The notes: generated from the letters alone by a model not told the origin. Shown: positions 1 to 64,000, numbered from the stretch's first letter. The stretch: 64,000 bases of DNA from Erythrobacter sp. HKB08 (GCF_004114695.1 NZ_CP035310.1:1657501-1721500), one strand, 5' to 3'. Program-made: numbers and translations.

Positions 1-2
1 GC

Positions 3-263
3 CGTCTTCTAACCTGCCTTGCGCTTATCACGGGCCTCGCCGCTTCCGGCGCGCCTGCGCATGCCGGTGTGGTGGAAATGGCGGCAGAACGGGTTGCCAG
101 CTTCGAACAGCAGGCCACCGGCGAGAGCTCGGCCCATGTCGTAGCTGCCACGCCCGACGTTGCCGCCGTTGCCGAAGTTCCGGTCGCAGCGCGCACGGTT
201 TCCGCACCGCGTGTCATCGAGACTGCCCCGGTCCTGATCGGTCCCGACCGCGCGCTCGAATAG
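3..263 (+). CDS. Small exported protein, 5' end outside window
   Basis: The frame is open from the first base of the window to a TAG stop at 261-263, giving about 86 residues without a visible start. The first 20 or so residues are a hydrophobic stretch ([13 protein letters not shown]) ending in APAHAG, which looks like the core and cleavage site of a Sec signal peptide, so the true start should lie only a few codons upstream. The mature part is about 65 residues, rich in Ala, Val and Glu, with no domain I recognise. It precedes secA on the same strand with a gap of 95 bases. The function is unknown. An internal GTG at 69 could be read as a start, but that would discard the signal peptide. 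Confidence 0.6.
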
Positions 264-358
264 CGCGAAGCTTTCGACACAATCCGAATTTCCGGCTGTC
301 CGGCGACCGCGCTCGCCGTGGACGGCATCCCGTCAAGAATCCATTCGAAAGCCCCAAA

Positions 359-3106
<2,748 letters not shown>

Positions 3107-3141
3107 GCAGCTGCGCCCGGCTTGAATTCCGCCAGTGACCG

Positions 3142-3177
3142 CGCTGCGCCCCTGACCGGGGTCAGCCGGTCGCAGCG
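3142..3177 (+). terminator. Hairpin downstream of secA
   Basis: An outer stem CGCTGCG (3142-3148) pairs with CGCAGCG (3171-3177), and an inner stem CTGAC pairs with GTCAG around a CGGG loop. It lies about 35 bases after the secA stop. There is no T-run, so its role as an intrinsic terminator is a guess based on strength and position. Confidence 0.45.
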
Positions 3178-3301
3178 GCAAATACCGTCATGAATGCTTC
3201 TCGGCGCAGGATTCGCGCCCTGTTGGCTGCTGCCGGTCTATCGGGACCGGCGGACCGGGCAGGGACGCCAGTTCGGCGCGCCACAGGCGCACGACCGGGC
3301 G

Positions 3302-3319
3302 AGCAGCCCTAGGGCTGCT
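3302..3319. repeat. Perfect 18-bp palindrome
   Basis: AGCAGCCCTAGGGCTGCT is a perfect inverted repeat 27 bases beyond the 3' end of tRNA-Asn as read on the minus strand. It may be the tRNA transcript's terminator stem. The centre offers no real loop unless a few pairs open, and there is no strong T-run. Confidence 0.4.
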
Positions 3320-3346
3320 GCAAGCTGCTGATTTTCTGGAAAGAAG

Positions 3347-3421
3347 TGGCTCCCCGAGTTGGATTCGAACCAACGACCAAGTGATTAACAGTCACCTACT
3401 CTACCGCTGAGCTATCGGGGA
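3347..3421 (-). tRNA. tRNA-Asn (anticodon GTT)
   Basis: The reverse strand folds as a 75-nt tRNA including an encoded CCA. The acceptor stem is TCCCCGA/TCGGGGA with discriminator G. The D arm contains AGCTCAGCGGTAGAG, the anticodon arm has GTT in its loop, and the T arm contains GGTTCGAATCC. Confidence 0.97.
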
Positions 3422-3497
3422 GCAGCCTTGTCGGCAGGGGTGCGCCTATATGGGTGGTGAAACGGCTTTGCAAGCCTGTTTTGCAGGGTTTTTCGCT

Positions 3498-4286
3498 TCA
3501 GGTGACAAACTGCTCTGCAACGATGCGTTCGTCGAGCGCATGGCCGGGGTCGAACAGCAGGGTCAGCTCCGAATCGCGGGCGATTTCGATGCTCACCTCG
3601 GCGATGTCGCGCACTTCCTTCTGGTCGGCGACGGCGGCCACTGGGCGCTTGTCGGGCTCGAACACGGTGAACTTGATGCTCGACCGGTCGGGCAGGATCG
3701 CACCGCGCCAGCGACGCGGGCGGAAGGCGCTGATCGGGGTGAGGGCGAGCAGCTGCGAATCGAGCGGCAGGATCGGACCGTTGGCCGACAGGTTGTAGGC
3801 GGTCGAGCCGGCCGGCGTGGAAACCAGTACGCCGTCGCCCACCAGTTCCTTGATCCGCACGCGGTCGTCGACGATCACTTCCATCTTCGCCGTCTGGCGC
3901 GTTTCACGCAGCAGCGAGACTTCGTTGATCGCGCATTCGACGTGCTTCTCGCCGTCCTGCGTCACCGCCTCCATGCGCAGGGGAGAAATGCCGATCGAGC
4001 GCGAGCGGTTGATCTTGTCGAGCAGTTTCACGCCCGCACGGTACTTGTTCATCAGGAAACCGACGGTGCCGCGATTGATCCCGTAACACGGGATGATCGG
4101 CCCCTCGTCGAGCATCTTGTGCAAGGTCGCCAGCATGAAACCGTCGCCGCCGAGGGCCACGACCGCGTCGGCCTCTTCCATCGGCACCCAGTCGCACGAA
4201 TCCTGCAATTCCTGCGCCGTTTCCTGGGCTTTTGCGGTGTCCGATATGGCCAGGGCCAGTCGCCGGAAGCCGTGATTGCTGCCCAT
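3498..4286 (-). CDS. nadK: NAD kinase
   Basis: NAD kinase phosphorylates NAD+ with ATP to make NADP+ in the cytoplasm. The protein contains the family GGDG signature (VVALGGDGFML) in the N-terminal half and the glycine-rich STPAGSTAYN motif of the substrate pocket in the C-terminal half. Its 262 residues match the short alphaproteobacterial form. The ATG at 4286 is preferred over an in-frame ATG 60 bases upstream because GAGGGG lies five bases before it and the protein then begins directly with the first beta strand (FRRLALAIS). It is divergent from the EAL gene, with a shared intergenic region of about 120 bases. Confidence 0.93.
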   Translation of the reverse strand: MGSNHGFRRLALAISDTAKAQETAQELQDSCDWVPMEEADAVVALGGDGFMLATLHKMLDEGPIIPCYGINRGTVGFLMNKYRAGVKLLDKINRSRSIGISPLRMEAVTQDGEKHVECAINEVSLLRETRQTAKMEVIVDDRVRIKELVGDGVLVSTPAGSTAYNLSANGPILPLDSQLLALTPISAFRPRRWRGAILPDRSSIKFTVFEPDKRPVAAVADQKEVRDIAEVSIEIARDSELTLLFDPGHALDERIVAEQFVT

Positions 4287-4404
4287 GGGTCCCCTCATTC
4301 CCTCGGTGTGCGTAAAGCGGCGCGACCCTATGAATAGCTGTGCCATTTGGCAACGCGTTAGATTTCCTCCGCAAAAAGATGCGGCAAGGGGTTAGGGCAG
4401 GATC

Positions 4405-5730
4405 ATGCTAGGACGCAGCCGGATGGATGATGCACGCGAAAGGGACAGCCTGACAGGTCTCGGCGGACCGGCTTTGGCCCGTGAAAAGCTGCTCGCGTGG
4501 CAGGAGGGGACGGCGCAGGGCGGACAGCCTGCGCCGGTTCACGCCATGCTGCTGGGGCTCGGGCGGTTCCACACGGTCAACATCGCGTTCGGCGAGGCTA
4601 GCGGCGATGGCGCCCTGATCGAGGTCACGCGGCGCATCCAGCACTTCGCCGACGATGAATTCGAGCATGCCGACTGGGCGGTCGTGCGCATGGGCGGCGG
4701 GCAGTTCCTGATCCTCGCCCACGAGGCTTGCAGTCGCGAGCGTTGGCAGTGGCTCGGCGAAGCGCTGGCCGATGCCGTGGCGCACCCGATTGCCGACGAT
4801 GCGGGCGGCGGCTCCATTCGCTTGTGGCCGCGCGTCGCGCTGATCCGCGTCCTGCCGGGTGAGGGGCCTGACCTGATCTTCGACCGGCTCGCGGAAACGC
4901 TCGACCGGGCACAGCAGATCCGCGGGCGCCGGGTCCTGTGGGCCGATGGCGAGTGGACCGTTCCCGGTGTTCGTGCGGCGAAGGTCGAAGCGGATTTGCT
5001 CGGCGCTCTCGACCGGGGTGAAATTAGCGTTCGCTACCAGCCGCAATTCTCTTTCGGGGATGACCGCCTGTATGGCGCAGAGGCGCTGGCAAGCTGGGAG
5101 CATCCGAGCCTCGGCAGGATCGGCGGATCGACGCTGTTCGCCATTGCCGAGCGGGCCGACCATGTCGCGCAGCTGTCGCGCCATATCGCGGCGCAGGCGC
5201 TTGCCGGCGCGCTGCACTGGCCGGAGGGGCTGCGCCTGTCTGTGAACGTCACGCCGGCCGACCTTGCAGCCGCCAGCTTCGCGGACGAATTCCTCGCGCT
5301 CGTGCGCCGCTCGGGCTTTGCAGCCAGAAGGCTGACGGTCGAGATTACCGAGCAGGTCCTGCTCGGCGATCTTGAGCAGGCGCGAATAAGCCTCGGCAAG
5401 CTGAAAGATGCGGGCGTCCGTATCGCGCTCGACGATTTCGGCGCGGGTTTCTGCAACTTCCGCTACCTCAAGATCCTGCCGCTCGACTACATCAAGCTCG
5501 ACCGCTCGATGATCGACGGCGTGGCGGAGGATCAGCGCGACCTCGAAGTGCTGCGCGGTATCATCGCGATGGCGAAAGCGCTCGGCCTCGACGTGATTGC
5601 GGAGGGCATCGAAACCGAAGCCCAGCTCGAGATCGTCCGCAGCGAGGGCTGTTCGAGCTGGCAGGGCTTCCTCGGCGGCAAGGCCGAAGGACGCGCGGTC
5701 TTCAACGAAAGAGCGAATACGCCACTCTAG
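4405..5730 (+). CDS. Degenerate GGDEF plus EAL protein, probable c-di-GMP phosphodiesterase
   Basis: The 441-residue cytoplasmic protein has an N-terminal GGDEF-like domain (about 10-180) in which the active-site signature has become GGGQF (97-101), so cyclase activity is unlikely. It is followed by an EAL domain (about 195-435). The EAL catalytic set appears intact: EAL at 226-228, N281, E313, the DDFG pair D343/D344, K364 and E400. This predicts hydrolysis of c-di-GMP to pGpG, with the degenerate half perhaps binding GTP as a regulator. No sensor or membrane segment is visible. GGCAGG lies shortly before the ATG. It is convergent with mfd (8 bases between stops). Confidence 0.9.
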   Translation: MLGRSRMDDARERDSLTGLGGPALAREKLLAWQEGTAQGGQPAPVHAMLLGLGRFHTVNIAFGEASGDGALIEVTRRIQHFADDEFEHADWAVVRMGGGQFLILAHEACSRERWQWLGEALADAVAHPIADDAGGGSIRLWPRVALIRVLPGEGPDLIFDRLAETLDRAQQIRGRRVLWADGEWTVPGVRAAKVEADLLGALDRGEISVRYQPQFSFGDDRLYGAEALASWEHPSLGRIGGSTLFAIAERADHVAQLSRHIAAQALAGALHWPEGLRLSVNVTPADLAAASFADEFLALVRRSGFAARRLTVEITEQVLLGDLEQARISLGKLKDAGVRIALDDFGAGFCNFRYLKILPLDYIKLDRSMIDGVAEDQRDLEVLRGIIAMAKALGLDVIAEGIETEAQLEIVRSEGCSSWQGFLGGKAEGRAVFNERANTPL

Positions 5731-5738
5731 GCGCCGGC

Positions 5739-8700
5739 TCAGGCGGCCTTCTTCGCCTTGCGGGCAACCCCGCTCAAACCCTTTGTCAGCTGGAACAGGC
5801 CGTTGAGGCGGCTCTGCGGGTCGTTCCACGCACGGTTGATCACCAGCTTCATGTCCGGCCGCAGCTTGGCCGTCCCCTTCAGGCGGTCGACATAGGCCAG
5901 CAGTCCTGCCGGGTCCGGGAAGTCGTCCTTGTGGAAGGTGACGAGCGTGCCGCGCGGACCCACGTCGATCTTCGCAATGTTGGCTGCAATCGCCTGGTGC
6001 TTGATCTCGATCAGCTTGACGAGGTTCGCGGTTGCATCGGGCAGCGGGCCGAAGCGGTCGATCATCTCGGCTGCCATCGCTTCGATCTCGGCCTTGTCCT
6101 GCGCATCGTTTAGGCGGCGATACAGCGCCATGCGTACGGCGAGGTCGGGGACGTAGTCTTCCGGGATCATGATCGGCGCATCGACCGTGATTTGCGGGCT
6201 GACGCTCTCCGGCTTGGCTTCGAGACCCGCCGCGCCTGCCTTTGCCGCCAGGATCGCGTCTTCCAGCATCGACTGGTAGAGTTCGAACCCGACCTCGCGG
6301 ATGTGGCCCGACTGCTCGTCGCCGAGCAGGTTGCCTGCACCGCGAATGTCGAGGTCGTGGCTGGCAAGCTGAAAGCCTGCGCCGAGGCTGTCGAGATCGC
6401 CCAGCACCTTGAGACGCTTTTCAGCGACTTCGGACAGAGCGACGTTCTTCTCGTAGGTGAGATAGGCGTAGGCGCGCAGCTTGGACCGGCCGACGCGGCC
6501 ACGCAGCTGGTAGAGCTGGGCGAGGCCGAAAATGTCGGCGCGGTGGATGATGATGGTGTTCGCGCTCGGCAGGTCGAGTCCGGATTCGACGATCGTGGTC
6601 GAAAGCAGCACGTCGTACTTGCCCTCGTAGAAGGCGCTCATGCGCTCTTCGATTTCGCCTGCGCCCATCTGGCCGTGCGCGGCGACGTATTTCACTTCCG
6701 GCACGTGTTCATGGAGCCAGTCGGACACAGCCTCCATGTCGGAAATGCGCGGCACGACGATGAAGCTCTGCCCGCCGCGATGATGCTCGCGCAGCAGCGC
6801 CTCGCGCATCACCATGTCGTCCCATTCCATGACGTAGGTCCGCACCGCGAGGCGGTCGACCGGCGGGGTCTGGATGGTGGAGAGCTCGCGCAGGCCGGTC
6901 ATCGCCATCTGCAACGTGCGCGGGATCGGCGTCGCGGTGAGGGTCAGCATGTGCACGTTGGAGCGCAGCTGCTTGAGCTTCTCCTTGTGCGTCACCCCGA
7001 AGCGCTGCTCCTCGTCGACGATAACGAGGCCCAGGTTCTTGAACTTGGTGCTCTTCGACAGAATCGCATGGGTGCCTACGACGATATCGATATCGCCCTT
7101 TTCGAGGCCCTCGCGCGTTTCGCCCATTTCCTTCGACGGTACGAGACGGCTGAGGCGCCCGATCTTGAGCGGGAAGCCGGAGAAGCGTTCGACGAAGTTG
7201 GTGTAGTGCTGGCGGGCGAGCAGGGTGGTCGGCGCGACGACGGCGACCTGCTGGCCGTTCATCGCCGCGACGAATGCGGCGCGCAGGGCGACCTCGGTCT
7301 TGCCGAAGCCGACATCGCCGCAGACCAGCCGGTCCATCGGCTTGCCGCTTTCGAGATCGCGCAGCACGTCGGCGATCGCGCGGTCCTGGTCGTCGGTTTC
7401 CTCCCACGGAAAGCGGTCGACGAACTGGTTGTAGCTGGCCTCGTCCGCTTCGAAGACCGGTGCCTTGCGCAGCGCGCGTTCGGCGGCGACCTTCATCAGT
7501 TCGCCGGCAATCTCGCGGATGCGCTCCTTCAGGCGGGCGCGGCGCTTCTGCCATGCTTCGCCGCCGAGGCGGTCGAGCTGCACGGCCTCTTCGCTGCTGC
7601 CGTAGCGGCTGAGGACGTCGATATTCTCGACCGGGATGTAGAGTTTGTCGCCGCCGCGATATTCGAGCATCACGCAGTCGTGCTGGCTCTTGCCGACCGG
7701 GACAGGTTCCAGCCCGAGATACTTGCCGATGCCGTGCTCGACATGGACGACGAGGTCGCCGCGCCCGAGCGCCTGCAATTCGGCGAGGAAGGCATCGGAA
7801 TCCTTCTTGCGCTTGCGGCGCCGCACCAGGCGGTCGCCGAGCACGTCCTGCTCGGTCAGCAGTTCAAGCTGCTCGTTGGCGAAACCGGTATCGATCGGCA
7901 GGACCAGCGCGACTGCCGATCCCTTGGCCGCGAGCCCCAGCGCTTCCTGCCAGCTTTCGGCAGGCTTCGTCTCCGCGCCGGCTTCCGACAGGATCGAGGC
8001 GATGCGTAAGCGGCTACCGGTCGAATAGGCGGCGAAGATCGGCTTCTTGCCCGATTTCAGGACCGCGTTAAGATGCTTGGCCGCCGCTTCGTAGATATTG
8101 TCGCCGCGGGCCCGCTCGGGCGCGAAGTCGCGTGCGGAACTGAAGCCGAAATCGACCACTTTGGCGCTGTCCGGCTCGGCGAAGATCGTCGCGCGGTGGG
8201 CGGGCGCGGCATCGAGCTCGCGCCCGAATTCGTCGTGTTCGAGATAGAGCGCGTCCTGCGGCAGCGGGCGATAGCTGCCCTTGGCCTGTCCGCTGGCGGT
8301 TTTGCGCTGCTCGAAATAGTCGGCGATATCGGACAGGCGCTCTTCGCCCGCCTGCAGCGCTGCGCTGTCGATCACCAGCAGGTCGTCGTCGCCGAGATGG
8401 TCGAACAGGGTCGCCATGCGCTCTTCGAACAGCGGCAGCCAGTGTTCCATCCCGGCGAGCCTGCGGCCTTCGCTGACCGCCTCGTAAAGTGGGTCCTGCG
8501 TGGCGGCGGCGCCGAACATCTCGCGGTAGCGGCTGCGGAAACGTTTGATGCTGTCTTCGTCGAGAAGCGCTTCGCTGGCCGGAAGCAGCAGGTGCGACTT
8601 AAGCACGCCGGTGCTCATTTGCGTATTCGGATCGAAGCTGCGCAGGCTCTCCAGCTCGTCGCCGAAAAAGTCGAGGCGCAGCCCTTCGTCGAGGCTCGAG

Positions 8701-9218
8701 GGGAAGATGTCGACGATCGAGCCGCGCACGGCATATTCGCCCTTGTCGACCACCGTGTCGGTGCGGCTGTAGCCCTGTCGCTGGAGGAGGGCGGATAGGC
8801 TCTCGCGGCCGATCTCCACGCCCTGCTTGAACTCGCGTACGCTCTCGCGGATGCGGAACGGGGTGAGGACGCGCTGGGTGACCGCGTTCACGGTCGTCAC
8901 GAGCAGCTGCGAGCCGGTCTTGCCCGCCTGCAGGCGATAGAGCGCCGCCAACCGCCGTGCGCTGACCGAAAGGGCCGGGCTGGCGCGGTCGTAAGGCAGG
9001 CAGTCCCACGCGGGGAATTCGACGACTTCGAGCTCGGGCGCGAAGAAGTGCGCCGCATCGGTCACTGCCCGCATTGCCGCATCGTCCGCCGCGATGAACA
9101 CCGCGCGGCCCTTCGCCGCGCGCGCGAGGTCGGCCATCACCAGCGGCTGCGCACCGCGGGCGACGGAAGACAGGGTCAGGGGCTGTTTCGCCGCGAGGAT
9201 GCGGTTGAGGTCGGGCAT
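5739..9218 (-). CDS. mfd: Transcription-repair coupling factor Mfd
   Basis: Mfd displaces RNA polymerase stalled at DNA lesions and recruits the UvrABC nucleotide excision machinery. At 1159 residues it has full family length. The N-terminal UvrB-like module is followed by the RNA-polymerase-interaction region (GDLVVHVEHGIGKYLG). The RecG-like translocase motor comes next, with Walker A GDVGFGKTE near residue 636, the DEEQRFG box near 736, and TATPIPRTL, and then a C-terminal TRCF domain. The stop lies 8 bases from the convergent EAL gene. Its start is 36 bases downstream of the sdhE stop, so the two are probably co-transcribed. Confidence 0.98.
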   Translation of the reverse strand: MPDLNRILAAKQPLTLSSVARGAQPLVMADLARAAKGRAVFIAADDAAMRAVTDAAHFFAPELEVVEFPAWDCLPYDRASPALSVSARRLAALYRLQAGKTGSQLLVTTVNAVTQRVLTPFRIRESVREFKQGVEIGRESLSALLQRQGYSRTDTVVDKGEYAVRGSIVDIFPSSLDEGLRLDFFGDELESLRSFDPNTQMSTGVLKSHLLLPASEALLDEDSIKRFRSRYREMFGAAATQDPLYEAVSEGRRLAGMEHWLPLFEERMATLFDHLGDDDLLVIDSAALQAGEERLSDIADYFEQRKTASGQAKGSYRPLPQDALYLEHDEFGRELDAAPAHRATIFAEPDSAKVVDFGFSSARDFAPERARGDNIYEAAAKHLNAVLKSGKKPIFAAYSTGSRLRIASILSEAGAETKPAESWQEALGLAAKGSAVALVLPIDTGFANEQLELLTEQDVLGDRLVRRRKRKKDSDAFLAELQALGRGDLVVHVEHGIGKYLGLEPVPVGKSQHDCVMLEYRGGDKLYIPVENIDVLSRYGSSEEAVQLDRLGGEAWQKRRARLKERIREIAGELMKVAAERALRKAPVFEADEASYNQFVDRFPWEETDDQDRAIADVLRDLESGKPMDRLVCGDVGFGKTEVALRAAFVAAMNGQQVAVVAPTTLLARQHYTNFVERFSGFPLKIGRLSRLVPSKEMGETREGLEKGDIDIVVGTHAILSKSTKFKNLGLVIVDEEQRFGVTHKEKLKQLRSNVHMLTLTATPIPRTLQMAMTGLRELSTIQTPPVDRLAVRTYVMEWDDMVMREALLREHHRGGQSFIVVPRISDMEAVSDWLHEHVPEVKYVAAHGQMGAGEIEERMSAFYEGKYDVLLSTTIVESGLDLPSANTIIIHRADIFGLAQLYQLRGRVGRSKLRAYAYLTYEKNVALSEVAEKRLKVLGDLDSLGAGFQLASHDLDIRGAGNLLGDEQSGHIREVGFELYQSMLEDAILAAKAGAAGLEAKPESVSPQITVDAPIMIPEDYVPDLAVRMALYRRLNDAQDKAEIEAMAAEMIDRFGPLPDATANLVKLIEIKHQAIAANIAKIDVGPRGTLVTFHKDDFPDPAGLLAYVDRLKGTAKLRPDMKLVINRAWNDPQSRLNGLFQLTKGLSGVARKAKKAA

Positions 9219-9254
9219 TTCAGGTCAAACGTAGAAGGGCTCGCGAGTATCCCG

Positions 9255-9542
9255 TCAGCGCGGGATCTCCACGTAATCGAGCTTTTGCATCAATTCGATC
9301 ATCTCGCCCTGGAAGCGTTCGGGCGTCGGCTGGGTCTTGAGCGCCCATGCCATGACGTCGACGTCGTCTTCGGCGAGAAGGTCTTCGAACCAGTCCATTT
9401 CCGCTTCGCCCCAACGGGCATGATAGCGGTCGAAAAAGCCGCCGATCATGTAGTCGGCTTCGCGCGTGCCGCGGTGCCATGCGCGGTATTTCGCGCGGGC
9501 GAGGCGTTCGGCCATGTCGGGTGTCTGCGGATTATCGGGCAT
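9255..9542 (-). CDS. sdhE: FAD assembly factor SdhE
   Basis: SdhE promotes covalent attachment of FAD to succinate dehydrogenase flavoprotein (complex II assembly). The 95-residue protein carries the diagnostic RGxxE motif (RGTRE at 24-28) followed by DYMIGGFFDRY, and the conserved acidic helix with DWFEDLL. The ATG at 9542 is chosen because the longer open frame would run into the divergent recG start at 9598 and add residues unlike the family. It is divergent from recG (55 bases) and is upstream of mfd on the same strand, a familiar alphaproteobacterial order. Confidence 0.93.
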   Translation of the reverse strand: MPDNPQTPDMAERLARAKYRAWHRGTREADYMIGGFFDRYHARWGEAEMDWFEDLLAEDDVDVMAWALKTQPTPERFQGEMIELMQKLDYVEIPR

Positions 9543-9597
9543 GGCGCAGCGGGTAGGGCACTCGCATTGGCTGCGCAAGCGGCTATAGGACTGGGCA

Positions 9598-11658
9598 ATG
9601 CGGCCCGAAATCCTCAACCCGCTGTTCGTGGAAACCGACGCGCTCGACGGCGTCGGGCCGAAGCTGCGCAAGCCGCTGGAAAAGCTCGGGCTGACGCGGG
9701 TGAAGGACGTCGCCTACCACCTGCCCGAACGCTTCGTGACGCGCCGTCCGATCGAGACGCTCGACGAGGGGAGCGAGGGCGAGCAGGTCGTCATCGCGCT
9801 TACCCCGACCGAGCATCGCGCCGCACGCAACCAGCGCGGCCCGTATCGCGTGCTGGCACAGGACAGCATCGGCAACATCTGCGCGCTGACCTATTTCGGA
9901 CGTGCTTCCTACACCGCGAAAAAGCTTCTGCCGGTGGGCGAGAAGCGCTGGGTCGCCGGGCGGCTCGACCGGTATGGCGACATGCTCCAGATCGTCCACC
10001 CCGACCATGTGCTGGAAGAAAGCGGCGCGTCGCTCGCGCGGCTGTGCGAGCCGGTTTACGCGCTGTCCGAGGGGCTGACGCAGCCGAGGGTCGCGTCTCT
10101 CGTTGCACAGGCGCTCGAACGGCTGCCTGACCTGCCCGAGTGGATCGAGCCCGGACAGTTTGACAAGCAGAAATGGCCCAGCTGGTCCGATGCGCTCAAG
10201 CTGGCGCACAAGGGCGAGCACGAGGGCGCGCGCGACCGGCTCGCCTATGACGAATTGCTCGCCAACAGCCTCGCTCTCATGCTTGTGCGGGCGGACAACC
10301 GCCGGCGCAAGGGGCAGGCGCTGAAGGGCAACGGTTCGCTGCGGGACAAGCTGCAACTGCCCTACGAGCTGACGGGAGCGCAGGCGCGCAGCGTGCGCGA
10401 GATCGAGGGCGACCTCGCGCAGGAAGCGCCCATGCTGCGCCTGCTGCAGGGCGATGTCGGTGCGGGCAAGACGGTGGTCGCGCTCGAGGCGATGCTGATC
10501 GCCTGCGAGGCGGGCAAACAGGCGGCGCTCCTCGCTCCGACCGAAATCCTCGCCCGCCAGCATTTCGAGACATTGCGCGCGATGGCGCGGCCTACCGGTG
10601 TCGAGGTCGCGCTGCTCACCGGGCGCGACAAGGGCAGGGCGCGCGAAAGCATCCTGATGGGGCTCATGGACGGCAGCATCGACATCGTCGTCGGCACCCA
10701 CGCGATTTTCCAAGACAGCGTGTCCTACAAGGACCTCGCGCTGGTCGTGATCGACGAGCAGCACCGCTTCGGTGTCGCCCAGCGGCTGCAACTGGCGAGC
10801 AAGGGCAAGGCCGCTCCGCATACGCTGGCGATGACCGCGACCCCGATCCCGCGCACGCTGACGCTCGCGCAATATGGTGAGATGGATGTGAGCAAGCTCG
10901 ACGAGATGCCTCCGGGCCGCCAGCCGATCGACACGCGCGTCGTCTCGCAGGAGAGGATCGCGGACGTAGTCGAGGCGGTCGGGCGGCACATGGAAGCAGG
11001 CCAGCAGGCTTACTGGGTCTGCCCAATGGTCCGCGAGAACGAGAACGAGGATATCGCGGCGGCCGAGGCGCGATACGCAGCCCTGAAAGAGCGTTTCGGC
11101 GATGCGGTGGTGCTCGTCCATGGCCAGCTTGCACCGGAGATGAAGGACGCCGCGATGGAGCACTTCGCCAGCGGTGCGGCGAGCTTGCTGGTCGCCACGA
11201 CCGTGATCGAGGTCGGCGTCGACGTTCCCGCCGCGACGCTGATGGTGATCGAACAGGCCGAACGCTTCGGCCTCGCACAGCTCCACCAGCTTCGCGGACG
11301 CGTCGGGCGGGGGAGCGAGAAGTCGACCTGCCTGCTGCTGCGCGGCGATGACCTGTCGGAAACCGGCCGCGAACGGCTGGCGCTGATGCGCGAGACGCAG
11401 GACGGGTTCCGGCTCGCCGAGGAAGACCTGCGCCTGCGCGGCGGCGGCGAATTGCTCGGCACGCGCCAATCGGGCGACACGCCGTTCCGCGTCGCCTCGC
11501 TCGAGCAGATCACCAAGCTGCTCCCGCTGGCGCATGACGATGCGCGGCTGCTGATGGAGCGCGACGGCGGCCTGTCGGGCGAACGCGGCGAGGCCGCGCG
11601 CGTGCTGCTCTACCTGTTCGAGCGCGACTGGGGCGTGCAGCTACTCAGGGGCGGCTAA
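9598..11658 (+). CDS. recG: ATP-dependent DNA helicase RecG
   Basis: RecG is a double-strand DNA translocase that remodels stalled replication forks and branched recombination intermediates. The 686-residue protein has an N-terminal wedge/OB domain (about 1-200, with LGLTRVKDVAYHLPERF). Helicase motifs follow: Walker A GDVGAGKT near 285, the DEQHRFG box near 385, TATPIPRTL, and the QLRGRVGRG motif VI in the second RecA fold. Its stop overlaps the convergent phosphatase gene by four bases. Confidence 0.97.
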   Translation: MRPEILNPLFVETDALDGVGPKLRKPLEKLGLTRVKDVAYHLPERFVTRRPIETLDEGSEGEQVVIALTPTEHRAARNQRGPYRVLAQDSIGNICALTYFGRASYTAKKLLPVGEKRWVAGRLDRYGDMLQIVHPDHVLEESGASLARLCEPVYALSEGLTQPRVASLVAQALERLPDLPEWIEPGQFDKQKWPSWSDALKLAHKGEHEGARDRLAYDELLANSLALMLVRADNRRRKGQALKGNGSLRDKLQLPYELTGAQARSVREIEGDLAQEAPMLRLLQGDVGAGKTVVALEAMLIACEAGKQAALLAPTEILARQHFETLRAMARPTGVEVALLTGRDKGRARESILMGLMDGSIDIVVGTHAIFQDSVSYKDLALVVIDEQHRFGVAQRLQLASKGKAAPHTLAMTATPIPRTLTLAQYGEMDVSKLDEMPPGRQPIDTRVVSQERIADVVEAVGRHMEAGQQAYWVCPMVRENENEDIAAAEARYAALKERFGDAVVLVHGQLAPEMKDAAMEHFASGAASLLVATTVIEVGVDVPAATLMVIEQAERFGLAQLHQLRGRVGRGSEKSTCLLLRGDDLSETGRERLALMRETQDGFRLAEEDLRLRGGGELLGTRQSGDTPFRVASLEQITKLLPLAHDDARLLMERDGGLSGERGEAARVLLYLFERDWGVQLLRGG

Positions 11659-12128
11659 CGTGTTTTCGCAACGAGCGCTGCAACCAGCGCGTCGGCGGCC
11701 ATGGTGACGTCTTCCCACGTCGCGCGGAAATTGTCTTCGCCGCCGTACCACGGATCGGACAATTCGCGCCCTTCGGAGCCCGGCACGATATCGAGCAGCA
11801 TGGATACCCGCGCCCGGGCATCGTCCGGTTCGATCCGGGCGATATTCGTCATGTTCGAGCGGTCCATGCCGAAAATGAAATCGAAGGCGTGGAAGTCCCC
11901 GACCGTCAGCTGACGACCGCGATAGCCGGAAATGTCGATCCCGTGCTTCTCGGCCACTTCGATACTGCGCGGATCGGGCGGTTCGCCGACGTGATAGGCC
12001 GCAGTGCCGGCGCTATCGACCTCCACCGCGAGGCCCGCTTCCGCCGCGGCCCTGCGGAACGCGGCCTCGGCGAGCGGAGAGCGGCAGATATTGCCGAGAC
12101 AGACGAACAGGACGCGGTGGCTGGTCAT
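11655..12128 (-). CDS. Low-molecular-weight protein-tyrosine phosphatase
   Basis: A 157-residue cytoplasmic phosphatase of the LMW-PTP family. The P-loop CLGNICRS (CX5RS) lies near the N-terminus, and the general-acid aspartate is in the DPWYGG motif near residue 120. These enzymes dephosphorylate phosphotyrosine, often on bacterial tyrosine kinases of polysaccharide export. No such kinase is next to it here, so the substrate is unknown. It overlaps the recG end by four bases. Confidence 0.93.
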   Translation of the reverse strand: MTSHRVLFVCLGNICRSPLAEAAFRRAAAEAGLAVEVDSAGTAAYHVGEPPDPRSIEVAEKHGIDISGYRGRQLTVGDFHAFDFIFGMDRSNMTNIARIEPDDARARVSMLLDIVPGSEGRELSDPWYGGEDNFRATWEDVTMAADALVAALVAKTR

Positions 12129-12194
12129 GCACGGCTCCTACTGGACCGCGCGCCCCGGCGGCAATAGGAAGCTCGGCAACAAGGGAGATACTCG

Positions 12195-13967
12195 ATGAAG
12201 CACCTGCTCGCCGCCACAGCCGCGATTTCCATCCTCGTCGCGACGCCTGTCGCAGCCGACGACCACATGTCGGCCGCAGAAACCTACAAGGAACTGCGCG
12301 AGGAAATCTGGCAGGCGACGCTCGATAGCAACCCGCAGCTGGCAACGAGCATCGGTGACCGGCGCGGCGACGGGAAGCTGGGCGATCTTTCGCTCGAAGG
12401 CTTCGACCGCGAGGTCGCGGAATCGAAGGCCTTCCTCGCCCGGTTGGAGGCGATCGACCCGGCGAGCCTGCCCGAAGACCTGCAGGTCGATTACGCTATC
12501 CTCAAGCGCAGTTTCGAGGACGGGATCGCGGGCGCCGAGTTCGACCAGACGCGCTACATGATCTTCACCAATCGCGGCGGCTGGTTCACCGGTTTCGCTT
12601 CGCTTCCCTATCGCTCGCCGCTCTTCGGCCTGGCCGACTACGAGAGCTACGTGGGTCGCCTGGAATCCTTCGCTCAGCTCAATGAAGACGGCATCGCTCG
12701 CAGCCGCATGGCCGTCGAGCGCGGGCTGACGCAGCCGTGCGAGCCGATGCAGGGGCTGGAACAGCGCATCCAGACGCAGATCGTCGACGACTACACGACC
12801 TCGCCCTTCTGGCGTCCCTTCGCCGAGCGCCCGTCGACCATCTCGGAAAGCGAGTGGGAATCGCTCAAGGACCGCGCCACCGTCGCGCTGGAAGAGGGGG
12901 TATTCCCCTCCTACCGCGACTTCCTCGACTTCTATCTCACCGAATATGCGCCCAAGTGCCGGACCGGCCTGCCGGGGATCGGCGATACGCCCGGCGGCGA
13001 TGACTATTACGCCTACCGCGTGCGCCTCTTCACCACGACCGACATGACGCCGGACGAGGTGCACAATCTCGGCCTGTCCGAAGTCGCGCGCATCCGCGCG
13101 GAGATGGAGCAGGTCGCGGCCGATGCCGGATTCGAAAGCCGCGAGGCCTTCATCGAACACCTGCGCACCGATCCGCAGTATTACGCCAAGACGCCCGAAG
13201 AGCTGATGACGGCGGCAAGCGCGCTCGCCAAGCAGATCGACGGGTGGATGCCCAAGCTGTTCGGCAATTTGCCGCGCCAGCCTTACACGGTCTCGCCTAT
13301 TCCCGCGGCGCAGGCTCCGGGCAATACCACTGCCTATTACGAGCCGGGTTCGCTCGAGACGGGCCAGGCCGGCATTTACCGCGTGAACACGACCGAGCTC
13401 GACCAGCGCCCGCTTTGGGAGCTGCCCGCGCTCGGTGTGCATGAGGCAGTGCCGGGCCACCACCACCAGATCGCTCTCCAGCAGGAGCTCGACATCCATC
13501 CGTTGCGCGCGAACGGAACCTTCTTCACCGCCTTCGTCGAGGGGTGGGGCCTCTATTCCGAGCGGCTCGGCATCGAGATGGGGCTGTATGACACGCCCGC
13601 CAAGCAAATGGGGCGCCTGAGCTACGAAATGTGGCGCGCGACGCGCCTCGTCGTCGATACCGGCATGCATTCGAAGGGCTGGACCAAGCAGCAGGCGGTC
13701 GATTTCATGCTCGACAACACCGCGCTGACCGAGGCGAATATCGATGCGGAGGTCAATCGCTACATCACCTGGCCCGGCCAGGCGTTGGCCTACAAGATCG
13801 GCGAATTGAAGATCCGAGAACTGCGCACGCGCGCGGAAAAAGCGCTCGGGGCCGATTTCGACCTGCGCGCCTTCCACGATGCGGTGCTGGAAAACGGTTC
13901 GATCCCGCTCAACGTGCTCGAAGAGCATATCGACGACTGGATCGCGGAGCAGCAGGCGGAGGGCTGA
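12195..13967 (+). CDS. Exported DUF885 family protein, metallopeptidase-like
   Basis: The 590-residue protein begins with a clear Sec signal peptide (LLAATAAISILVATPVAA, cleaved before DD), so it should act in the periplasm or beyond. The body is DUF885. The key landmark is HEAVPGHHHQ with H416, E417 and the GHHH run at 421-424. This is an HExxxGH zinc-site-like motif related to the M32/M3 gluzincin fold, and EGWGLYSERLG follows about 25 residues later as in other family members. A peptidase role is therefore likely but the substrate is unknown. AGGGAG lies before the ATG. The stop is immediately followed by the convergent kinase-like gene. Confidence 0.85.
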   Translation: MKHLLAATAAISILVATPVAADDHMSAAETYKELREEIWQATLDSNPQLATSIGDRRGDGKLGDLSLEGFDREVAESKAFLARLEAIDPASLPEDLQVDYAILKRSFEDGIAGAEFDQTRYMIFTNRGGWFTGFASLPYRSPLFGLADYESYVGRLESFAQLNEDGIARSRMAVERGLTQPCEPMQGLEQRIQTQIVDDYTTSPFWRPFAERPSTISESEWESLKDRATVALEEGVFPSYRDFLDFYLTEYAPKCRTGLPGIGDTPGGDDYYAYRVRLFTTTDMTPDEVHNLGLSEVARIRAEMEQVAADAGFESREAFIEHLRTDPQYYAKTPEELMTAASALAKQIDGWMPKLFGNLPRQPYTVSPIPAAQAPGNTTAYYEPGSLETGQAGIYRVNTTELDQRPLWELPALGVHEAVPGHHHQIALQQELDIHPLRANGTFFTAFVEGWGLYSERLGIEMGLYDTPAKQMGRLSYEMWRATRLVVDTGMHSKGWTKQQAVDFMLDNTALTEANIDAEVNRYITWPGQALAYKIGELKIRELRTRAEKALGADFDLRAFHDAVLENGSIPLNVLEEHIDDWIAEQQAEG

Positions 13968-15302
13968 TCAGGCCGTCGCGGCGAAGGTTTCCTCGACCAC
14001 TTCCCGCACATTGACGACGGCCTTGAGCCGCGCGCCGAGCAGCGCCGTTCCGCTGACCTTGCGCTGGACGAACAGCGTCTCGGCGGGCGGAACGTGCCAC
14101 GTCTCGCGGTCCTCGGCGATCGCCATGCCCTCGTCGCGCAGCGGCGGGACAAAGGCGCGGTCGCCGAAGTCGAAAGGTGCATCCTTCGCCATTTCGCCGA
14201 CGATGATGTCGATCATCCGGTCGACCCGCTCGCGGTGCTTCTCGATCACCACCGGGCTGACGAAACCGGCCGCGACCGATTCTTCGCGCACACGGTCCTG
14301 GTCGCGGTCGAGGCCCGCTTCAAGCAGGCGGCGATAGCTGCGCTGGATATCGGGAGCGACTGCGCGGGTCGCGCCGAAATCGAGCAGCACGACGCGCCCG
14401 CTTTCGCGCTGGTAGCGGTAATTGGCGAAATTGGGGTCGGTCTGCATGACGCCGAATTCGAACAGCTCGCGCGCTACGAGGCGGATAAGCCGTTCGAACA
14501 CTTCGTTGCGCAGATCCTGCGGCTCGTCGGCGAGCGTTTCGATCGGGATGCCCTCGACGAAGCTCATCGCGAGGATTTTCTCGCGCGTCAGCCCTTCGTG
14601 CAGTTCGGGAATGATGAACCCGGGACGGTCGGCGAGGCGTTCGCGATAGAGCCGCATTTGCTCGCCTTCGCGGATGTAGTCGGCCTCCTCGTGCAGCTGT
14701 TCTTTCGCGGCCTTGAGCAGCGGATCGAGGTCCAGCTGCTTGGGCAGCAGGCCGGATACGCGAAGGAGCGTCGCGACATTGTCGACATCGCTGTCGATGC
14801 TTTGCGCGACACCCGGGTATTGGACCTTGATCGCCAGCGTCTCGCCGTCGCGGGTGACGGCCCGGTGGACTTGGCCGATGCTGGCTGCAGCAATCGGGCG
14901 CGGCTCGAAGCGGCGGAACTGGCGGCGCCAGTCCTTGCCCCATTGCTCGGCGAGCACCTTGTCCAGCTGGTGCGGCGGCATGAAATTCGCCCGGTCGCGC
15001 AGTGCGGCGAGGATATCGGCCAGTTCGGGAGGCAGGAAATCGCCTGCGTCCATGCTGATCATCTGGCCCAGCTTCATCGCAGCGCCGCGGAGGTGCGAAA
15101 GGCGGTCGGTCAGGCGCTTCGCATTGCCCGGCGTAAGCAGAAGCTCGTCCATCCGGGGACGCTCGCCCGCTGCGAGCCTGCGCGCGCCTTCCGCCAACAT
15201 TCCGCCGGCAACGCCGCCGGCGAGCCTCGAAAAGCCGCCCAAACGAGAAAGGCGCCCACTGGGGACGGCGCGGTGGCGGCTCGGAAGATCGTCGTCAGCC
15301 AT
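13968..15302 (-). CDS. ABC1/UbiB (ADCK) family atypical kinase
   Basis: The 444-residue protein has the hallmarks of the UbiB/ADCK atypical kinase family: a KxGQ motif (K77-Q80, in MKLGQMIS), the alanine-rich loop AAASIGQVHRA that replaces the glycine-rich loop, the VAIK-like lysine in LAIKVQYPG, and the DFGAT metal-binding motif near residue 310. Members support ubiquinone biosynthesis or other quinone/lipid handling at the inner membrane. Unlike E. coli UbiB, no long C-terminal transmembrane pair is evident. A GTG 24 bases upstream (15326) is an alternative start. It lies convergent with the DUF885 gene. Confidence 0.87.
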   Translation of the reverse strand: MADDDLPSRHRAVPSGRLSRLGGFSRLAGGVAGGMLAEGARRLAAGERPRMDELLLTPGNAKRLTDRLSHLRGAAMKLGQMISMDAGDFLPPELADILAALRDRANFMPPHQLDKVLAEQWGKDWRRQFRRFEPRPIAAASIGQVHRAVTRDGETLAIKVQYPGVAQSIDSDVDNVATLLRVSGLLPKQLDLDPLLKAAKEQLHEEADYIREGEQMRLYRERLADRPGFIIPELHEGLTREKILAMSFVEGIPIETLADEPQDLRNEVFERLIRLVARELFEFGVMQTDPNFANYRYQRESGRVVLLDFGATRAVAPDIQRSYRRLLEAGLDRDQDRVREESVAAGFVSPVVIEKHRERVDRMIDIIVGEMAKDAPFDFGDRAFVPPLRDEGMAIAEDRETWHVPPAETLFVQRKVSGTALLGARLKAVVNVREVVEETFAATA

Positions 15303-15363
15303 GGATACGATATGGGGCGCGGCCACCCAACGGCAAGCCGCGCCCCATGCCCTTCATTCGGTA

Positions 15364-15525
15364 TTACCTACGCGCGAAATTCACATAGAGCGCGTGGATC
15401 ACGCCCGGCACGAAGAAAATCAGCGTGAGGATCAGGTTGATCCAGAAATCGCGGTCGAGGCCGTGACGCAGGAAGACGCCGACCGGCGGGATGAGGATGC
15501 TCAGGATCAGTACGATAAGGCCCAT
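15364..15525 (-). CDS. Pmp3/YqaE (UPF0057) family membrane peptide
   Basis: A 53-residue protein with two membrane helices. Helix one is MGLIVLILSILIPPVGVFL, with the proline pair typical of the family. A short charged loop (RHGLDRDFW) follows, and helix two is INLILTLIFFVPGVIHALYV. The pattern IPPxxVFL...INxxLTLxxxxPGxIHAxYV is the Pmp3/YqaE signature. Relatives influence membrane potential and are often stress-induced. GGAG lies seven bases before the ATG at 15525. It is a separate small gene upstream of the kinase gene on the same strand (61 bases). Confidence 0.9.
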   Translation of the reverse strand: MGLIVLILSILIPPVGVFLRHGLDRDFWINLILTLIFFVPGVIHALYVNFARR

Positions 15526-15631
15526 TATTCAACTCCGTAATTCAGCAAGTGACGTGTTACCGTCCGTTGCCCAATCAACGGCGGCTCGCTCGTAGAGTTC
15601 CGTTCGCGGAGACGGAACATCCGGGCTCCCG

Positions 15632-16129
15632 GTGCGTTTGAACCCGCTAATTTGGTCCGCAGGAGTCTCCGCTTTCAAACAGTCAGTCGATCTTCCCAGG
15701 GGCACGCTCGCGCTCGGATATGCGGGATTGCTGCCGCAGCTTGCCGCGCTTGTGCTGGTGGTGGCTGGCGGCGAGTGGGCCTGGATCGCGCTGGCGTCTT
15801 CCCACGCCTATGCCTCGCTGATTTTCAGCTTCCTCGGCGGAGTGTGGTGGGGGCAGGCACTGCAAACGAGCAATCCGCCGAGTTGGGTGCTTCCCATAGC
15901 CGTGATGCCCAGCCTGATCGGCCTCGCGCTGTTCCTGCCGTGGACGCTCGGCTGGCCGTGGCCGGGGCCGTCGCTGCTGTGGCTCGGCCTGCTGATCGCA
16001 GCATCGCCGCTGGTCGACCGCGCCCTCGGCTTTCACGAGCACGCGTGGATGCGCCTGCGATGGCACCTCTCGCTCGGGCTGGGCGGATTGTCGGTAATGA
16101 TTGCAGTCATCGCCCTGAGCGGGCGGTGA
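15632..16129 (+). CDS. DUF3429 integral membrane protein
   Basis: A 165-residue hydrophobic protein with about four to five membrane helices and the conserved FLGGVWWG segment after the second helix, which matches DUF3429 proteins of proteobacteria. Function is unknown for the family. The start is a GTG at 15632 (MRLNPL), the only start that leaves the N-terminal segment before LPRGTLALGYAGLLPQ intact; a later start cannot be excluded. It is convergent with the surface-protein operon (four bases between stops). Confidence 0.75.
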   Translation: MRLNPLIWSAGVSAFKQSVDLPRGTLALGYAGLLPQLAALVLVVAGGEWAWIALASSHAYASLIFSFLGGVWWGQALQTSNPPSWVLPIAVMPSLIGLALFLPWTLGWPWPGPSLLWLGLLIAASPLVDRALGFHEHAWMRLRWHLSLGLGGLSVMIAVIALSGR

Positions 16130-16133
16130 CACG

Positions 16134-18302
16134 CTATTCGATAGCGTAGCGGGTGCGCAGGCTGAAGCTGCTCCCGGCAGCCATGCTCCCGCTTGGCCGG
16201 ATGCGGAAATGCGTAATGTTCGCATCGCACCCATCGGCATCTGCGGTCGGCTGGTATGTCCAGCTCGCCCCGCCGTCGGACGAGAACTCGAGATGGTCCG
16301 CTGCGTCCGTCAGCGACGAAAAATTGTAGGCCAGTCCGCTAGTCGGTGAGCCTTGCGTAAAGACGACGGGCAAGCCCGACCCCGCCGCATTGAAGCACAT
16401 CTTTGCTTCTGGCGGACCGGCATCGGCGATCGAAATCGTATTGGCGTCGGTCGGCGAGATGCCGGTGTTCGACACCGTGATGAGATAGTCGACCAGCGCG
16501 CCCGGGATCGCCTTGGGATTGTTGGTCCCGTTGACCGGATCGGACACGAGCGAACTGACCTTCGTCACCGAAAGTGCGGTTGCCGGACGACAGAAATTGA
16601 TGTCGTGCAGGGCAATCCCCTGCTGTCCCGGATCGCTCGGCGCGAGCGAGTGGTTTCCGTAGCGGATCACGATCGTATCGATGGGCTGCGAAAAGGTGAC
16701 GGTGATGTTGCCGTCGGGACGGTCGGAATCCGACGCGGCATCGCCATAGGCGGTGTTCCCGATGACATAGTTTGATGCGCCGTTCGTCACCGTCGGAGTG
16801 ACCAAAGCGCCGTTCAGTCGTCCGAACACTTCGATCCGGTCGGCGAACTGCCCGGCTGCGTAGTCGATATCGAAAATGCTGAACTGCGCGCCCTGCATCT
16901 TGGCCGGCAGCGAAATCGTGGTGGTCACGACCTGCGATGTGTTGGCCATGTCGACAAGCTGCAGCAGCGTGAACTGCCCGGTGCCGCCGTGGACGATGTT
17001 CTGCCGCGAGGGAGACTGGCCCCCTACGGTGGCATTGTTGAGCCAGGTGCCGGGGTTCGACATCGAGAAGCCGATGTTGCCGAGGGTTCCGAGCGAGTAG
17101 GAGGCCGAGGTGGTGCCGGCGGTCCAGGAGATGCTGTCCCAGTCGAAGATGATATTGGAGTTCGGGCACGAAAGGACGGGCGGCGTACCGGCAACACGCG
17201 GGCCAGCAACCGTCATGGTAGCAGTCGCGTAATCGTCCTCCGACGTTGCGCCGTTCGCCGGGGTCGAGTCGCTGTCGAAGGTGCTGCTGGCCCAGACTTC
17301 CGCCCGGTTGGTCAGGACTGCCCCTGCGCTCGCATTGATCGTCCCGCTGATGTCCAGCGTGACGCTTTGGCCCGGAGCGAGGGTACCGGCATTCCAGTCA
17401 CCGGTCGTCGGATTGAAGGTCCCGGTACCCGTGTGGCCGGTATAGTTGAAACCGGCAGGAAGGGTGTCGCGAACGACGACCCCGGTGGCGGTCCTGCTGG
17501 AAAGCGACGAATTGGTGAGCGTGAGGCGGAAAGTGGCCGTGGCGCCGGAAGCCGGGCTGGCATTGAGCGCCGTCTTCGCCAGCGACAGGTCGGCGGCAGG
17601 ACGCGCGTAGGAGAAGTCCGAGATGCCCGTGAACTGGCCCGTGGGGTCGCCGGTGCCCGTGTAGCTGAAATAGACGATTCGGATCCGTTTGACCGCGGTC
17701 GTACCGAAATTGAATCGCAGGTCGCCATTGGTCGCTGCCGTGTCCGACGGAGATACGCCGGTCCAGCCGTTCACCGCCGCATCGCTGGTCCTGCTGACCG
17801 AGACACTCGCGGTCCAGAAGCCCGAGTTTGTCGCCGAGTTCTGCCACACGCCATTGCCGGTGTCGTAATAGACCTCGATCGCATCACGGAACGAGCCGTT
17901 GTCGATATCGGTCAGCACGAACTGCAGGTTCTTTACCGCTTCCGACAGGTTGAAAATCGTCGTGATCTTGTCGTTCGGATCGTAGCTCGAGTTGTCGAAG
18001 TTGAGCAGCAGCGGCTGCGGGGCGCTGCCGATCGTGCCGGTATAGTAGGACAGAAATCCGCCATAGCTGGGCACGAACGTACCGCCGTTGACCTGCGCGC
18101 TGTAGCTGACCTGCACACTCGTGCCGTCGGTGCCGGTCGCAGTGAAATTGCTCGGCGCCGCCTGGAGGTTGGTCAGGCCGGCAGAGGCCCAGTCGATCGT
18201 TTCGGTCTGCGCGCTCGCCGGCGCAGCGATCAGTGCCGCAAAGGCTGCCAGAAGGCCTGCGATAGCCCGAAGGAGCTTCGGCGAGATGGCGTGCCCCGTC
18301 AT
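16134..18302 (-). CDS. Exported DUF11 surface protein, last gene of the surface operon
   Basis: A 722-residue secreted protein. It has a signal peptide (LLAAFAALIAAPASA, cleaved before QTE). Two related beta-sandwich regions sit at about 35-230 and 375-570; both contain NFDNSSYDPND- or DIDYAAGQFADR-like patches and describe-type strands. Two DUF11 repeats follow: LSLAKTALNASPASGATATF from about 240 and LSVTKVSSLVSDPVNG from about 575. The last 60 residues hold the module SSDGGASW...ITHFRIRPSG and end in RTRYAIE, like the smaller relatives in this operon and at 31581. Its start overlaps the stop of the barrel gene by four bases (ATGA), so the two are translationally coupled. No anchor is visible, so it is presumably surface-retained through partners. 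Confidence 0.82.
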   Translation of the reverse strand: MTGHAISPKLLRAIAGLLAAFAALIAAPASAQTETIDWASAGLTNLQAAPSNFTATGTDGTSVQVSYSAQVNGGTFVPSYGGFLSYYTGTIGSAPQPLLLNFDNSSYDPNDKITTIFNLSEAVKNLQFVLTDIDNGSFRDAIEVYYDTGNGVWQNSATNSGFWTASVSVSRTSDAAVNGWTGVSPSDTAATNGDLRFNFGTTAVKRIRIVYFSYTGTGDPTGQFTGISDFSYARPAADLSLAKTALNASPASGATATFRLTLTNSSLSSRTATGVVVRDTLPAGFNYTGHTGTGTFNPTTGDWNAGTLAPGQSVTLDISGTINASAGAVLTNRAEVWASSTFDSDSTPANGATSEDDYATATMTVAGPRVAGTPPVLSCPNSNIIFDWDSISWTAGTTSASYSLGTLGNIGFSMSNPGTWLNNATVGGQSPSRQNIVHGGTGQFTLLQLVDMANTSQVVTTTISLPAKMQGAQFSIFDIDYAAGQFADRIEVFGRLNGALVTPTVTNGASNYVIGNTAYGDAASDSDRPDGNITVTFSQPIDTIVIRYGNHSLAPSDPGQQGIALHDINFCRPATALSVTKVSSLVSDPVNGTNNPKAIPGALVDYLITVSNTGISPTDANTISIADAGPPEAKMCFNAAGSGLPVVFTQGSPTSGLAYNFSSLTDAADHLEFSSDGGASWTYQPTADADGCDANITHFRIRPSGSMAAGSSFSLRTRYAIE

Positions 18303-21300
18303 TTGCGGCCTAGCCCCAGAAACGAGAAGCTGTCTGCGTCGAACTTGATCCGGACACTGGCGTAGAGACCCTCATCGGTGTCGCGCATGCCCGAAAAGTC
18401 GGGGTCGCGAAAGCCGGTTATGTTGTAGCCGACATTGAGCAGCACGCCCTTGGCCGGGACGAACCCGACGTTCGGACCGACGGCATAGCTGACCGTGTCG
18501 TCACCGAGGTTTGCACGCACGGTCGCGCTTGCCCCGATCTCGAAGCGCTCACCGACACCGATCCGTGCATCGAGCCCGGCGAAGGTCGAAACGCTGTCCA
18601 GTTCGAACCCGCCATAGCTATCCAGATTGTAGCGAGCGCCGAGGAACAGGCCGATCTCGCTGCGGCGGGCGAGTTCTTCCGTCTCGTCGCCGTCGCGGGG
18701 CGACCAGTTGGTCGAAAGGCTTGCGATCAGGCGCTTGGCGCCGGCATCGCCCGAAACCGTCAATGCGGTCCGACCCGCAGGGCCGGCTTCACCCAGCACT
18801 GCATTGGAGACGGAATCGCTACGGAACTCCAGCTTCCCGAGGAAGGCAATTTCGGATTCTGCGGGGCGATGAGCCAGCGCGATTGCCGCGTCCATGACTT
18901 CGGTCTGCGCGCCATTGGTGCCTTCTGCCGTGGTCCAGCTGAAGCCCGAACCGACCACGCTACCTTCGCCGAGCTGTCGGATCGCACCGAGCGACACACC
19001 CCAGCGGTCGGCATATTCGCCATCGCGATATTCGCCGCGTGCCGTCGCGCTCCACGCTCCATCGCGCCAGGCTCCGCCGAGCGTTACTGCCGTAAAGTCC
19101 TCGAAGAGCGCGCCGCCGGGACCGAACTGGCCGCCGCTTGCTGCAGGCTGGTCGACATTGACGAGATCGTCGACCTGCGGCGAACCGTCGAGGGTCCAGT
19201 TGCTGTCGAAAGTGGCATCGAGCGACAGCTTCGGGTTCACCTGCCAGGTCTGGGCGAGGCCGAAGGCTGCGAAGCTGCGATTGCCACGTTCGCCGATATC
19301 CTGCTTGCCGAGCGTGCTGGAAACGCGCCCGCCGACCCACGGCGTTAGCTCGAAACCGCCGCGCAGCGTGCTGCTTTCGAAACCGTTGCCATCGGCAAAT
19401 TCGTAGTCGGCGATGATCCGCACGTCGTTCGTGATCGCGTAGCGCGCGCCGACACGATGGCGCAGGGGCAGGTCGACGGAATCGGTCGAATCGAGCGGCA
19501 TCGAAGTCGCAGCCGTCAGCTCGAGCTTGTTGTGGAACATGCGCTGCGTCGCGCCTGCTTCGAGGACGGTGGAACGGTTGGAAGTGCCATCCGTGAGACG
19601 GTCATCGAAATGCGCGATGCCGACGCGGATGTCGGAATTGGTCGAGGAATAGCCGAGTTCGACCTGGGCAGCACGGCGACGGGCCGCATCGGTCAGGCTG
19701 TCGTCCTGCCACAGGCTCGCGATAATGCTCATCTGCTCCGAGAGGCGCATGCGGGCATCGGCACCGATCTTCCGGCGACCAAGCTCGGCATTGTTCTGCT
19801 GGCCGACCCCGAAGGTCGATTCCGCCGACTTGGCATAAGCGAGCAGGTCGAGCTTGCCCGACTGGTGCTGCGCTTCGATCAGCCAGGCCATCGAGTTTTC
19901 GCCCGAGGTACGGCTGCCGGCGATTTCCGCGCGCAGTTCGGTCGAATTGCCGAGCTTGGCGCGAAGGTCGAGACCGACGATGTTGGTCCGCAGGTCGTCG
20001 CCGCCATCGCTGATCATGGTTGCACCGATGCGAAGGGTGTCGCCGCCATTGCGCCAGTCAATCCGTCCGCCCGCATTCATGACGCCGCCGCCGAGCTGGT
20101 CGGTTTCATATTCGATGACGATGAACTGCGGGTTGAGATCGAAGTCGCGGCTCAGGACCGGCTGCTTGAAGCTGATCGTGCCGGCGAGGAAGTCGATGTC
20201 GTAGTCGAGGAAACGCGTCAGTTCGCGGCGCTCGACGATGAGCTCGGAACGGAAGCGGTCGCGGACTTCGAGGATGACGTTTTCGGTATTGGGGACGATC
20301 GCCCGGCTGCCGAGACGATACGGTCCGCTGATACCCTGTCCCTGGATCTCGTCACGGCGGAAGCGGGTTCCGGCTTCGGCGCCGAACGCCTTGATACCGA
20401 ACTGGCCGATCCGCGCTTCGCCGCTGACGCCGGTCGCCACGCGGCGATAATTGGCAAGGCGCGTCTGGTCGAAGTTGGTTTCGAAATCGCCATACTGAAC
20501 GTTGAAGGCCGGCCCCTCGACGCGGGCATAGACCTTTTCGCGCGATGCTGCGTCGAACTGGCGAACGGATGCGTCGCCGAAGACCGTGTAATAGGCTTGC
20601 GGATCGAGCGTGCCGAGCACGCGCTGATCGCCCCGGTCCTTCGCGCTGTCATAGGCGAAGGTGACCAGAAGGTCTTTCGCGACCGGGCCCTTCGCATAGA
20701 CCGCGACGCGGGCTTCCTCGCCAAGGTCGCTTGCGAAATTGCCGGCGCGGTCCATTCCGTCGGCAACGGTGCGCGAACCGATCGATGCTTCGGCCAGGCC
20801 GACGACGGTCCAGTCGATATCGCCGGGGGCGATCCAGGTTTCCAACTGCTGTTCGCGCGACACTTCCCCGTCGTCGAAACGGAAGGTCAGCTGCAGGGCG
20901 CCGCTGGTCATCGTCGGGGCAAGCTCGATCAGCGCGATCCCGCTTTCGTCGGCGACCGTCCAGCGGGCCGAGGTAGGGCCCTGGCGGGTCAGCTGGTTCA
21001 GTTGCTGGCGGGTAATCTGCTCGGCGCTTTCGTAGGGCGCATTGAGCGTGAAGTCGCCGGACACGCCCTCGCGAAGCGGGCGATTGTTCCGATCGAGAAT
21101 GCGGACCGCGACAACCGGGCGAGTGCGACCGTCGGCCACCAGGCGAGACTGGTCTGCGACCAGTTCGACCTTGGTCGGGAGGTTGGTGAAGAAAACGGGG
21201 CGCTCGTGGCGCGACGCGACAAAGCCGTCCGCACCGAGAATCTCGGCCGCCAGCAAGGTCCGTTCGCCGGACAGCGGCACGCCGCGCCAGGTGCTCACGG

Positions 21301-23353
21301 CGAATCCGCCGCGCTCGGGCTTGCGGATGCCGTCGAAGGCCAAGGCGTCGACAGGCTTTCCATCGACGAACAGGCGCACGGTCTGTTCTTTGCGGTGGCG
21401 GATCGCGACGCGGATGGCAGGTGCGCGCGGGTTCGCATCGAGCGTCGGGGCGAGCCAGCCGTCCGGGCCATCGCCGAGCGACAGCCAGTCGGTTTCATTC
21501 GGGATTGCCTCGCCCTCGACCGTGTCGGAGAGGGTCGGGCTATTGGCGTTGCGTTCAGCCGCCTCGACGCGAAGCTGGTCGAGCACATCCTGCGGCACGG
21601 TTGCATGGAAATCCGCCACGGCAAGCGATCCGCCCTGTCCGATAACGAACAGCGAGGTTGCGCTGCCGGCGCTGCGGGAGGACCGGTTGCAATCGACGAA
21701 GCCCGAGCCTTCCGGCAGCGTCATGGGCGACGCCTGTACGACATGGGTGCCCGGCACGACTCCGTCGAAGTGATATCGGCCGTCCCGGTCGGTGATCGCG
21801 AAGCTGCCGTCCTCGAGCATGACGCGCACGCCCGGGATGCCGATACGTCCGCTGCGAACGCTGCAGTCGCCAGCGGAAATCCGTCCGATGATGGTCATGC
21901 GGCCGCTGATTGCGTCGCGCTCGACGCGCACCGACGCTTCCGTGCGCGAGGATCGGCCGAGGCTGTCGGTCACTACTGCGACGTTGTTCGCATAGCCCGG
22001 CTGGGCATCGGGACGCACTGTCATCGCATAGACGATGCGGCTCGAGCTTCCGCCGGCGATGTCGCCGAGCGAGAATTGCAGGCTGCGCCCGTCCGGAGCG
22101 ATGCTAACACTTCCCTCCGCCGGTTCGGCGCCGTCGATCCGGACGGAATCGAGGCGCGGACGAAGCCAGACAGACGGCGTATCGACCACGGTCACATCGC
22201 GCTTCACGCGGAACGGATCGGTGTTGCGGACAGTCAGAGTGTAGAAGATCGCATCGCCGGGCTGGGCGATCTGGCGCGATGCCTCCTTGGTAATGGCAAC
22301 TGCACCCGAGGGCGCATCGAGCGGAATGTCGATCTGGACCGGAGTCGGGTCGGTCAGCACGAAGCTGGCGCCGTAGGATGCATCGGTAATTACGAAGCTG
22401 CGCCCGTCAGGCCGCGTCAGCCGCGCAATCTCGTTGGGCGAGGCTTGCGACGGCGCGCTGTAGGGGGAGGGGGGCTCGATCCGCAGGACGTAGGTCCCGA
22501 GATTGGTTAGCGGGAACCAGAACTCGCCGGCGCCCATTTCGACGACGTTTCCGGTGGCATCGGTGACCGGCTCGCCTGAAATTACCGTCGATGGCCAAGG
22601 GGTTACGCCATCCTCGGCGAAGACCTGCGCAGGTTGGCCGGTGATTGCATCGACCAGCGAAACGACCGCGCCGGAAACCGGTGCGCCGGTCTCGCTGTCG
22701 AAGACCACGCCGAACGGATCCGCAAGCACGCTTACCGTGGTCTGCAGAACGATCGTACCTTCGCCCGGGCGCAGGGCGCTGATCGTTACGACATCTTCAT
22801 CGACGACGCTGAGTACGCAATCGCCGGGCTGCACCGGCGGCGGCGTCCGGCGTGTCGCAATCCGGCCAGCAAAAACTCCGGTGTTCTCGCCAGTCTCGAA
22901 GACGGTGATCTCTTCCTGGTCGCCGGATCGGCCGTTGATCCGGATCGCCAGGCTGTCGATCGCACCGGCATCGGTATTCGCTTCGGGCAGGGCGATCGTG
23001 AAGATCAGGTCCTGGCCTGCGCGAAGCACGCTCGTCGGCTTCACATTGGTCAGCGTCGGCGCGTTTGCCCTCACCGAGGAGGTCGAAATCGACGTGCCGC
23101 ATGACGGCTGGTAGATGGCGTATTGCTCGCCCATCCCCGGGACGTAGGTGACGATCTCGGGCGGACGCGTCGCCACTTGCAGCTCGACCGGGTTGGATCG
23201 GCCGGAATATTCCCGACCATCGTGCGACCAGCTGGCATTCGCGACGTTGACGATCGTTTGCGCACGCGCCGGCCCTGCAGGCACGACCGATTGCAGCAAT
23301 ACCACGAGGAGTATTGCTGCAATCAGGCGAACTGAGGACCGGCAAGCGTGCAT
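18299..23353 (-). CDS. Giant exported protein: Ig-like/DUF11 modules plus probable outer-membrane beta-barrel
   Basis: A 1684-residue protein with a Sec signal peptide (AAILLVVLLQSVVPAGPARA, about 12-31). The N-terminal half is modular: an opening strand module (IVNVANASW...SNPVELQV), a repeat ending GENTGVFAGRI, a carboxypeptidase-regulatory-like fold (FDSETGAPVSGAVV), a DUF11 domain (AVAITKEASRQIAQPGDAI, about 350-460), an SdrD-B-like fold (GVRVMLEDGSFAITDRDGRY) and a Big-type fold (VADGRTRPVVAVRI). The C-terminal 750 residues alternate hydrophobic and polar residues in short strands with turns rich in G, D and N, as in outer-membrane barrels, and finish near SFSFLGLGRK. It is plausibly the outer-membrane anchor or exporter of the operon. 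Function is not known. Confidence 0.8.
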   Translation of the reverse strand: MHACRSSVRLIAAILLVVLLQSVVPAGPARAQTIVNVANASWSHDGREYSGRSNPVELQVATRPPEIVTYVPGMGEQYAIYQPSCGTSISTSSVRANAPTLTNVKPTSVLRAGQDLIFTIALPEANTDAGAIDSLAIRINGRSGDQEEITVFETGENTGVFAGRIATRRTPPPVQPGDCVLSVVDEDVVTISALRPGEGTIVLQTTVSVLADPFGVVFDSETGAPVSGAVVSLVDAITGQPAQVFAEDGVTPWPSTVISGEPVTDATGNVVEMGAGEFWFPLTNLGTYVLRIEPPSPYSAPSQASPNEIARLTRPDGRSFVITDASYGASFVLTDPTPVQIDIPLDAPSGAVAITKEASRQIAQPGDAIFYTLTVRNTDPFRVKRDVTVVDTPSVWLRPRLDSVRIDGAEPAEGSVSIAPDGRSLQFSLGDIAGGSSSRIVYAMTVRPDAQPGYANNVAVVTDSLGRSSRTEASVRVERDAISGRMTIIGRISAGDCSVRSGRIGIPGVRVMLEDGSFAITDRDGRYHFDGVVPGTHVVQASPMTLPEGSGFVDCNRSSRSAGSATSLFVIGQGGSLAVADFHATVPQDVLDQLRVEAAERNANSPTLSDTVEGEAIPNETDWLSLGDGPDGWLAPTLDANPRAPAIRVAIRHRKEQTVRLFVDGKPVDALAFDGIRKPERGGFAVSTWRGVPLSGERTLLAAEILGADGFVASRHERPVFFTNLPTKVELVADQSRLVADGRTRPVVAVRILDRNNRPLREGVSGDFTLNAPYESAEQITRQQLNQLTRQGPTSARWTVADESGIALIELAPTMTSGALQLTFRFDDGEVSREQQLETWIAPGDIDWTVVGLAEASIGSRTVADGMDRAGNFASDLGEEARVAVYAKGPVAKDLLVTFAYDSAKDRGDQRVLGTLDPQAYYTVFGDASVRQFDAASREKVYARVEGPAFNVQYGDFETNFDQTRLANYRRVATGVSGEARIGQFGIKAFGAEAGTRFRRDEIQGQGISGPYRLGSRAIVPNTENVILEVRDRFRSELIVERRELTRFLDYDIDFLAGTISFKQPVLSRDFDLNPQFIVIEYETDQLGGGVMNAGGRIDWRNGGDTLRIGATMISDGGDDLRTNIVGLDLRAKLGNSTELRAEIAGSRTSGENSMAWLIEAQHQSGKLDLLAYAKSAESTFGVGQQNNAELGRRKIGADARMRLSEQMSIIASLWQDDSLTDAARRRAAQVELGYSSTNSDIRVGIAHFDDRLTDGTSNRSTVLEAGATQRMFHNKLELTAATSMPLDSTDSVDLPLRHRVGARYAITNDVRIIADYEFADGNGFESSTLRGGFELTPWVGGRVSSTLGKQDIGERGNRSFAAFGLAQTWQVNPKLSLDATFDSNWTLDGSPQVDDLVNVDQPAASGGQFGPGGALFEDFTAVTLGGAWRDGAWSATARGEYRDGEYADRWGVSLGAIRQLGEGSVVGSGFSWTTAEGTNGAQTEVMDAAIALAHRPAESEIAFLGKLEFRSDSVSNAVLGEAGPAGRTALTVSGDAGAKRLIASLSTNWSPRDGDETEELARRSEIGLFLGARYNLDSYGGFELDSVSTFAGLDARIGVGERFEIGASATVRANLGDDTVSYAVGPNVGFVPAKGVLLNVGYNITGFRDPDFSGMRDTDEGLYASVRIKFDADSFSFLGLGRK

Positions 23354-23394
23354 AGACAGCGATCCGGTCGCCGCGGTGCGGCGACCTTGACCTA

Positions 23395-24441
23395 TCAGTC
23401 GATCGTCACGGTGAAGTAGAGGGTCTTGGTCTCGCCACCCGCCACGTCGTCGAGCGCTTCGCTCACCGATGTATTGGCAGTGGTATAACCATTGACCTCG
23501 CTACCGCCCGAGCAAACGCCCGAACCGTCGACCGTGCCATTGACCATGACGTCGCCGGTGGTGCCATAGGCATCCGGGTAGAACGTCACTTCGGCCGGTA
23601 GCGTATCGCTCACCGTGATACCGGTGGCGGTCGCAGCGCCCGAAGCGTTCGAAACCTGGATGCAGTATTCGACGCGCGCGCCCGGGATTGCGTAGGGCGA
23701 CGAGTCGAGGTTGACCGGATCCCAGACGACCCGGCTGGTCTTGACCACGGTCACCGCTGCCGCATCGACCGTGATGGTGTGCGAAGCGGAGTAGTCGCCT
23801 TCGTAGTCGGAATCGCTCACGCCCGACAGGTCGGCCAGGACGGTATCGATACCGTTCTTGTCGTTCGCGGTAGCCGTATCGATGATTTCGGCACCGATGC
23901 TGCCCGAACCCGCTTCATGCGCGTTCGCGGTCAGGATGATATCCGTCGACTGGCCGTTGGTGGCCGTCGCAGGAATGTCGAACGATACCCAGACATCGAA
24001 GCTGGCGTCCGGCGCAAGGGAATCGATGAAGTCGATTTCCTCACCGGCATCATATGCGCCGTTGCTGTTGGAATCGACGAAGATGGTAACGTTTTCAAAC
24101 GTGTAGTCGGGCGATGCGACCTGCGAAGCGGTCAGATCGAAACCGACGGTATCGTTCGAAAGGTTCGTCACCGTGAACTGGCGGACGACACCATCCTGAT
24201 TGGCCGAAACCGTCGGCGATGCGCCAACGGCTGCGACCGTCACGTTGATCTTGCGATCGACGGTAAACTCGTCGGTTGCCTCGACGGCAGTCTGTTCGAC
24301 GCCGCCTACACTGAAGCTGACCGAAACATTGTTCTGGATTATTTCGCCGGCCCCGGTTCCCTCGGCCATCGCGGGCGTCACCGAGAAGGCGACGAGCGCT
24401 ACCGAACTAACCGCACCCAGCAATTGCCTGGAGCGTTTCAT
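23395..24441 (-). CDS. Exported DUF11 family protein
   Basis: A 348-residue secreted protein. It starts at ATG 24441, with a GAGG motif nine bases upstream and a signal peptide right after it (GAVSSVALVAFSVTPAMA, cleaved before EG); an in-frame ATG 33 bases upstream is less likely. The mature protein opens with the module GAGEIIQNNVSVSF, continues through a beta-sandwich with an acidic calcium-loop-like segment (DSNSNGAYDAGEE), and then a DUF11 domain introduced by VTVVKTSRVVWDPVN and AIPGARVEYCIQVSN. It ends in LYFTVTID. It is a clear paralogue of the 25008-25973 gene, with the same order of modules. It sits 41 bases upstream of the barrel gene. Confidence 0.83.
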   Translation of the reverse strand: MKRSRQLLGAVSSVALVAFSVTPAMAEGTGAGEIIQNNVSVSFSVGGVEQTAVEATDEFTVDRKINVTVAAVGASPTVSANQDGVVRQFTVTNLSNDTVGFDLTASQVASPDYTFENVTIFVDSNSNGAYDAGEEIDFIDSLAPDASFDVWVSFDIPATATNGQSTDIILTANAHEAGSGSIGAEIIDTATANDKNGIDTVLADLSGVSDSDYEGDYSASHTITVDAAAVTVVKTSRVVWDPVNLDSSPYAIPGARVEYCIQVSNASGAATATGITVSDTLPAEVTFYPDAYGTTGDVMVNGTVDGSGVCSGGSEVNGYTTANTSVSEALDDVAGGETKTLYFTVTID

Positions 24442-24508
24442 AGCTATGGTCCTCACTTGATTCTTCGCGCTCAAACCCGCCCGCGAAGTCTGGCGGTGGA
24501 TCCTGGGA

Positions 24509-24988
24509 TCAGCGGATGATCGCCGGATATTCTAAGCGGCCGGTTTCGCCGGGCTCGACGCGGTCGAGGGTCCAGCGAATGTGCGTGACATCGGAATGCA
24601 CCGCAGCACGGCTCCCGCCTTCTGCGAGAGCTACGACGAGCTCGGACAGGAGGCCCCATGTGTTGCCGCCATCGACCGACACCACGAGCGCCGGATCGGC
24701 TTCGGGTGCGAGACGCACGGCCTTGGGAAGGGGGTTGGTCATGACGAAATCATCGACAGCGACACTTCCGGTGTTGGTGTAGTTCGTGCCGAAGATCAGC
24801 TTGTCGCCCGGCACCGCCCGGTCGGGTTCGACCAGTTCCGTGCGGGTCTCGCCGCCTTCCTCGATGACTTGCTTGACGACTTTGACGTCGCCTTCGAGCG
24901 TGATCGGCTGCGATTGCGCAAAGGCAGCGGCATTGGGAACCGCTACTGCAATCAGCGCTGCGCTGACAATTTTGACGAGCTTTTTCAT
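24509..24988 (-). CDS. Small exported single-domain DUF11-like protein
   Basis: A 159-residue secreted protein. ATG 24988 is chosen because the signal peptide MKKLVKIVSAALIAVAVPNAAAFA starts there. One DUF11-like domain follows: VKVVKQVIEEGGE, then AVPGDKLIFGTNYTNTG. The C-terminal module is VSVDGGNTWGLL...VTHIRW, and the protein ends LEYPAIIR. It is homologous to the orphan gene at 31581-32003, sharing the VSVDGGxxWG segment, VTHIR and the final YxAI[IV]R. It lies between the two larger DUF11 paralogues, 19 bases after the first gene, so it belongs to the same transcript. It could be a minor subunit, a cap or a periplasmic chaperone-like partner; none of these is shown. Confidence 0.8.
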   Translation of the reverse strand: MKKLVKIVSAALIAVAVPNAAAFAQSQPITLEGDVKVVKQVIEEGGETRTELVEPDRAVPGDKLIFGTNYTNTGSVAVDDFVMTNPLPKAVRLAPEADPALVVSVDGGNTWGLLSELVVALAEGGSRAAVHSDVTHIRWTLDRVEPGETGRLEYPAIIR

Positions 24989-25007
24989 TATCTTGCGACC
25001 TTTTTTG

Positions 25008-25973
25008 TTAGTCGATTTCAACCTGGAAGGTGACCACTGCGCTCGAGCCGCCGGCAACGGTGCCGAGGTCGACCGAGATGCCTGCTGCGTCCGCCTCGCC
25101 GGCATCGTCACCGGTTGCATCGGTCAGCGAAGTACCGTCGAGCGTGAGGGTGCCTGCAGTGTAGGAAGTGCCCGCCGGATAGGCGTCGGTAACGACGAGA
25201 TCGTCGACCGAACCGCTGCCATCCACGGATGCTGTAATGGTATAGGTGACGATCGAGCCGGGAACGACGGTCGTCCCGCCGAACGGGTCGGCCACGTCGG
25301 CTGTCTTCACCAGGGAAACGGTCGTGATACCGACGACGAGTGAGCTGTCGGCTGTCGCGCTCGCGCCGGTCGCTCCGACGACTGCATCGACACCGCTTTC
25401 GCCTTGCCCGTCGAACACCGTGCCCGGTGCGCCGGTACCCGTTGCAGCGGCGGCGGTCAGTTGCACGGTGCTTTCCTGCGTATCGGCGGCATCGGCCGGG
25501 ACGGTCACGACAACAAAGACCGTGATCGCCGCATCCGCATCGAGGACGGATGTCGTCTCGGGTGCAGTCAGGATTTCGTCGATCCCGTCGTCGTAAACCC
25601 CGTTGCCGTTGGTATCGACCGCGATCGCGACGACGGTGGTGTCGAAGTCGTTTCCGGCAACCACGGGCTCAGCCGTCAGTTCGAACGCCTCGGGTCCGTT
25701 GCCGGTGTTCGTAACCTCGAACGTAAGAACTGCCTGTCCCGGGGCAGTTCCGACCGGACCTGAATCCAGCGTCGTAACCGTCACGTCGAGCAATTCGTCC
25801 ACCGACAGGTCGACCGTATTGGAATCGACCGTCGTCTCGCCATCCGGCGTCGTATAGGTCGCCGTGGCGGTGTTGGAGATGATCGTGCCGGCATCGACGC
25901 CCTCGGCAAGGGCAGGGGTGCTGACAAGCGAGGCTACCAACATGGGGGCAGCAAGGATCGTGCGCGTTTTCAT
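25008..25973 (-). CDS. Exported DUF11 family protein, first gene of the surface operon
   Basis: A 321-residue secreted protein with signal peptide MKTRTILAAPMLVASLVSTP-ALA (cleaved before EG). The N-terminal module reads GTIISNTATATYTTPDGE...SNTVDLSV (29-60). A beta-sandwich with an acidic loop DTNGNGVYDDGID (120-132) recalls dockerin or EF-hand calcium loops. A DUF11 domain begins at VSLVKTADVADPFGG, and the protein closes with VTFQVEID. No membrane anchor, LPXTG or PEP-CTERM tail is present. Being first in the operon and small, it is a candidate major subunit. The ribosome-binding site before ATG 25973 is weak. Confidence 0.83.
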   Translation of the reverse strand: MKTRTILAAPMLVASLVSTPALAEGVDAGTIISNTATATYTTPDGETTVDSNTVDLSVDELLDVTVTTLDSGPVGTAPGQAVLTFEVTNTGNGPEAFELTAEPVVAGNDFDTTVVAIAVDTNGNGVYDDGIDEILTAPETTSVLDADAAITVFVVVTVPADAADTQESTVQLTAAAATGTGAPGTVFDGQGESGVDAVVGATGASATADSSLVVGITTVSLVKTADVADPFGGTTVVPGSIVTYTITASVDGSGSVDDLVVTDAYPAGTSYTAGTLTLDGTSLTDATGDDAGEADAAGISVDLGTVAGGSSAVVTFQVEID

Positions 25974-26410
25974 ATCCGCGCAACTACGTGGCAGGCGTTA
26001 ACAATCTCTTTGCCTTGAGCCTTCCCAAGGGTTGCACGCGGCGCGTCGATGCCTTGAAACCGTTCTCAGGAGTGCGAAGCAAATACCGGAAAAACAAGGA
26101 AACGATGGTCTCGAAAGAGTGATGCTCCGCAGCGCGAACAGCCATAACTTTTATCGTTAATGTGCGCGCCGATGCGGTTGCCAGATGACCAAGGAGGGGG
26201 TTTCGCGCTCACCTGCACTGCGCATGGCTGTGCTCGCGCCGGGCTGGATCGGCAGCTTTCCAACGGCATATGCGGGGATATTCCCACCTCCCGCAGCCAC
26301 ACCCGTGTGCGGCCAACGGCGACGGTCCTTAAGAACGCCGCGCGACAGGGAAACGCGTACGGCCGCCGGCCTCGTTAGAGGCGGAGCGCGGTTTCATGCT
26401 GAGATTGAAA
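25974..26410. other. 437-base gene-free stretch between surface operon and tRNA-Pro
   Basis: This stretch must hold the promoter of the surface operon (minus strand) and the downstream end of the tRNA-Pro transcript. I see no convincing coding frame, no strong sigma-70 hexamer pair and no classical riboswitch. A TTGGGA box with a TTGTTA box about 18 bases on (minus strand, roughly 26000-26030) is a weak promoter candidate. Confidence 0.4.
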
Positions 26411-26487
26411 TGGTCGGGGAGAGAGGATTCGAACCTCCGGCCCCTGCCTCCCGAAGACAGTGCTCTACCAGGCTGAGCTACTCCCCG
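26411..26487 (-). tRNA. tRNA-Pro (anticodon CGG)
   Basis: The 77-nt cloverleaf on the reverse strand includes an encoded CCA. The acceptor is CGGGGAG/CTCCCCG. The anticodon stem CTGTC/GGCAG encloses loop TTCGGGA, giving anticodon CGG (codon CCG). The T arm contains GGTTCGAATCC. Confidence 0.97.
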
Positions 26488-26598
26488 ACCGTGTCGGTCC
26501 CGCATGGGTCTAGCCTCACGCGGGTCGAGGCAAGGCGCGCCCTATAGGAGGCGATCGGCGGGGTGGCAAGCGGTCAATTGCAGGTCTAGGGACTTTGC

Positions 26599-27555
26599 AT
26601 GGCCACAGCCGCGATTCCCTCCGATTCTTCCGCCGCCCGGCACTACGAGCAGCAGTATCTCGATCTCATGCGCCACATCTGGGAGCGTGGCAGCGAGCGT
26701 GTCGATCGCACGGGAATCGGCACGCGCTCGGTTTTCGGCGCGATGCTGCGATTCGATCTGTCGGACGGGCGCATGCCGCTCATCACGACGAAACGGGTCT
26801 ACTGGAAGACCGCCACGCGCGAGATGCTGTGGTTCCTGACCGGCGAGACCAATATCCGCCCGCTTGTCCTCCAGGGCGTGAAAATCTGGAACGAGTGGCC
26901 GCACGCCAACTACGTGCGCGAGACGGGCGAGGACATTTCGCTCGAGGAATTCGTCCAGCGGATCGCGGATGACGAGGCCTTCGCGATACGCTGGGGCGAT
27001 CTCGGCCCGGTGTACGGCAAGCAGTGGGTCGACTGGCCGACCTATCGCTATCGCAAGGACGGGACCTACGAGAAGGGCGAGGGGATCAACCAGGTCGCCG
27101 AGGTCGTCGAATCGCTGCGCAACAATCCCGGCAGCCGCCGGCACATCATCGAAGGCTGGAATGTCGCGGAACTCGACCGGATGGCGCTGCCGCCGTGTCA
27201 CAAGACCTACCAGTTCCACGTCGGCGACGGGAAGCTGAACTGCGCGCTCTACCAGCGCAGTTGCGACGTCGCGCTCGGCCTGCCGTTCAACCTGTGGTCC
27301 GGGGCGCTACTGCAGCGGATGATCGCGCAGCAGGTCGACCTGGAGCCGGGCGAATTCGTCTGGATGGGCGGCGACACCCACCTCTACATCAACCACGAGG
27401 AACTGGTGACCGAACAGCTGAAGCGGGAACCCTCGGGCGAGCCGCGGCTTGAAATCCTGCGGCGACCCGATTCGATCTTCGACTACACGATCGAGGATTT
27501 CGCGGTGCACGACTACGCTCCGCAGGCCCCGTTGAAGGCGCCGGTCGCCGTCTGA
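26599..27555 (+). CDS. thyA: Thymidylate synthase ThyA
   Basis: ThyA methylates dUMP to dTMP using 5,10-methylenetetrahydrofolate, yielding dihydrofolate. The family signatures are all present: DRTGIGTRSVFG near the N-terminus (phosphate-binding arginine), the catalytic cysteine C200 in LPPCHKTYQFHV, RSCDVALGLPFN, and DTHLYINH. The protein is 318 residues, longer than the 264 of E. coli, because of the small-domain insert also found in Lactobacillus-type enzymes and a short N-terminal extension. No folA (dihydrofolate reductase) follows; the next gene is the 2-oxoacid dehydrogenase operon with its own promoter. Confidence 0.97.
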   Translation: MATAAIPSDSSAARHYEQQYLDLMRHIWERGSERVDRTGIGTRSVFGAMLRFDLSDGRMPLITTKRVYWKTATREMLWFLTGETNIRPLVLQGVKIWNEWPHANYVRETGEDISLEEFVQRIADDEAFAIRWGDLGPVYGKQWVDWPTYRYRKDGTYEKGEGINQVAEVVESLRNNPGSRRHIIEGWNVAELDRMALPPCHKTYQFHVGDGKLNCALYQRSCDVALGLPFNLWSGALLQRMIAQQVDLEPGEFVWMGGDTHLYINHEELVTEQLKREPSGEPRLEILRRPDSIFDYTIEDFAVHDYAPQAPLKAPVAV

Positions 27556-27565
27556 TCGCGCCAAC

Positions 27566-27594
27566 TTGACCGTTGCGACGGCGTGAAATAAAAT
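27566..27594 (+). promoter_or_regulatory. Sigma-70-type promoter of the 2-oxoacid dehydrogenase operon
   Basis: TTGACC (27566-27571) and TAAAAT (27589-27594) are separated by exactly 17 bases, which is close to the vegetative consensus. The pair lies just after thyA and 38 bases before the E1 alpha ATG. Confidence 0.7.
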
Positions 27595-27595
27595 A

Positions 27596-27617
27596 ACGCA
27601 TACGTATAAGATTGCGT
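27596..27617. promoter_or_regulatory. Inverted repeat at the expected transcription start, possible operator
   Basis: ACGCA (27596-27600) and TGCGT (27613-27617) flank a 12-base AT-rich centre that contains the palindrome TACGTA. It starts one base after the -10 box, where a repressor would block initiation. No regulator gene is adjacent. Confidence 0.4.
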
Positions 27618-27631
27618 CTGGGAGAAATGTG

Positions 27632-28942
27632 ATGGCCGACAGGGCCGAGGATGCGGGGAAGGGCGGCAACAAGCCTGCTCTGTCGCTGCATGTTCCAGAA
27701 CCGAAATACCGCCCGGGCGATGCCGTGGATTACTCCGACCTCGACGTCGGTGAACCGGGCAAGCAGCCGCGTCCCGACGAGGCGTGCGACCCGTCCGAGA
27801 TGCGCGACCTCGCTTATGGTCTCGTCCGCGTGCTGGGCGACGACAACAAGGCGCACGGGCCGTGGGACCCGAAACTCGATGCCGAAACGCTGCGCACCAT
27901 GCTCGGCCACATGGCCCTCGTGCGCGCATTCGACGAACGCATGTTCCGCGGCCAGCGGCAGGGCAAGACCAGCTTCTACATGAAGTGCACCGGCGAAGAG
28001 GCGACCAGCGTTGCCGCCTCGATGGCGCTCGCATCGGACGACATGGTCTTCCCGAGCTATCGCCAGCAGGGCGTGCTGATCGCGCGCGGCTATCCGCTGG
28101 TCGAGATGATCAACCAGATCTACTCGAACAAGGGCGACAAGCTGAAGGGCCGCCAGCTGCCGATCATGTATTCGAGCCGCGAGCACAGCTTCTTCTCGAT
28201 CTCCGGCAACCTCGCCACGCAGACGCCGCAGGCTGTCGGCTGGGCGATGGCGAGCGCGATCAAGGGCGACAGCCGGATCGCAGCGACCTGGGTGGGCGAG
28301 GGTTCGACTGCGGAAGGCGACTTCCATTCCGCCTGCACCTTCGCGACCGTCTACAACGCTCCGGTCATCCTCAACGTGATCAACAACCAGTGGGCGATTT
28401 CCAGCTTCTCCGGTTTCGCAGGGGCAGAGCGGACTACTTTCGCCGCCCGTGCTCTGGGCTACGGCCTTGCCGGCCTCAGGGTCGACGGCAACGATGCGCT
28501 CGCGTGCTTTGCCGCCCAGCGGTGGGCCGCCAACCGTGCCCGCGCGAACGCCGGTCCGACGCTGATCGAATATTTCACCTACCGCGCCGAAGGGCATTCC
28601 ACGTCCGACGATCCATCTGGATACCGCAGCGCGCAGGAGCGTGAGGAATGGCCGCTCGGCGATCCGGTCATGCGCCTCAAGCGCCACCTGATCGAACTCG
28701 GCGAATGGGACGAGGAGCGGCAGGAAAAGATGGACGCCGAATGTGCCGAGCGCGTGAAAGCGGCAACCAAGGAAGCCGAGAAGAACGGCATCCTCGGCCA
28801 TGGCCTGCACCACCCGTTCCACACCATGTTCGAAGACGTTTACGAGGAACTGCCCTGGCACCTCGAAGAACAGGCTGCGCAGGCGATCCGCGAGCGCGAG
28901 ATCAAATGGCCCGAGGGTCGACCCCAGGGGGGGAAGGCATAA
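27632..28942 (+). CDS. bkdA1: Branched-chain 2-oxoacid dehydrogenase E1 component, alpha subunit
   Basis: The E1 alpha subunit of the 3-methyl-2-oxobutanoate (branched-chain 2-oxoacid) dehydrogenase complex, which with the beta subunit decarboxylates the 2-oxo acids of Val, Leu and Ile using thiamine diphosphate. The 436 residues include the ThDP-binding segment GEGSTAEGDFHSA...NVINNQWAIS, the E1 alpha fold from about residue 85, and the phosphorylation-loop-like YRAEGHSTSDDPSGYR. The long N-terminal extension (about 80 residues) is typical of BCKDH rather than pyruvate E1. The ATG at 27632 follows GGAG at good spacing; a GTG sits three bases upstream. Its stop overlaps the E1 beta start by one base. 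Confidence 0.92.
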   Translation: MADRAEDAGKGGNKPALSLHVPEPKYRPGDAVDYSDLDVGEPGKQPRPDEACDPSEMRDLAYGLVRVLGDDNKAHGPWDPKLDAETLRTMLGHMALVRAFDERMFRGQRQGKTSFYMKCTGEEATSVAASMALASDDMVFPSYRQQGVLIARGYPLVEMINQIYSNKGDKLKGRQLPIMYSSREHSFFSISGNLATQTPQAVGWAMASAIKGDSRIAATWVGEGSTAEGDFHSACTFATVYNAPVILNVINNQWAISSFSGFAGAERTTFAARALGYGLAGLRVDGNDALACFAAQRWAANRARANAGPTLIEYFTYRAEGHSTSDDPSGYRSAQEREEWPLGDPVMRLKRHLIELGEWDEERQEKMDAECAERVKAATKEAEKNGILGHGLHHPFHTMFEDVYEELPWHLEEQAAQAIREREIKWPEGRPQGGKA

Positions 28943-30006
28943 TGAGCCAGACCAAGACCAAGACCGCTCCCAAGACCGGCGAGACTTCCGACGAACGCCG
29001 GATCAACATGATCGAGGCGATCAACGACGCGCTCGACATCATGCTCGAGCGCGATCCTGACGTGATCGTGATGGGCGAGGACGTGGGCTATTTCGGCGGC
29101 GTGTTCCGTTGCACCGCGGGCCTGCAGGAAAAGCATGGCAAGACGCGCGTGTTCGACACGCCGATTTCCGAATGCGGCATCATCGGTGTCGCGGTGGGGA
29201 TGGGGGCCTATGGCCTGCGCCCGGTGCCGGAAATCCAGTTCGCCGATTATATCTACCCCGGCCTCGACCAGCTGATCTCCGAAGCGGCGCGCCTGCGTTA
29301 TCGCTCGGCCAACGATTACATCGCGCCGATGACGGTCCGTTCGCCCTTTGGCGGCGGTATTTTCGGCGGCCAGACGCACAGCCAGAGCCCGGAGGCGATC
29401 TTCACCCACGTCTCGGGCCTCAAGACGGTCATTCCCTCGACGCCCTACGACGCGAAGGGCCTGCTGATCAGCGCGATCGAGGACAACGACCCGGTCATCT
29501 TCTTCGAGCCGAAGCGCATCTATAACGGCCCGTTCTCCGGCTATTACGACAAGCCGGTCGAACCGTGGAAGCGCCACAAGGACAGCGTGGTACCGGAAGG
29601 CTACTACAAGATCCCGCTCGGCAAGGCGCGCACGGTCACCGATGGCGAGGAACTGACGATCCTTGCGTACGGGACCATGGTCCACGTCGCCGAGGCGGTC
29701 TGCCGCGAGAAGGGCGTCGAGGCGCATATCCTCGACCTGCGCACGCTGGTCCCGCTCGATATCGAGGCGATCGAAGCATCGGTCAGGAAGACCGGCCGCT
29801 GCCTGATCGTCCACGAAGCGACGCGCACCTCGGGCTTCGGCGCGGAGCTGTCCGCTCTCGTCACCGAGCGCTGCTTCTATCACCTCGAAGCCCCGGTCGA
29901 ACGCGTGACCGGCTTTGACACTCCGTATCCGCACAGCCTCGAATGGGCCTATTTCCCCGGCCCGGTTCGCATCGGCGAAGCAATCGACAAGATCCTGTCG
30001 GAATGA
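28942..30006 (+). CDS. bkdA2: Branched-chain 2-oxoacid dehydrogenase E1 component, beta subunit
   Basis: A 354-residue E1 beta subunit that completes the ThDP active site with E1 alpha. The transketolase pyrimidine-binding domain contains VIVMGEDVGYFGG (the conserved glutamate activates ThDP) and DTPISECGIIGVAVG. The C-terminal transketolase-C domain contains ILDLRTLVPLDIEAI and LIVHEATRTSGFGAEL. The ATG overlaps the E1 alpha stop (TAATG), and a long in-frame upstream extension is rejected because it lies inside E1 alpha. The gene overlaps the next reading frame by four bases, indicating tight translational coupling. Confidence 0.93.
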   Translation: MSQTKTKTAPKTGETSDERRINMIEAINDALDIMLERDPDVIVMGEDVGYFGGVFRCTAGLQEKHGKTRVFDTPISECGIIGVAVGMGAYGLRPVPEIQFADYIYPGLDQLISEAARLRYRSANDYIAPMTVRSPFGGGIFGGQTHSQSPEAIFTHVSGLKTVIPSTPYDAKGLLISAIEDNDPVIFFEPKRIYNGPFSGYYDKPVEPWKRHKDSVVPEGYYKIPLGKARTVTDGEELTILAYGTMVHVAEAVCREKGVEAHILDLRTLVPLDIEAIEASVRKTGRCLIVHEATRTSGFGAELSALVTERCFYHLEAPVERVTGFDTPYPHSLEWAYFPGPVRIGEAIDKILSE

Positions 30007-30275
30007 AGCAGATACCCTTCGAGCTTCCCGCGTCCGTCGCGGATTTCCGGCCGGTAGCGGTCGAGCGTTGGCTGGTCGGCCTGAACGCGGAATTCGAAGA
30101 GGGCACATCTCTCGTGTCGGTCGAAACCGAGATCGCGATTGTCGAACTGCCGAGCCGCTACCCTGGACGGCTGGCGGCAGTTCACGTTGACGATGGCGGA
30201 CCTGTTTCGATGGGCGACGTGATAGCGACGATTGAAGTGACCGATTGGGTCTTTGAAAACATGGTATGCGAGTAA
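30003..30275 (+). CDS. Stand-alone lipoyl/biotinyl-domain-like protein lacking the modified lysine
   Basis: A 90-residue protein made of one biotinyl/lipoyl-like beta-barrel. VERWLVGLNAEFEEG, SLVSVETEIAIVELPS and GRLAAVHVDDGGPVSMGDVI align position by position with a lipoyl domain. Where lipoyl domains have D-K-A at the hairpin tip, this protein has E-I-A, so it cannot be lipoylated or biotinylated there. The start overlaps the E1 beta stop (ATGA), and the E2 gene follows within six bases. It must therefore be made with the complex. It might dock to E1 as a decoy, stabilise assembly or be a relic. It is not a normal subunit of known BCKDH complexes. Confidence 0.8.
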   Translation: MKQIPFELPASVADFRPVAVERWLVGLNAEFEEGTSLVSVETEIAIVELPSRYPGRLAAVHVDDGGPVSMGDVIATIEVTDWVFENMVCE

Positions 30276-30280
30276 TCGAG

Positions 30281-31576
30281 ATGGCGAAATTTACCTTCAA
30301 CATGCCCGATGTGGGCGAGGGCGTTGCCGAGGCGGAAATCGTCGATTGGCACGTGAAGGTCGGCGACCAGGTCGAAGAGGACCAGCATCTCGTCGACGTG
30401 ATGACCGACAAGGCGACGATCGACATCGAAAGCCCGGTCACCGGCAAGGTGCTCGAAGTCGCAGGCGAAGTCGGCGACATCATCTCGGTTGGCGCGATGC
30501 TGCTCGTGATCGAGGTCGAGGGCGAAGTCGAAGAGGCTGCGGAGGGAGAGGCGGCTCCTGCTCCGGCCCCGGCGCCCAAGGCCGAAGTGGTGGAAGAGCG
30601 TATCGAGGTCGAAACCTCCGATGCGAGCGATGCCGACGATGCGATGGCGGCCGATCCCGAGCCTGCCCCCGCACAGCCGTCGCCGCCTGCTCCCGAACCG
30701 AAGCCGCATGCCAAGGTTCTCGCCACGCCCGCAGTGCGCAAGCGCGCGCGCGACCTCGGCATCGACCTTGCCCAGGTCAAGCCGGCAGAGGATGGCCGCA
30801 TCCGTCACGGCGACCTCGACCAGTTCCTCTCCTACAACAGCGCCTACACCGGCGCGGCGCGCACCCGCGCGGACGAGGAGAAGAAGGTCATCGGCATGCG
30901 CCGCCGCATTGCCGAGAACATGGCTGCCTCCAAGCGCAACATCCCGCACTTCTCCTATGTCGAGGAAGTGGATGTCACCGATCTCGAGGACATGCGCGCG
31001 GACCTCAACGCGAACCGCGGCGACAAGCCCAAGCTGACGATCCTGCCGCTGCTGATCACCGCGATCTGCAAGACGCTGCCGGATTTCCCGATGATCAACG
31101 CCCGCTACGACGACGAGGCGGGTATCGTCACGCGTCACGGCGCGGTTCACATGGGGATGGCGACGCAGACCGACGCCGGCCTGATGGTCCCGGTCATCCG
31201 CGATGCGCATGCGCGCAACCCGTGGCAGCTCGCCAATGAAATCGCGCGTCTTGCGGAAGCTTCGCGCACGGGCAAGGCGAAGTCGGAAGAGCTTTCCGGC
31301 GGCACGCTGACCGTGACATCGCTCGGCCCGCTCGGCGGTGTCGCTACGACGCCGGTCATCAATCGTCCGGAAGTCGCGATCATCGGCCCGAACCGCATTA
31401 TCGAACGACCGATGTATGTGGCGGACGGCAATGGCGGCGAGCGGATCGAGAAGCGCAAGCTGATGAATATCTCCATCAGCTGCGACCACCGCGTGGTCGA
31501 CGGCTATGATGCGGCGAGCTTCATCCAGGCGCTCAAGAAGCTGATCGAAACGCCGGTGCTGCTGCTGGCGGACTGA
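30281..31576 (+). CDS. bkdB: Branched-chain 2-oxoacid dehydrogenase E2, dihydrolipoamide acyltransferase
   Basis: The E2 core transfers the acyl group from E1 to CoA. Domains in order are: one lipoyl domain (about 1-78) with lipoyl-lysine K44 in TDKATIDIES; a linker rich in Ala, Pro and Glu; a peripheral-subunit-binding domain (LATPAVRKRARDLGIDL, about 145-180); and the catalytic 2-oxoacid acyltransferase domain with the active-site HRVVDG near residue 403 (HxxxDG). The 431-residue length fits. ATG 30281 gives the usual MAKFTFNMPDVGEG; an upstream in-frame ATG at 30266 is possible but would overlap the preceding gene. No E3 (lpd) gene is in the cluster. Confidence 0.93.
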   Translation: MAKFTFNMPDVGEGVAEAEIVDWHVKVGDQVEEDQHLVDVMTDKATIDIESPVTGKVLEVAGEVGDIISVGAMLLVIEVEGEVEEAAEGEAAPAPAPAPKAEVVEERIEVETSDASDADDAMAADPEPAPAQPSPPAPEPKPHAKVLATPAVRKRARDLGIDLAQVKPAEDGRIRHGDLDQFLSYNSAYTGAARTRADEEKKVIGMRRRIAENMAASKRNIPHFSYVEEVDVTDLEDMRADLNANRGDKPKLTILPLLITAICKTLPDFPMINARYDDEAGIVTRHGAVHMGMATQTDAGLMVPVIRDAHARNPWQLANEIARLAEASRTGKAKSEELSGGTLTVTSLGPLGGVATTPVINRPEVAIIGPNRIIERPMYVADGNGGERIEKRKLMNISISCDHRVVDGYDAASFIQALKKLIETPVLLLAD

Positions 31577-31580
31577 TCCG

Positions 31581-32003
31581 TCAGCGCACGATCGCGCTGT
31601 AGGTCAGCCGACCCGAACTGCTGCCGAACGTCCGCAAGCGGATGTGCGTAACCTCTTCGGGGGCGGCGAGCCTGCGCCCGACGCGCAGATTGCCGAGCTG
31701 GCCCCAGCTGCGCCCGCCATCGACCGAGACTTCGAGCTCGTCCGAACTTGCGCGCTGAAATTGCAGCGATTCGGGAATCGGGCTGGAAACGACGGTCCCC
31801 CGACGCGCTTCGGCCCCGGTCCATTCGACGACGAGTACCACGCGGTCGCCGCGGCGCAGGTTTTCCGCGCGCTCGACGGTGCGCGTGCTCGCAGCGTCCA
31901 TGCTCTCGACGAACACTGCGCGCGACAGGGCCACGCGGTCCTGTGCGGCAACGCTGCCTGTGCAAACCAGCGCTCCGAGCGCCAAAAATGCCCCAATTCG
32001 CAT
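31581..32003 (-). CDS. Orphan small exported protein related to the surface operon
   Basis: A 140-residue secreted protein with signal peptide MRIGAFLALGALVCTGSVAA (cleaved before QD). The mature part is a single beta-rich domain with LRRGDRVVLVVEW, VSVDGGRSWGQLGNL, EVTHIRLR and a C-terminus LTYSAIVR. These match the 159-residue protein at 24509-24988 segment by segment, so the two are paralogues although unlinked and about 6.5 kb apart. It is convergent with the E2 gene (four bases) and transcribed alone. Its function is unknown, presumably connected with the surface proteins. Confidence 0.75.
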   Translation of the reverse strand: MRIGAFLALGALVCTGSVAAQDRVALSRAVFVESMDAASTRTVERAENLRRGDRVVLVVEWTGAEARRGTVVSSPIPESLQFQRASSDELEVSVDGGRSWGQLGNLRVGRRLAAPEEVTHIRLRTFGSSSGRLTYSAIVR

Positions 32004-32142
32004 CGCCAGGCCCCCTTTTGTTGCGGCGACGGTTGATGGGGAGGGGTGTCGCAGCGAAGGGCGAAAATATGGTTAACGCGGCGCTAGCCATGGGGTGTTT
32101 GAAGGAAGTGCAAATTCCTGCATTTTTTGGCCCCATTTTGCG

Positions 32143-32171
32143 TTGACACCATATGCCACGGGCCGTATTGG
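32143..32171 (+). promoter_or_regulatory. Sigma-70-type promoter of tRNA-Asp
   Basis: A perfect TTGACA (32143-32148), a 17-base spacer and TATTGG (32166-32171) lie 33 bases before the tRNA. Confidence 0.65.
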
Positions 32172-32204
32172 CGCGTCTCCCAAGAGGCGCTGCCGCCAAG
32201 ATGC

Positions 32205-32281
32205 GCGGGTGTAGCTCAGTTGGTTAGAGTGTCGGCCTGTCACGCCGAAGGTCGCGGGTTCGAGTCCCGTCACTCGCGCCA
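32205..32281 (+). tRNA. tRNA-Asp (anticodon GTC)
   Basis: The 77-nt tRNA includes an encoded CCA. The acceptor is GCGGGTG/CACTCGC with one G-U pair. The anticodon loop CTGTCAC gives GTC, and the T arm contains GGGTTCGAGTCCC. A T6 run (32292-32297) shortly downstream fits transcription termination. Confidence 0.97.
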
Positions 32282-32305
32282 CTTGGGACCCTTTTTTCGG
32301 AAAAC

Positions 32306-33745
32306 CTATTCTTGTGACTGCGCAGCGATCCTGCGCAGGTTTTCCTCGTGCCCGGCCTTGTCGATCTTGTAGCGCGACAGGAAGGCGAGCGAGGTCAACC
32401 ACAGGATCAACAGCGAGGGCGCGTAGAATGCGCCGAGCGCCCAGATCGTGTCGGGATCGACCGTTCCCGGCTCTGCACCCTCGGGGAAAGCAATCGCCGA
32501 CAGGATGAGGCCGGCTGCGAGCACGCCAAGGCCTTGCGTGGTCTTCCGGGTGAAAGTGATCGCTGCGTAATAGACGCCCTCGTTACGTCGCCCGGTGCGC
32601 ACCTGGTTCGCCTCGACGAGGTCCGCGATCATCGAGAAGGCGACGGCCTGCACAGCGATTATGAGCGCGAGGTCGAGCATGTTGATCGTCAGCACCAGCG
32701 GGAAGAGGATCGGATCTCCGTTCTCCGGCATGATGCCTGCAAGCCGGGCGAGGACCGGTGCCGGCTGGATCGTGAAGGCGAGTATGCCGAGCGTGATCGT
32801 CGCCCGTTTCTTGCCGAGCTTGCGCGTCATGTAAGGCGCGATGAGGAAGCCGAGCAGCGCGGAAATGAAGACCGTGCAGGTCCAGATAAAGAGCTGGAAT
32901 TCGCTGAATTCCCAGAAATAGTTGAGAATGAGGAAGGCGAGTGCTGCCGAAAGGCCGGTCGCCACGGCGAACAGCACCGTCGAGAAGAAGAGCGCGATGA
33001 AGCTGCGCTCGCTCAGCACTTCGACCATTTCGCGGAAGATGCGCCGCACGCTATATTTCTCGCCGGTCGCGACCGGTCGGTGGAGGTGCGGAATGCGGTG
33101 ATGCGTGCCGAGCGCCGAGATCATGATCGCTGCGAGGATCAGCAGCGAGCCGATGATGCCGTAGGTCTCGTACGCTCCGCGATCGCGCATGCCGAGCGGG
33201 CCGGTCAGCAGCACGCCGAACATGATGATGCTCATCACATTGCCGCCCGACCAGCCGAAGAACAGGCGGTAGGATTGCAGGCTCGTGCGCTCCTCGTAGT
33301 TGCGCGTGAGCTCGGGGATCAGCGCGGAGCTCGGCGTTTCGTAGAATGTGATGAATGTGCGGATCAGCACGGCGAGGACCGTGAGGTAGACGAACAGGCC
33401 CGCATCGCCCCAGTCGGGCGGATTCCACAGCAGGAAGTAGCTCAGCGCCACGGGGATCGCGGCGGCATACATGAAGGGATGCCGACGTCCCCAGCGCGAG
33501 CGGAAATTGTCCGACCAGTAGCCGACCAGCGGGTCGCTGATCGCGTCGAAAACGAGGGCTATCAGGATGGCGAGGCCGACGAGGCCCGGTTCGAGCCCGA
33601 CCACTGTTCCGTAGAACAGCAGCAGGAAATAATCGAAACCGTTGTTCTTGATGCCGAAGGCCGCGGCGCCGAAGCCGTGCGCCAGCTTCAGGCCGACTGA
33701 CGGCCGATCGTCGGACGCATTCTGCGCCTCGTTTTCATTCGCCAT
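32306..33745 (-). CDS. MFS transporter, GPH (glycoside-pentoside-hexuronide) cation symporter-like
   Basis: A 479-residue inner-membrane protein with about twelve helices. The N-terminal block KLAHGFGAAAFGIKNNGFDYFLLLFY and the loop DAISDPLVGYWSDNFRSRWGRRHPF match the GPH sugar:cation symporter branch of the major facilitator superfamily. The second half includes ATITLG...FSMIADLVEANQVRTGRRNEGVYYA, the equivalent loop after helix 8. The substrate cannot be read from sequence; sugars or glycosides are the family default. It is transcribed alone, convergent with tRNA-Asp. Confidence 0.85.
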   Translation of the reverse strand: MANENEAQNASDDRPSVGLKLAHGFGAAAFGIKNNGFDYFLLLFYGTVVGLEPGLVGLAILIALVFDAISDPLVGYWSDNFRSRWGRRHPFMYAAAIPVALSYFLLWNPPDWGDAGLFVYLTVLAVLIRTFITFYETPSSALIPELTRNYEERTSLQSYRLFFGWSGGNVMSIIMFGVLLTGPLGMRDRGAYETYGIIGSLLILAAIMISALGTHHRIPHLHRPVATGEKYSVRRIFREMVEVLSERSFIALFFSTVLFAVATGLSAALAFLILNYFWEFSEFQLFIWTCTVFISALLGFLIAPYMTRKLGKKRATITLGILAFTIQPAPVLARLAGIMPENGDPILFPLVLTINMLDLALIIAVQAVAFSMIADLVEANQVRTGRRNEGVYYAAITFTRKTTQGLGVLAAGLILSAIAFPEGAEPGTVDPDTIWALGAFYAPSLLILWLTSLAFLSRYKIDKAGHEENLRRIAAQSQE

Positions 33746-33804
33746 TCGGCGCTCTCCCTTGCCCGCAGGCTAGCAGGAGGATGCGCGATGGCAATCCGGC
33801 AAAT

Positions 33805-34020
33805 TCAGCCCTTCCGGCCGGTCTCCATCCATATGAGGAAGCGGCGCAGTGGCAGCAGCCACACTATGCCGAGCAGGAGATAGACCAGCGTCTGCACGAG
33901 CGTGGGCCAGCCCTCGATCAATTCGGGCACGTAACGCGCAATGACGAGCGCATATACCGTCAGGCCGACGACCAGCAGCAATATGCCGACAGGGATGCGC
34001 CAGGTGGGTTGGTCTCTCAT
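33805..34020 (-). CDS. DUF2842 small membrane protein
   Basis: A 71-residue protein with two membrane helices: WRIPVGILLLVVGLTVYALVI and WPTLVQTLVYLLLGIVWLLPL. It ends in a short basic tail, matching the alphaproteobacterial DUF2842 family of unknown function. ATG 34020 overlaps the stop of the cyclo-ligase gene by four bases, so it is the last gene of the zauP-zapA-6S-5-FCL strand. Confidence 0.83.
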   Translation of the reverse strand: MRDQPTWRIPVGILLLVVGLTVYALVIARYVPELIEGWPTLVQTLVYLLLGIVWLLPLRRFLIWMETGRKG

Positions 34021-34595
34021 GAAATCTCTACCTCGAACAGTCGGGTCGGCGTGACGACAGCGTCCAATATGCGGTCGTGTTCCTCGCAGGGAAGCTCGTC
34101 GCATAGCTGCGCGTCCCAGGCGAGACCGATGGCGAGTGTCCCCGGATGATCGGCAAGCCAGCGGTCGTAATGTCCGCCGCCCTGGCCGAGGCGGTGCCCG
34201 TCCTGTGTGAAACCGACGAGCGGCATGAACAACACGTCGGGGACCAGCGCCTCCGCATCGCTGCCGGGCTGGAGCAGGCCGAACGGCCCGACCTCGAGAT
34301 CGCTGTCGCCGAAGGGATCGGTCCAGGCGGCGAATTCCATCGGTGCTGTCTTGCCTGCGAACCGGGGGAGGGCGATCGCGTGCCCTCGCTCGATGAAGAA
34401 CCCCGCGTAGTTGGCCGTCGGGCACTCCAGCGAATTGGCGTGGTAGAGGCCGATGACCGCATCGGGCGCAATCCTTTCCAGCACCGGATTGGGCGGCTGG
34501 CGGAACAAGAGGCCGCGGATCGCGTCGGGCAGGGCCTCGACATGTGCGCGCCGTTCCTCGCGCAGCCGTTTCCGAAGATCGCGCTTGGCCTGCAC
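34017..34595 (-). CDS. fau: 5-formyltetrahydrofolate cyclo-ligase
   Basis: This enzyme converts 5-formyltetrahydrofolate to 5,10-methenyltetrahydrofolate at the cost of ATP, returning the storage folate to the active pool. The 192-residue protein has the N-terminal basic helix KRDLRKRLREERR, the PRFAGKTAPMEFAAW substrate region, and the diagnostic RLGQGGGHYDRWL ATP/folate motif. Its position directly downstream of 6S RNA is conserved from gamma- to alphaproteobacteria. The gene name is fau/ygfA in E. coli. Confidence 0.94.
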   Translation of the reverse strand: MQAKRDLRKRLREERRAHVEALPDAIRGLLFRQPPNPVLERIAPDAVIGLYHANSLECPTANYAGFFIERGHAIALPRFAGKTAPMEFAAWTDPFGDSDLEVGPFGLLQPGSDAEALVPDVLFMPLVGFTQDGHRLGQGGGHYDRWLADHPGTLAIGLAWDAQLCDELPCEEHDRILDAVVTPTRLFEVEIS

Positions 34596-34622
34596 CTTGG
34601 GTTGTCGCTCCTGCTGAAATCG

Positions 34623-34802
34623 AGTGGCGGAACCACCATGGGTCGTTTGCCGGGAAATCCTCTGACGCCTAAACGTCAGGTGGGCGCCGTATACCCCAGT
34701 CCCCAGGACGAACCCGTATTCCAGGGCAGGGACAGCTCCCTTGGATTGCTTATAGCCTCAGGGATATTCACGAACGGCTCGTGCCGGGCAGTCCCGCCGA
34801 CT
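34623..34802 (-). ncRNA. ssrS: 6S RNA (RNA polymerase-binding)
   Basis: The 180-nt region sits exactly between zapA and the cyclo-ligase gene on their strand, the classical ssrS location. On the minus strand, a closing stem pairs AGTcGGCGG (34794-34802) with CCGCCACT (34623-34630). Inside it are a block with CCCTGAGG that resembles the conserved 6S 5' strand, a long central arm (AAGGGAGCTGTCCC and the GGGTTCGTCC region), and on the 3' side of the central bubble a small hairpin CTGACG-TTTAGG-CGTCAG. 6S RNA mimics an open promoter and holds housekeeping RNA polymerase in stationary phase. Exact ends are approximate. Confidence 0.72.
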
Positions 34803-34808
34803 GGCTAT

Positions 34809-35459
34809 CTAGGGCTGCGCGGTGCGACCCTCAAGCTTGTCGGCACAATTTTCGAGCAGGTCGGCAAATCTTTCGAGCGCAGGGGCGAGGTCTGCCACAT
34901 CGGCGCCCGCCGCGCCGCTGTCCGACGGGAAGGGGTGCGGCGGGATTGCGCTCGCCTGTTCGAGCTTCTCGCGAAGTTCGGCGGCTTCCTGTTCCAGCTC
35001 CGTAACGCGCGCCTGGGCGGCATCGCGGTCTTTCTCCGCCTCGTGGGCTTCGTTGCGGCGCGAGATGAGCTGGCCGCGAAGCTCGTCGACTTCGGATGCA
35101 TGGCGCTGCTGCGCGGACTGGATCCCGTCGAGCTCGCTTTCCAGCTCGGCGATGCGCGCCTTGAGTTCATCGGTCTGGCCGGTCGCGTTGCGCGCCTCGC
35201 GCTTCGCCTCGTCCAGTTCGGCTTCGACAGCCTTGCGACCTTCGGCAGCGGAGATCACCTGCTTGCGTGCTTCGTGCAAATCGTCGGCGACGAAGAGCCC
35301 GGCAAAAAGCAGGTTCTGCGATTCCTGCGGCGAGAGTGTGCCCATCGCCTTGAGCTTTTCGTCGAGCATCTCGCTCAGCGTGACAACATGCGCCTCTTCG
35401 CCTTCTCCGCAAGCGACGGCGTAAGTGCGTCCGCCGATCGAGACTTTCACCTCGCTCAT
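34809..35459 (-). CDS. zapA: Cell division protein ZapA with long coiled-coil extension
   Basis: ZapA binds and bundles FtsZ filaments at the division ring. The N-terminal 70 residues are a clear ZapA domain (VSIGGRTYAVACGEGEEAHV, LSEMLDEKLKAMG, NLLFAGLFVADDL). The protein then runs on to 216 residues, about twice the usual length. The extra part is a continuous, highly charged heptad-like helix (about 75-185) and a C-terminal helix LAPALERFADLLENCADKLE. It is translated just after the ZauP-like gene with an ATGA overlap. Confidence 0.9.
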   Translation of the reverse strand: MSEVKVSIGGRTYAVACGEGEEAHVVTLSEMLDEKLKAMGTLSPQESQNLLFAGLFVADDLHEARKQVISAAEGRKAVEAELDEAKREARNATGQTDELKARIAELESELDGIQSAQQRHASEVDELRGQLISRRNEAHEAEKDRDAAQARVTELEQEAAELREKLEQASAIPPHPFPSDSGAAGADVADLAPALERFADLLENCADKLEGRTAQP

Positions 35460-35650
35460 TCGCCGATCTCCGCGATAAGCGCGTCGAGACTGGCGATCTG
35501 TTCGGAGACGACGGAGCGCAGGCGCTCGTTCTCGGCTTCGAGTTCAGGGTTGCCGGAGCTATCGCCGGGCACGGAATCGGCCACGGCTGCGATGCGCGCA
35601 AGCGCGGCCTCGATGCGCGATACGGCGTCCTCTATCCGGTCCCCACTCAT
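35456..35650 (-). CDS. ZauP-like coiled-coil partner of ZapA
   Basis: A 64-residue acidic protein that is nearly all helix: IEDAVSRIEAALARIAAVAD, a short Gly/Ser/Pro break, then ELEAENERLRSVVSEQIASL. It lies immediately upstream of zapA with a four-base overlap. In Caulobacter the gene in this position encodes ZauP, a coiled-coil protein that acts with ZapA to focus the Z-ring. The assignment rests on position, size and coiled-coil character, since such proteins have little sequence identity. Confidence 0.72.
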   Translation of the reverse strand: MSGDRIEDAVSRIEAALARIAAVADSVPGDSSGNPELEAENERLRSVVSEQIASLDALIAEIGE

Positions 35651-35700
35651 GGCCTGTATTTATCGCCGAATTCGCGGCTGCGCAAAGGGTTGGCGCGGCC

Positions 35701-35721
35701 TGTTGAAAACTGTGCTCAACA
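35701..35721. promoter_or_regulatory. Inverted repeat upstream of the tkt operon
   Basis: TGTTGA (35701-35706) and TCAACA (35716-35721) surround a nine-base centre, 136 bases before the tkt ATG. It could be an operator or a weak hairpin in the leader. No other feature is evident between zauP and tkt. Confidence 0.35.
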
Positions 35722-35856
35722 AAGCGCGCCGGGATCGCGGTGGATGCGGGCGGCCAGCGTCCTTGACCTCGCCCGACGCGTCCGCGAAGGCTTCGCGCGC
35801 CCGAATCATGCTGGACTCGCGTCCTGCGAGCAGCCCTGCAACAGGAGCCTACCCGA

Positions 35857-37857
35857 ATGAGCCTAGATCCCGCGCGAATGGTCCCCATGGCAAACGCCAT
35901 CAGGGCCTTGTCGATGGATGCGGTGCAGGCGGCGAATTCGGGGCACCCCGGCATGCCGATGGGCATGGCCGACGTCGCGACCGTCCTGTGGTCGAAATAT
36001 CTGAAGTTCGATCCTTCCGCGCCGGACTGGGCAGACCGCGACCGCTTCGTGCTGAGCGCGGGCCACGGTTCGATGCTTATCTATGCGCTGCTCCATCTCT
36101 CGGGCTACGAAAACCCGACGATGGAAGACATCCGCAACTTCCGCCAGCTGGGCAGCCCATGCGCCGGCCACCCGGAAAACTTCCTCCTCCCCGGCGTGGA
36201 ATGCACCACCGGCCCGCTCGGCCAGGGGCTCGCGATGGCCGTCGGCATGGCGATGGCGGAGCGGCACCTCAATGCGGTTCACGGTGACGACCTCGTCGAT
36301 CACCGCACCTGGGTCATCGCGGGCGACGGCTGCCTGATGGAAGGCATCAACCACGAGGCGATCGGTCTTGCCGGCCACTTGAAGCTCGGCCGCATGATCG
36401 TCCTGTGGGACGACAACAACATCACCATCGATGGCGACACCGACCTGTCGACCAGCGAGGACATCAAGGCCCGCTACCGCGCGACCGGCTGGCACGTCGC
36501 CGAATGCGACGGGCACGACTTCAACGACATCGAGCGCGCGATCGACGAAGCGGTTGCCGACGATCGCCCCTCGCTCGTCGCGTGCAAGACCGTCATCGGC
36601 AAGGGCGCGCCCAACAAGCAGGGCACCAGCGCGACCCACGGCGCACCGCTCGGTGCGGACGAAATCGCCGCGGCCCGCGAAACGCTGGGCTGGGAATACG
36701 AACCCTTCGTCGTGCCGGACGATATCCTGTCCGACTGGCGCGCGACCGGTGAAAGCGGGAAGAAAGCGCATGCCGAATGGCAGCAGCGCCTCGACAGCGA
36801 CACCGGCCGCAAGGCTGCCTTCGAGAACGGCACCATGCATGCCGGCGACCTCGCGGGCCCGGCGCTCGAAGGGCACATCGCTGCCCTGGTGGCCGAGCCG
36901 CAGAAGGTCGCGACCCGCAAGGCTTCGGAAATGGCGCTCACCGCGCTGACGGCGAAGATCCCTAACATGATCGGCGGCAGCGCCGACCTGACCGGCTCGA
37001 ACAACACCAAGACCGCTTCGACCGCGCCGATGAGCGCGGACGATTACTCAGGCCGCTATGTCTATTACGGCATCCGCGAGTTCGGCATGGCCGCGGCGAT
37101 GAACGGCATGGCGTTGCACGGCGGCATCATCCCCTACGGCGGCACCTTCCTCATCTTCAGCGACTATGCGCGCAACGCGATCCGCATGTCGGCGCTGCAG
37201 GAAGCCGAAGCGATCTACGTGATGACGCACGATTCGATCGGTCTCGGCGAAGACGGCCCGACCCACCAGCCGGTCGAGCAGGTCATGAGCCTGCGCCTTA
37301 TCCCGAACCTCAATGTGTTCCGCCCGGCAGACGTCATCGAAACGGCCGAGTGCTGGGCGCTGGCGCTGCAGGCCAAGGGCACGCCTTCGGTCCTGTGCCT
37401 CTCGCGCCAGGGCCTCCCGCAGGTCCGCGGCGAGGGCGACGAGAACTGGAGCGCGTCCTCCAACCGCTCGGCCAGGGGCGCCTATCGCCTCAAGGCTGCG
37501 GGCGCCGACCGCAAGGTCGTGCTGATCGCGACGGGCAGCGAAGTCGCGCTAGCCCTCGAAGTGGCCGCGCAGCTCGAAGGCAAGGGCATCGGCGCGGACG
37601 TCGTCTCCATGCCGAGCATGGAGCACTTCGAAGCGCAGGACGATGCCTACAAGGCGGACATCCTCGGCGGCGATGCGCTGCGCGTTTCGATCGAGGCGGG
37701 CACGACGCTCGGCTGGGAACGCTACACCGGGACGGACGGCATCAACATCGGCCTCGACCGTTTCGGCGCATCGGCCCCGGCGGAGGAACTCTTCGCCAAA
37801 TTCGGCTTCACGGCGGACGCTATCGTTCCGCAAATCATGAACAAACTGAACGGCTAA
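35857..37857 (+). CDS. tkt: Transketolase
   Basis: Transketolase moves two-carbon ketol units between sugar phosphates in the pentose phosphate pathway, using thiamine diphosphate. The 666-residue protein has full family length. Landmarks are the N-terminal NAIRALSMDAVQAANSGHPG, the ThDP/metal motif GDGCLMEG...WDDNNITIDG, the pyrimidine domain EFGMAAAMNGMALHGG with the catalytic glutamate, DSIGLGEDGPTHQPVE, and the C-terminal transketolase-C fold. It is the first gene of a glycolytic operon; gap begins 15 bases after its stop. Confidence 0.97.
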   Translation: MSLDPARMVPMANAIRALSMDAVQAANSGHPGMPMGMADVATVLWSKYLKFDPSAPDWADRDRFVLSAGHGSMLIYALLHLSGYENPTMEDIRNFRQLGSPCAGHPENFLLPGVECTTGPLGQGLAMAVGMAMAERHLNAVHGDDLVDHRTWVIAGDGCLMEGINHEAIGLAGHLKLGRMIVLWDDNNITIDGDTDLSTSEDIKARYRATGWHVAECDGHDFNDIERAIDEAVADDRPSLVACKTVIGKGAPNKQGTSATHGAPLGADEIAAARETLGWEYEPFVVPDDILSDWRATGESGKKAHAEWQQRLDSDTGRKAAFENGTMHAGDLAGPALEGHIAALVAEPQKVATRKASEMALTALTAKIPNMIGGSADLTGSNNTKTASTAPMSADDYSGRYVYYGIREFGMAAAMNGMALHGGIIPYGGTFLIFSDYARNAIRMSALQEAEAIYVMTHDSIGLGEDGPTHQPVEQVMSLRLIPNLNVFRPADVIETAECWALALQAKGTPSVLCLSRQGLPQVRGEGDENWSASSNRSARGAYRLKAAGADRKVVLIATGSEVALALEVAAQLEGKGIGADVVSMPSMEHFEAQDDAYKADILGGDALRVSIEAGTTLGWERYTGTDGINIGLDRFGASAPAEELFAKFGFTADAIVPQIMNKLNG

Positions 37858-37872
37858 GCAGGAGCATTTTTC

Positions 37873-38880
37873 ATGGCGACCAAGGTTGCAATCAACGGTT
37901 TCGGACGCATCGGCCGCCTCGTGGCGCGTGCCATTCTCGAGCGTGACGATCACGACCTCGATCTGGTCTCGATCAACGACCTGGCCGACACCAAGTCGAA
38001 CGCCCTGCTGTTCCAGTACGACAGCACGCATGGCCGTTTCCCCGGTACGGTCGAAGTCGATGGCGACGCGATCGTCGTCAACGGCAAGTCGATCAAGGTC
38101 ACCAGCGAGCGTGACCCGGGCAACCTGCCGCACGGCGAGCAGGGCATCGACATCGTGCTCGAATGCACCGGCTTCTTCCAGAGCCACGAAGCTGCCGAGC
38201 CGCACCTCAAGGCGGGCGCCAAGCGCGTGCTGATCTCGGCCCCGGCGAAGAACGTCTCGGCGACGATCGTTTACGGCGTGAACCACGACATCCTGACCTC
38301 GGGCGACGTGATTGTTTCGAATGCGAGCTGCACCACCAACTGCCTCTCGCCGATGGCCAAGGTGCTGCACGACACGGTTGGCATCGAGCGCGGTTTCATG
38401 ACCACGATCCACAGCTACACCAACGACCAGCGCATGCTCGACCAGATGCATTCCGACATGCGCCGTGCGCGCGGCGGTGCGCAGAACATGATCCCGACCA
38501 CCACCGGCGCTGCCCGTGCGGTCGGCCTCGTCCTGCCCGAACTCGCCGGCAAGCTCGACGGCTCCTCGGTCCGCGTGCCGACGCCGAATGTCAGCCTCGT
38601 CGACCTGGTTTTCACCCCGGGCCGCGACACCAGCGCGGAAGAACTGAACGCCGCGCTCAAGGCGGCTGCCGAAGGTCCGATGAAGGGCGTGCTCGACTAT
38701 ACCGAGCAGCCGCTCGTCAGCAACGACTTCAACCACCACCCGGCAAGCTCGACCATCGACAGCCTCGAAACCTCGGTCATGGAAGGCAAGCTCGCCCGCG
38801 TCGTTTCGTGGTATGACAACGAGTGGGGCTTCTCGAACCGCATGATCGACACCGCCGGAGTGATGGCCGGCCTGCTGTAA
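37873..38880 (+). CDS. gap: Glyceraldehyde-3-phosphate dehydrogenase, type I
   Basis: This enzyme oxidises and phosphorylates glyceraldehyde 3-phosphate to 1,3-bisphosphoglycerate. The 335-residue protein begins with the NAD-binding INGFGRIGR and carries the catalytic C153 in [11 protein letters not shown]. The downstream substrate-binding segment has [10 protein letters not shown], and [12 protein letters not shown] is near the end. The absence of a second gap in this window does not decide whether it also works in gluconeogenesis. It sits between tkt and pgk with 15- and 10-base gaps. Confidence 0.97.
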
Positions 38881-38890
38881 GGGCAAAGCA

Positions 38891-40090
38891 ATGGCGAACT
38901 TCAAAACCCTCGACGACCTTGGCGATATCACCGGCAAGGTCGCGCTGGTGCGCGTCGACCTGAACCTGCCGATGAAGGACGGCTCGGCGACCGACGTAAC
39001 CCGCGTCGAAGCGGTCAAGCCGACCATTCTCGAACTGTGCGATCGCGGGGCGAAAGTCCTGCTCCTCGCGCATTTCGGGCGGCCCAAGGGCCAGCGTCAC
39101 TCGACCATGAGCACCAGCTTCGTGCAGGGCGATGTCGAGGAAGTGCTCGGGAAGGAAATCATGTTCGTGCCCGAGGTCATGGGACCGGTGGTCGAACAGT
39201 CGCTTGGCATTCTGCGCAATGGCGATATCGGCCTGCTCGACAACGTGCGCTTCTGGCCGGGCGAAGAAGCCAACGATCCCGAGTTCGCCAAGGGTATCGC
39301 CGCGCATGGCGATTTCTACGTCAATGACGCCTTTTCCGCTGCGCACCGCGCGCATGCCTCGACCGAGGGGCTGGCGCACCACCTCCCGGCCTATGCGGGC
39401 AGGGCGATGGAAGCCGAACTCAAGGCGCTCGACGCCGCGCTCGGCAATCCGGAGCAGCCGGTGGCGGCAGTCGTCGGCGGGGCGAAGGTATCGACAAAGC
39501 TCGACGTGCTTCAGAACCTCGTCGGCAAGGTGCAGCACCTGATCATCGGCGGCGGTATGGCCAATACCTTCCTCGCCGCGCGCGGGGTCGATGTCGGCAA
39601 GTCGCTGTGCGAGCACGACCTGACCGACACCGCCAACGCCATCATGGACAAGGCCGACCACGCCGGCTGCACGGTGCATCTGCCTTATGACGTCGTGGTA
39701 GCGAAGGAATTCGCCGCAAACCCGCCGTCGCTGCGCACCTGCAACGTGCACGAAGTCTCGAGCGACGAGATGATTCTCGACATCGGCCCGCAGGCGGTCG
39801 AGGCGCTGGCCGACGTTCTTAAGACCTGCCGCACGCTGGTCTGGAACGGTCCGCTCGGCGCCTTCGAGACCGAGCCGTTCGACGCGGCGACGGTCTCGCT
39901 GGCGCGCACCGCGGCTGCCCTGACGCAGGACGGCTCGCTCAAGTCGGTCGCCGGCGGCGGCGATACGGTGGCTGCTCTCATGCATGCCGGTGTCGCGGGC
40001 GATTTCTCCTATATTTCAACGGCTGGCGGCGCGTTCCTCGAATGGATGGAAGGCAAGGAGCTGCCCGGCGTGAAGGCTCTGCAGGCATGA
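38891..40090 (+). CDS. pgk: Phosphoglycerate kinase
   Basis: Pgk transfers phosphate between 1,3-bisphosphoglycerate and ADP. The 399-residue two-domain protein shows the N-terminal [15 protein letters not shown], the substrate-binding arginine region [20 protein letters not shown], the hinge [13 protein letters not shown], and the C-terminal nucleotide segment [11 protein letters not shown] followed by [15 protein letters not shown]. Its stop overlaps the start of the thioesterase gene (ATGA), linking the two in one operon. Confidence 0.97.
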
Positions 40091-40539
40091 GCGAGAACGA
40101 AGCCGTCGGCGCTTCCGGCGGGCTGGTCACCGTAACCGAGGGCGAGTTCGCCGGCTGGAAATGCTGGCAGGGCGATGCGTTCGAGGAACGCGCCGGACCC
40201 TTCTACGAAAAGCTCGACGAGAACGGCGAGCCGGTTGTCGCCTTCCGGGCAGAGCCGCGCCACATGAACGGTGCGGGCTTCATGCACGGCGGTTGCCTGA
40301 TGACCTTCGCCGACAGCGCGATCTTCTCGATTGCCCGCGAGGCGATGGACGGATCGCATGGCGTCACCATGAGCATGACCAGCGATTTCCTCGATGCCGC
40401 GCGCGTCGGGCAGCTGATCGAGGCGCGCGGACAGGTCACGCGGGCAGGGGGCAAGACCGTCTATGCCCGCGGGATCGTAACCGCGGACGGCAAGCCGGTG
40501 TTGAGCTTCACCGGCATCATCCGGAAAATCCGCCGCTGA
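40087..40539 (+). CDS. PaaI-type hotdog-fold thioesterase
   Basis: A 150-residue single hotdog-fold protein of the PaaI/YdiI acyl-CoA thioesterase group. The helix-start motif [19 protein letters not shown] provides the HGG turn and the acidic residue used for hydrolysis. The later strands ([21 protein letters not shown]) fit the family. The ATG at 40087 overlaps the pgk stop by four bases; the open frame extends upstream inside pgk but has no ribosome-binding site there. The substrate is unknown. Why it is coupled to pgk is not evident. Confidence 0.85.
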
Positions 40540-40541
40540 CC

Positions 40542-41180
40542 ATGCCGGAAACGCGCCACCTCTTCGCCACTCCCTTCGTGATCGACACGTTGCAGAGCGA
40601 AGAGGGGCTGCGGATGCTGCGCGATGCGATCGAGGCGGAGCATGCGCGCGACGCTGACGGCGTCAGCATTTCCAATATCGGCGGATGGCATTCCAACACG
40701 CAGATGCTCGATTGGGGCGGCGAGGCCGCGCGGGCGCTTGCACTGAAGGCGATGCAGCTTGCCGATGCGCAGACGCTCGACGTGCGCAGCCCAGATGACA
40801 GCCGCTTCACCTGGCACCCCGAGATGTGGGCAAATGTCAGCGGCAAGGGCAATGCCAACCAGTATCACTTCCACCCCGGCAGCTACTGGTCGGCGGTCGC
40901 CTATGTCGACGATGGCTATGACGGGGACGAGAACCCGGAACTCGGCGGCGAACTGCAGTTGCTCGACCCGCGCATGCCGATGGTGCGCATGACTGCACCC
41001 GACCTGCGAATGCGGGGCGAGGGCGGCGATGCGCAGCAGAACGAGGTGCTGGTGCGTCCGCGAACCGGCATGATCGTGATGTTCCCCAGCTGGCTCCAGC
41101 ACGCGGTGCGCGCGTTTCTCGGCCAAGGCACGCGCATTTCCATCGCGATCAACCTCATCCCGGTGCTGAAGCGGGGCTGA
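40542..41180 (+). CDS. Putative 2OG-Fe(II) oxygenase (TIGR02466-type)
   Basis: A 212-residue protein resembling the TIGR02466 group of 2-oxoglutarate/Fe(II) dioxygenase-like proteins. The conserved block NANQYHFHPGSYWSAVAYVD supplies the first metal histidine region, and MIVMFPSWLQHAVRAF with TRISIAINL supplies the distal histidine and the arginine expected to bind 2-oxoglutarate. The substrate is unknown. It starts two bases after the thioesterase stop, so it is part of the tkt-gap-pgk transcript. Confidence 0.78.
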   Translation: MPETRHLFATPFVIDTLQSEEGLRMLRDAIEAEHARDADGVSISNIGGWHSNTQMLDWGGEAARALALKAMQLADAQTLDVRSPDDSRFTWHPEMWANVSGKGNANQYHFHPGSYWSAVAYVDDGYDGDENPELGGELQLLDPRMPMVRMTAPDLRMRGEGGDAQQNEVLVRPRTGMIVMFPSWLQHAVRAFLGQGTRISIAINLIPVLKRG

Positions 41181-41260
41181 TGGACGCGCATCTCGAAAAG
41201 GGTGCGAAAGCTCGCCGGGGACGGTTGCGGGCGGCACCGCTGCGCGTTAGAGGCGCGGCG

Positions 41261-41278
41261 CGTGCATTCGTATGCACG
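41261..41278. repeat. Perfect 7-bp hairpin in the aldolase leader
   Basis: CGTGCAT (41261-41267), loop TCGT, ATGCACG (41272-41278) lies 26 bases before the aldolase ATG. It could be a leader hairpin that affects mRNA stability, or a weak terminator of the upstream genes. Confidence 0.4.
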
Positions 41279-41304
41279 GACAAGTTTCACGACGAGGATC
41301 ATCC

Positions 41305-42198
41305 ATGAATTTCGACGAAATGACCGCCAAGATCGCAACCGGTGACGGCTTCATCGCCGCGCTCGACCAGTCGGGCGGTTCGACCCCCAAGGCGCTTCGC
41401 GGCTACGGCGTCGAGGACGACGAATGGAACGGCGACGAGGAAATGTTCGCCAAGATCCACGAAATGCGCTGCCGCATCGTCGAAAGCCCGGCTTTCACCG
41501 GCGAGAAGGTCGTCGGGGCGATCCTGTTCGAAAAGACCATGGAAGGCTGCACGCAAGACGGCTCGCCGATCCCGCACAAGCTGCGCGCCAAGGGCATCGT
41601 CCCGTTCCTCAAGGTCGACAAGGGCATGCACGACACCGAGAACGGCGTGCAGCTGATGAAGGAGATGCCGGAACTCGACGCGAACTGCGCGCGGGCGAAG
41701 GAACTCGGCGTGTTCGGCACCAAGATGCGCTCGGTCATTCACGACGCGAATGCAGAGGGCATTGCCGCGAACGTTCGCCAGCAGATGGACTTCGGTCTCC
41801 AGATCCTCGGCAACGGCCTCGTCCCGATCCTCGAGCCGGAAGTGAGCCTGAAGAGCGAGACCCGCGCCGAAGCGGAATCCATGCTGCTCTCGAGCGCACT
41901 CGAACAGCTCGAGCGCGTGCCTGAAGGCAAGCAGGTCATGTGGAAGCTGACCATCCCGGCCGAGCCGAACACCTACAAGGCGCTGACCGAGCATCCCAAG
42001 GTGCTGCGCGTCGTGGCGCTGTCGGGCGGCTATTCGCGCGACGAGGCATGCAGCGAGCTCGCGAAGAACGGCGGCATGATCGCCAGCTTCAGCCGCGCGC
42101 TGCTCGAGGAACTGCGCCAGCAGATGGACGACAAGCAGTTCGACGAGGCGCTCGAAAGCGCAATCGACGAGATCTACGCAGCCAGCGTCGCGGGTTGA
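41305..42198 (+). CDS. fda: Fructose-bisphosphate aldolase, class I
   Basis: A Schiff-base (metal-independent) aldolase splitting fructose 1,6-bisphosphate to glyceraldehyde 3-phosphate and dihydroxyacetone phosphate. The 297 residues resemble the short Staphylococcus-type Fda: IAALDQSGGSTPKALRGYG at the N-terminus, GAILFEKTM, KGIVPFLKVDKG, LVPILEPEV, and VMWKLTIPAEPN, whose lysine is the likely Schiff-base residue, followed by VVALSGGYSRDEA. The ATG at 41305 is preferred over one 33 bases upstream because family members begin MNFDEM-like. It follows the oxygenase gene by 124 bases and ends at a strong hairpin. Confidence 0.94.
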   Translation: MNFDEMTAKIATGDGFIAALDQSGGSTPKALRGYGVEDDEWNGDEEMFAKIHEMRCRIVESPAFTGEKVVGAILFEKTMEGCTQDGSPIPHKLRAKGIVPFLKVDKGMHDTENGVQLMKEMPELDANCARAKELGVFGTKMRSVIHDANAEGIAANVRQQMDFGLQILGNGLVPILEPEVSLKSETRAEAESMLLSSALEQLERVPEGKQVMWKLTIPAEPNTYKALTEHPKVLRVVALSGGYSRDEACSELAKNGGMIASFSRALLEELRQQMDDKQFDEALESAIDEIYAASVAG

Positions 42199-42227
42199 TC
42201 AGACAAAAAAGCTAAATCTGAAACGCT

Positions 42228-42265
42228 GGCCGGTCGGCTCCCTTCTTGATGTGAGCCGACCGGCC
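42228..42265. terminator. Strong 13-bp hairpin between aldolase and the 57-residue gene
   Basis: GGCCGGTCGGCTC (42228-42240) pairs perfectly with GAGCCGACCGGCC (42253-42265) around a 12-base loop. It lies between convergent genes, so it probably ends transcription from both sides. On the minus strand a T6 run follows about 20 bases on. Confidence 0.75.
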
Positions 42266-42274
42266 ATCGTCGTA

Positions 42275-42448
42275 TTAGGGCTGCAGTTCCTTGCAGGTTT
42301 CGGTCAGGCCGAGAAACAGCCAGCCGAACAGGCAGCCGAGGGTGTAGCCGTATTCGCCGTCCTTGCTGGCCATCGCCGGTGCCGAGGTGAAGGCCAGGCC
42401 TGCGACCGCGGCAAGCATGACTGCGTGCTTGGTGTACTTCTTTGCCAT
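42275..42448 (-). CDS. Small exported protein of 57 residues
   Basis: ATG 42448 opens a 57-residue frame ending at TAA 42275-42277. The first 27 residues form a Sec signal peptide with a basic start (MAKKYTKHAV), a hydrophobic core (MLAAVAGLAFTSA) and an APAMAS cleavage site. The mature peptide is only about 30 residues, SKDGEYGYTLGCLFGWLFLG followed by a short tail with a second cysteine (TCKEL). The two cysteines could form a disulfide, or the central hydrophobic run could insert in a membrane. AAAGGAA precedes the ATG inside a hairpin. It is divergent from thiE. I do not recognise the family. Confidence 0.75.
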   Translation of the reverse strand: MAKKYTKHAVMLAAVAGLAFTSAPAMASKDGEYGYTLGCLFGWLFLGLTETCKELQP

Positions 42449-42449
42449 T

Positions 42450-42480
42450 TGTTTATTTTCCTTTCAGACCCAAATAAACA
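42450..42480 (-). promoter_or_regulatory. AU-rich leader hairpin enclosing the ribosome-binding site
   Basis: On the minus strand TGTTTATTT pairs perfectly with AAATAAACA. The 13-base loop contains the Shine-Dalgarno AAAGGA, and the ATG follows one base after the stem. Eight of nine pairs are A-U, so the stem would open easily; it could tune translation of the 57-residue protein. Confidence 0.45.
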
Positions 42481-42497
42481 GGGTGATTCGAAAGTAA

Positions 42498-42530
42498 AAT
42501 GGCCTATCATGCTCTGTCAAATAGGTCATT
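42498..42530. promoter_or_regulatory. Inverted repeat in the divergent region before thiE
   Basis: AATGGCCTAT (42498-42507) and ATAGGTCATT (42521-42530) are inverted copies with one mismatch, 13 bases apart. The position between divergent genes suggests an operator. No TPP-riboswitch core is visible before thiE. Confidence 0.35.
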
Positions 42531-42618
42531 TATACTTCTTGTGGATTGCGTGGGCCGCGCTGAGCGCACCGATCTTTGCTTATCGACGCCTATGCTGCGA
42601 GGCGTTAAGGCGTTGCCG

Positions 42619-43251
42619 ATGCAAGACGATATCTCAACCCAGCTGTACCTGATCTCCCCGCTCGATGTGGGCGGGGACTTCCCCGATCGTCTCGCCCGCG
42701 CGCTCGATGCGGGCGAGGGGCTTGTCACGGCATTCCAGTTCCGCGTGAAGGGTGTGGAGCAGCACGAGGCAGCAAAACTCGCCGAACCGCTGCAGGCGAC
42801 CTGCGCCGAGCGGGACGTTGCCTTCATCGTCAATGACAGCATCGCACTGGCGAAGCGCTTGAAGGCAGATGGCGTCCACCTCGGCCAGAAGGACGGCAAT
42901 CCGAAAGAGGCGCGCGAGGAATTGGGTCGCGAGGCGCAGATCGGCGTCACCTGCCACGCCTCGCGCCACCTCGCGATGGAAGCGGGCGAGGCGGGGGCGG
43001 ACTATGTCGCTTTCGGCGCCTTCTTCCCTTCGACCACCAAGGACACCGAGCATCGGGCAGAGGTCGACCTGCTCGAATGGTGGACCCAGCTGTTCGAAAT
43101 TCCCTGCGTCGCCATCGGCGGCATAACGCCCGATAATTGCAAGCCCCTGATCGAGGCTGGTGCGGACTTCCTCGCCGTGTCGGGCTCGGTGTGGAACGGC
43201 GACGAAGTTGCTGCGATCAAGGCATTTTCGGAGCAAATCGCCAGCGCGTGA
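42619..43251 (+). CDS. thiE: Thiamine phosphate synthase family protein
   Basis: ThiE joins hydroxymethylpyrimidine pyrophosphate and thiazole phosphate to make thiamine phosphate. The 210-residue TIM-barrel protein carries FIVNDSIALAKRLKADGVHLGQKDG, the pyrophosphate/Mg site of the family, GVTCHAS, DYVAFGAFFPSTTKD and the phosphate loop AIGGITPDNC. The usual QLRxK is FQFRVK here, and the family is somewhat diverged. ATG 42619 follows TAAGGCG at good spacing; the frame is open 120 bases upstream but those residues do not resemble the family. It may supply cofactor to the ThDP enzymes nearby. Confidence 0.85.
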   Translation: MQDDISTQLYLISPLDVGGDFPDRLARALDAGEGLVTAFQFRVKGVEQHEAAKLAEPLQATCAERDVAFIVNDSIALAKRLKADGVHLGQKDGNPKEAREELGREAQIGVTCHASRHLAMEAGEAGADYVAFGAFFPSTTKDTEHRAEVDLLEWWTQLFEIPCVAIGGITPDNCKPLIEAGADFLAVSGSVWNGDEVAAIKAFSEQIASA

Positions 43252-43305
43252 GTTGGGTGCTCATGAAGGGGCGGGTCGCGTCCCCGTTTCATGAGGGAGC
43301 TACCC

Positions 43306-44529
43306 ATGCGCAAACTTCTTACCATCGCCGTATCGTCCATCGCCCTTGCCGCATGTGGCGGCTCGCCGGAGCAGGCCGAGCAGCCGGAAACGACTGCCTC
43401 CGCAGAACCCCAGACAGATTACGGTTACGAGACCTACAGCGAGGATAACCTCGCCGACACGATGGCCTCCAACGACGATCGCTACATGACCGAAGCCAGC
43501 GACGGTGGCGGCGATAGTGCACAGAAGTCAGACACCCCCGACAGCGAGAAGCGCCCGGTCATGCAGGCGCAGGTCGTGCTCGACCGGATCGGTTTCGGCC
43601 CGGGCGTAATCGACGGCAAGATGGGCATGAGCACCGAGAACGCGCTGATGGGTTTCCAGGAAGCGAACGATCTCGACACGACCGGCAAGCTCGACGAGGC
43701 GACCAAGCAGGCGCTCGCCGAATGGGACCGCATTCCGGCAACGCGTGTCGTGACGATCCCGGCAAGCTGGGGCGAGCAGGATTACACGGACATTCCGGAA
43801 GATACGGCAGAAAAGGCCAAGCTGGAGCGGCTCGGCTACAAGTCGCTCGACGAGCGGCTGGCGGAGCGCTTCCACACGACCGTCGATGTGCTCAAGCAGC
43901 TGAATCCAGGGGGCAAGCCCGCCGGAATGGGCGTCTCGCAAACCGCGTCATCGGATAGTGCTAGCGAGAAGGCGCAGGGACAATCGTCCAGCTTCTTCAC
44001 CGCCGGCCAGCAGGTCCGCGTTCCCAACATCGGCGGCGACCGCATCGCCAAGGGCGCGATCGAGAAGGCCGACTGGCAACGCACTCTCGCAAGTCTCGGA
44101 GTCGGCAGCGACCAACCGCAAGTCGACAAGATCGTCGTGAGCAAGAAGGGCGACACGCTGAAGGCCTACCAGGGCGAGAAGCTCGTCGCGCTTTTCACGG
44201 TCAGTTCCGGGTCCAGCGAATTTCCTTTGCCGCTGGGCGAATGGGATATCCTCGGTATCGCGCACAACCCGCCGTACAGCTACGACCCGGAAGTCCTCTC
44301 GGGTGGAAGCCGCGACGGCGAGGAATACACCTTGCCGCCGGGTCCCAACGGGCCGGTCGGGATCGTCTGGATCGATCTCAGTAAGGAGCATTACGGCATC
44401 CACGGCACGCCCGAGCCCGAAACCATCGGCCGCGCGCAAAGCCATGGCTGTGTTCGCTTGACGAATTGGGACGCGGCAAGGCTGGCCGGGATGGTCTCTC
44501 AGCAGACGCAGGTGATTTTCGAAGCCTAA
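43306..44529 (+). CDS. Lipoprotein L,D-transpeptidase with peptidoglycan-binding domain
   Basis: A 407-residue predicted lipoprotein. The signal MRKLLTIAVSSIALAAC ends in a lipobox with acylated C17. A low-complexity acidic linker is followed by a peptidoglycan-binding repeat (VLDRIGFGPGVIDGKMGMST, about 85-135). The C-terminal YkuD domain has the active-site HGTPEPETIGRAQSHGCVRL with C382. Such enzymes form 3-3 peptide cross-links or attach proteins to peptidoglycan in the periplasm. The ATG at 43306 is preferred over 43291 for GGGAG spacing. It is followed after 17 bases by an M23 endopeptidase. Confidence 0.91.
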   Translation: MRKLLTIAVSSIALAACGGSPEQAEQPETTASAEPQTDYGYETYSEDNLADTMASNDDRYMTEASDGGGDSAQKSDTPDSEKRPVMQAQVVLDRIGFGPGVIDGKMGMSTENALMGFQEANDLDTTGKLDEATKQALAEWDRIPATRVVTIPASWGEQDYTDIPEDTAEKAKLERLGYKSLDERLAERFHTTVDVLKQLNPGGKPAGMGVSQTASSDSASEKAQGQSSSFFTAGQQVRVPNIGGDRIAKGAIEKADWQRTLASLGVGSDQPQVDKIVVSKKGDTLKAYQGEKLVALFTVSSGSSEFPLPLGEWDILGIAHNPPYSYDPEVLSGGSRDGEEYTLPPGPNGPVGIVWIDLSKEHYGIHGTPEPETIGRAQSHGCVRLTNWDAARLAGMVSQQTQVIFEA

Positions 44530-44546
44530 GCGGCTAGAGTCGAAAA

Positions 44547-45245
44547 ATGCAGATTGTCGACCGTATCCTCACGATCATCATCACCGCCACGCTGACGAGT
44601 GCCGTCTGGATCGTGGCGGGCGGCTCCCTGATCGAGAACGCCACGGCGGACAGCCAGCGCGCTGCCACCCGCCCGGCGGAGGCCGCGCCGAGCCCGGTGC
44701 CGCCGATCGTACTCGGCAACGACAGCATGATGGAGCCCGGCGCTACCGATGCGGCCGATGCCGGCGGGCTCGATGTCGAGACGGTGGCAACGCCGGACGC
44801 GGACACGGCACGGCAGCTGATGGTGCCGGTCAAGAACATCCGCCCGGGCGATCTCACCGACACTTTCAGTGATACGCGTGGCGGCGGTGCCCGCATGCAT
44901 GAAGCGATCGACATCATGGCTCCGCGCGGGACGAGCGTTGTGGCTGCAGCGCCCGGCGTGGTCGAGAAGCTGTTCACCTCGAAGGCGGGCGGCAAGACGA
45001 TCTACGTCCGCTCGCCCGACCGCCTGACGATCCACTACTACGCGCATCTCGATGAGTATGCGCAGGGGCTGAAGGAAGGTCAGCGGGTCCGACGCGGGCA
45101 GCGCCTCGGCACGGTCGGCTCATCGGGCAATGCCGACGATGCCTCGCCTCACCTGCATTTCGCGATCCTCCAGACGACCGAGCAGGCCGAATGGTGGGAG
45201 CCGGCGAACGCGGTGAACCCCTTTCCGCTGCTGACCGACAGGTAG
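44547..45245 (+). CDS. M23 family peptidoglycan metalloendopeptidase
   Basis: A 232-residue exported or membrane-anchored LytM-type enzyme. An N-terminal hydrophobic helix (ILTIIITATLTSAVWIVAGG) acts as signal or anchor. An Ala/Pro/Asp-rich linker leads to the catalytic domain. The zinc ligands are H118 and D122 (HEAID) and H204 within HLHF, with H202 as the second catalytic histidine; YYAHLDEY matches the conserved HL segment. It would cut peptide cross-bridges of peptidoglycan. Co-transcription with the L,D-transpeptidase suggests paired cleavage and re-linking of the wall. Confidence 0.92.
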   Translation: MQIVDRILTIIITATLTSAVWIVAGGSLIENATADSQRAATRPAEAAPSPVPPIVLGNDSMMEPGATDAADAGGLDVETVATPDADTARQLMVPVKNIRPGDLTDTFSDTRGGGARMHEAIDIMAPRGTSVVAAAPGVVEKLFTSKAGGKTIYVRSPDRLTIHYYAHLDEYAQGLKEGQRVRRGQRLGTVGSSGNADDASPHLHFAILQTTEQAEWWEPANAVNPFPLLTDR

Positions 45246-45248
45246 CGT

Positions 45249-45629
45249 TTAGCCGGGGCGCGCCCCGCTGCGGCGCACGCAGCGCATCCGGCCTGCCTCG
45301 CCGTCCTTCTCGATGACCCGCAGCGTTCCGCTCGAAATTCGCTCGAAGCGCATGCCCTTCATCGGACCGCGGGTAAAAGTCACCGTATCGCCTGCGAGCA
45401 GGTATGTGCCCGAGCCTTCGTCGGTGTGATAGCTCGAGGCATTGTCGACCACGAAGCCCTTGCCGGGCAACTCCTGCCAGGCAAGCCCGCCTGCATCGCC
45501 CGGGAGCGAACAGACGTATTCGCCATGCGGCAGCGTACCGAGCCTGCCCGGCACGGCGGACAGCGGTGCGGTGAGGGCGATCGCGGTGCCCATGCAGGCG
45601 ATGGCGGAAAGAATTCGAGCGTGCTTCAT
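45249..45629 (-). CDS. Exported protein of unknown function
   Basis: A 126-residue secreted protein with signal peptide ILSAIACMGTAIALTAPLSA. The mature domain is beta-rich: LPHGEYVCSLPGDAGG, FVVDNASSYHTDEGSGTYLL, GDTVTFTRGPMKGMRFER, LRVIEKDGEAGRMRCVRR. The two cysteines near its ends could pair. It looks like a small lipocalin- or SH3-like fold, but I do not recognise a family. It is convergent with the M23 gene and divergent from efp. Confidence 0.7.
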   Translation of the reverse strand: MKHARILSAIACMGTAIALTAPLSAVPGRLGTLPHGEYVCSLPGDAGGLAWQELPGKGFVVDNASSYHTDEGSGTYLLAGDTVTFTRGPMKGMRFERISSGTLRVIEKDGEAGRMRCVRRSGARPG

Positions 45630-45760
45630 GCTGACCTTCGGATAGCGAAGCGGCGCGCCTAGCGCCAGCCGCCTTGCTCCGGAATGAAGGGTGGGCTAAA
45701 GGCGCGGGCCAATTCAGGCCGCCTGTGGCGGTCGCAATTCCTTATCGAAGGCTCTTTCCC

Positions 45761-46324
45761 ATGAAGATCAGCGGCGTGGACATCCGTCCGGGCAATATTC
45801 TCGAATACGAAGGCGGCATCTGGAAGGTCGCCAAGATCCAGCACACGCAGCCCGGCAAGGGCGGCGCCTACATGCAGGTCGAGATGAAGAACCTGCAGGA
45901 CGGCCGCAAGACCAACGTCCGCTTCCGCAGCGCCGACACGGTCGAGAAAGTGCGCCTCGATACGGCGGACTATCAGTTCCTTTACGAAGACGGCGACATG
46001 CTCGTTTTCATGGACCAGAACACATACGAGCAGATCAACCTGCCGTCCGACCTGCTGGGCGATGCGCGCCCGTTCCTGCAGGACGGCATGCAGGTGAAGC
46101 TCGAGCTGTGGGAAGAAAAGCCGATCTCGGTCGAACTCCCGCAGCAGGTCGAAGCCGAAATCGTCGAAGCCGACGCGGTGGTGAAGGGGCAGACCGCTTC
46201 CTCCAGCTACAAGCCGGCGGTTCTCGACAATGGCGTGCGTATCATGGTCCCGCCGCACATCGAAAGCGGCACGCGCATCATCGTTGACGTTTACGAGCAG
46301 AGCTACGTCGGCAAGGCCGGCTGA
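45761..46324 (+). CDS. efp: Elongation factor P
   Basis: EF-P binds between the ribosomal E and P sites and relieves stalling at proline stretches. The 187-residue protein has the KOW-like N-terminal domain and two OB domains. The functional loop is PGKGGA with K33 (E. coli numbering K34), the residue modified in many bacteria; no modification enzyme (EpmA or EarP) is in the window. The ATG at 45761 gives [12 protein letters not shown]; the longer open frame upstream is not family-like. Polyproline-containing proteins here, such as the E2 linker, are possible clients. Confidence 0.96.
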
Positions 46325-46349
46325 TACGCTCTCACCAAGGAGGTCGCTC

Positions 46350-46703
46350 ATGGCAGGTGCCGGTCATCCCAAGCTGGAAGGCATCGATATCGAGGGGAGT
46401 TACATCCTCGGAGTGATCTACGACGATGTCTCGCTGACGCTGGAAATGGATTTCCGCCTGAAGGAAAGCCATCCGAAATATGCGGAACCGGCAGAGGGCG
46501 AGGACGGTTGTTTCCGGCAGGGGTTCATTCGCTTTGCCGACATGGACGACCTCAGGCTGCGCAAGGCGAAAGCCGAAGAAGGCAAGGAAGTCGATTACAG
46601 CGACATCTATTCCGCTACCTTCGACGGCGATTATGCGAATATCGCCAGCGGCTGGGGTGAAATCGAATTGACGGCGCAATCGATCCAGATCGCGCTCGAC
46701 TAA
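46350..46703 (+). CDS. Conserved-looking acidic protein between efp and suhB
   Basis: A 117-residue protein without signal or membrane segment. It contains LEGIDIEGSYILGVIYDDVSLTLEMDFRL, a strand-rich start that ends in LTLEM, and a C-terminal half with QGFIRFADMDDLRL and SGWGEIELTAQSIQIALD. The second part resembles a small beta-sandwich. A consensus AAGGAGG lies seven bases before ATG 46350, so translation is well supported. The gene lies between efp and suhB with short gaps and is probably cotranscribed. Function and family are unknown to me. Confidence 0.78.
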   Translation: MAGAGHPKLEGIDIEGSYILGVIYDDVSLTLEMDFRLKESHPKYAEPAEGEDGCFRQGFIRFADMDDLRLRKAKAEEGKEVDYSDIYSATFDGDYANIASGWGEIELTAQSIQIALD

Positions 46704-46720
46704 CAGGAAGTAGTTTTATC

Positions 46721-47542
46721 ATGGTAGCCCTTCCGGGTGTAATCCGCGTCATGGAACGCGCCGCGCGCAAGGCGGGTGGTCGCCTGCGCCGCGACTTCGG
46801 CGAAATCGAGCACCTGCAGGTCAGCCGCAAGGGACCGGCGGACTTCGTCTCCAAGGCAGACATGCGCTCCGAACGCACGCTCTACGACGAGCTCAAGGCC
46901 GCGCGCCCCGACTGGGGCTTCCTGCTCGAGGAAGCGGGCGAGATCGAAGGCGATCCCGACCAGCCGCGCTGGGTCATCGACCCGCTCGACGGGACGAGCA
47001 ACTTCCTCCACGGCATTCCGCATTTCGCGATCAGCATCGCGGTGCAGGAACCCAAGCTCGGCGGCGGTGGCTGGGGCGATGTGACCTATGCGTGCATCTA
47101 CCAGCCGATCACCGACGAGACCTTCTGGGCAGAGAAATCGCGCGGCGCATGGCTGCACGATGGTCGCCTGCGCGTATCCTCGCGCCGAAACCTGTCGGAT
47201 TCGCTGATTGCGACCGGCATTCCCTTCCAGGGCGTCGGCAATTTCGAGGAATGGACGAAGATCTACCGCGCGATCGGGCCGGAAGTTGCAGGCATCCGCC
47301 GTTTCGGCGCCGCCTCGCTCGACCTCGCCTGGGTCGCGGCAGGCCGCTTCGACGGATACTGGGAAAGCTCGCTCAGTCCTTGGGACACGGCGGCAGGGTG
47401 CCTTTTGGTGCGCGAGGCGGGCGGTTTCGTGAGCGACTATCGCGGTCGCAGCCAGCCGATCCACGACGAAACCATCCTTGCGGCGAACGACCAGCTTCAC
47501 ACCAGGCTCCACAAGCTGCTGGCCGGAGCGCTTAAGGCTTGA
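46721..47542 (+). CDS. suhB: Inositol-1-monophosphatase family protein SuhB
   Basis: A 273-residue Mg-dependent phosphatase of the IMPase family. Motif A is WVIDPLDGTSNFLHG (DPxDGT metal site), motif B is SPWDTAAGCLLVREAGG near the C-terminus, and the conserved glutamate is in LEEAGEIEG. SuhB-type members hydrolyse myo-inositol 1-phosphate and in enterobacteria also take part in ribosomal RNA antitermination complexes. It starts 17 bases after the preceding gene. Confidence 0.93.
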   Translation: MVALPGVIRVMERAARKAGGRLRRDFGEIEHLQVSRKGPADFVSKADMRSERTLYDELKAARPDWGFLLEEAGEIEGDPDQPRWVIDPLDGTSNFLHGIPHFAISIAVQEPKLGGGGWGDVTYACIYQPITDETFWAEKSRGAWLHDGRLRVSSRRNLSDSLIATGIPFQGVGNFEEWTKIYRAIGPEVAGIRRFGAASLDLAWVAAGRFDGYWESSLSPWDTAAGCLLVREAGGFVSDYRGRSQPIHDETILAANDQLHTRLHKLLAGALKA

Positions 47543-47551
47543 TGACGGTTT

Positions 47552-47573
47552 GCGGCGCGGCTATCCGCGCCGC
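47552..47573 (+). terminator. Perfect 9-bp GC hairpin after suhB
   Basis: GCGGCGCGG (47552-47560), loop CTAT, CCGCGCCGC (47565-47573) lies 9 bases after the suhB stop and just before tRNA-Leu. There is no T-run. It may terminate the efp-suhB transcript or guide tRNA 5' processing. Confidence 0.6.
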
Positions 47574-47585
47574 TCCCGCAGAAGT

Positions 47586-47670
47586 GCCCCTGTGGCGGAA
47601 TCGGTAGACGCGAGCGACTCAAAATCGCTTTTCTTCGGAAGTGCCCGTTCGAGTCGGGCCAGGGGCACCA
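47586..47670 (+). tRNA. tRNA-Leu (anticodon CAA)
   Basis: The 85-nt class II tRNA has acceptor GCCCCTG/CAGGGGC, an anticodon loop CTCAAAA giving CAA (codon TTG), a long variable arm (TTTTCTTCGGAAGT region), a T arm with GTTCGAGTC, and an encoded CCA. Confidence 0.97.
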
Positions 47671-47682
47671 GATTTCTTAGCG

Positions 47683-48732
47683 CTAGTCCACCGCGATCCG
47701 CACCTTGACGACGCCGTCCTCACGGCTGTCGAACAGGCGATAGGCTTCCGCGCCTTCCGATAGCGAGAAATCGTGGCTGAACAGGCCATCGGCTTTCACG
47801 CGGCCCTGCTGCACAAGCGGGACGAGATGGGGCCACATGTTCTGCACGTCGCACACCCCGCCACGCACGGTCACGTTCTTGAACAGGATGAGCGGCAGGG
47901 GGAGGGTGTCCTCCGGCTCGGGAATGCCGATGAAGCTCGCGTTTCCGCGATGCGCGACGATCGGCAGGACGCTGGCAATGGCACCGCTTGCGCCCGAGGC
48001 TTCGAAGACCGAATCCGCACCGCGGCCACCGGTCAACTCGCGTACCTGCTTCTGCAGGTCTACTCCGGGCGATAGCGTCGTCGCGCCAAGCTTTTCCGCC
48101 ATTTCGCGGCGGGAGGCGACCGGATCGATCGCGATGACCTGCGCCGCCCCGAGCGCATAGGCCAGTTCCACGCCGATCAGCCCGATCGGGCCGAGGCCGA
48201 CGACCGCGACAGTCCCGCCCGGTTTCGGCTCAGCGCGCGTCAGGCCGAAATAGGCGGTCGCCATTGCATCGGTCAGCAGCATCGCCTGGTCGTCGGTCAG
48301 CCCGTCGGTCGAGTAGAGCGTGCGGTCGGCATTGGGGACGCAGACATACTCCGCCTGTCCGCCCTCGAGACCCGGCCCGATGCCGAATGCAGTCGCAACC
48401 GGGCACTCCATCGTCCGGCCCGTCTTACACGCCGGGCAGTTGCCACAGCCGGTCCCTCCGGCCGCCAGCACCTTGTCGCCGACCTTGAAGCTGTGAACCT
48501 CGGGCCCGGCTTCGACCACTTCGCCGATGAATTCGTGACCGCAGCAGAATTTCGGGCTGTCGGCGCCATATTCGGTGCTGCCGATATGTGCGCCGTGGTA
48601 CATGTGAAGGTCGCTGCCGCAGATCGAGCAGGACGAAACCTTCAGGATCGCGCTGTTCGGGCTGCGCAATTCGGGATCGTCGTAGCTCTCGTAGCGAATG
48701 TCTCGCGGCCCGTGGAACACCAGTGCTTTCAT
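47683..48732 (-). CDS. Zinc-dependent alcohol dehydrogenase (MDR superfamily)
   Basis: A 349-residue medium-chain dehydrogenase. The catalytic zinc ligands are in the CSICGSD and GHEFIGEVV segments, and the structural zinc is in the four-cysteine loop CGNCPACKTGRTMEC. The Rossmann NAD(P) site is VAVVGLGPIGLIGVEL. The general resemblance is to threonine/alcohol and formaldehyde-type dehydrogenases, but the substrate cannot be named. The ATG at 48732 is preceded by GGAGAGG. A longer open frame upstream is rejected. It is convergent with tRNA-Leu and divergent from the SLC13 gene. Confidence 0.9.
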   Translation of the reverse strand: MKALVFHGPRDIRYESYDDPELRSPNSAILKVSSCSICGSDLHMYHGAHIGSTEYGADSPKFCCGHEFIGEVVEAGPEVHSFKVGDKVLAAGGTGCGNCPACKTGRTMECPVATAFGIGPGLEGGQAEYVCVPNADRTLYSTDGLTDDQAMLLTDAMATAYFGLTRAEPKPGGTVAVVGLGPIGLIGVELAYALGAAQVIAIDPVASRREMAEKLGATTLSPGVDLQKQVRELTGGRGADSVFEASGASGAIASVLPIVAHRGNASFIGIPEPEDTLPLPLILFKNVTVRGGVCDVQNMWPHLVPLVQQGRVKADGLFSHDFSLSEGAEAYRLFDSREDGVVKVRIAVD

Positions 48733-48849
48733 GCGTAACCTCTCCTTGGGAAAGCACCGTGCGCCAAGCGCAATGCCTTTGTCCATCTTCCTCTGCGCAC
48801 AGAAATCGCTTGAATTGCTGGTGGGGGTTGGCAAACCTTGGCGGCGTAG

Positions 48850-50649
48850 ATGATCGACCTTCCATCACCGCACGCGATCGCAGCCATGGTTGTGACAGTC
48901 GCGATGTTCGTCGGTTTCATCCGGGGGCGGATGTCGATCGAGATCATCTCGCTGCTCACCATCGCGGTCATCGCGGTCGGCCTTTATTTCTTCCCGCTGC
49001 CGAACACCGACCCGACCGACGGGTTGCAGCTCGCTTTCTCGGGCTTCGGCCATTACGCGTTGATCACGATCTGCGCGCTGATGATCATGGGGCGGGGGCT
49101 CGTCGTGACAGGGGCGCTGGAGCCTGCCGCGCGCTTCCTCGAAGGCGTGTTCAAGTGGAACCTGCAACTCGGCCTGCTGTTCTCGCTGCTGATCGCCTTC
49201 GCGTTGTCGATGGGCGTCAACAACACGCCGGTGCTCGTCCTGCTCATCCCGATTTTCGCGGCGCTGGCGGCCAAGGGGGCGCTGCCGACATCGCAGACGC
49301 TGATGCCGCTCAATGCTGCATCGCTGCTCGGCGGGCTTGCCACGACCATTGGTACCTCGACCAACATCCTCGTCGTTTCCATCGCGGTCGACCTTGGGAT
49401 GGAGCGTATGGGCGTGTTCCACTACACGCCGATCGTGCTCGCCGCCTCGCTCGTGGCGCTGCCGTACATCTGGCTCGTCATGCCGCGGATGCTGCATGAC
49501 AACACGGTCGAGACTTCGCATGCAGAGCGGCGGTTCCGCAGCCGCCTTCGGATCGGCCCGGAAAGCGCGCTGATCGGGCAGGACCGCGGGTCCATCCAGC
49601 CGCAGCTGCCGGAGGGGATCGAATTCCACGACCTCGGCCCGGGCAAGATCGAGCGCGACCAGCGGCTTAATATCTCGGGCACGCACGAAGCTCTCGAGGA
49701 TGCGATGCGCACATTGCGCGGCGAAGTCGCGCCGACCTGGGTGCTTGACCGTATTCGCCGCCGGTCGAGCGAGATCGGCGAGGACATTACCGTTGTCGAG
49801 ATGACGGTCACGGCGGATTCGCGCCTCGTCTCGCGCAGCCTGCCGACTTCGGGCATCGCCGATCTTTACGGCGTCGCGGTCCTCGGCATCCACCGCCCGG
49901 AACGTATCCTCGGCGAGAAGAACGAATATAGCGAAGGCGGCGACCTACGCATTCGTGAAGGCGACGTCCTGCTGGTCATGGGCCTCACGGGCGACCTGCA
50001 GGAATTCGCGCGCAGCGACAGCCTGCTGATGCTCGAAGGTGCGCGCGAGCTTCCGCGTCGTTCCAAGGCGCTGCTTTCGGCCGTAATCATGGGCGGCGCG
50101 GTCGGCACGGCATCGATCGGCCTGTTCCCGATCGCCATCTCGGCACTTGCCGGTGCGATCCTCATGTTCCTGACCGGTTGCGTCAAATTCGACCGCGTCG
50201 GCAAGGCACTGTCTGCACAGGTCATCGTGCTGGTCGCAGCCAGTATCGCGCTTGGCCGGATCATCGATGAAAGCGGCGCGGCGGAATGGCTCGGCACGGT
50301 GCTCGCAGCCGGTCTGGGCAGCCTTGCGCCTGCCGCGGTCCTTGCCGCGATCATGATATTCGTGACGGTGCTGACGAACTTCGCGTCCAACGCCACGGCG
50401 GCAACAGTTGGTACGCCGATCGCCTTCAGCATTGCGGACAAGCTCGACTTGCCGCCCGAGCCGCTGATCCTCGCCGTGCTGTTCGGCTGCAACCTCTGCT
50501 ATGCGACGCCGATCGCCTACCAGACAAACATGCTGATAATGGCGGAGGGCAGCTACGACTTTAAAGACTACGTGCGCACCGGTGTTCCGCTGGTCGTGCT
50601 GATGGTGATGACGCTCTCCATCCTGCTTGTGATCAGCTACGGGCTGTGA
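48850..50649 (+). CDS. SLC13-type permease with cytoplasmic RCK-C (TrkA-C) domain
   Basis: A 599-residue inner-membrane transporter. The first half has about six helices including GLVVTGALEPAARFLE and the transport motif SLLGGLATTIGTSTNILVVS. The cytoplasmic middle (about 225-410) contains an RCK/TrkA-C-like fold (SLPTSGIADLYGVAVLGIHR, RIREGDVLLVMGLTGDL). The second membrane half has the mirrored NFASNATAATVGTPIAFSIA. SLC13 relatives carry dicarboxylates, sulfate or other anions with Na+; the substrate is not determined. A neighbouring exported amidohydrolase follows after 89 bases. Confidence 0.9.
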   Translation: MIDLPSPHAIAAMVVTVAMFVGFIRGRMSIEIISLLTIAVIAVGLYFFPLPNTDPTDGLQLAFSGFGHYALITICALMIMGRGLVVTGALEPAARFLEGVFKWNLQLGLLFSLLIAFALSMGVNNTPVLVLLIPIFAALAAKGALPTSQTLMPLNAASLLGGLATTIGTSTNILVVSIAVDLGMERMGVFHYTPIVLAASLVALPYIWLVMPRMLHDNTVETSHAERRFRSRLRIGPESALIGQDRGSIQPQLPEGIEFHDLGPGKIERDQRLNISGTHEALEDAMRTLRGEVAPTWVLDRIRRRSSEIGEDITVVEMTVTADSRLVSRSLPTSGIADLYGVAVLGIHRPERILGEKNEYSEGGDLRIREGDVLLVMGLTGDLQEFARSDSLLMLEGARELPRRSKALLSAVIMGGAVGTASIGLFPIAISALAGAILMFLTGCVKFDRVGKALSAQVIVLVAASIALGRIIDESGAAEWLGTVLAAGLGSLAPAAVLAAIMIFVTVLTNFASNATAATVGTPIAFSIADKLDLPPEPLILAVLFGCNLCYATPIAYQTNMLIMAEGSYDFKDYVRTGVPLVVLMVMTLSILLVISYGL

Positions 50650-50738
50650 CCGGCAAGCAGGCGCGAACAGCGTAACATGCGTAACTTTCCAACCGACCGG
50701 ACAAGGGTCGGGACACAGAACCGAAACGGGGACGAGAC

Positions 50739-52067
50739 ATGACGAGACTGGCACTTCTGGCAGGGGCCGCGACGCTCCTTTGGGCTCCGTCAGCGCAGGC
50801 GGACGACTTGCGCACAGACCTTGCCGCCGACATGCCCGAGCTGATGGAGCTCTACCGCGACCTCCATGCCAACCCTGAGCTCAGCTTCCAGGAGTTCGAG
50901 ACTGCCGCCAAGCTCGCCGAGCGCTTCCGCGAAATGGGTTTCGAGACGACCGAGAAAGTCGGCCAGACCGGCGTCGTCGGCGTGATGAAGAACGGCGATG
51001 GGCCGGTCGTCATGCTGCGCGCCGACATGGACGGACTTCCGGTGATCGAGCAGACCGGGCTCGAATATGCCTCGAAGCGCGTCGCGACCCCGGCCTCGGG
51101 CGTCGAGACGGGTGTGATGCATGCCTGCGGGCACGACACGCACATGACCGGCCTCATCGGCGCGGCGCAATTGCTGGTTGACCGGAAGGACGAATGGTCG
51201 GGTACCGTGGTGCTGATCCTTCAACCTGCGGAGGAACTCGGCGAGGGCGCGCTCGCGATGCTCGAAGACGGTCTCTACGAACGCTTCCCCAAGCCGGACT
51301 ACGTGCTCGCCTTCCATGACGCGGCGCAGTTCCCGGCAGGGATGATCGGCTATTCGCCCGGCTATGCGCTGGCCAATGTCGACAGCGTGGACATCACCGT
51401 CCCGGGTGTCGGTGGGCATGGTGCCTATCCGCACACGACCAAGGACCCGATCGTGCTCGCCAGTGCGATCGTGATGAAGCTGCAGACGCTGGTCAGCCGC
51501 GAGAGCAGCCCGCTCGATCCGGCTGTCGTGACGGTCGGCAGCTTCCACGCGGGCGCCAAGCACAACATCATCTCCGACGAGGCGAAGCTGCAGCTTACCG
51601 TGCGTTCCTATTCGGATGAATCGCGCAAGCTGCTGCTCGACGGCATCGCGCGGATTGCGAAGGGCGAGGCGATGGCTGCCGGCATGCCGGAAGACAAGAT
51701 GCCGACCGTCACGGTCGCCGATCCCTACACGCCCTCGACCTTCAACACGCCCGACTTCACCGAGACCGTCATGGCCGGTTTCCGCGAGCGCTTCGGCAAT
51801 GAGCGCGTGATGCAGGTACCATCGGTCATGGGAGGTGAGGATTTCGGCCAGTTCCTCCGGGCCGATCCGGACGGCGTGAAATCGCTCATCTTCTGGATCG
51901 GCGGGGTGCCGCAGGACCAGTTCGAGAAGGCCCAGGCGGGCGAGGGCAGCCTGCCGTCGCTCCACAGCCCGTTCTGGTCGCCAGATGCGGAAAAGGTCGT
52001 TGCCACCGGTGCCGAGGCGCTGGCGAGCGCCACGCTCGACCTGCTCAAGCCGCAGTCGGGCGGATAA
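50739..52067 (+). CDS. Exported M20 family amidohydrolase/peptidase
   Basis: A 442-residue M20-type metallohydrolase with a signal peptide (LALLAGAATLLWAPSAQA, cleaved before DD), so it should act in the periplasm. The catalytic core includes the zinc motif HACGHDTH (H128, C130, H132, D133), the glutamate pair in QPAEELGEGA, and the dimerisation domain (GVGGHGAYPHTTKDPIVLAS). The cysteine in the HACGH motif is typical of amino-acid amidohydrolases such as hippurate and IAA-amide hydrolases. The exact amide substrate is unknown. Confidence 0.93.
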   Translation: MTRLALLAGAATLLWAPSAQADDLRTDLAADMPELMELYRDLHANPELSFQEFETAAKLAERFREMGFETTEKVGQTGVVGVMKNGDGPVVMLRADMDGLPVIEQTGLEYASKRVATPASGVETGVMHACGHDTHMTGLIGAAQLLVDRKDEWSGTVVLILQPAEELGEGALAMLEDGLYERFPKPDYVLAFHDAAQFPAGMIGYSPGYALANVDSVDITVPGVGGHGAYPHTTKDPIVLASAIVMKLQTLVSRESSPLDPAVVTVGSFHAGAKHNIISDEAKLQLTVRSYSDESRKLLLDGIARIAKGEAMAAGMPEDKMPTVTVADPYTPSTFNTPDFTETVMAGFRERFGNERVMQVPSVMGGEDFGQFLRADPDGVKSLIFWIGGVPQDQFEKAQAGEGSLPSLHSPFWSPDAEKVVATGAEALASATLDLLKPQSGG

Positions 52068-52070
52068 GGC

Positions 52071-52556
52071 CTAGAAGTCGGTCGCCTCGCCGCCGCCCGA
52101 TCGTTCGAGCGAAGCGAACGAGGCCGACTGGATCTGGCGCTCGTCGTCTTCCGGATTCACATTCGCATTGATCATGCGCAGCAGGGCTTCCTGCTGTTCG
52201 TGCGACATTGCCTGGAACTGCTCGAGGGTGATGCCGAGCGCTTCGAGCTTCTTCACCCAAGCCGGGGTCGTGCCGCTTCGCAGGCCGCGCGCTTCGAACT
52301 CGAACGGGCCGGAATACCCGCCGGAAGAAGAATAGGACGAGCCGTTCTGCCTGCTCACGCCGCTGGCCTTGATCGTAAGCTTCGGTGCTTCTACCTCGCG
52401 CACGGCTACCGCGACATTGTCTGCTTGCTTGGCAACCGCCTCGCGTTTCGCGCTGTCGCCCATGATCGCGATGCCGCCGGTAAGCGCGACAGTGACGATC
52501 GCGAAATGGCGATACATCTTGAGGTCCTTCGACCAGCTTTTCTGCCGCTTTGCCAT
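52071..52556 (-). CDS. Membrane-anchored protein of unknown function
   Basis: A 161-residue protein with a basic N-terminus (MAKRQKSWSKDLKMYRH) and one hydrophobic segment (FAIVTVALTGGIAIMG, about 18-33), which anchors it or acts as a signal. The rest contains a Ser/Gly-rich linker (QNGSSYSSSGGYSG) and a helical region WVKKLEALGITLEQFQAMSHEQQEALLRMI that resembles a short helical interaction module. No family is recognised. It is convergent with the M20 gene (three bases). There is no good ribosome-binding site. Confidence 0.65.
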   Translation of the reverse strand: MAKRQKSWSKDLKMYRHFAIVTVALTGGIAIMGDSAKREAVAKQADNVAVAVREVEAPKLTIKASGVSRQNGSSYSSSGGYSGPFEFEARGLRSGTTPAWVKKLEALGITLEQFQAMSHEQQEALLRMINANVNPEDDERQIQSASFASLERSGGGEATDF

Positions 52557-52633
52557 GAGGGGCGCTTACAACCGCCGCGTTAACCATGCTCTCGCGACTA
52601 TGGTTAAGGGGATCTTGCCGGCCCGATAATTTG

Positions 52634-52666
52634 ACGGCCGCCGGAGCGCTATGCTCCGACGGCCGT
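52634..52666. terminator. Hairpin upstream of the unknown membrane protein
   Basis: ACGGCCGCCGGAGC (52634-52647) pairs with GCTCCGACGGCCGT (52653-52666) with one mismatch and a five-base loop. It is 32 bases beyond the 55-residue gene's stop on the minus strand and probably ends the aceA transcript. No T-run is present. Confidence 0.6.
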
Positions 52667-52697
52667 ATCTCCTCCCCAGGAGACTTGGTGCAGCGCC

Positions 52698-52865
52698 CTA
52701 GCTGTAGGTGCCGAGGCGGTGATGCAGGGCGTTGATCTTCGCGAGTTCCTCGCGGTCGTCTGTCGTCTTGGCGTAGGCGGCAAGCGCCGTGCGCAGGAGC
52801 CTGAAGTCGGCGGTGGAGAGCAGGGCGCGTGCCCGTCCCGGTTCAGGTTTCGCTTCGGTCGTCAT
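52698..52865 (-). CDS. Small protein of 55 residues downstream of aceA
   Basis: A short frame with ATG 52865 and TAG 52698-52700. It has an excellent ribosome-binding site, AAGGAGG, six bases upstream. The product begins MTTEAKPEPGRARALLST and continues with a helix-rich stretch (ADFRLLRTALAAYAKTTDDR, EELAKINALHHRLG). It has no signal or membrane segment and I recognise no family. It follows aceA by 68 bases on the same strand, so it is probably in the same transcript, and it may relate to glyoxylate-shunt control. Confidence 0.68.
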   Translation of the reverse strand: MTTEAKPEPGRARALLSTADFRLLRTALAAYAKTTDDREELAKINALHHRLGTYS

Positions 52866-52933
52866 ATCGGCCTCCTTTCCGGCCTTTTCTGAGGTGCCCG
52901 GGGCAGCCTCGAACTGGTTCCCAGCGGGCTGCG

Positions 52934-54532
52934 TTATGCAGCCTCGAACTGGTTCATAGTGTTGTCCTTGCCGCCTGCCTTGAGAGCAGCTTCACCGGCG
53001 AAGTATTCCTTGTGATCATCGCCGATGTCGGAACCGGCCATGTTCTGGTGCTTCACGCAGGCGATGCCTTCGCGGATCTCGCGGCGCTGGACCTGCTGGA
53101 CGTAGCCGAGCATGCCTTCCTCACCGAAGTAGCGCTTGGCGAGGTTGTCGGTGCTCAGCGCGGCCGTGTGATAGGTCGGCAGCGTGATCAGGTGGTGGAA
53201 GATGCCGGCACGCTTGGCGGCATCTGCCTGGAAGGTGCGGATCTTCTCGTCGGCCTGCTGCGCCAGCTCGGTGCCGTCGTATTCAGCAGCCATGAGCTTG
53301 TCGCGCTCGTAAACCGACACGTCCTTGCCTTCTTCCTGCCAGGCGTCGAACACCTGCTGGCGGAAGTTGAGCGTCCAGTTGAAGCTCGGCGAGTTGTTGT
53401 AGACCAGCTTCGCGTTCGGCACGACTTCGCGGATGCGGTCGACCATGCCTGCGATCTGCTCGACATGCGGCTTCTCGGTTTCGATCCACAGCAGGTCCGC
53501 GCCGTTCTGGAGCGAAGTAATGCAGTCGAGGACGACGCGATCTTCACCCGTGCCCGGACGGAACTGGTAGAGGTTCGAGGGCAGGCGCTTGGGAGCCAGC
53601 AGCTTGCCGTCGCGGCTGATGAAAACCTGGCCGTTGGTGACATTGGCCGGATCGACTTCGTCCGCATCGAGGAAGCTGTTGTACTGGTCGCCGAGGTCGC
53701 CCGGCTCGGTCGAATAGGCGATCTGCTTCGTCAGGCCGGCACCGAGGCTGTCGGTACGGGCGACGATGATGCCGTCTTCAACACCGAGCTCGAGGAAGGC
53801 GTAACGGATTGCGCGGATCTTCTGGAGGAAGTCCTCGTGCGGGACCGTGACCTTGCCGTCCTGGTGGCCGCACTGCTTTTCGTCCGACACCTGGTTCTCG
53901 ATCTGCAGGGCGCAGGCACCCGCTTCGATCATCTTCTTGGCGAGCAGGTAGGTCGCCTCGGCGTTACCGAAGCCTGCATCGATGTCGGCGATGATCGGAA
54001 CGACGTGCGTTTCGTGATTGTCGATCGCCGTCTCGAGGCGCTTGGCTTCGAGCTCGTCGCCAGCTTCACGAGCGTCGTCAAGGGCACGGAACATCATGCC
54101 GAGTTCGCGTGCGTCGGCCTGCTTGAGGAAGGTGTAGAGCTCTTCGATCAGCGCAGGGACGCTGGTCTTCTCGTGCATCGACTGGTCCGGCAGCGGACCG
54201 AAGTCGCTGCGCAGCGCGGCAACCATCCAGCCCGACAGGTAGAGGTACTTGCGCTTGGTGGTGCCGAAATGCTTCTTGATGGAAATCATCTTCTGCTGGC
54301 CGATGAACCCGTGCCAGCAACCGAGCGACTGGGTGTAGGCAGCCGGATCGGCGTCATAGGCATCCATGTCCTGGCGCATGATCTTCGCGGTGTACTTCGC
54401 GATGTCGAGGCCGGTCGGGAAGCGGTTCTGGACGCGCATGCGGGCAGCGCTCTCCGCGTCGATGGCGTTCCACGGCGCACCGGCCTGGCCGATGGTCTTT
54501 CCGAGGGCGTCGATCTGCGTCTGGTAGGTCAT
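52934..54532 (-). CDS. aceA: Isocitrate lyase
   Basis: Isocitrate lyase cleaves isocitrate to succinate and glyoxylate, the first step of the glyoxylate shunt used on acetate and fatty acids. The 532-residue protein belongs to the long form (as in Pseudomonas) rather than the 434-residue E. coli type. The active-site cysteine is in KQCGH near residue 220 (family KKCGH); DADEVDPANVTNGQV and PSFNWTLNFRQQ belong to the barrel. No malate synthase is in the window. It is divergent from a RamB-like regulator across a 151-base region containing paired inverted motifs. Confidence 0.96.
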   Translation of the reverse strand: MTYQTQIDALGKTIGQAGAPWNAIDAESAARMRVQNRFPTGLDIAKYTAKIMRQDMDAYDADPAAYTQSLGCWHGFIGQQKMISIKKHFGTTKRKYLYLSGWMVAALRSDFGPLPDQSMHEKTSVPALIEELYTFLKQADARELGMMFRALDDAREAGDELEAKRLETAIDNHETHVVPIIADIDAGFGNAEATYLLAKKMIEAGACALQIENQVSDEKQCGHQDGKVTVPHEDFLQKIRAIRYAFLELGVEDGIIVARTDSLGAGLTKQIAYSTEPGDLGDQYNSFLDADEVDPANVTNGQVFISRDGKLLAPKRLPSNLYQFRPGTGEDRVVLDCITSLQNGADLLWIETEKPHVEQIAGMVDRIREVVPNAKLVYNNSPSFNWTLNFRQQVFDAWQEEGKDVSVYERDKLMAAEYDGTELAQQADEKIRTFQADAAKRAGIFHHLITLPTYHTAALSTDNLAKRYFGEEGMLGYVQQVQRREIREGIACVKHQNMAGSDIGDDHKEYFAGEAALKAGGKDNTMNQFEAA

Positions 54533-54609
54533 GGTCTTCTCCTGGATTCGGTCGGCAACGGGGCCGTTGAGGAGAAGATGCGGGTCGGCGGGCGATTCTG
54601 ATAGAGAAA

Positions 54610-54680
54610 ATTACAAACTTTCTTGTCTAACGCCCAGTGAATTGCCAATATCGGCTGTAAGGTTGTAAAGAAAGTTACAT
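54610..54680. promoter_or_regulatory. Paired operator-like sites between aceA and its regulator
   Basis: The core AACTTTCTT occurs at 54616-54624, and its reverse complement AAGAAAGTT at 54668-54676. Both cores are flanked by TTACA/TGTAA-type bases. Their centres are 52 bp apart, about five helical turns, which would put both sites on the same face of DNA. The second site ends three bases before the regulator ATG. The cores partly resemble the AACTTTGC-type RamB motif described in Corynebacterium. Confidence 0.5.
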
Positions 54681-54683
54681 CCA

Positions 54684-56075
54684 ATGGCTGAAAGCGCACT
54701 CTTTGCCGGACCCGCCATGCGCCGCTTGCGCAAGCGGGAGGGGCTGACGCAGGCCGCGATGGCGGCGCGCCTGTCGATCTCGCCGAGCTACCTCAATCTT
54801 ATCGAGCGCAATCAGCGTCCGCTCTCGGCGCGGGTCCTGATGCAGGTCGTCGACGCATTCGAGTTCGACCCGCGCAGCTTGCGCGAGGACGAGGCAATCG
54901 GCGGGATCGAGGGCCTTGCCCGTCGCCTCGCAGACGAGCGTTTCGGCGATCTCGGGCTGGATCGTGACGAGGCAGTCGAAGCGCTGGCGTCGGTTCCCCA
55001 GTTCGCAGCCGCCTTTGCCCGGCTTTACGACCAGTCGGGAGAAGCCGCGACACGGGTGGACGATCCACTGATCCAGTCGCGTCACGAGATCGAGCGCTGG
55101 CGCAACCACTTCGCGGAGCTGGACGAACAAGCGGAATTGCTGTCCGACGAGATGCGCCTGTCACGCGGCGATATCGGCGTCGCCTTGGCGGAGCGTTTGC
55201 GGACCAATCACCAGCTCGCGATCCGCATTCTCCCGCGCGAAGTCATGCCGTCGGCCGTTCGCAGGCTCGACCTGCACGCGCGGCAACTGCAATTGTCCGA
55301 GATGCTCACACCTGCCTCGCGTGCTTTCCAGGTCGCGCTGCAGATCGGCCAGTTCGAAGCGCAGGACCGGATCGAGCAGATTGTCGCCGGCTCGCAGCTG
55401 ACGAGCGAACCGGCCAGGCGCTTGTTCGAGCGGCATCTGTACGGCTATTTCGCCGCTGCGCTGCTGATGCCGTACAGCCGCTTCCTGCGCGCATGCGAAG
55501 CGACCGGTTACGACCTGACGGTGCTGCAGCGCCGTTTCGGTGTCAGTTTCGAACAACTCGCCCATCGCCTCACCACCCTCCAGCGCGTGGGGCAGAGGGG
55601 AATGCCTTTCTTCATGGCACGCATCGATCGGGCCGGGCAGATGTCCAAGCGGTTCGCCGGCGCTTCCGGCACCCAGCTGCTCGAAGGCGATGCGACCTGT
55701 CCGCTGTGGGTCATCCACCAGGCCTTCGAGCGCGCAGGCACGATCTGCGTGCAACCCGTCCGCGTGGAATCGCGCAGTGCCGGGTCGGGGCACTGGCTGA
55801 CGATGGCAAGGGCAGTCGATGGCAGCGGCACCAGCGGGGAGTCGCGCTTTGCCATCGTGCTCGGCATCGATGCCAAAATTGCCGGTGACCTCGCCATGGC
55901 ACGCGGCCTGTCTCTCGCAGAAAGCGATGCGCAACCGATCGGGCTTGGGTGTGCGAACTGTCATCGAATGGACTGCCGCCAGCGCTCGCTGCCGCCGATA
56001 GGTGCGAAATTGCAATTCGATCGCATGGAACGCGGTGTCACGCCGTTCGTATTTGGCCGTGATGGACCGGAATAG
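54684..56075 (+). CDS. RamB/ScfR-type transcriptional regulator (HTH plus DUF2083)
   Basis: A 463-residue regulator with an XRE-type helix-turn-helix (about 8-65; EGLTQAAMAARLSISPSYLN and IERNQRP). A middle region keeps only the second half of the ImmA/IrrE-like fold (YFAAALLMPYSRF) and lacks the HExxH zinc motif. The C-terminal DUF2083 domain includes CPLWVIHQAFERAGTI and a cysteine cluster CANCHRMDC. Family members (RamB, ScfR) control glyoxylate-shunt and short-chain acyl metabolism genes and may sense acyl-CoA. Divergence from aceA fits direct control of isocitrate lyase and self-regulation. Confidence 0.87.
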   Translation: MAESALFAGPAMRRLRKREGLTQAAMAARLSISPSYLNLIERNQRPLSARVLMQVVDAFEFDPRSLREDEAIGGIEGLARRLADERFGDLGLDRDEAVEALASVPQFAAAFARLYDQSGEAATRVDDPLIQSRHEIERWRNHFAELDEQAELLSDEMRLSRGDIGVALAERLRTNHQLAIRILPREVMPSAVRRLDLHARQLQLSEMLTPASRAFQVALQIGQFEAQDRIEQIVAGSQLTSEPARRLFERHLYGYFAAALLMPYSRFLRACEATGYDLTVLQRRFGVSFEQLAHRLTTLQRVGQRGMPFFMARIDRAGQMSKRFAGASGTQLLEGDATCPLWVIHQAFERAGTICVQPVRVESRSAGSGHWLTMARAVDGSGTSGESRFAIVLGIDAKIAGDLAMARGLSLAESDAQPIGLGCANCHRMDCRQRSLPPIGAKLQFDRMERGVTPFVFGRDGPE

Positions 56076-56104
56076 GAAAGACCGGACCTGTGAAGGAGGA
56101 CGTT

Positions 56105-56389
56105 ATGACCGAAGAACGCACTACGGTTACGACTGACGAACACGGAAATACGCACAGTTCGACAACGGTTTATACCGATCGGAAGGAGGGCGGCGGCGCT
56201 GGCAAGTGGATCTTCCTCGTCATCCTGCTCGTCGCGGTCGTGGGCGGTATCATCGTCCTGAACCAGATGGGCGGTGCCGAGATCGCCAAGGACAATGCTG
56301 TCGCCGAAGCGGCAAATGAAGTCGGCGATGCCGCGCAATCGGTCGGCGAGGCAGCCGAGGACGTTGCCGACGAAGTCACCGGCGGGTGA
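56105..56389 (+). CDS. Small single-span membrane protein
   Basis: A 94-residue protein. AAGGAGG before ATG 56105 supports this start over a GTG 15 bases upstream. The N-terminal 38 residues are polar (TVTTDEHGNTHSSTTVYTD). They are followed by one hydrophobic helix, WIFLVILLVAVVGGIIVLNQ (about 39-58), and then a highly acidic Ala/Glu/Asp-rich helical tail (AKDNAVAEAANEVGDAAQSV). The tail is of the stress-tolerance or LEA type. No enzymatic motif is present. It lies between the regulator and the exopolysaccharide genes, with 125 bases before the next gene. Confidence 0.72.
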   Translation: MTEERTTVTTDEHGNTHSSTTVYTDRKEGGGAGKWIFLVILLVAVVGGIIVLNQMGGAEIAKDNAVAEAANEVGDAAQSVGEAAEDVADEVTGG

Positions 56390-56514
56390 TAATCCCGCGT
56401 TAACTTCTGAAGCGCCCGCAGACTGCGCGTTTGCGGCTGCTGTAAAATTTACCGACATTTCACTTCTTGCCCCTAGTCCGGTGCTCCAGTTGAAGGAGCA
56501 TCCGGACGGGGCAC

Positions 56515-57900
56515 ATGATCCGCCTGTTCAAGCATTACATCCCCCATGCCGTCGTGCTGTTGGGGCTGCTGGACCTGGCGCTACTCGGCGCGGCGGGCGA
56601 ATTCGCTTGGCTGCTGCGCGCGTCGCAGATCGGTATCGAGCCGGGCTCGCTGGCCAGCCGGATCGGCCCGCTCGCTGGTTTCGCCATCGTGCTGTGGACC
56701 GCCATGATCGCGGTCGGCGTTTACGGAAGCGACGCGCTCCATTCGATGCGCTTCGCCTGCGCTCGCCTGTTCGTAGCAATCAGCCTCGGCATTATTGCGC
56801 TTTCGGTCATAGATTTCGTCCTGCCTGGAGCGACTTTCTGGCGCTCGACCTTGCTCTACGCGATGGTCATTGCCGCGCTGCTGCTGGTATTCGCGCGCCT
56901 GCTGGTGGGGATGTTCATCGGCAGCTCCGCCTTCCGCCGACGCGTTGTCGTGCTCGGAGCGGGGCTGCGCGCAAGTCGCCTGAAGGCACTGGCCGACCGC
57001 CCCGGATCGGGTTTTGCGATCGTCGCCTATATCGCCATGACCGAGGCGAACCGCGAGGTCGAGGAGGCCATCTCGCGTGAGGCGATCCACGATCTCGGCA
57101 AGTTCGTCGATAATCTCGGCGCGAGCGAGGTCGTTCTCGCCCTCGAGGAACGCCGCAATGCCCTTCCGCTGAAGGACCTGCTGCGCATCAAGACGACCGG
57201 TGTACACGTCAACGAATTCAGCAGCTTCATGGAGCGTGAGACTGGCCGGATCGATCTCGATACCGTCAATCCGAGCTGGCTTATCTTCTCTGACGGTTTC
57301 TCCTCAGGGCGGATGCTGTCGAGCGCGGCCAAGCGGGTGTTCGACATTCTTGCTTCGGGCCTGCTGCTGATCGCGACAGCCCCGATCATCCTGCTGTTTG
57401 CGCTGCTCGTTAAGCTCGACAGCAAGGGTCCGGCGTTCTTCCGCCAACAGCGTGTCGGTCTCTACGGCCAGTCGTTCGACGTCATCAAGCTGCGCTCCAT
57501 GCGTACCGATGCGGAGAAGGACGGTGCGAAATGGGCGCAGAAGGACGACCCGCGCGTAACCCGGCTCGGCAAGTTCATCCGCAAGGTCAGGATCGACGAG
57601 CTGCCCCAGACGTGGAGCGTGCTCAAGGGCGAGATGAGCTTCGTCGGACCGCGTCCCGAAGTCCCGAAATTCGTCACCGACCTCGAAGACAAACTGCCCT
57701 TTTACGCTGAACGCCACATGGTGAAGCCCGGCATCACCGGCTGGGCGCAGATCAACTATCCCTACGGCGCCAGCATCGAGGATGCGCGCCACAAGCTCGA
57801 ATACGACCTCTATTACGCGAAGAACTACACGCCCTTCCTCGATCTCCTGATCCTGCTGCAGACGCTGCGTGTGATCCTCTGGCCGGAGGGCGCGCGATGA
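56515..57900 (+). CDS. Polyprenyl glycosylphosphotransferase (XrtA/PEP-CTERM-type sugar transferase)
   Basis: A 461-residue inner-membrane enzyme that starts exopolysaccharide repeat synthesis by moving a sugar-phosphate to undecaprenyl phosphate. It has four N-terminal helices, a Rossmann-like middle ([15 protein letters not shown]), and from about residue 270 the bacterial sugar-transferase core ([54 protein letters not shown]). The N-terminal half is of the TIGR03013 type associated with the exosortase A/PEP-CTERM system, which fits the next genes PrsK and PrsR. The stop overlaps prsK by four bases (ATGA). Confidence 0.9.
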
Positions 57901-60020
57901 GCGGAGGGGTGGACAACATCTGGATCCTGCTGGCGTTCGCGTTTCACATCGCGGGCGCCGCTGCGTGCTGTGTCGCAATCGCGTGGATCATGCGTCGCGG
58001 GGACGCGAAACGCACCGACCGTATTCCGCTTGTCGCGGCTCTCACCATTACCGCCGGATGGTCTGTCTCGCACGCGGCGCTCGGCCCGCTCAACGGGCTG
58101 ACAGCGTGGCTCGAGATCGTGCGGAACCTCTCGTGGATCTACGTCATCTTCAAGCTCTACGCGAACGATGGGCGCGACCAGAGCATGCGCCCGATCCGGC
58201 CCGTCGCGTTCGCGCTCGGGTTTGTCGAGTGTTTGCAGGCGGTTCTGATCGTCATTGCGACGAGCTACGCAACCACGCCCGAGCCGGCGCTGCTCGTCCT
58301 CCAGATCATGGCGATGTTGCGGATCCTGGTCGCGATCGGCGCGCTCGTGCTGCTGCACAATCTCTATGTCGGCGCGGCCCAGCCGGTGCGCCAGACGCTG
58401 CGCTGGACGACTGCGGCATTCGCGGCGCTTTGGGCCTTCGACCTCAACGTCTACACCATCGCCTATCTCGGCAGCACATTGCCGGTCGAGATGATGGCGG
58501 TGCGCGGCCTCGTCGTGGCGACTGCTGCGATTCCGCTAGCGATCGGATCGAGCGGCAGTTCCGCCGCAATGCGTCTCAAGCCGTCGCGCGCGGTTACGTT
58601 CCAGACTCTCTCGCTGCTGGTGATCGGTGCTTACCTGCTAGTCATGGTCGGGATCGCGCAGTCGCTCTCGATGCTCGGCGGCGACATCGCCCGGCTGACG
58701 CAAGTCGGCTTCACCTTTGCCGCGACGGTCGTCGCGCTGCTCTGGCTGCCGTCGAAGCGGCTGCGCGGCTGGGTCAAGGTTACTGCGGTCAAGCACCTGT
58801 TCCAGCATCGCTACGACTACCGGGCGGAATGGCTGCGCTTTACCCGCACGATCGCGGAGGACCGGGAGGACGGTCACTCGCTACACGAGCGCGCGGTGAA
58901 GGCGATGGCCGACATCACCGACAGTCCGGCCGGTCTGCTCCTGGTGCGCGACGACAACGGCGGTTTCGAACTGGCCTCGCGCTGGAAATGGGGCGCGCTC
59001 GAAGTGCCTGCATCGCCCATCTCGAATGACTTCTCGCAATTGCTCGAGCGCGATCTCTTCATCGTCGATGTCGACGATGCGCGGGGAGGCAGCGACCGGA
59101 AGGGCGAACTTTCGCTGATCCCGCAGTGGCTGGTCGATGAGCCCAAGGCCTGGGCGATGGTCCCGCTGGTCCACTTCGACCGGCTGACCGGTATCATCGT
59201 GCTTGCCCGCCCGTCCGATCCCCGCAGGCTCGACTGGGAGGATTTCGACCTGCTGCGGATCGTCGGCCAGCAGCTCGCCAGCTACCTTGCCGAGCAGTCC
59301 GTCCAGCAGGCGCTCATGGAAGCGGCGCGCTTCGACGAGTTCAACCGGCGCATCGCCTTCGTGATGCACGATGTGAAGAACCTTGCGAGCCAGCTTTCGC
59401 TGCTTGCACGCAATGCCGAACTTCATGCCGAGAAGCCCGAGTTCCGGGCCGACATGCTGGTGACGCTGCGCAAGAGCTCCGAGAAGCTCAACAATCTCAT
59501 CGCCCGCCTCAACCGCTACGGCACCAGTGCATCCGATCACCGCGAAACGATCTCGCTCAGCGACCTTGCGCGCCAGGTTTGCGAGCGGATGGGCAAGCTG
59601 CATCCGGTGCAGGTGATTGCCGAAGACGAAGTCGAAGTGGTCGCCGACCGGGAAAACCTCGAACAGGCGCTGATCCACCTGGTGCAGAATGCGATAGACG
59701 CGAGCGAGGCCGAGCAAACGGTCTTTATCGAGGTATCGACCGACAAGCTGAAGGGCCGCATCCAGGTCGTCGATTCAGGCGCGGGAATGACGCCGGAGTT
59801 CGTGCGCAGCGGCCTGTTCAAGCCGTTCGTGTCTTCCAAGTCCTCCGGCTTCGGCATCGGCGCCTACGAAGCGCGCGAGCTGGTGCGAGCCATGGGCGGC
59901 CGGCTCGATGTCGAATCACGTGAAGGGCTCGGCACGCGCTTCTCGATCACATTCCCGCTCAACGAGGTTTCGGACCTGTTCAAGGGACCGGACGACGCAA
60001 TCACTTCAGAGGTGGCATGA
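57897..60020 (+). CDS. prsK: XrtA/PEP-CTERM system histidine kinase PrsK
   Basis: A 707-residue membrane histidine kinase. The N-terminal 290 residues contain about eight helices (AFHIAGAAACCVAIAWIM, LLVIGAYLLVMVGIA among them). A GAF-like sensor follows at about 320-465 (DITDSPAGLLLVRDDNG, VDVDDARGGSDRKGEL). The phosphoacceptor motif FVMHDVKNLASQLSLLARNA has its histidine near residue 491. The ATPase domain has NLEQALIHLVQNAIDASE, DSGAGM and a GFGIGAYEARELV lid. It is translated directly after the sugar transferase and overlaps prsR, its expected partner. In related bacteria the pair controls exopolysaccharide and PEP-CTERM genes. Confidence 0.9.
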   Translation: MSGGVDNIWILLAFAFHIAGAAACCVAIAWIMRRGDAKRTDRIPLVAALTITAGWSVSHAALGPLNGLTAWLEIVRNLSWIYVIFKLYANDGRDQSMRPIRPVAFALGFVECLQAVLIVIATSYATTPEPALLVLQIMAMLRILVAIGALVLLHNLYVGAAQPVRQTLRWTTAAFAALWAFDLNVYTIAYLGSTLPVEMMAVRGLVVATAAIPLAIGSSGSSAAMRLKPSRAVTFQTLSLLVIGAYLLVMVGIAQSLSMLGGDIARLTQVGFTFAATVVALLWLPSKRLRGWVKVTAVKHLFQHRYDYRAEWLRFTRTIAEDREDGHSLHERAVKAMADITDSPAGLLLVRDDNGGFELASRWKWGALEVPASPISNDFSQLLERDLFIVDVDDARGGSDRKGELSLIPQWLVDEPKAWAMVPLVHFDRLTGIIVLARPSDPRRLDWEDFDLLRIVGQQLASYLAEQSVQQALMEAARFDEFNRRIAFVMHDVKNLASQLSLLARNAELHAEKPEFRADMLVTLRKSSEKLNNLIARLNRYGTSASDHRETISLSDLARQVCERMGKLHPVQVIAEDEVEVVADRENLEQALIHLVQNAIDASEAEQTVFIEVSTDKLKGRIQVVDSGAGMTPEFVRSGLFKPFVSSKSSGFGIGAYEARELVRAMGGRLDVESREGLGTRFSITFPLNEVSDLFKGPDDAITSEVA

Positions 60021-61384
60021 TGGCCGATATGAAACCCAAGCTCCTGATCGTGGAGGACGACGAGGGCCTGCAGGCCCAGCTCAAGTGGGCCTACGAGGAC
60101 TTCGACGTCACCATTGCCGGCGACCGGGCATCGGCGCTTGCGGCGCTGCGTGCGGAGGAACCGGCGGTCGTCACGCTCGACCTCGGCCTGCCGCCCGATC
60201 CGGACGGTACGCGGGAAGGCTTCGCCGTGCTCGACGAGATCATGGCGCTCAAGCCCGATACCAAGGTGATCGTTGCGTCTGGTCACGGCGCGCGCGAGAG
60301 TGCGTTGCAGGCGATCGAGCGCGGGGCTTACGATTTCTACCAGAAGCCGGTCGATATCGAGGCTCTCGGCCTGATCGTCCGGCGCGCTTTCAACCTGCAC
60401 GAGATCGAGGAAGAGAACCGTCGCCTCGCCGACAAGGTGGGTGAGGACAAGACCGTGCTCGGCGGTCTGGTCACGGCAGCACCCGAGATGGCGAAGGTCG
60501 CCCGCACGATCGAGCGCGTCGCCAATACGAATGTCTCGGTCATGCTCCTCGGCGCGAGCGGGACTGGCAAGGAATTGCTTGCCCGCGGCCTGCATGACGC
60601 CAGCAATCGCCGCGATGGCGAGTTCGTCGCGATCAACTGCGCGGCGATCCCGGAAAACCTGCTCGAAAGCGAGCTTTTCGGTCACGAGAAGGGCGCGTTT
60701 ACTGGCGCCGTCAAGACGACCGAGGGCAAGATCGAACAAGCGCATGGCGGCACGCTGTTTCTCGACGAGGTCGGCGACATTCCGCTGCCGCTGCAGGTCA
60801 AGCTGCTGCGCTTCATCCAGGAACGCACGATCGAACGCATCGGCGGGCGCAAGCAGATCGCGGTAGATACGCGCATCGTGTGCGCCACGCACCAGAACCT
60901 CGAAGCGATGATCGGCGAGAACCAGTTCCGCGAAGACCTGTTCTACCGCCTTGCCGAAATCGTCGTGAAAATCCCCAGCCTCGCAGAGCGGCCGGGCGAT
61001 GCGACGCTCCTGGCCAAGCATTTCCTCAACCGCTTCTCCGAGGAGATCAATCCAAAGGTGAAGGGCTTCGCGCCCGACGCGTTGGCCGCGATCGATGCCT
61101 GGCCGTGGCCGGGCAATGTTCGCGAGCTGGAAAACCGGGTGAAGCGCGCCGTCATCATGGCGGAAGGCAAGCTCGTCGCTGCCGAGGATCTCGACCTCGA
61201 CGAGGACGAAGACGAAACCTGCGAGGCACTCAACCTGAAGAGTGCACGCGAACAGGTGGATCGCAAGGTGATCCGGCATGCGCTGGCTCGAAGCGAGGGC
61301 AATATCTCGCAATCGGCCAAGCTCCTCGGGATCAGCAGGCCGACGCTCTACGACCTGCTCAAGCAGTATGACCTGCACGCCTGA
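60017..61384 (+). CDS. prsR: XrtA/PEP-CTERM-type sigma-54 response regulator PrsR
   Basis: A 455-residue NtrC-type activator. The receiver domain (1-125) has the phosphoacceptor aspartate near residue 55 in LDLGLP, and a conserved KPVD. The AAA+ domain has Walker A GASGTGKE near 179, the sigma-54-contacting GAFTGA near 225, and GGTLFLDEVGDIP (Walker B). A Fis-type helix-turn-helix ends the protein (SEGNISQSAKLLGISRPTLY). GAFTGA is intact, so it should activate sigma-54 promoters. I found no convincing -24/-12 site nearby. The start overlaps prsK (ATGA). Confidence 0.93.
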   Translation: MMADMKPKLLIVEDDEGLQAQLKWAYEDFDVTIAGDRASALAALRAEEPAVVTLDLGLPPDPDGTREGFAVLDEIMALKPDTKVIVASGHGARESALQAIERGAYDFYQKPVDIEALGLIVRRAFNLHEIEEENRRLADKVGEDKTVLGGLVTAAPEMAKVARTIERVANTNVSVMLLGASGTGKELLARGLHDASNRRDGEFVAINCAAIPENLLESELFGHEKGAFTGAVKTTEGKIEQAHGGTLFLDEVGDIPLPLQVKLLRFIQERTIERIGGRKQIAVDTRIVCATHQNLEAMIGENQFREDLFYRLAEIVVKIPSLAERPGDATLLAKHFLNRFSEEINPKVKGFAPDALAAIDAWPWPGNVRELENRVKRAVIMAEGKLVAAEDLDLDEDEDETCEALNLKSAREQVDRKVIRHALARSEGNISQSAKLLGISRPTLYDLLKQYDLHA

Positions 61385-63149
61385 CACGCCGATAAAACGC
61401 GTAATTGTCGCGGTTGCACTCGCTTGCGCGCTTGCTGCGTGCAGCGAGAGCGAACCCGAGCTTTCGCCGATCGAAAGCGCACGCGAGGCGCTGTCGGACG
61501 GCGATGCGATTGCTGCGGAAGTGTCCTTGCGCGAAGCATTGAGCGACGGTGCGGCCCGCGCCGATGTCGCGGCTTATCTTGGCGAAGCGAAGCTCCAACA
61601 GGGGCAACTGGCGGAAGCGCGGGACTGGCTGACCGACACGAGATTTAGTCCCGAGACCGAGGCTCACGGCAATCACATGCTCGGCCGTCTCGCGATGGCA
61701 GAGGGCGACCTCCCTGCCGCGGGAAGGGCATTCGACCGGTCCCTCGAGGCTGGCGGGGAAACGGCAGAACTATGGGTCGACATTGCCCGCCTGCGTTTCG
61801 CCGGCGGCGAACATGTACAGGCATTCGAGGCAAGCAGGCGCGCATCCGAGATCGACCCGGACAGCCTGCCCGCCGCAATACTGGATGCGCAGCTCACTCG
61901 CGATGCGCTGGGCCCGGCGCGTGCGATCCATTCGATGGAGCAGGCGCTCGAGCAGCATCCGGAATCTGCCGAACTACTGGCAGAGTATGCCGCCACGCTT
62001 GGGGAGGCCGGCCGCTACAGCGACATGCTTGCAGCGGTCAGGCAATTGCAGAAGGTCGATCCGGGCAATTCACGGGTACATTACCTGCAGGCTGTTCTCA
62101 CGGCGCGGGCAGGCAAATGGGACCTTTCCTATTCGCTCCTGCAGCGCAGCTCGGAACTGGCGGAGGAAACTCCTTCTGCGTTGCTGCTTTCCGGCATCCT
62201 CGATCTCCAACGCGCCAATTATTCGAGCGCGGCACAGACGCTGCAACAACTGGCCGTCCGACAACCGGACAACCGACGTGTCCGGTTCCTCTGGGCCAAG
62301 TCGCTGCATCTTGGGCGGCGCGACAGGGAACTGGTCTACGAATTCGGCGAGGAGGCATCGCGCGACGATGCTGCGCCCTATCTCCAGACACTGGTTGCCC
62401 GTTCGTTCGAGAGCATCGGCGATCGCCGGAAGGCTGGTGAAATGCTCGACCGGTCCAACATGGCCGGTCGCGATCGTTTCCGCGAGATTACGAGCAGCAC
62501 ACCCTTCGCCGTTGCCGCAGGGCGCAAGACGGCCAATGGCGCAGATGTCCTCATACTCGCGCGCGCCGCCATTGGGGCAGGGAGGCCAGAGGTTGCAGCT
62601 CGGGCGAGCGAGGAATTCCTCGGCCAAATCCCGGGCTCGGTCGATGCGATGATCCTTGCCGGCGATGGCCTTATGGCGTCACGCCGGTTCGATGCTGCGC
62701 AGGACAGGTTTTCGGCTGCTGCCCGGGTTCGCAACAGCTGGCCGCTCGCATACAAGCGCAGCAGCTTGCTGCAGTTCGGCGGCGCGAACGACGAAGCGCT
62801 GGCCGTGGTGGGAGATCACTTGTCGAGCGCACCCTTCAACCAGGAAGCCTTGGCGGTCCTCGCAGAATTTCTCGCGATCGAGGGGCGATGGGGCGAAGCC
62901 GCGCGCGCAGCGGATAGCGCAATCGCCGCAGGTGGCGCGCGCGATCCTGCATTGCTTGTCCTGCGCGCCAAGGCGTCATTGGCACTGGGCGAGATTGACG
63001 ACGCGCTGGTCTTTGCCGAAACCGCTCACGATCTTGCGCCCATGCACCGCGACACCGTCTCGACGCTTGCGAATGTATACGAGCAGGCTGAAGTCGACCC
63101 GGCAATGATCGCTGCTGCAAAACGAAAGGCGCGCCTGCTCGGCGCCTAA
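61368..63149 (+). CDS. TPR-repeat lipoprotein, PrsT-like
   Basis: A 593-residue predicted lipoprotein. The N-terminus RVIVAVALACALAAC gives a lipobox with C25, so it is acylated after export. About ten helix-turn-helix TPR-type repeats follow (AAEVSLREALSDGAARADVA, QLAEARDWLTD, NHMLGRLAMAEGDLPAAGRA, and so on). In the PEP-CTERM/XrtA clusters of other bacteria a TPR lipoprotein named PrsT lies here, but usually near 900 residues; this one is shorter. The ATG at 61368 overlaps the prsR stop by 17 bases. It could be a scaffold for exopolysaccharide export. Confidence 0.78.
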   Translation: MTCTPDTPIKRVIVAVALACALAACSESEPELSPIESAREALSDGDAIAAEVSLREALSDGAARADVAAYLGEAKLQQGQLAEARDWLTDTRFSPETEAHGNHMLGRLAMAEGDLPAAGRAFDRSLEAGGETAELWVDIARLRFAGGEHVQAFEASRRASEIDPDSLPAAILDAQLTRDALGPARAIHSMEQALEQHPESAELLAEYAATLGEAGRYSDMLAAVRQLQKVDPGNSRVHYLQAVLTARAGKWDLSYSLLQRSSELAEETPSALLLSGILDLQRANYSSAAQTLQQLAVRQPDNRRVRFLWAKSLHLGRRDRELVYEFGEEASRDDAAPYLQTLVARSFESIGDRRKAGEMLDRSNMAGRDRFREITSSTPFAVAAGRKTANGADVLILARAAIGAGRPEVAARASEEFLGQIPGSVDAMILAGDGLMASRRFDAAQDRFSAAARVRNSWPLAYKRSSLLQFGGANDEALAVVGDHLSSAPFNQEALAVLAEFLAIEGRWGEAARAADSAIAAGGARDPALLVLRAKASLALGEIDDALVFAETAHDLAPMHRDTVSTLANVYEQAEVDPAMIAAAKRKARLLGA

Positions 63150-63190
63150 CCTATCGACAGCATCGGCATGAGGCTGCACATGCATGCGCC

Positions 63191-64000
63191 ATGTCGAGAC
63201 TGGCTTTCCTCTCCGATCCGATGCTTCGCCTGCTGGTGCTGGCGGTCGCGCTTGCGTTGGTGCTGCCAGCCACGGGTGAGGCGAGCGGGCCGGTCAGGGC
63301 CGTTTCGAACGGCCTCATCTTCCTGCTCTTCTTCGTGAACGGCATCCGGGTCGGCCGTGCCGAGGTCCTGCGCGGGCTCGGTAACCTGCGTTTCCTCGTC
63401 CCGCTGTTCGGCTGGATATTCATTGCAATGGCGATTGCCGGAGTAGGGCTCGCTGCATTGGGAGGGCAAGTCCTGCCGCCGGTCATTGCGCTGGGCTTCA
63501 TATATCTGGGCTGCATGCCTTCGACCGTGCAGTCGGCGACATCCTACACAACGATCGCAGGCGGCAGCACCGCGCTTGCCGTAATCGGAGCGGCGCTGGG
63601 AAGCATTGCGGGGGTTTTCATCAGCGCGCCGCTGTTCGCATTGCTCGGTGGGGGAGCCGTCGGTGAGATCGGCAATGACGCCGTGGTGAGGATTGCGCTG
63701 CTTCTCGTGCTTCCATTCGTCATTGGACAGGTCGTGCAGCACTGGCTCAAACCGGTGGTCGATCGCGAGAAGGCGAGAGCAGTGTGGCTCGACCGGATCG
63801 CGATTGCGATGGCGGTCTATGTCGCAACGTCCGGCGCGGTCGAGAACGGTGCAGGGGGCGATCTCGACACGACCGCATGGCTTGCGCTTATGAGCCTTAC
63901 TGCGCTGTTCCTGCTGTTCGGCCATGGCGGGGCATGGCTCGTCAGCGGGCTGATCGGCTATTCGCGCGAAGACCGGATCGCATTCGTCTTCGGCGGAGCA
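63191..64000 (+). CDS. Bile acid:sodium symporter-like protein, 3' end outside window
   Basis: An open frame with ATG at 63191 that runs to the window edge (270 codons, no stop). The product is a multi-helix membrane protein (LRLLVLAVALALVLPATGEA, LIFLLFFVNGIRVG). It contains LGCMPSTVQSATSYTTIAGG, which matches the PSTVQS motif of the SBF-like (PF13593-type) branch of the bile-acid:Na+ symporter superfamily. These proteins probably carry organic anions with sodium; no bile acid role is implied here. The gap after the PrsT-like gene is 41 bases, so co-transcription is possible. Confidence 0.85.
   Translation, partial: MSRLAFLSDPMLRLLVLAVALALVLPATGEASGPVRAVSNGLIFLLFFVNGIRVGRAEVLRGLGNLRFLVPLFGWIFIAMAIAGVGLAALGGQVLPPVIALGFIYLGCMPSTVQSATSYTTIAGGSTALAVIGAALGSIAGVFISAPLFALLGGGAVGEIGNDAVVRIALLLVLPFVIGQVVQHWLKPVVDREKARAVWLDRIAIAMAVYVATSGAVENGAGGDLDTTAWLALMSLTALFLLFGHGGAWLVSGLIGYSREDRIAFVFGGA

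Follow-up and report, generated by a model that had tools for sequence, protein, structure and literature searches.

A five-gene operon of Erythrobacter sp. HKB08, located within a 64,000-nucleotide stretch of its genome (the window, from whose first letter all positions are counted), probably encodes an outer-membrane fibre whose subunits are complemented by donor hairpins and crosslink themselves through autocatalytic Lys-Asn links. We also lean slightly towards a broader reading, in which a naturally split isopeptide domain, with its hairpin as "tag" and its body as "catcher" on each subunit, would act as joint and weld at once in bacterial fibres of a new class, the fibre would exit via a giant usher-like barrel that is covalently built into its base, and the system would extend to several diderm phyla, with Deinococcus radiodurans among its carriers.

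The genes are referred to as A to E in the order of transcription, which occupies the minus strand at positions 16134-25973 (Table 1). The spacing is tight, with ~19 nt between A and B, ~67 nt between B and C and ~41 nt between C and D, and D and E overlap as ATGA. An earlier note on this DNA had described five same-strand genes, close together or overlapping, with secreted-type starts, and all of them are present as given; Sec-type signal-like sequences, as judged by eye, are found at the start of all five products. The two paralogues of 320-350 residues that it pointed out are A and C (~27-33% identity), and their 159-residue relative, B, resembles the orphan at 31581. Housekeeping genes flank the operon on both sides, and promoter and terminator scans returned nothing above chance. 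In the 2.75-Mb genome, DUF11 matches are found only in the operon genes: Pfam detects the domain in C, D and E, whose proteins pass the gathering score, and in A when the C-terminal domain is searched alone (28.3 against a cut-off of 24.6).

Table 1. Genes, domain halves and predicted barrel features of the operon, with the orphan paralogue of B
Feature	Position	Strand	Content or basis
Gene A	25008..25973	-	321 aa; signal peptide, donor hairpin, complete Ig-like domain (~59-216), incomplete DUF11 acceptor
Predicted donor hairpin of A (residues 24-60, Asn34)	25794..25904	-	Conservation; strands 31-42 and 45-57 at pLDDT ~95; restored DUF11 match
Acceptor of A (residues 212-321, Lys223, Asp263)	25011..25340	-	Pfam DUF11 positions 11-84 of 114 only
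Gene B	24509..24988	-	159 aa, start ATG at 24988; acceptor-like domain without donor
Gene C	23395..24441	-	348 aa, start ATG at 24441; donor, Ig-like region, incomplete DUF11 acceptor
Predicted donor hairpin of C	24247..24363	-	Conserved Asn; chimera gains; donor-profile matches
Acceptor of C	23398..23763	-	Conserved Lys/Asp; DUF11 match
Gene D	18299..23353	-	1684 aa; donor hairpin, Ig-like region, complete DUF11, CarboxypepD_reg, Ig-like domains, predicted giant outer-membrane barrel
Predicted donor hairpin of D (residues 31-62, Asn36)	23168..23263	-	Conserved Asn; donor-profile matches
Complete DUF11 (CLIPPER) in D, triad Lys356/Asp391/Asn457	21914..22306	-	Pfam PF01345; conserved triad
Predicted barrel of D (~residues 845-1684)	18302..20821	-	>30 long strands; first 24-strand part closest to FimD/PapC ushers
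Predicted plug-like insert in D barrel (~residues 996-1085)	20099..20368	-	After six barrel strands; in stretch shared with other large barrels
Gene E	16134..18302	-	722 aa; variable N-terminal modules, C-terminal acceptor, no donor
Acceptor of E (residues 574-722, Lys581/Asp627)	16137..16583	-	Conserved Lys/Asp
Orphan paralogue of B	31581..32003	-	140 aa, outside the operon; weak second copy of B

DUF11 is a CnaA-like domain (CLIPPER) in which an Asp residue assists a Lys-Asn isopeptide bond, as in the structure 9IFR, and in CnaA-like domains the bond links the first strand (Lys) with the penultimate strand (Asn) (PMC12617251). A, C and E end in a domain, hereafter called the acceptor, that comprises strands 1-7 with a near-invariant Lys and a near-invariant catalytic Asp, and the chain stops before the last two strands, including the Asn strand. 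The two missing strands are found at the mature N-terminus of A, C and D as a predicted hairpin with a near-invariant Asn, hereafter called the donor. The two halves occur together in A and C; D has only the donor, E has only the acceptor, and B is acceptor-like. The complete triad of Lys, Asp and Asn resides in one domain inside D, and the acceptors of A, C and E contain Lys and Asp only. The N-terminal part of E is composed of two diverged copies of one module with a complete DUF11 domain between them.

These residues are retained throughout the orthologues. In A, N34 is found in 69 of 72 proteins and K223 and D263 in 71 of 72 each; the donor Asn, the Lys and the Asp of C are present in 74/74. 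The donor N36 of D is conserved in 76 of 77 orthologues, K581 and D627 of the E acceptor in 62 of 63 each, and the complete DUF11 domain inside D retains its triad almost without exception (K 77/78, D 78/78, N 77/78). B carries Asn at the Asp position in 71 of 74 orthologues and keeps the Lys in only 48 of the 74. The orphan, which sits between a dehydrogenase E2 gene and tRNA-Asp, is likewise acceptor-like and non-catalytic, with no Lys and with Ser at the Asp position. Donor profiles match A, C and D at their N-termini and yield no matches to B or E, and with the D donor profile every one of the 72 A proteins is matched at its N-terminus (median E 6e-8). The earlier note had proposed that the exported members share N-terminal and C-terminal strands in general. 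Both kinds of strand exist, but the pattern I-x-N-x-A...S-N-x-V is limited to A, C and D, and the C-terminal strands to A, B, C and E. As read from the protein sequences, the key to the operon is that the two patterns are complementary rather than general. As far as primary structure goes, the residues, their conservation and the distribution of the half-carriers show a DUF11 domain that is split between subunits.

With the N-terminus of A appended, the C-terminal domain of A scores 35.1 instead of 28.3 bits against Pfam DUF11, and the match covers profile positions 11-113 of 114 instead of 11-84. The same N-terminus, appended to the C-terminal domain of C, raises the score from 31.7 to 38.3 bits; a reversed N-terminus as control gives 27.5 bits, and a chimera with the D donor gains 3.4 bits. 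A local profile was also made from nothing but the complete DUF11 domains within D and E; against it, the donors of A and C add 5-7 bits in 70-74 sequences, compared with ~0 for shuffled donors, and the D donor adds only 0.8-1.2 bits. When the complete domains, 9IFR and the joined halves are placed in one alignment, the Lys, Asp and Asn columns are in register, and the C-terminal stop of the acceptors coincides with the loop ahead of the Asn strand. The hmmalign output for the chimeras had the donor Asn one column off, which on inspection proved to be an alignment artefact; in the explicit alignment this Asn is in register. A search of the joined halves against the PDB yields 9IFR as the sole match, a weak one (E 4.7), and the full-length A profile found no relative there.

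The AlphaFold2 model of A (mean pLDDT 90, pTM 0.66) predicts a confident hairpin at residues 31-57, followed by a complete Ig-like domain at ~59-216 and then by the C-terminal domain. Integrin domains rank first for A in Foldseek; this is a resemblance common to tandem Ig domains, and we did not count it as evidence. The main doubt about the fibre model is that A and C may close on themselves. In such circularly permuted monomers, the hairpin of A or C would complete the C-terminal domain of its own chain, and an intramolecular bond would give stable monomeric surface proteins. The same permuted order is indeed present within one chain, and TasA is self-complemented as a monomer before polymerisation (PMC9674648). 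However, a complete Ig-like domain lies between the hairpin of A and its open domain, with hardly any linker on either side, and the end pieces argue against self-closure, as E and B have an open domain without a hairpin and D has a hairpin without an open domain. Since these halves are unmatched in their own chains, intermolecular pairing would be needed for E, B and D at least, and we consider it unlikely that the operon produces only closed monomers.

The earlier note had suggested a comparison of the gene order, and the order A-B-C-D is kept in 14/14 relatives and over ~70 mostly sphingomonad loci. In a search within the family, D is encoded in 14 of 60 relatives; in every one of these, A, B and C lie next to it in order, and E or an E-like gene usually comes after it. 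In the order as a whole, D is matched in 73 of 298 genomes, and all of the matches listed fall in the same family. Eighty loci were collected from named genomes, nearly all of them sphingomonads (Erythrobacter, Qipengyuania, Novosphingobium, Tsuneonella and others), and 70 of the loci have enough upstream DNA. By a strict neighbour rule, A, B and C are found ahead of D in 64 of the 70; C is present in the remaining 6 too, and we took these as cases in which C overlaps a mechanically extended start of D. E directly follows D in 56 of 67 loci and is elsewhere sometimes missing or moved, being the least conserved member of the operon in both length and position. Because the gene order and the triad residues are conserved over ~70 loci, the arrangement is not due to chance. 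In one genome the whole operon is present twice, at separate locations (L028 and L029). At two further loci, L104 and L107, E-like genes run in the reverse orientation, as many as three of them consecutively in L107, which suggests exchangeable tip proteins.

The survey also bears on an arrangement in which D is a dedicated exporter and anchor, and A, C and E are each attached singly to its hairpin, resulting in short surface complexes and no polymer. The close resemblance of the D donor to the A donor and the overlap of the D and E genes are consistent with such attachment, and the barrel together with the N-terminal Ig domains could make a display platform. This is difficult to reconcile, however, with A and C carrying both halves, which is the signature of chain members rather than of end pieces, or with the finding that A, B and C accompany D in every locus with enough flank, whereas it is E that may be absent or displaced. 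We therefore regard single attachment as improbable.

Related versions of the operon are found in Gammaproteobacteria, Rhodobacterales, Deinococcus and cyanobacteria. In other Pseudomonadota (L134-L140), B, one or two subunits and D occur together, mostly with an E-like gene, and the same donor N-termini and truncated acceptors are present. The pattern is plasmid-borne in Acinetobacter haemolyticus, Pacificitalea, Synechococcus NIES-970 and Deinococcus radiodurans MP1, and in the latter two the barrel has a gene of its own, apart from the donor-DUF11 part of D. On plasmid MP1 of Deinococcus radiodurans R1 (L151), the parts of D are A2G07_RS15125 and RS18350 and the subunit is RS15130, annotated as DUF11 or hypothetical. 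Lys and Asp are present in all non-B acceptors examined among the distant plasmid systems. The exceptions to the residue pattern are one A-like protein with Ser in place of the donor Asn (L135), D proteins without a clear donor Asn (L137, L139 and L140), and two distant B proteins and one cyanobacterial B that keep the Asp. In L142-L146, a giant DUF11 protein of ~1.8-2.4 thousand residues adjoins a barrel gene of 1.1-1.4 thousand residues with no A, B or C, and the barrel has only the core stretch of D (~884-1159) in common; these loci possibly represent a simpler adhesin-export pair.

An outer-membrane barrel had been anticipated in the last 750 residues of D, and the last ~840 residues are modelled as a large barrel. 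The model of residues 485-1684 (mean pLDDT 79, pTM 0.72) contains ~40 long strands, and its top Foldseek matches are nearly all outer-membrane barrels, with the SlpA outer-membrane protein at rank 1. Upon realignment, FimD and PapC are the best, with Z of 14.6-16.1 over ~845-1368 compared with 14.3 for unrelated porins, so that the lead of the ushers over other barrels is only ~2 Z. Ushers have a barrel of 24 strands with a plug between strands 6 and 7. In the D model, six long strands, as in ushers, precede the insert at ~996-1085, which on the basis of the model may be a plug, and ~12 further strands extend beyond the usher-sized part. SprA, the 36-strand barrel of the type 9 translocon, is among the Foldseek matches with E 1e-5, a score that many barrels share, and NCBIfam gives no match for residues 485-1684, the SprA model included. 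No barrel family is named for D by Pfam and NCBIfam, the comparison of its sequence with the PDB gave nothing useful, hhalign detects no similarity to FimD, and the usher and chaperone families, PF00577 and PF00345, are found neither in the genome nor in 13 D orthologues. Since D has no sequence relation to FimD and the genome is devoid of the classical families, D may be usher-like in its action while standing outside the usher family. Type 11 secretion was also considered and rejected, its matches being mostly to DUF1194.

The same pairing of halves could instead build a periplasmic or S-layer-like scaffold, with D as its outer-membrane tether and no extracellular fibre. The first rank of SlpA among the Foldseek matches of D points in this direction, but pilus ushers come first when the matches are ranked by VIA, and E, which has several modules, is diversifying and stands at the end of the chain, as is typical of adhesins; we give the scaffold little credence. 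Least probable is that the operon belongs, as a divergent member, to the classical chaperone-usher family. Such a member would share the same logic (acceptor-only tip, donor N-termini, barrel), the gene order of usher and then tip adhesin, and FimD/PapC as the best structural match of D, but is disfavoured by the sequence and family searches described above and by subunit domains that are DUF11, with B being an acceptor rather than a donor chaperone.

The fibre thus remains our preferred reading. The earlier note had proposed a surface fibre or layer anchored by the barrel, and the barrel model, the kept gene order and the matching domain halves support this or are neutral to it, a fibre now being favoured over a layer; a barrel fold is predicted in the C-terminal part of D, and the products, rather than being unrelated proteins, carry matching halves of one domain. 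Since A and C carry both halves, E the acceptor only and D the donor only, we infer a chain made up of tip, shaft and base. Subunits would be exported to the periplasm, where B may hold the hairpins without reacting, possibly as a strand-capping chaperone or a non-covalent cap. E, with its lone acceptor and variable outer modules, would lead as an adhesin-like tip. A and C would form the shaft, the N-terminal hairpin of the next subunit entering the open domain of the preceding one, head to tail. Insertion of the hairpin would complete the fold, and the Lys and Asn would then bond on their own. The growing chain would reach the surface through the D barrel, and the D hairpin would close the last open domain and weld the fibre to the outer membrane, making D both the exit channel and the covalent base.

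If this is correct, the operon would represent a widespread, undescribed self-welding fibre of two-membrane bacteria, with no need for a PapD chaperone or a sortase. It would also supply a function for many DUF11 proteins that are so far unexplained and carry the annotation hypothetical, and provide a natural counterpart of laboratory tag/catcher chemistry. The earlier note knew of no described system with such a make-up, and in the open-access papers searched we came across neither this operon nor any DUF11 domain divided between subunits; because the search was mostly confined to such papers, the novelty is provisional. We regard the operon as a new variant among donor-strand fibres, with a fair chance of constituting its own class.

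Chaperone-usher pili (FimA/FimH/FimD) resemble the proposed fibre in the N-terminal donor, the incomplete Ig subunits, the acceptor-only tip, the outer-membrane barrel that is the best fold match of D, and the gene order. They differ, however, in that there is no sequence homology, and the present system has a two-strand donor hairpin, no PapD chaperone, predicted covalent bonds, and in D a larger barrel protein with a donor of its own. In Bacteroidota, type V pili likewise perform donor strand exchange at the outer membrane. Their subunits are made as lipoprotein precursors and the exchange is triggered by a protease, whereas neither feature was seen in this operon. TasA is another known donor-strand fibre. 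Sortase pili possess an LPXTG-type sorting signal; here none is visible at the C-terminus, and the subunits end right after a strand.

Archaeal threads (Saci_0406) combine donor-strand complementation with a proposed intermolecular isopeptide bond, but that bond connects an Asn side chain with the N-terminal amine of subunit n+2, and the threads belong to archaea, with no DUF11 and no outer membrane (PMC9715654). The residues in this operon, unlike those of the threads, suggest a Lys-Asn bond. As cited in PMC12617251, phage capsids and one helical fold are known to form Lys-Asn bonds autocatalytically between molecules; capsids of the HK97 type form such bonds with another fold and a catalytic Glu, and build a capsid rather than a fibre. 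DUF11/CLIPPER domains (PF01345; 9IFR) belong to the same family, have the same Lys-Asp-Asn positions and occur in surface proteins, but those known are complete, with the bond within one chain (PMC12617251), whereas in this operon the domain is split between chains. In split tag/catcher systems such as SpyTag/SpyCatcher (PMC5487036, PMC6539128), an isopeptide domain is divided into a strand with one reactive residue and a body with the other; these systems are engineered, whereas the operon described here would be a natural version that forms a polymer.
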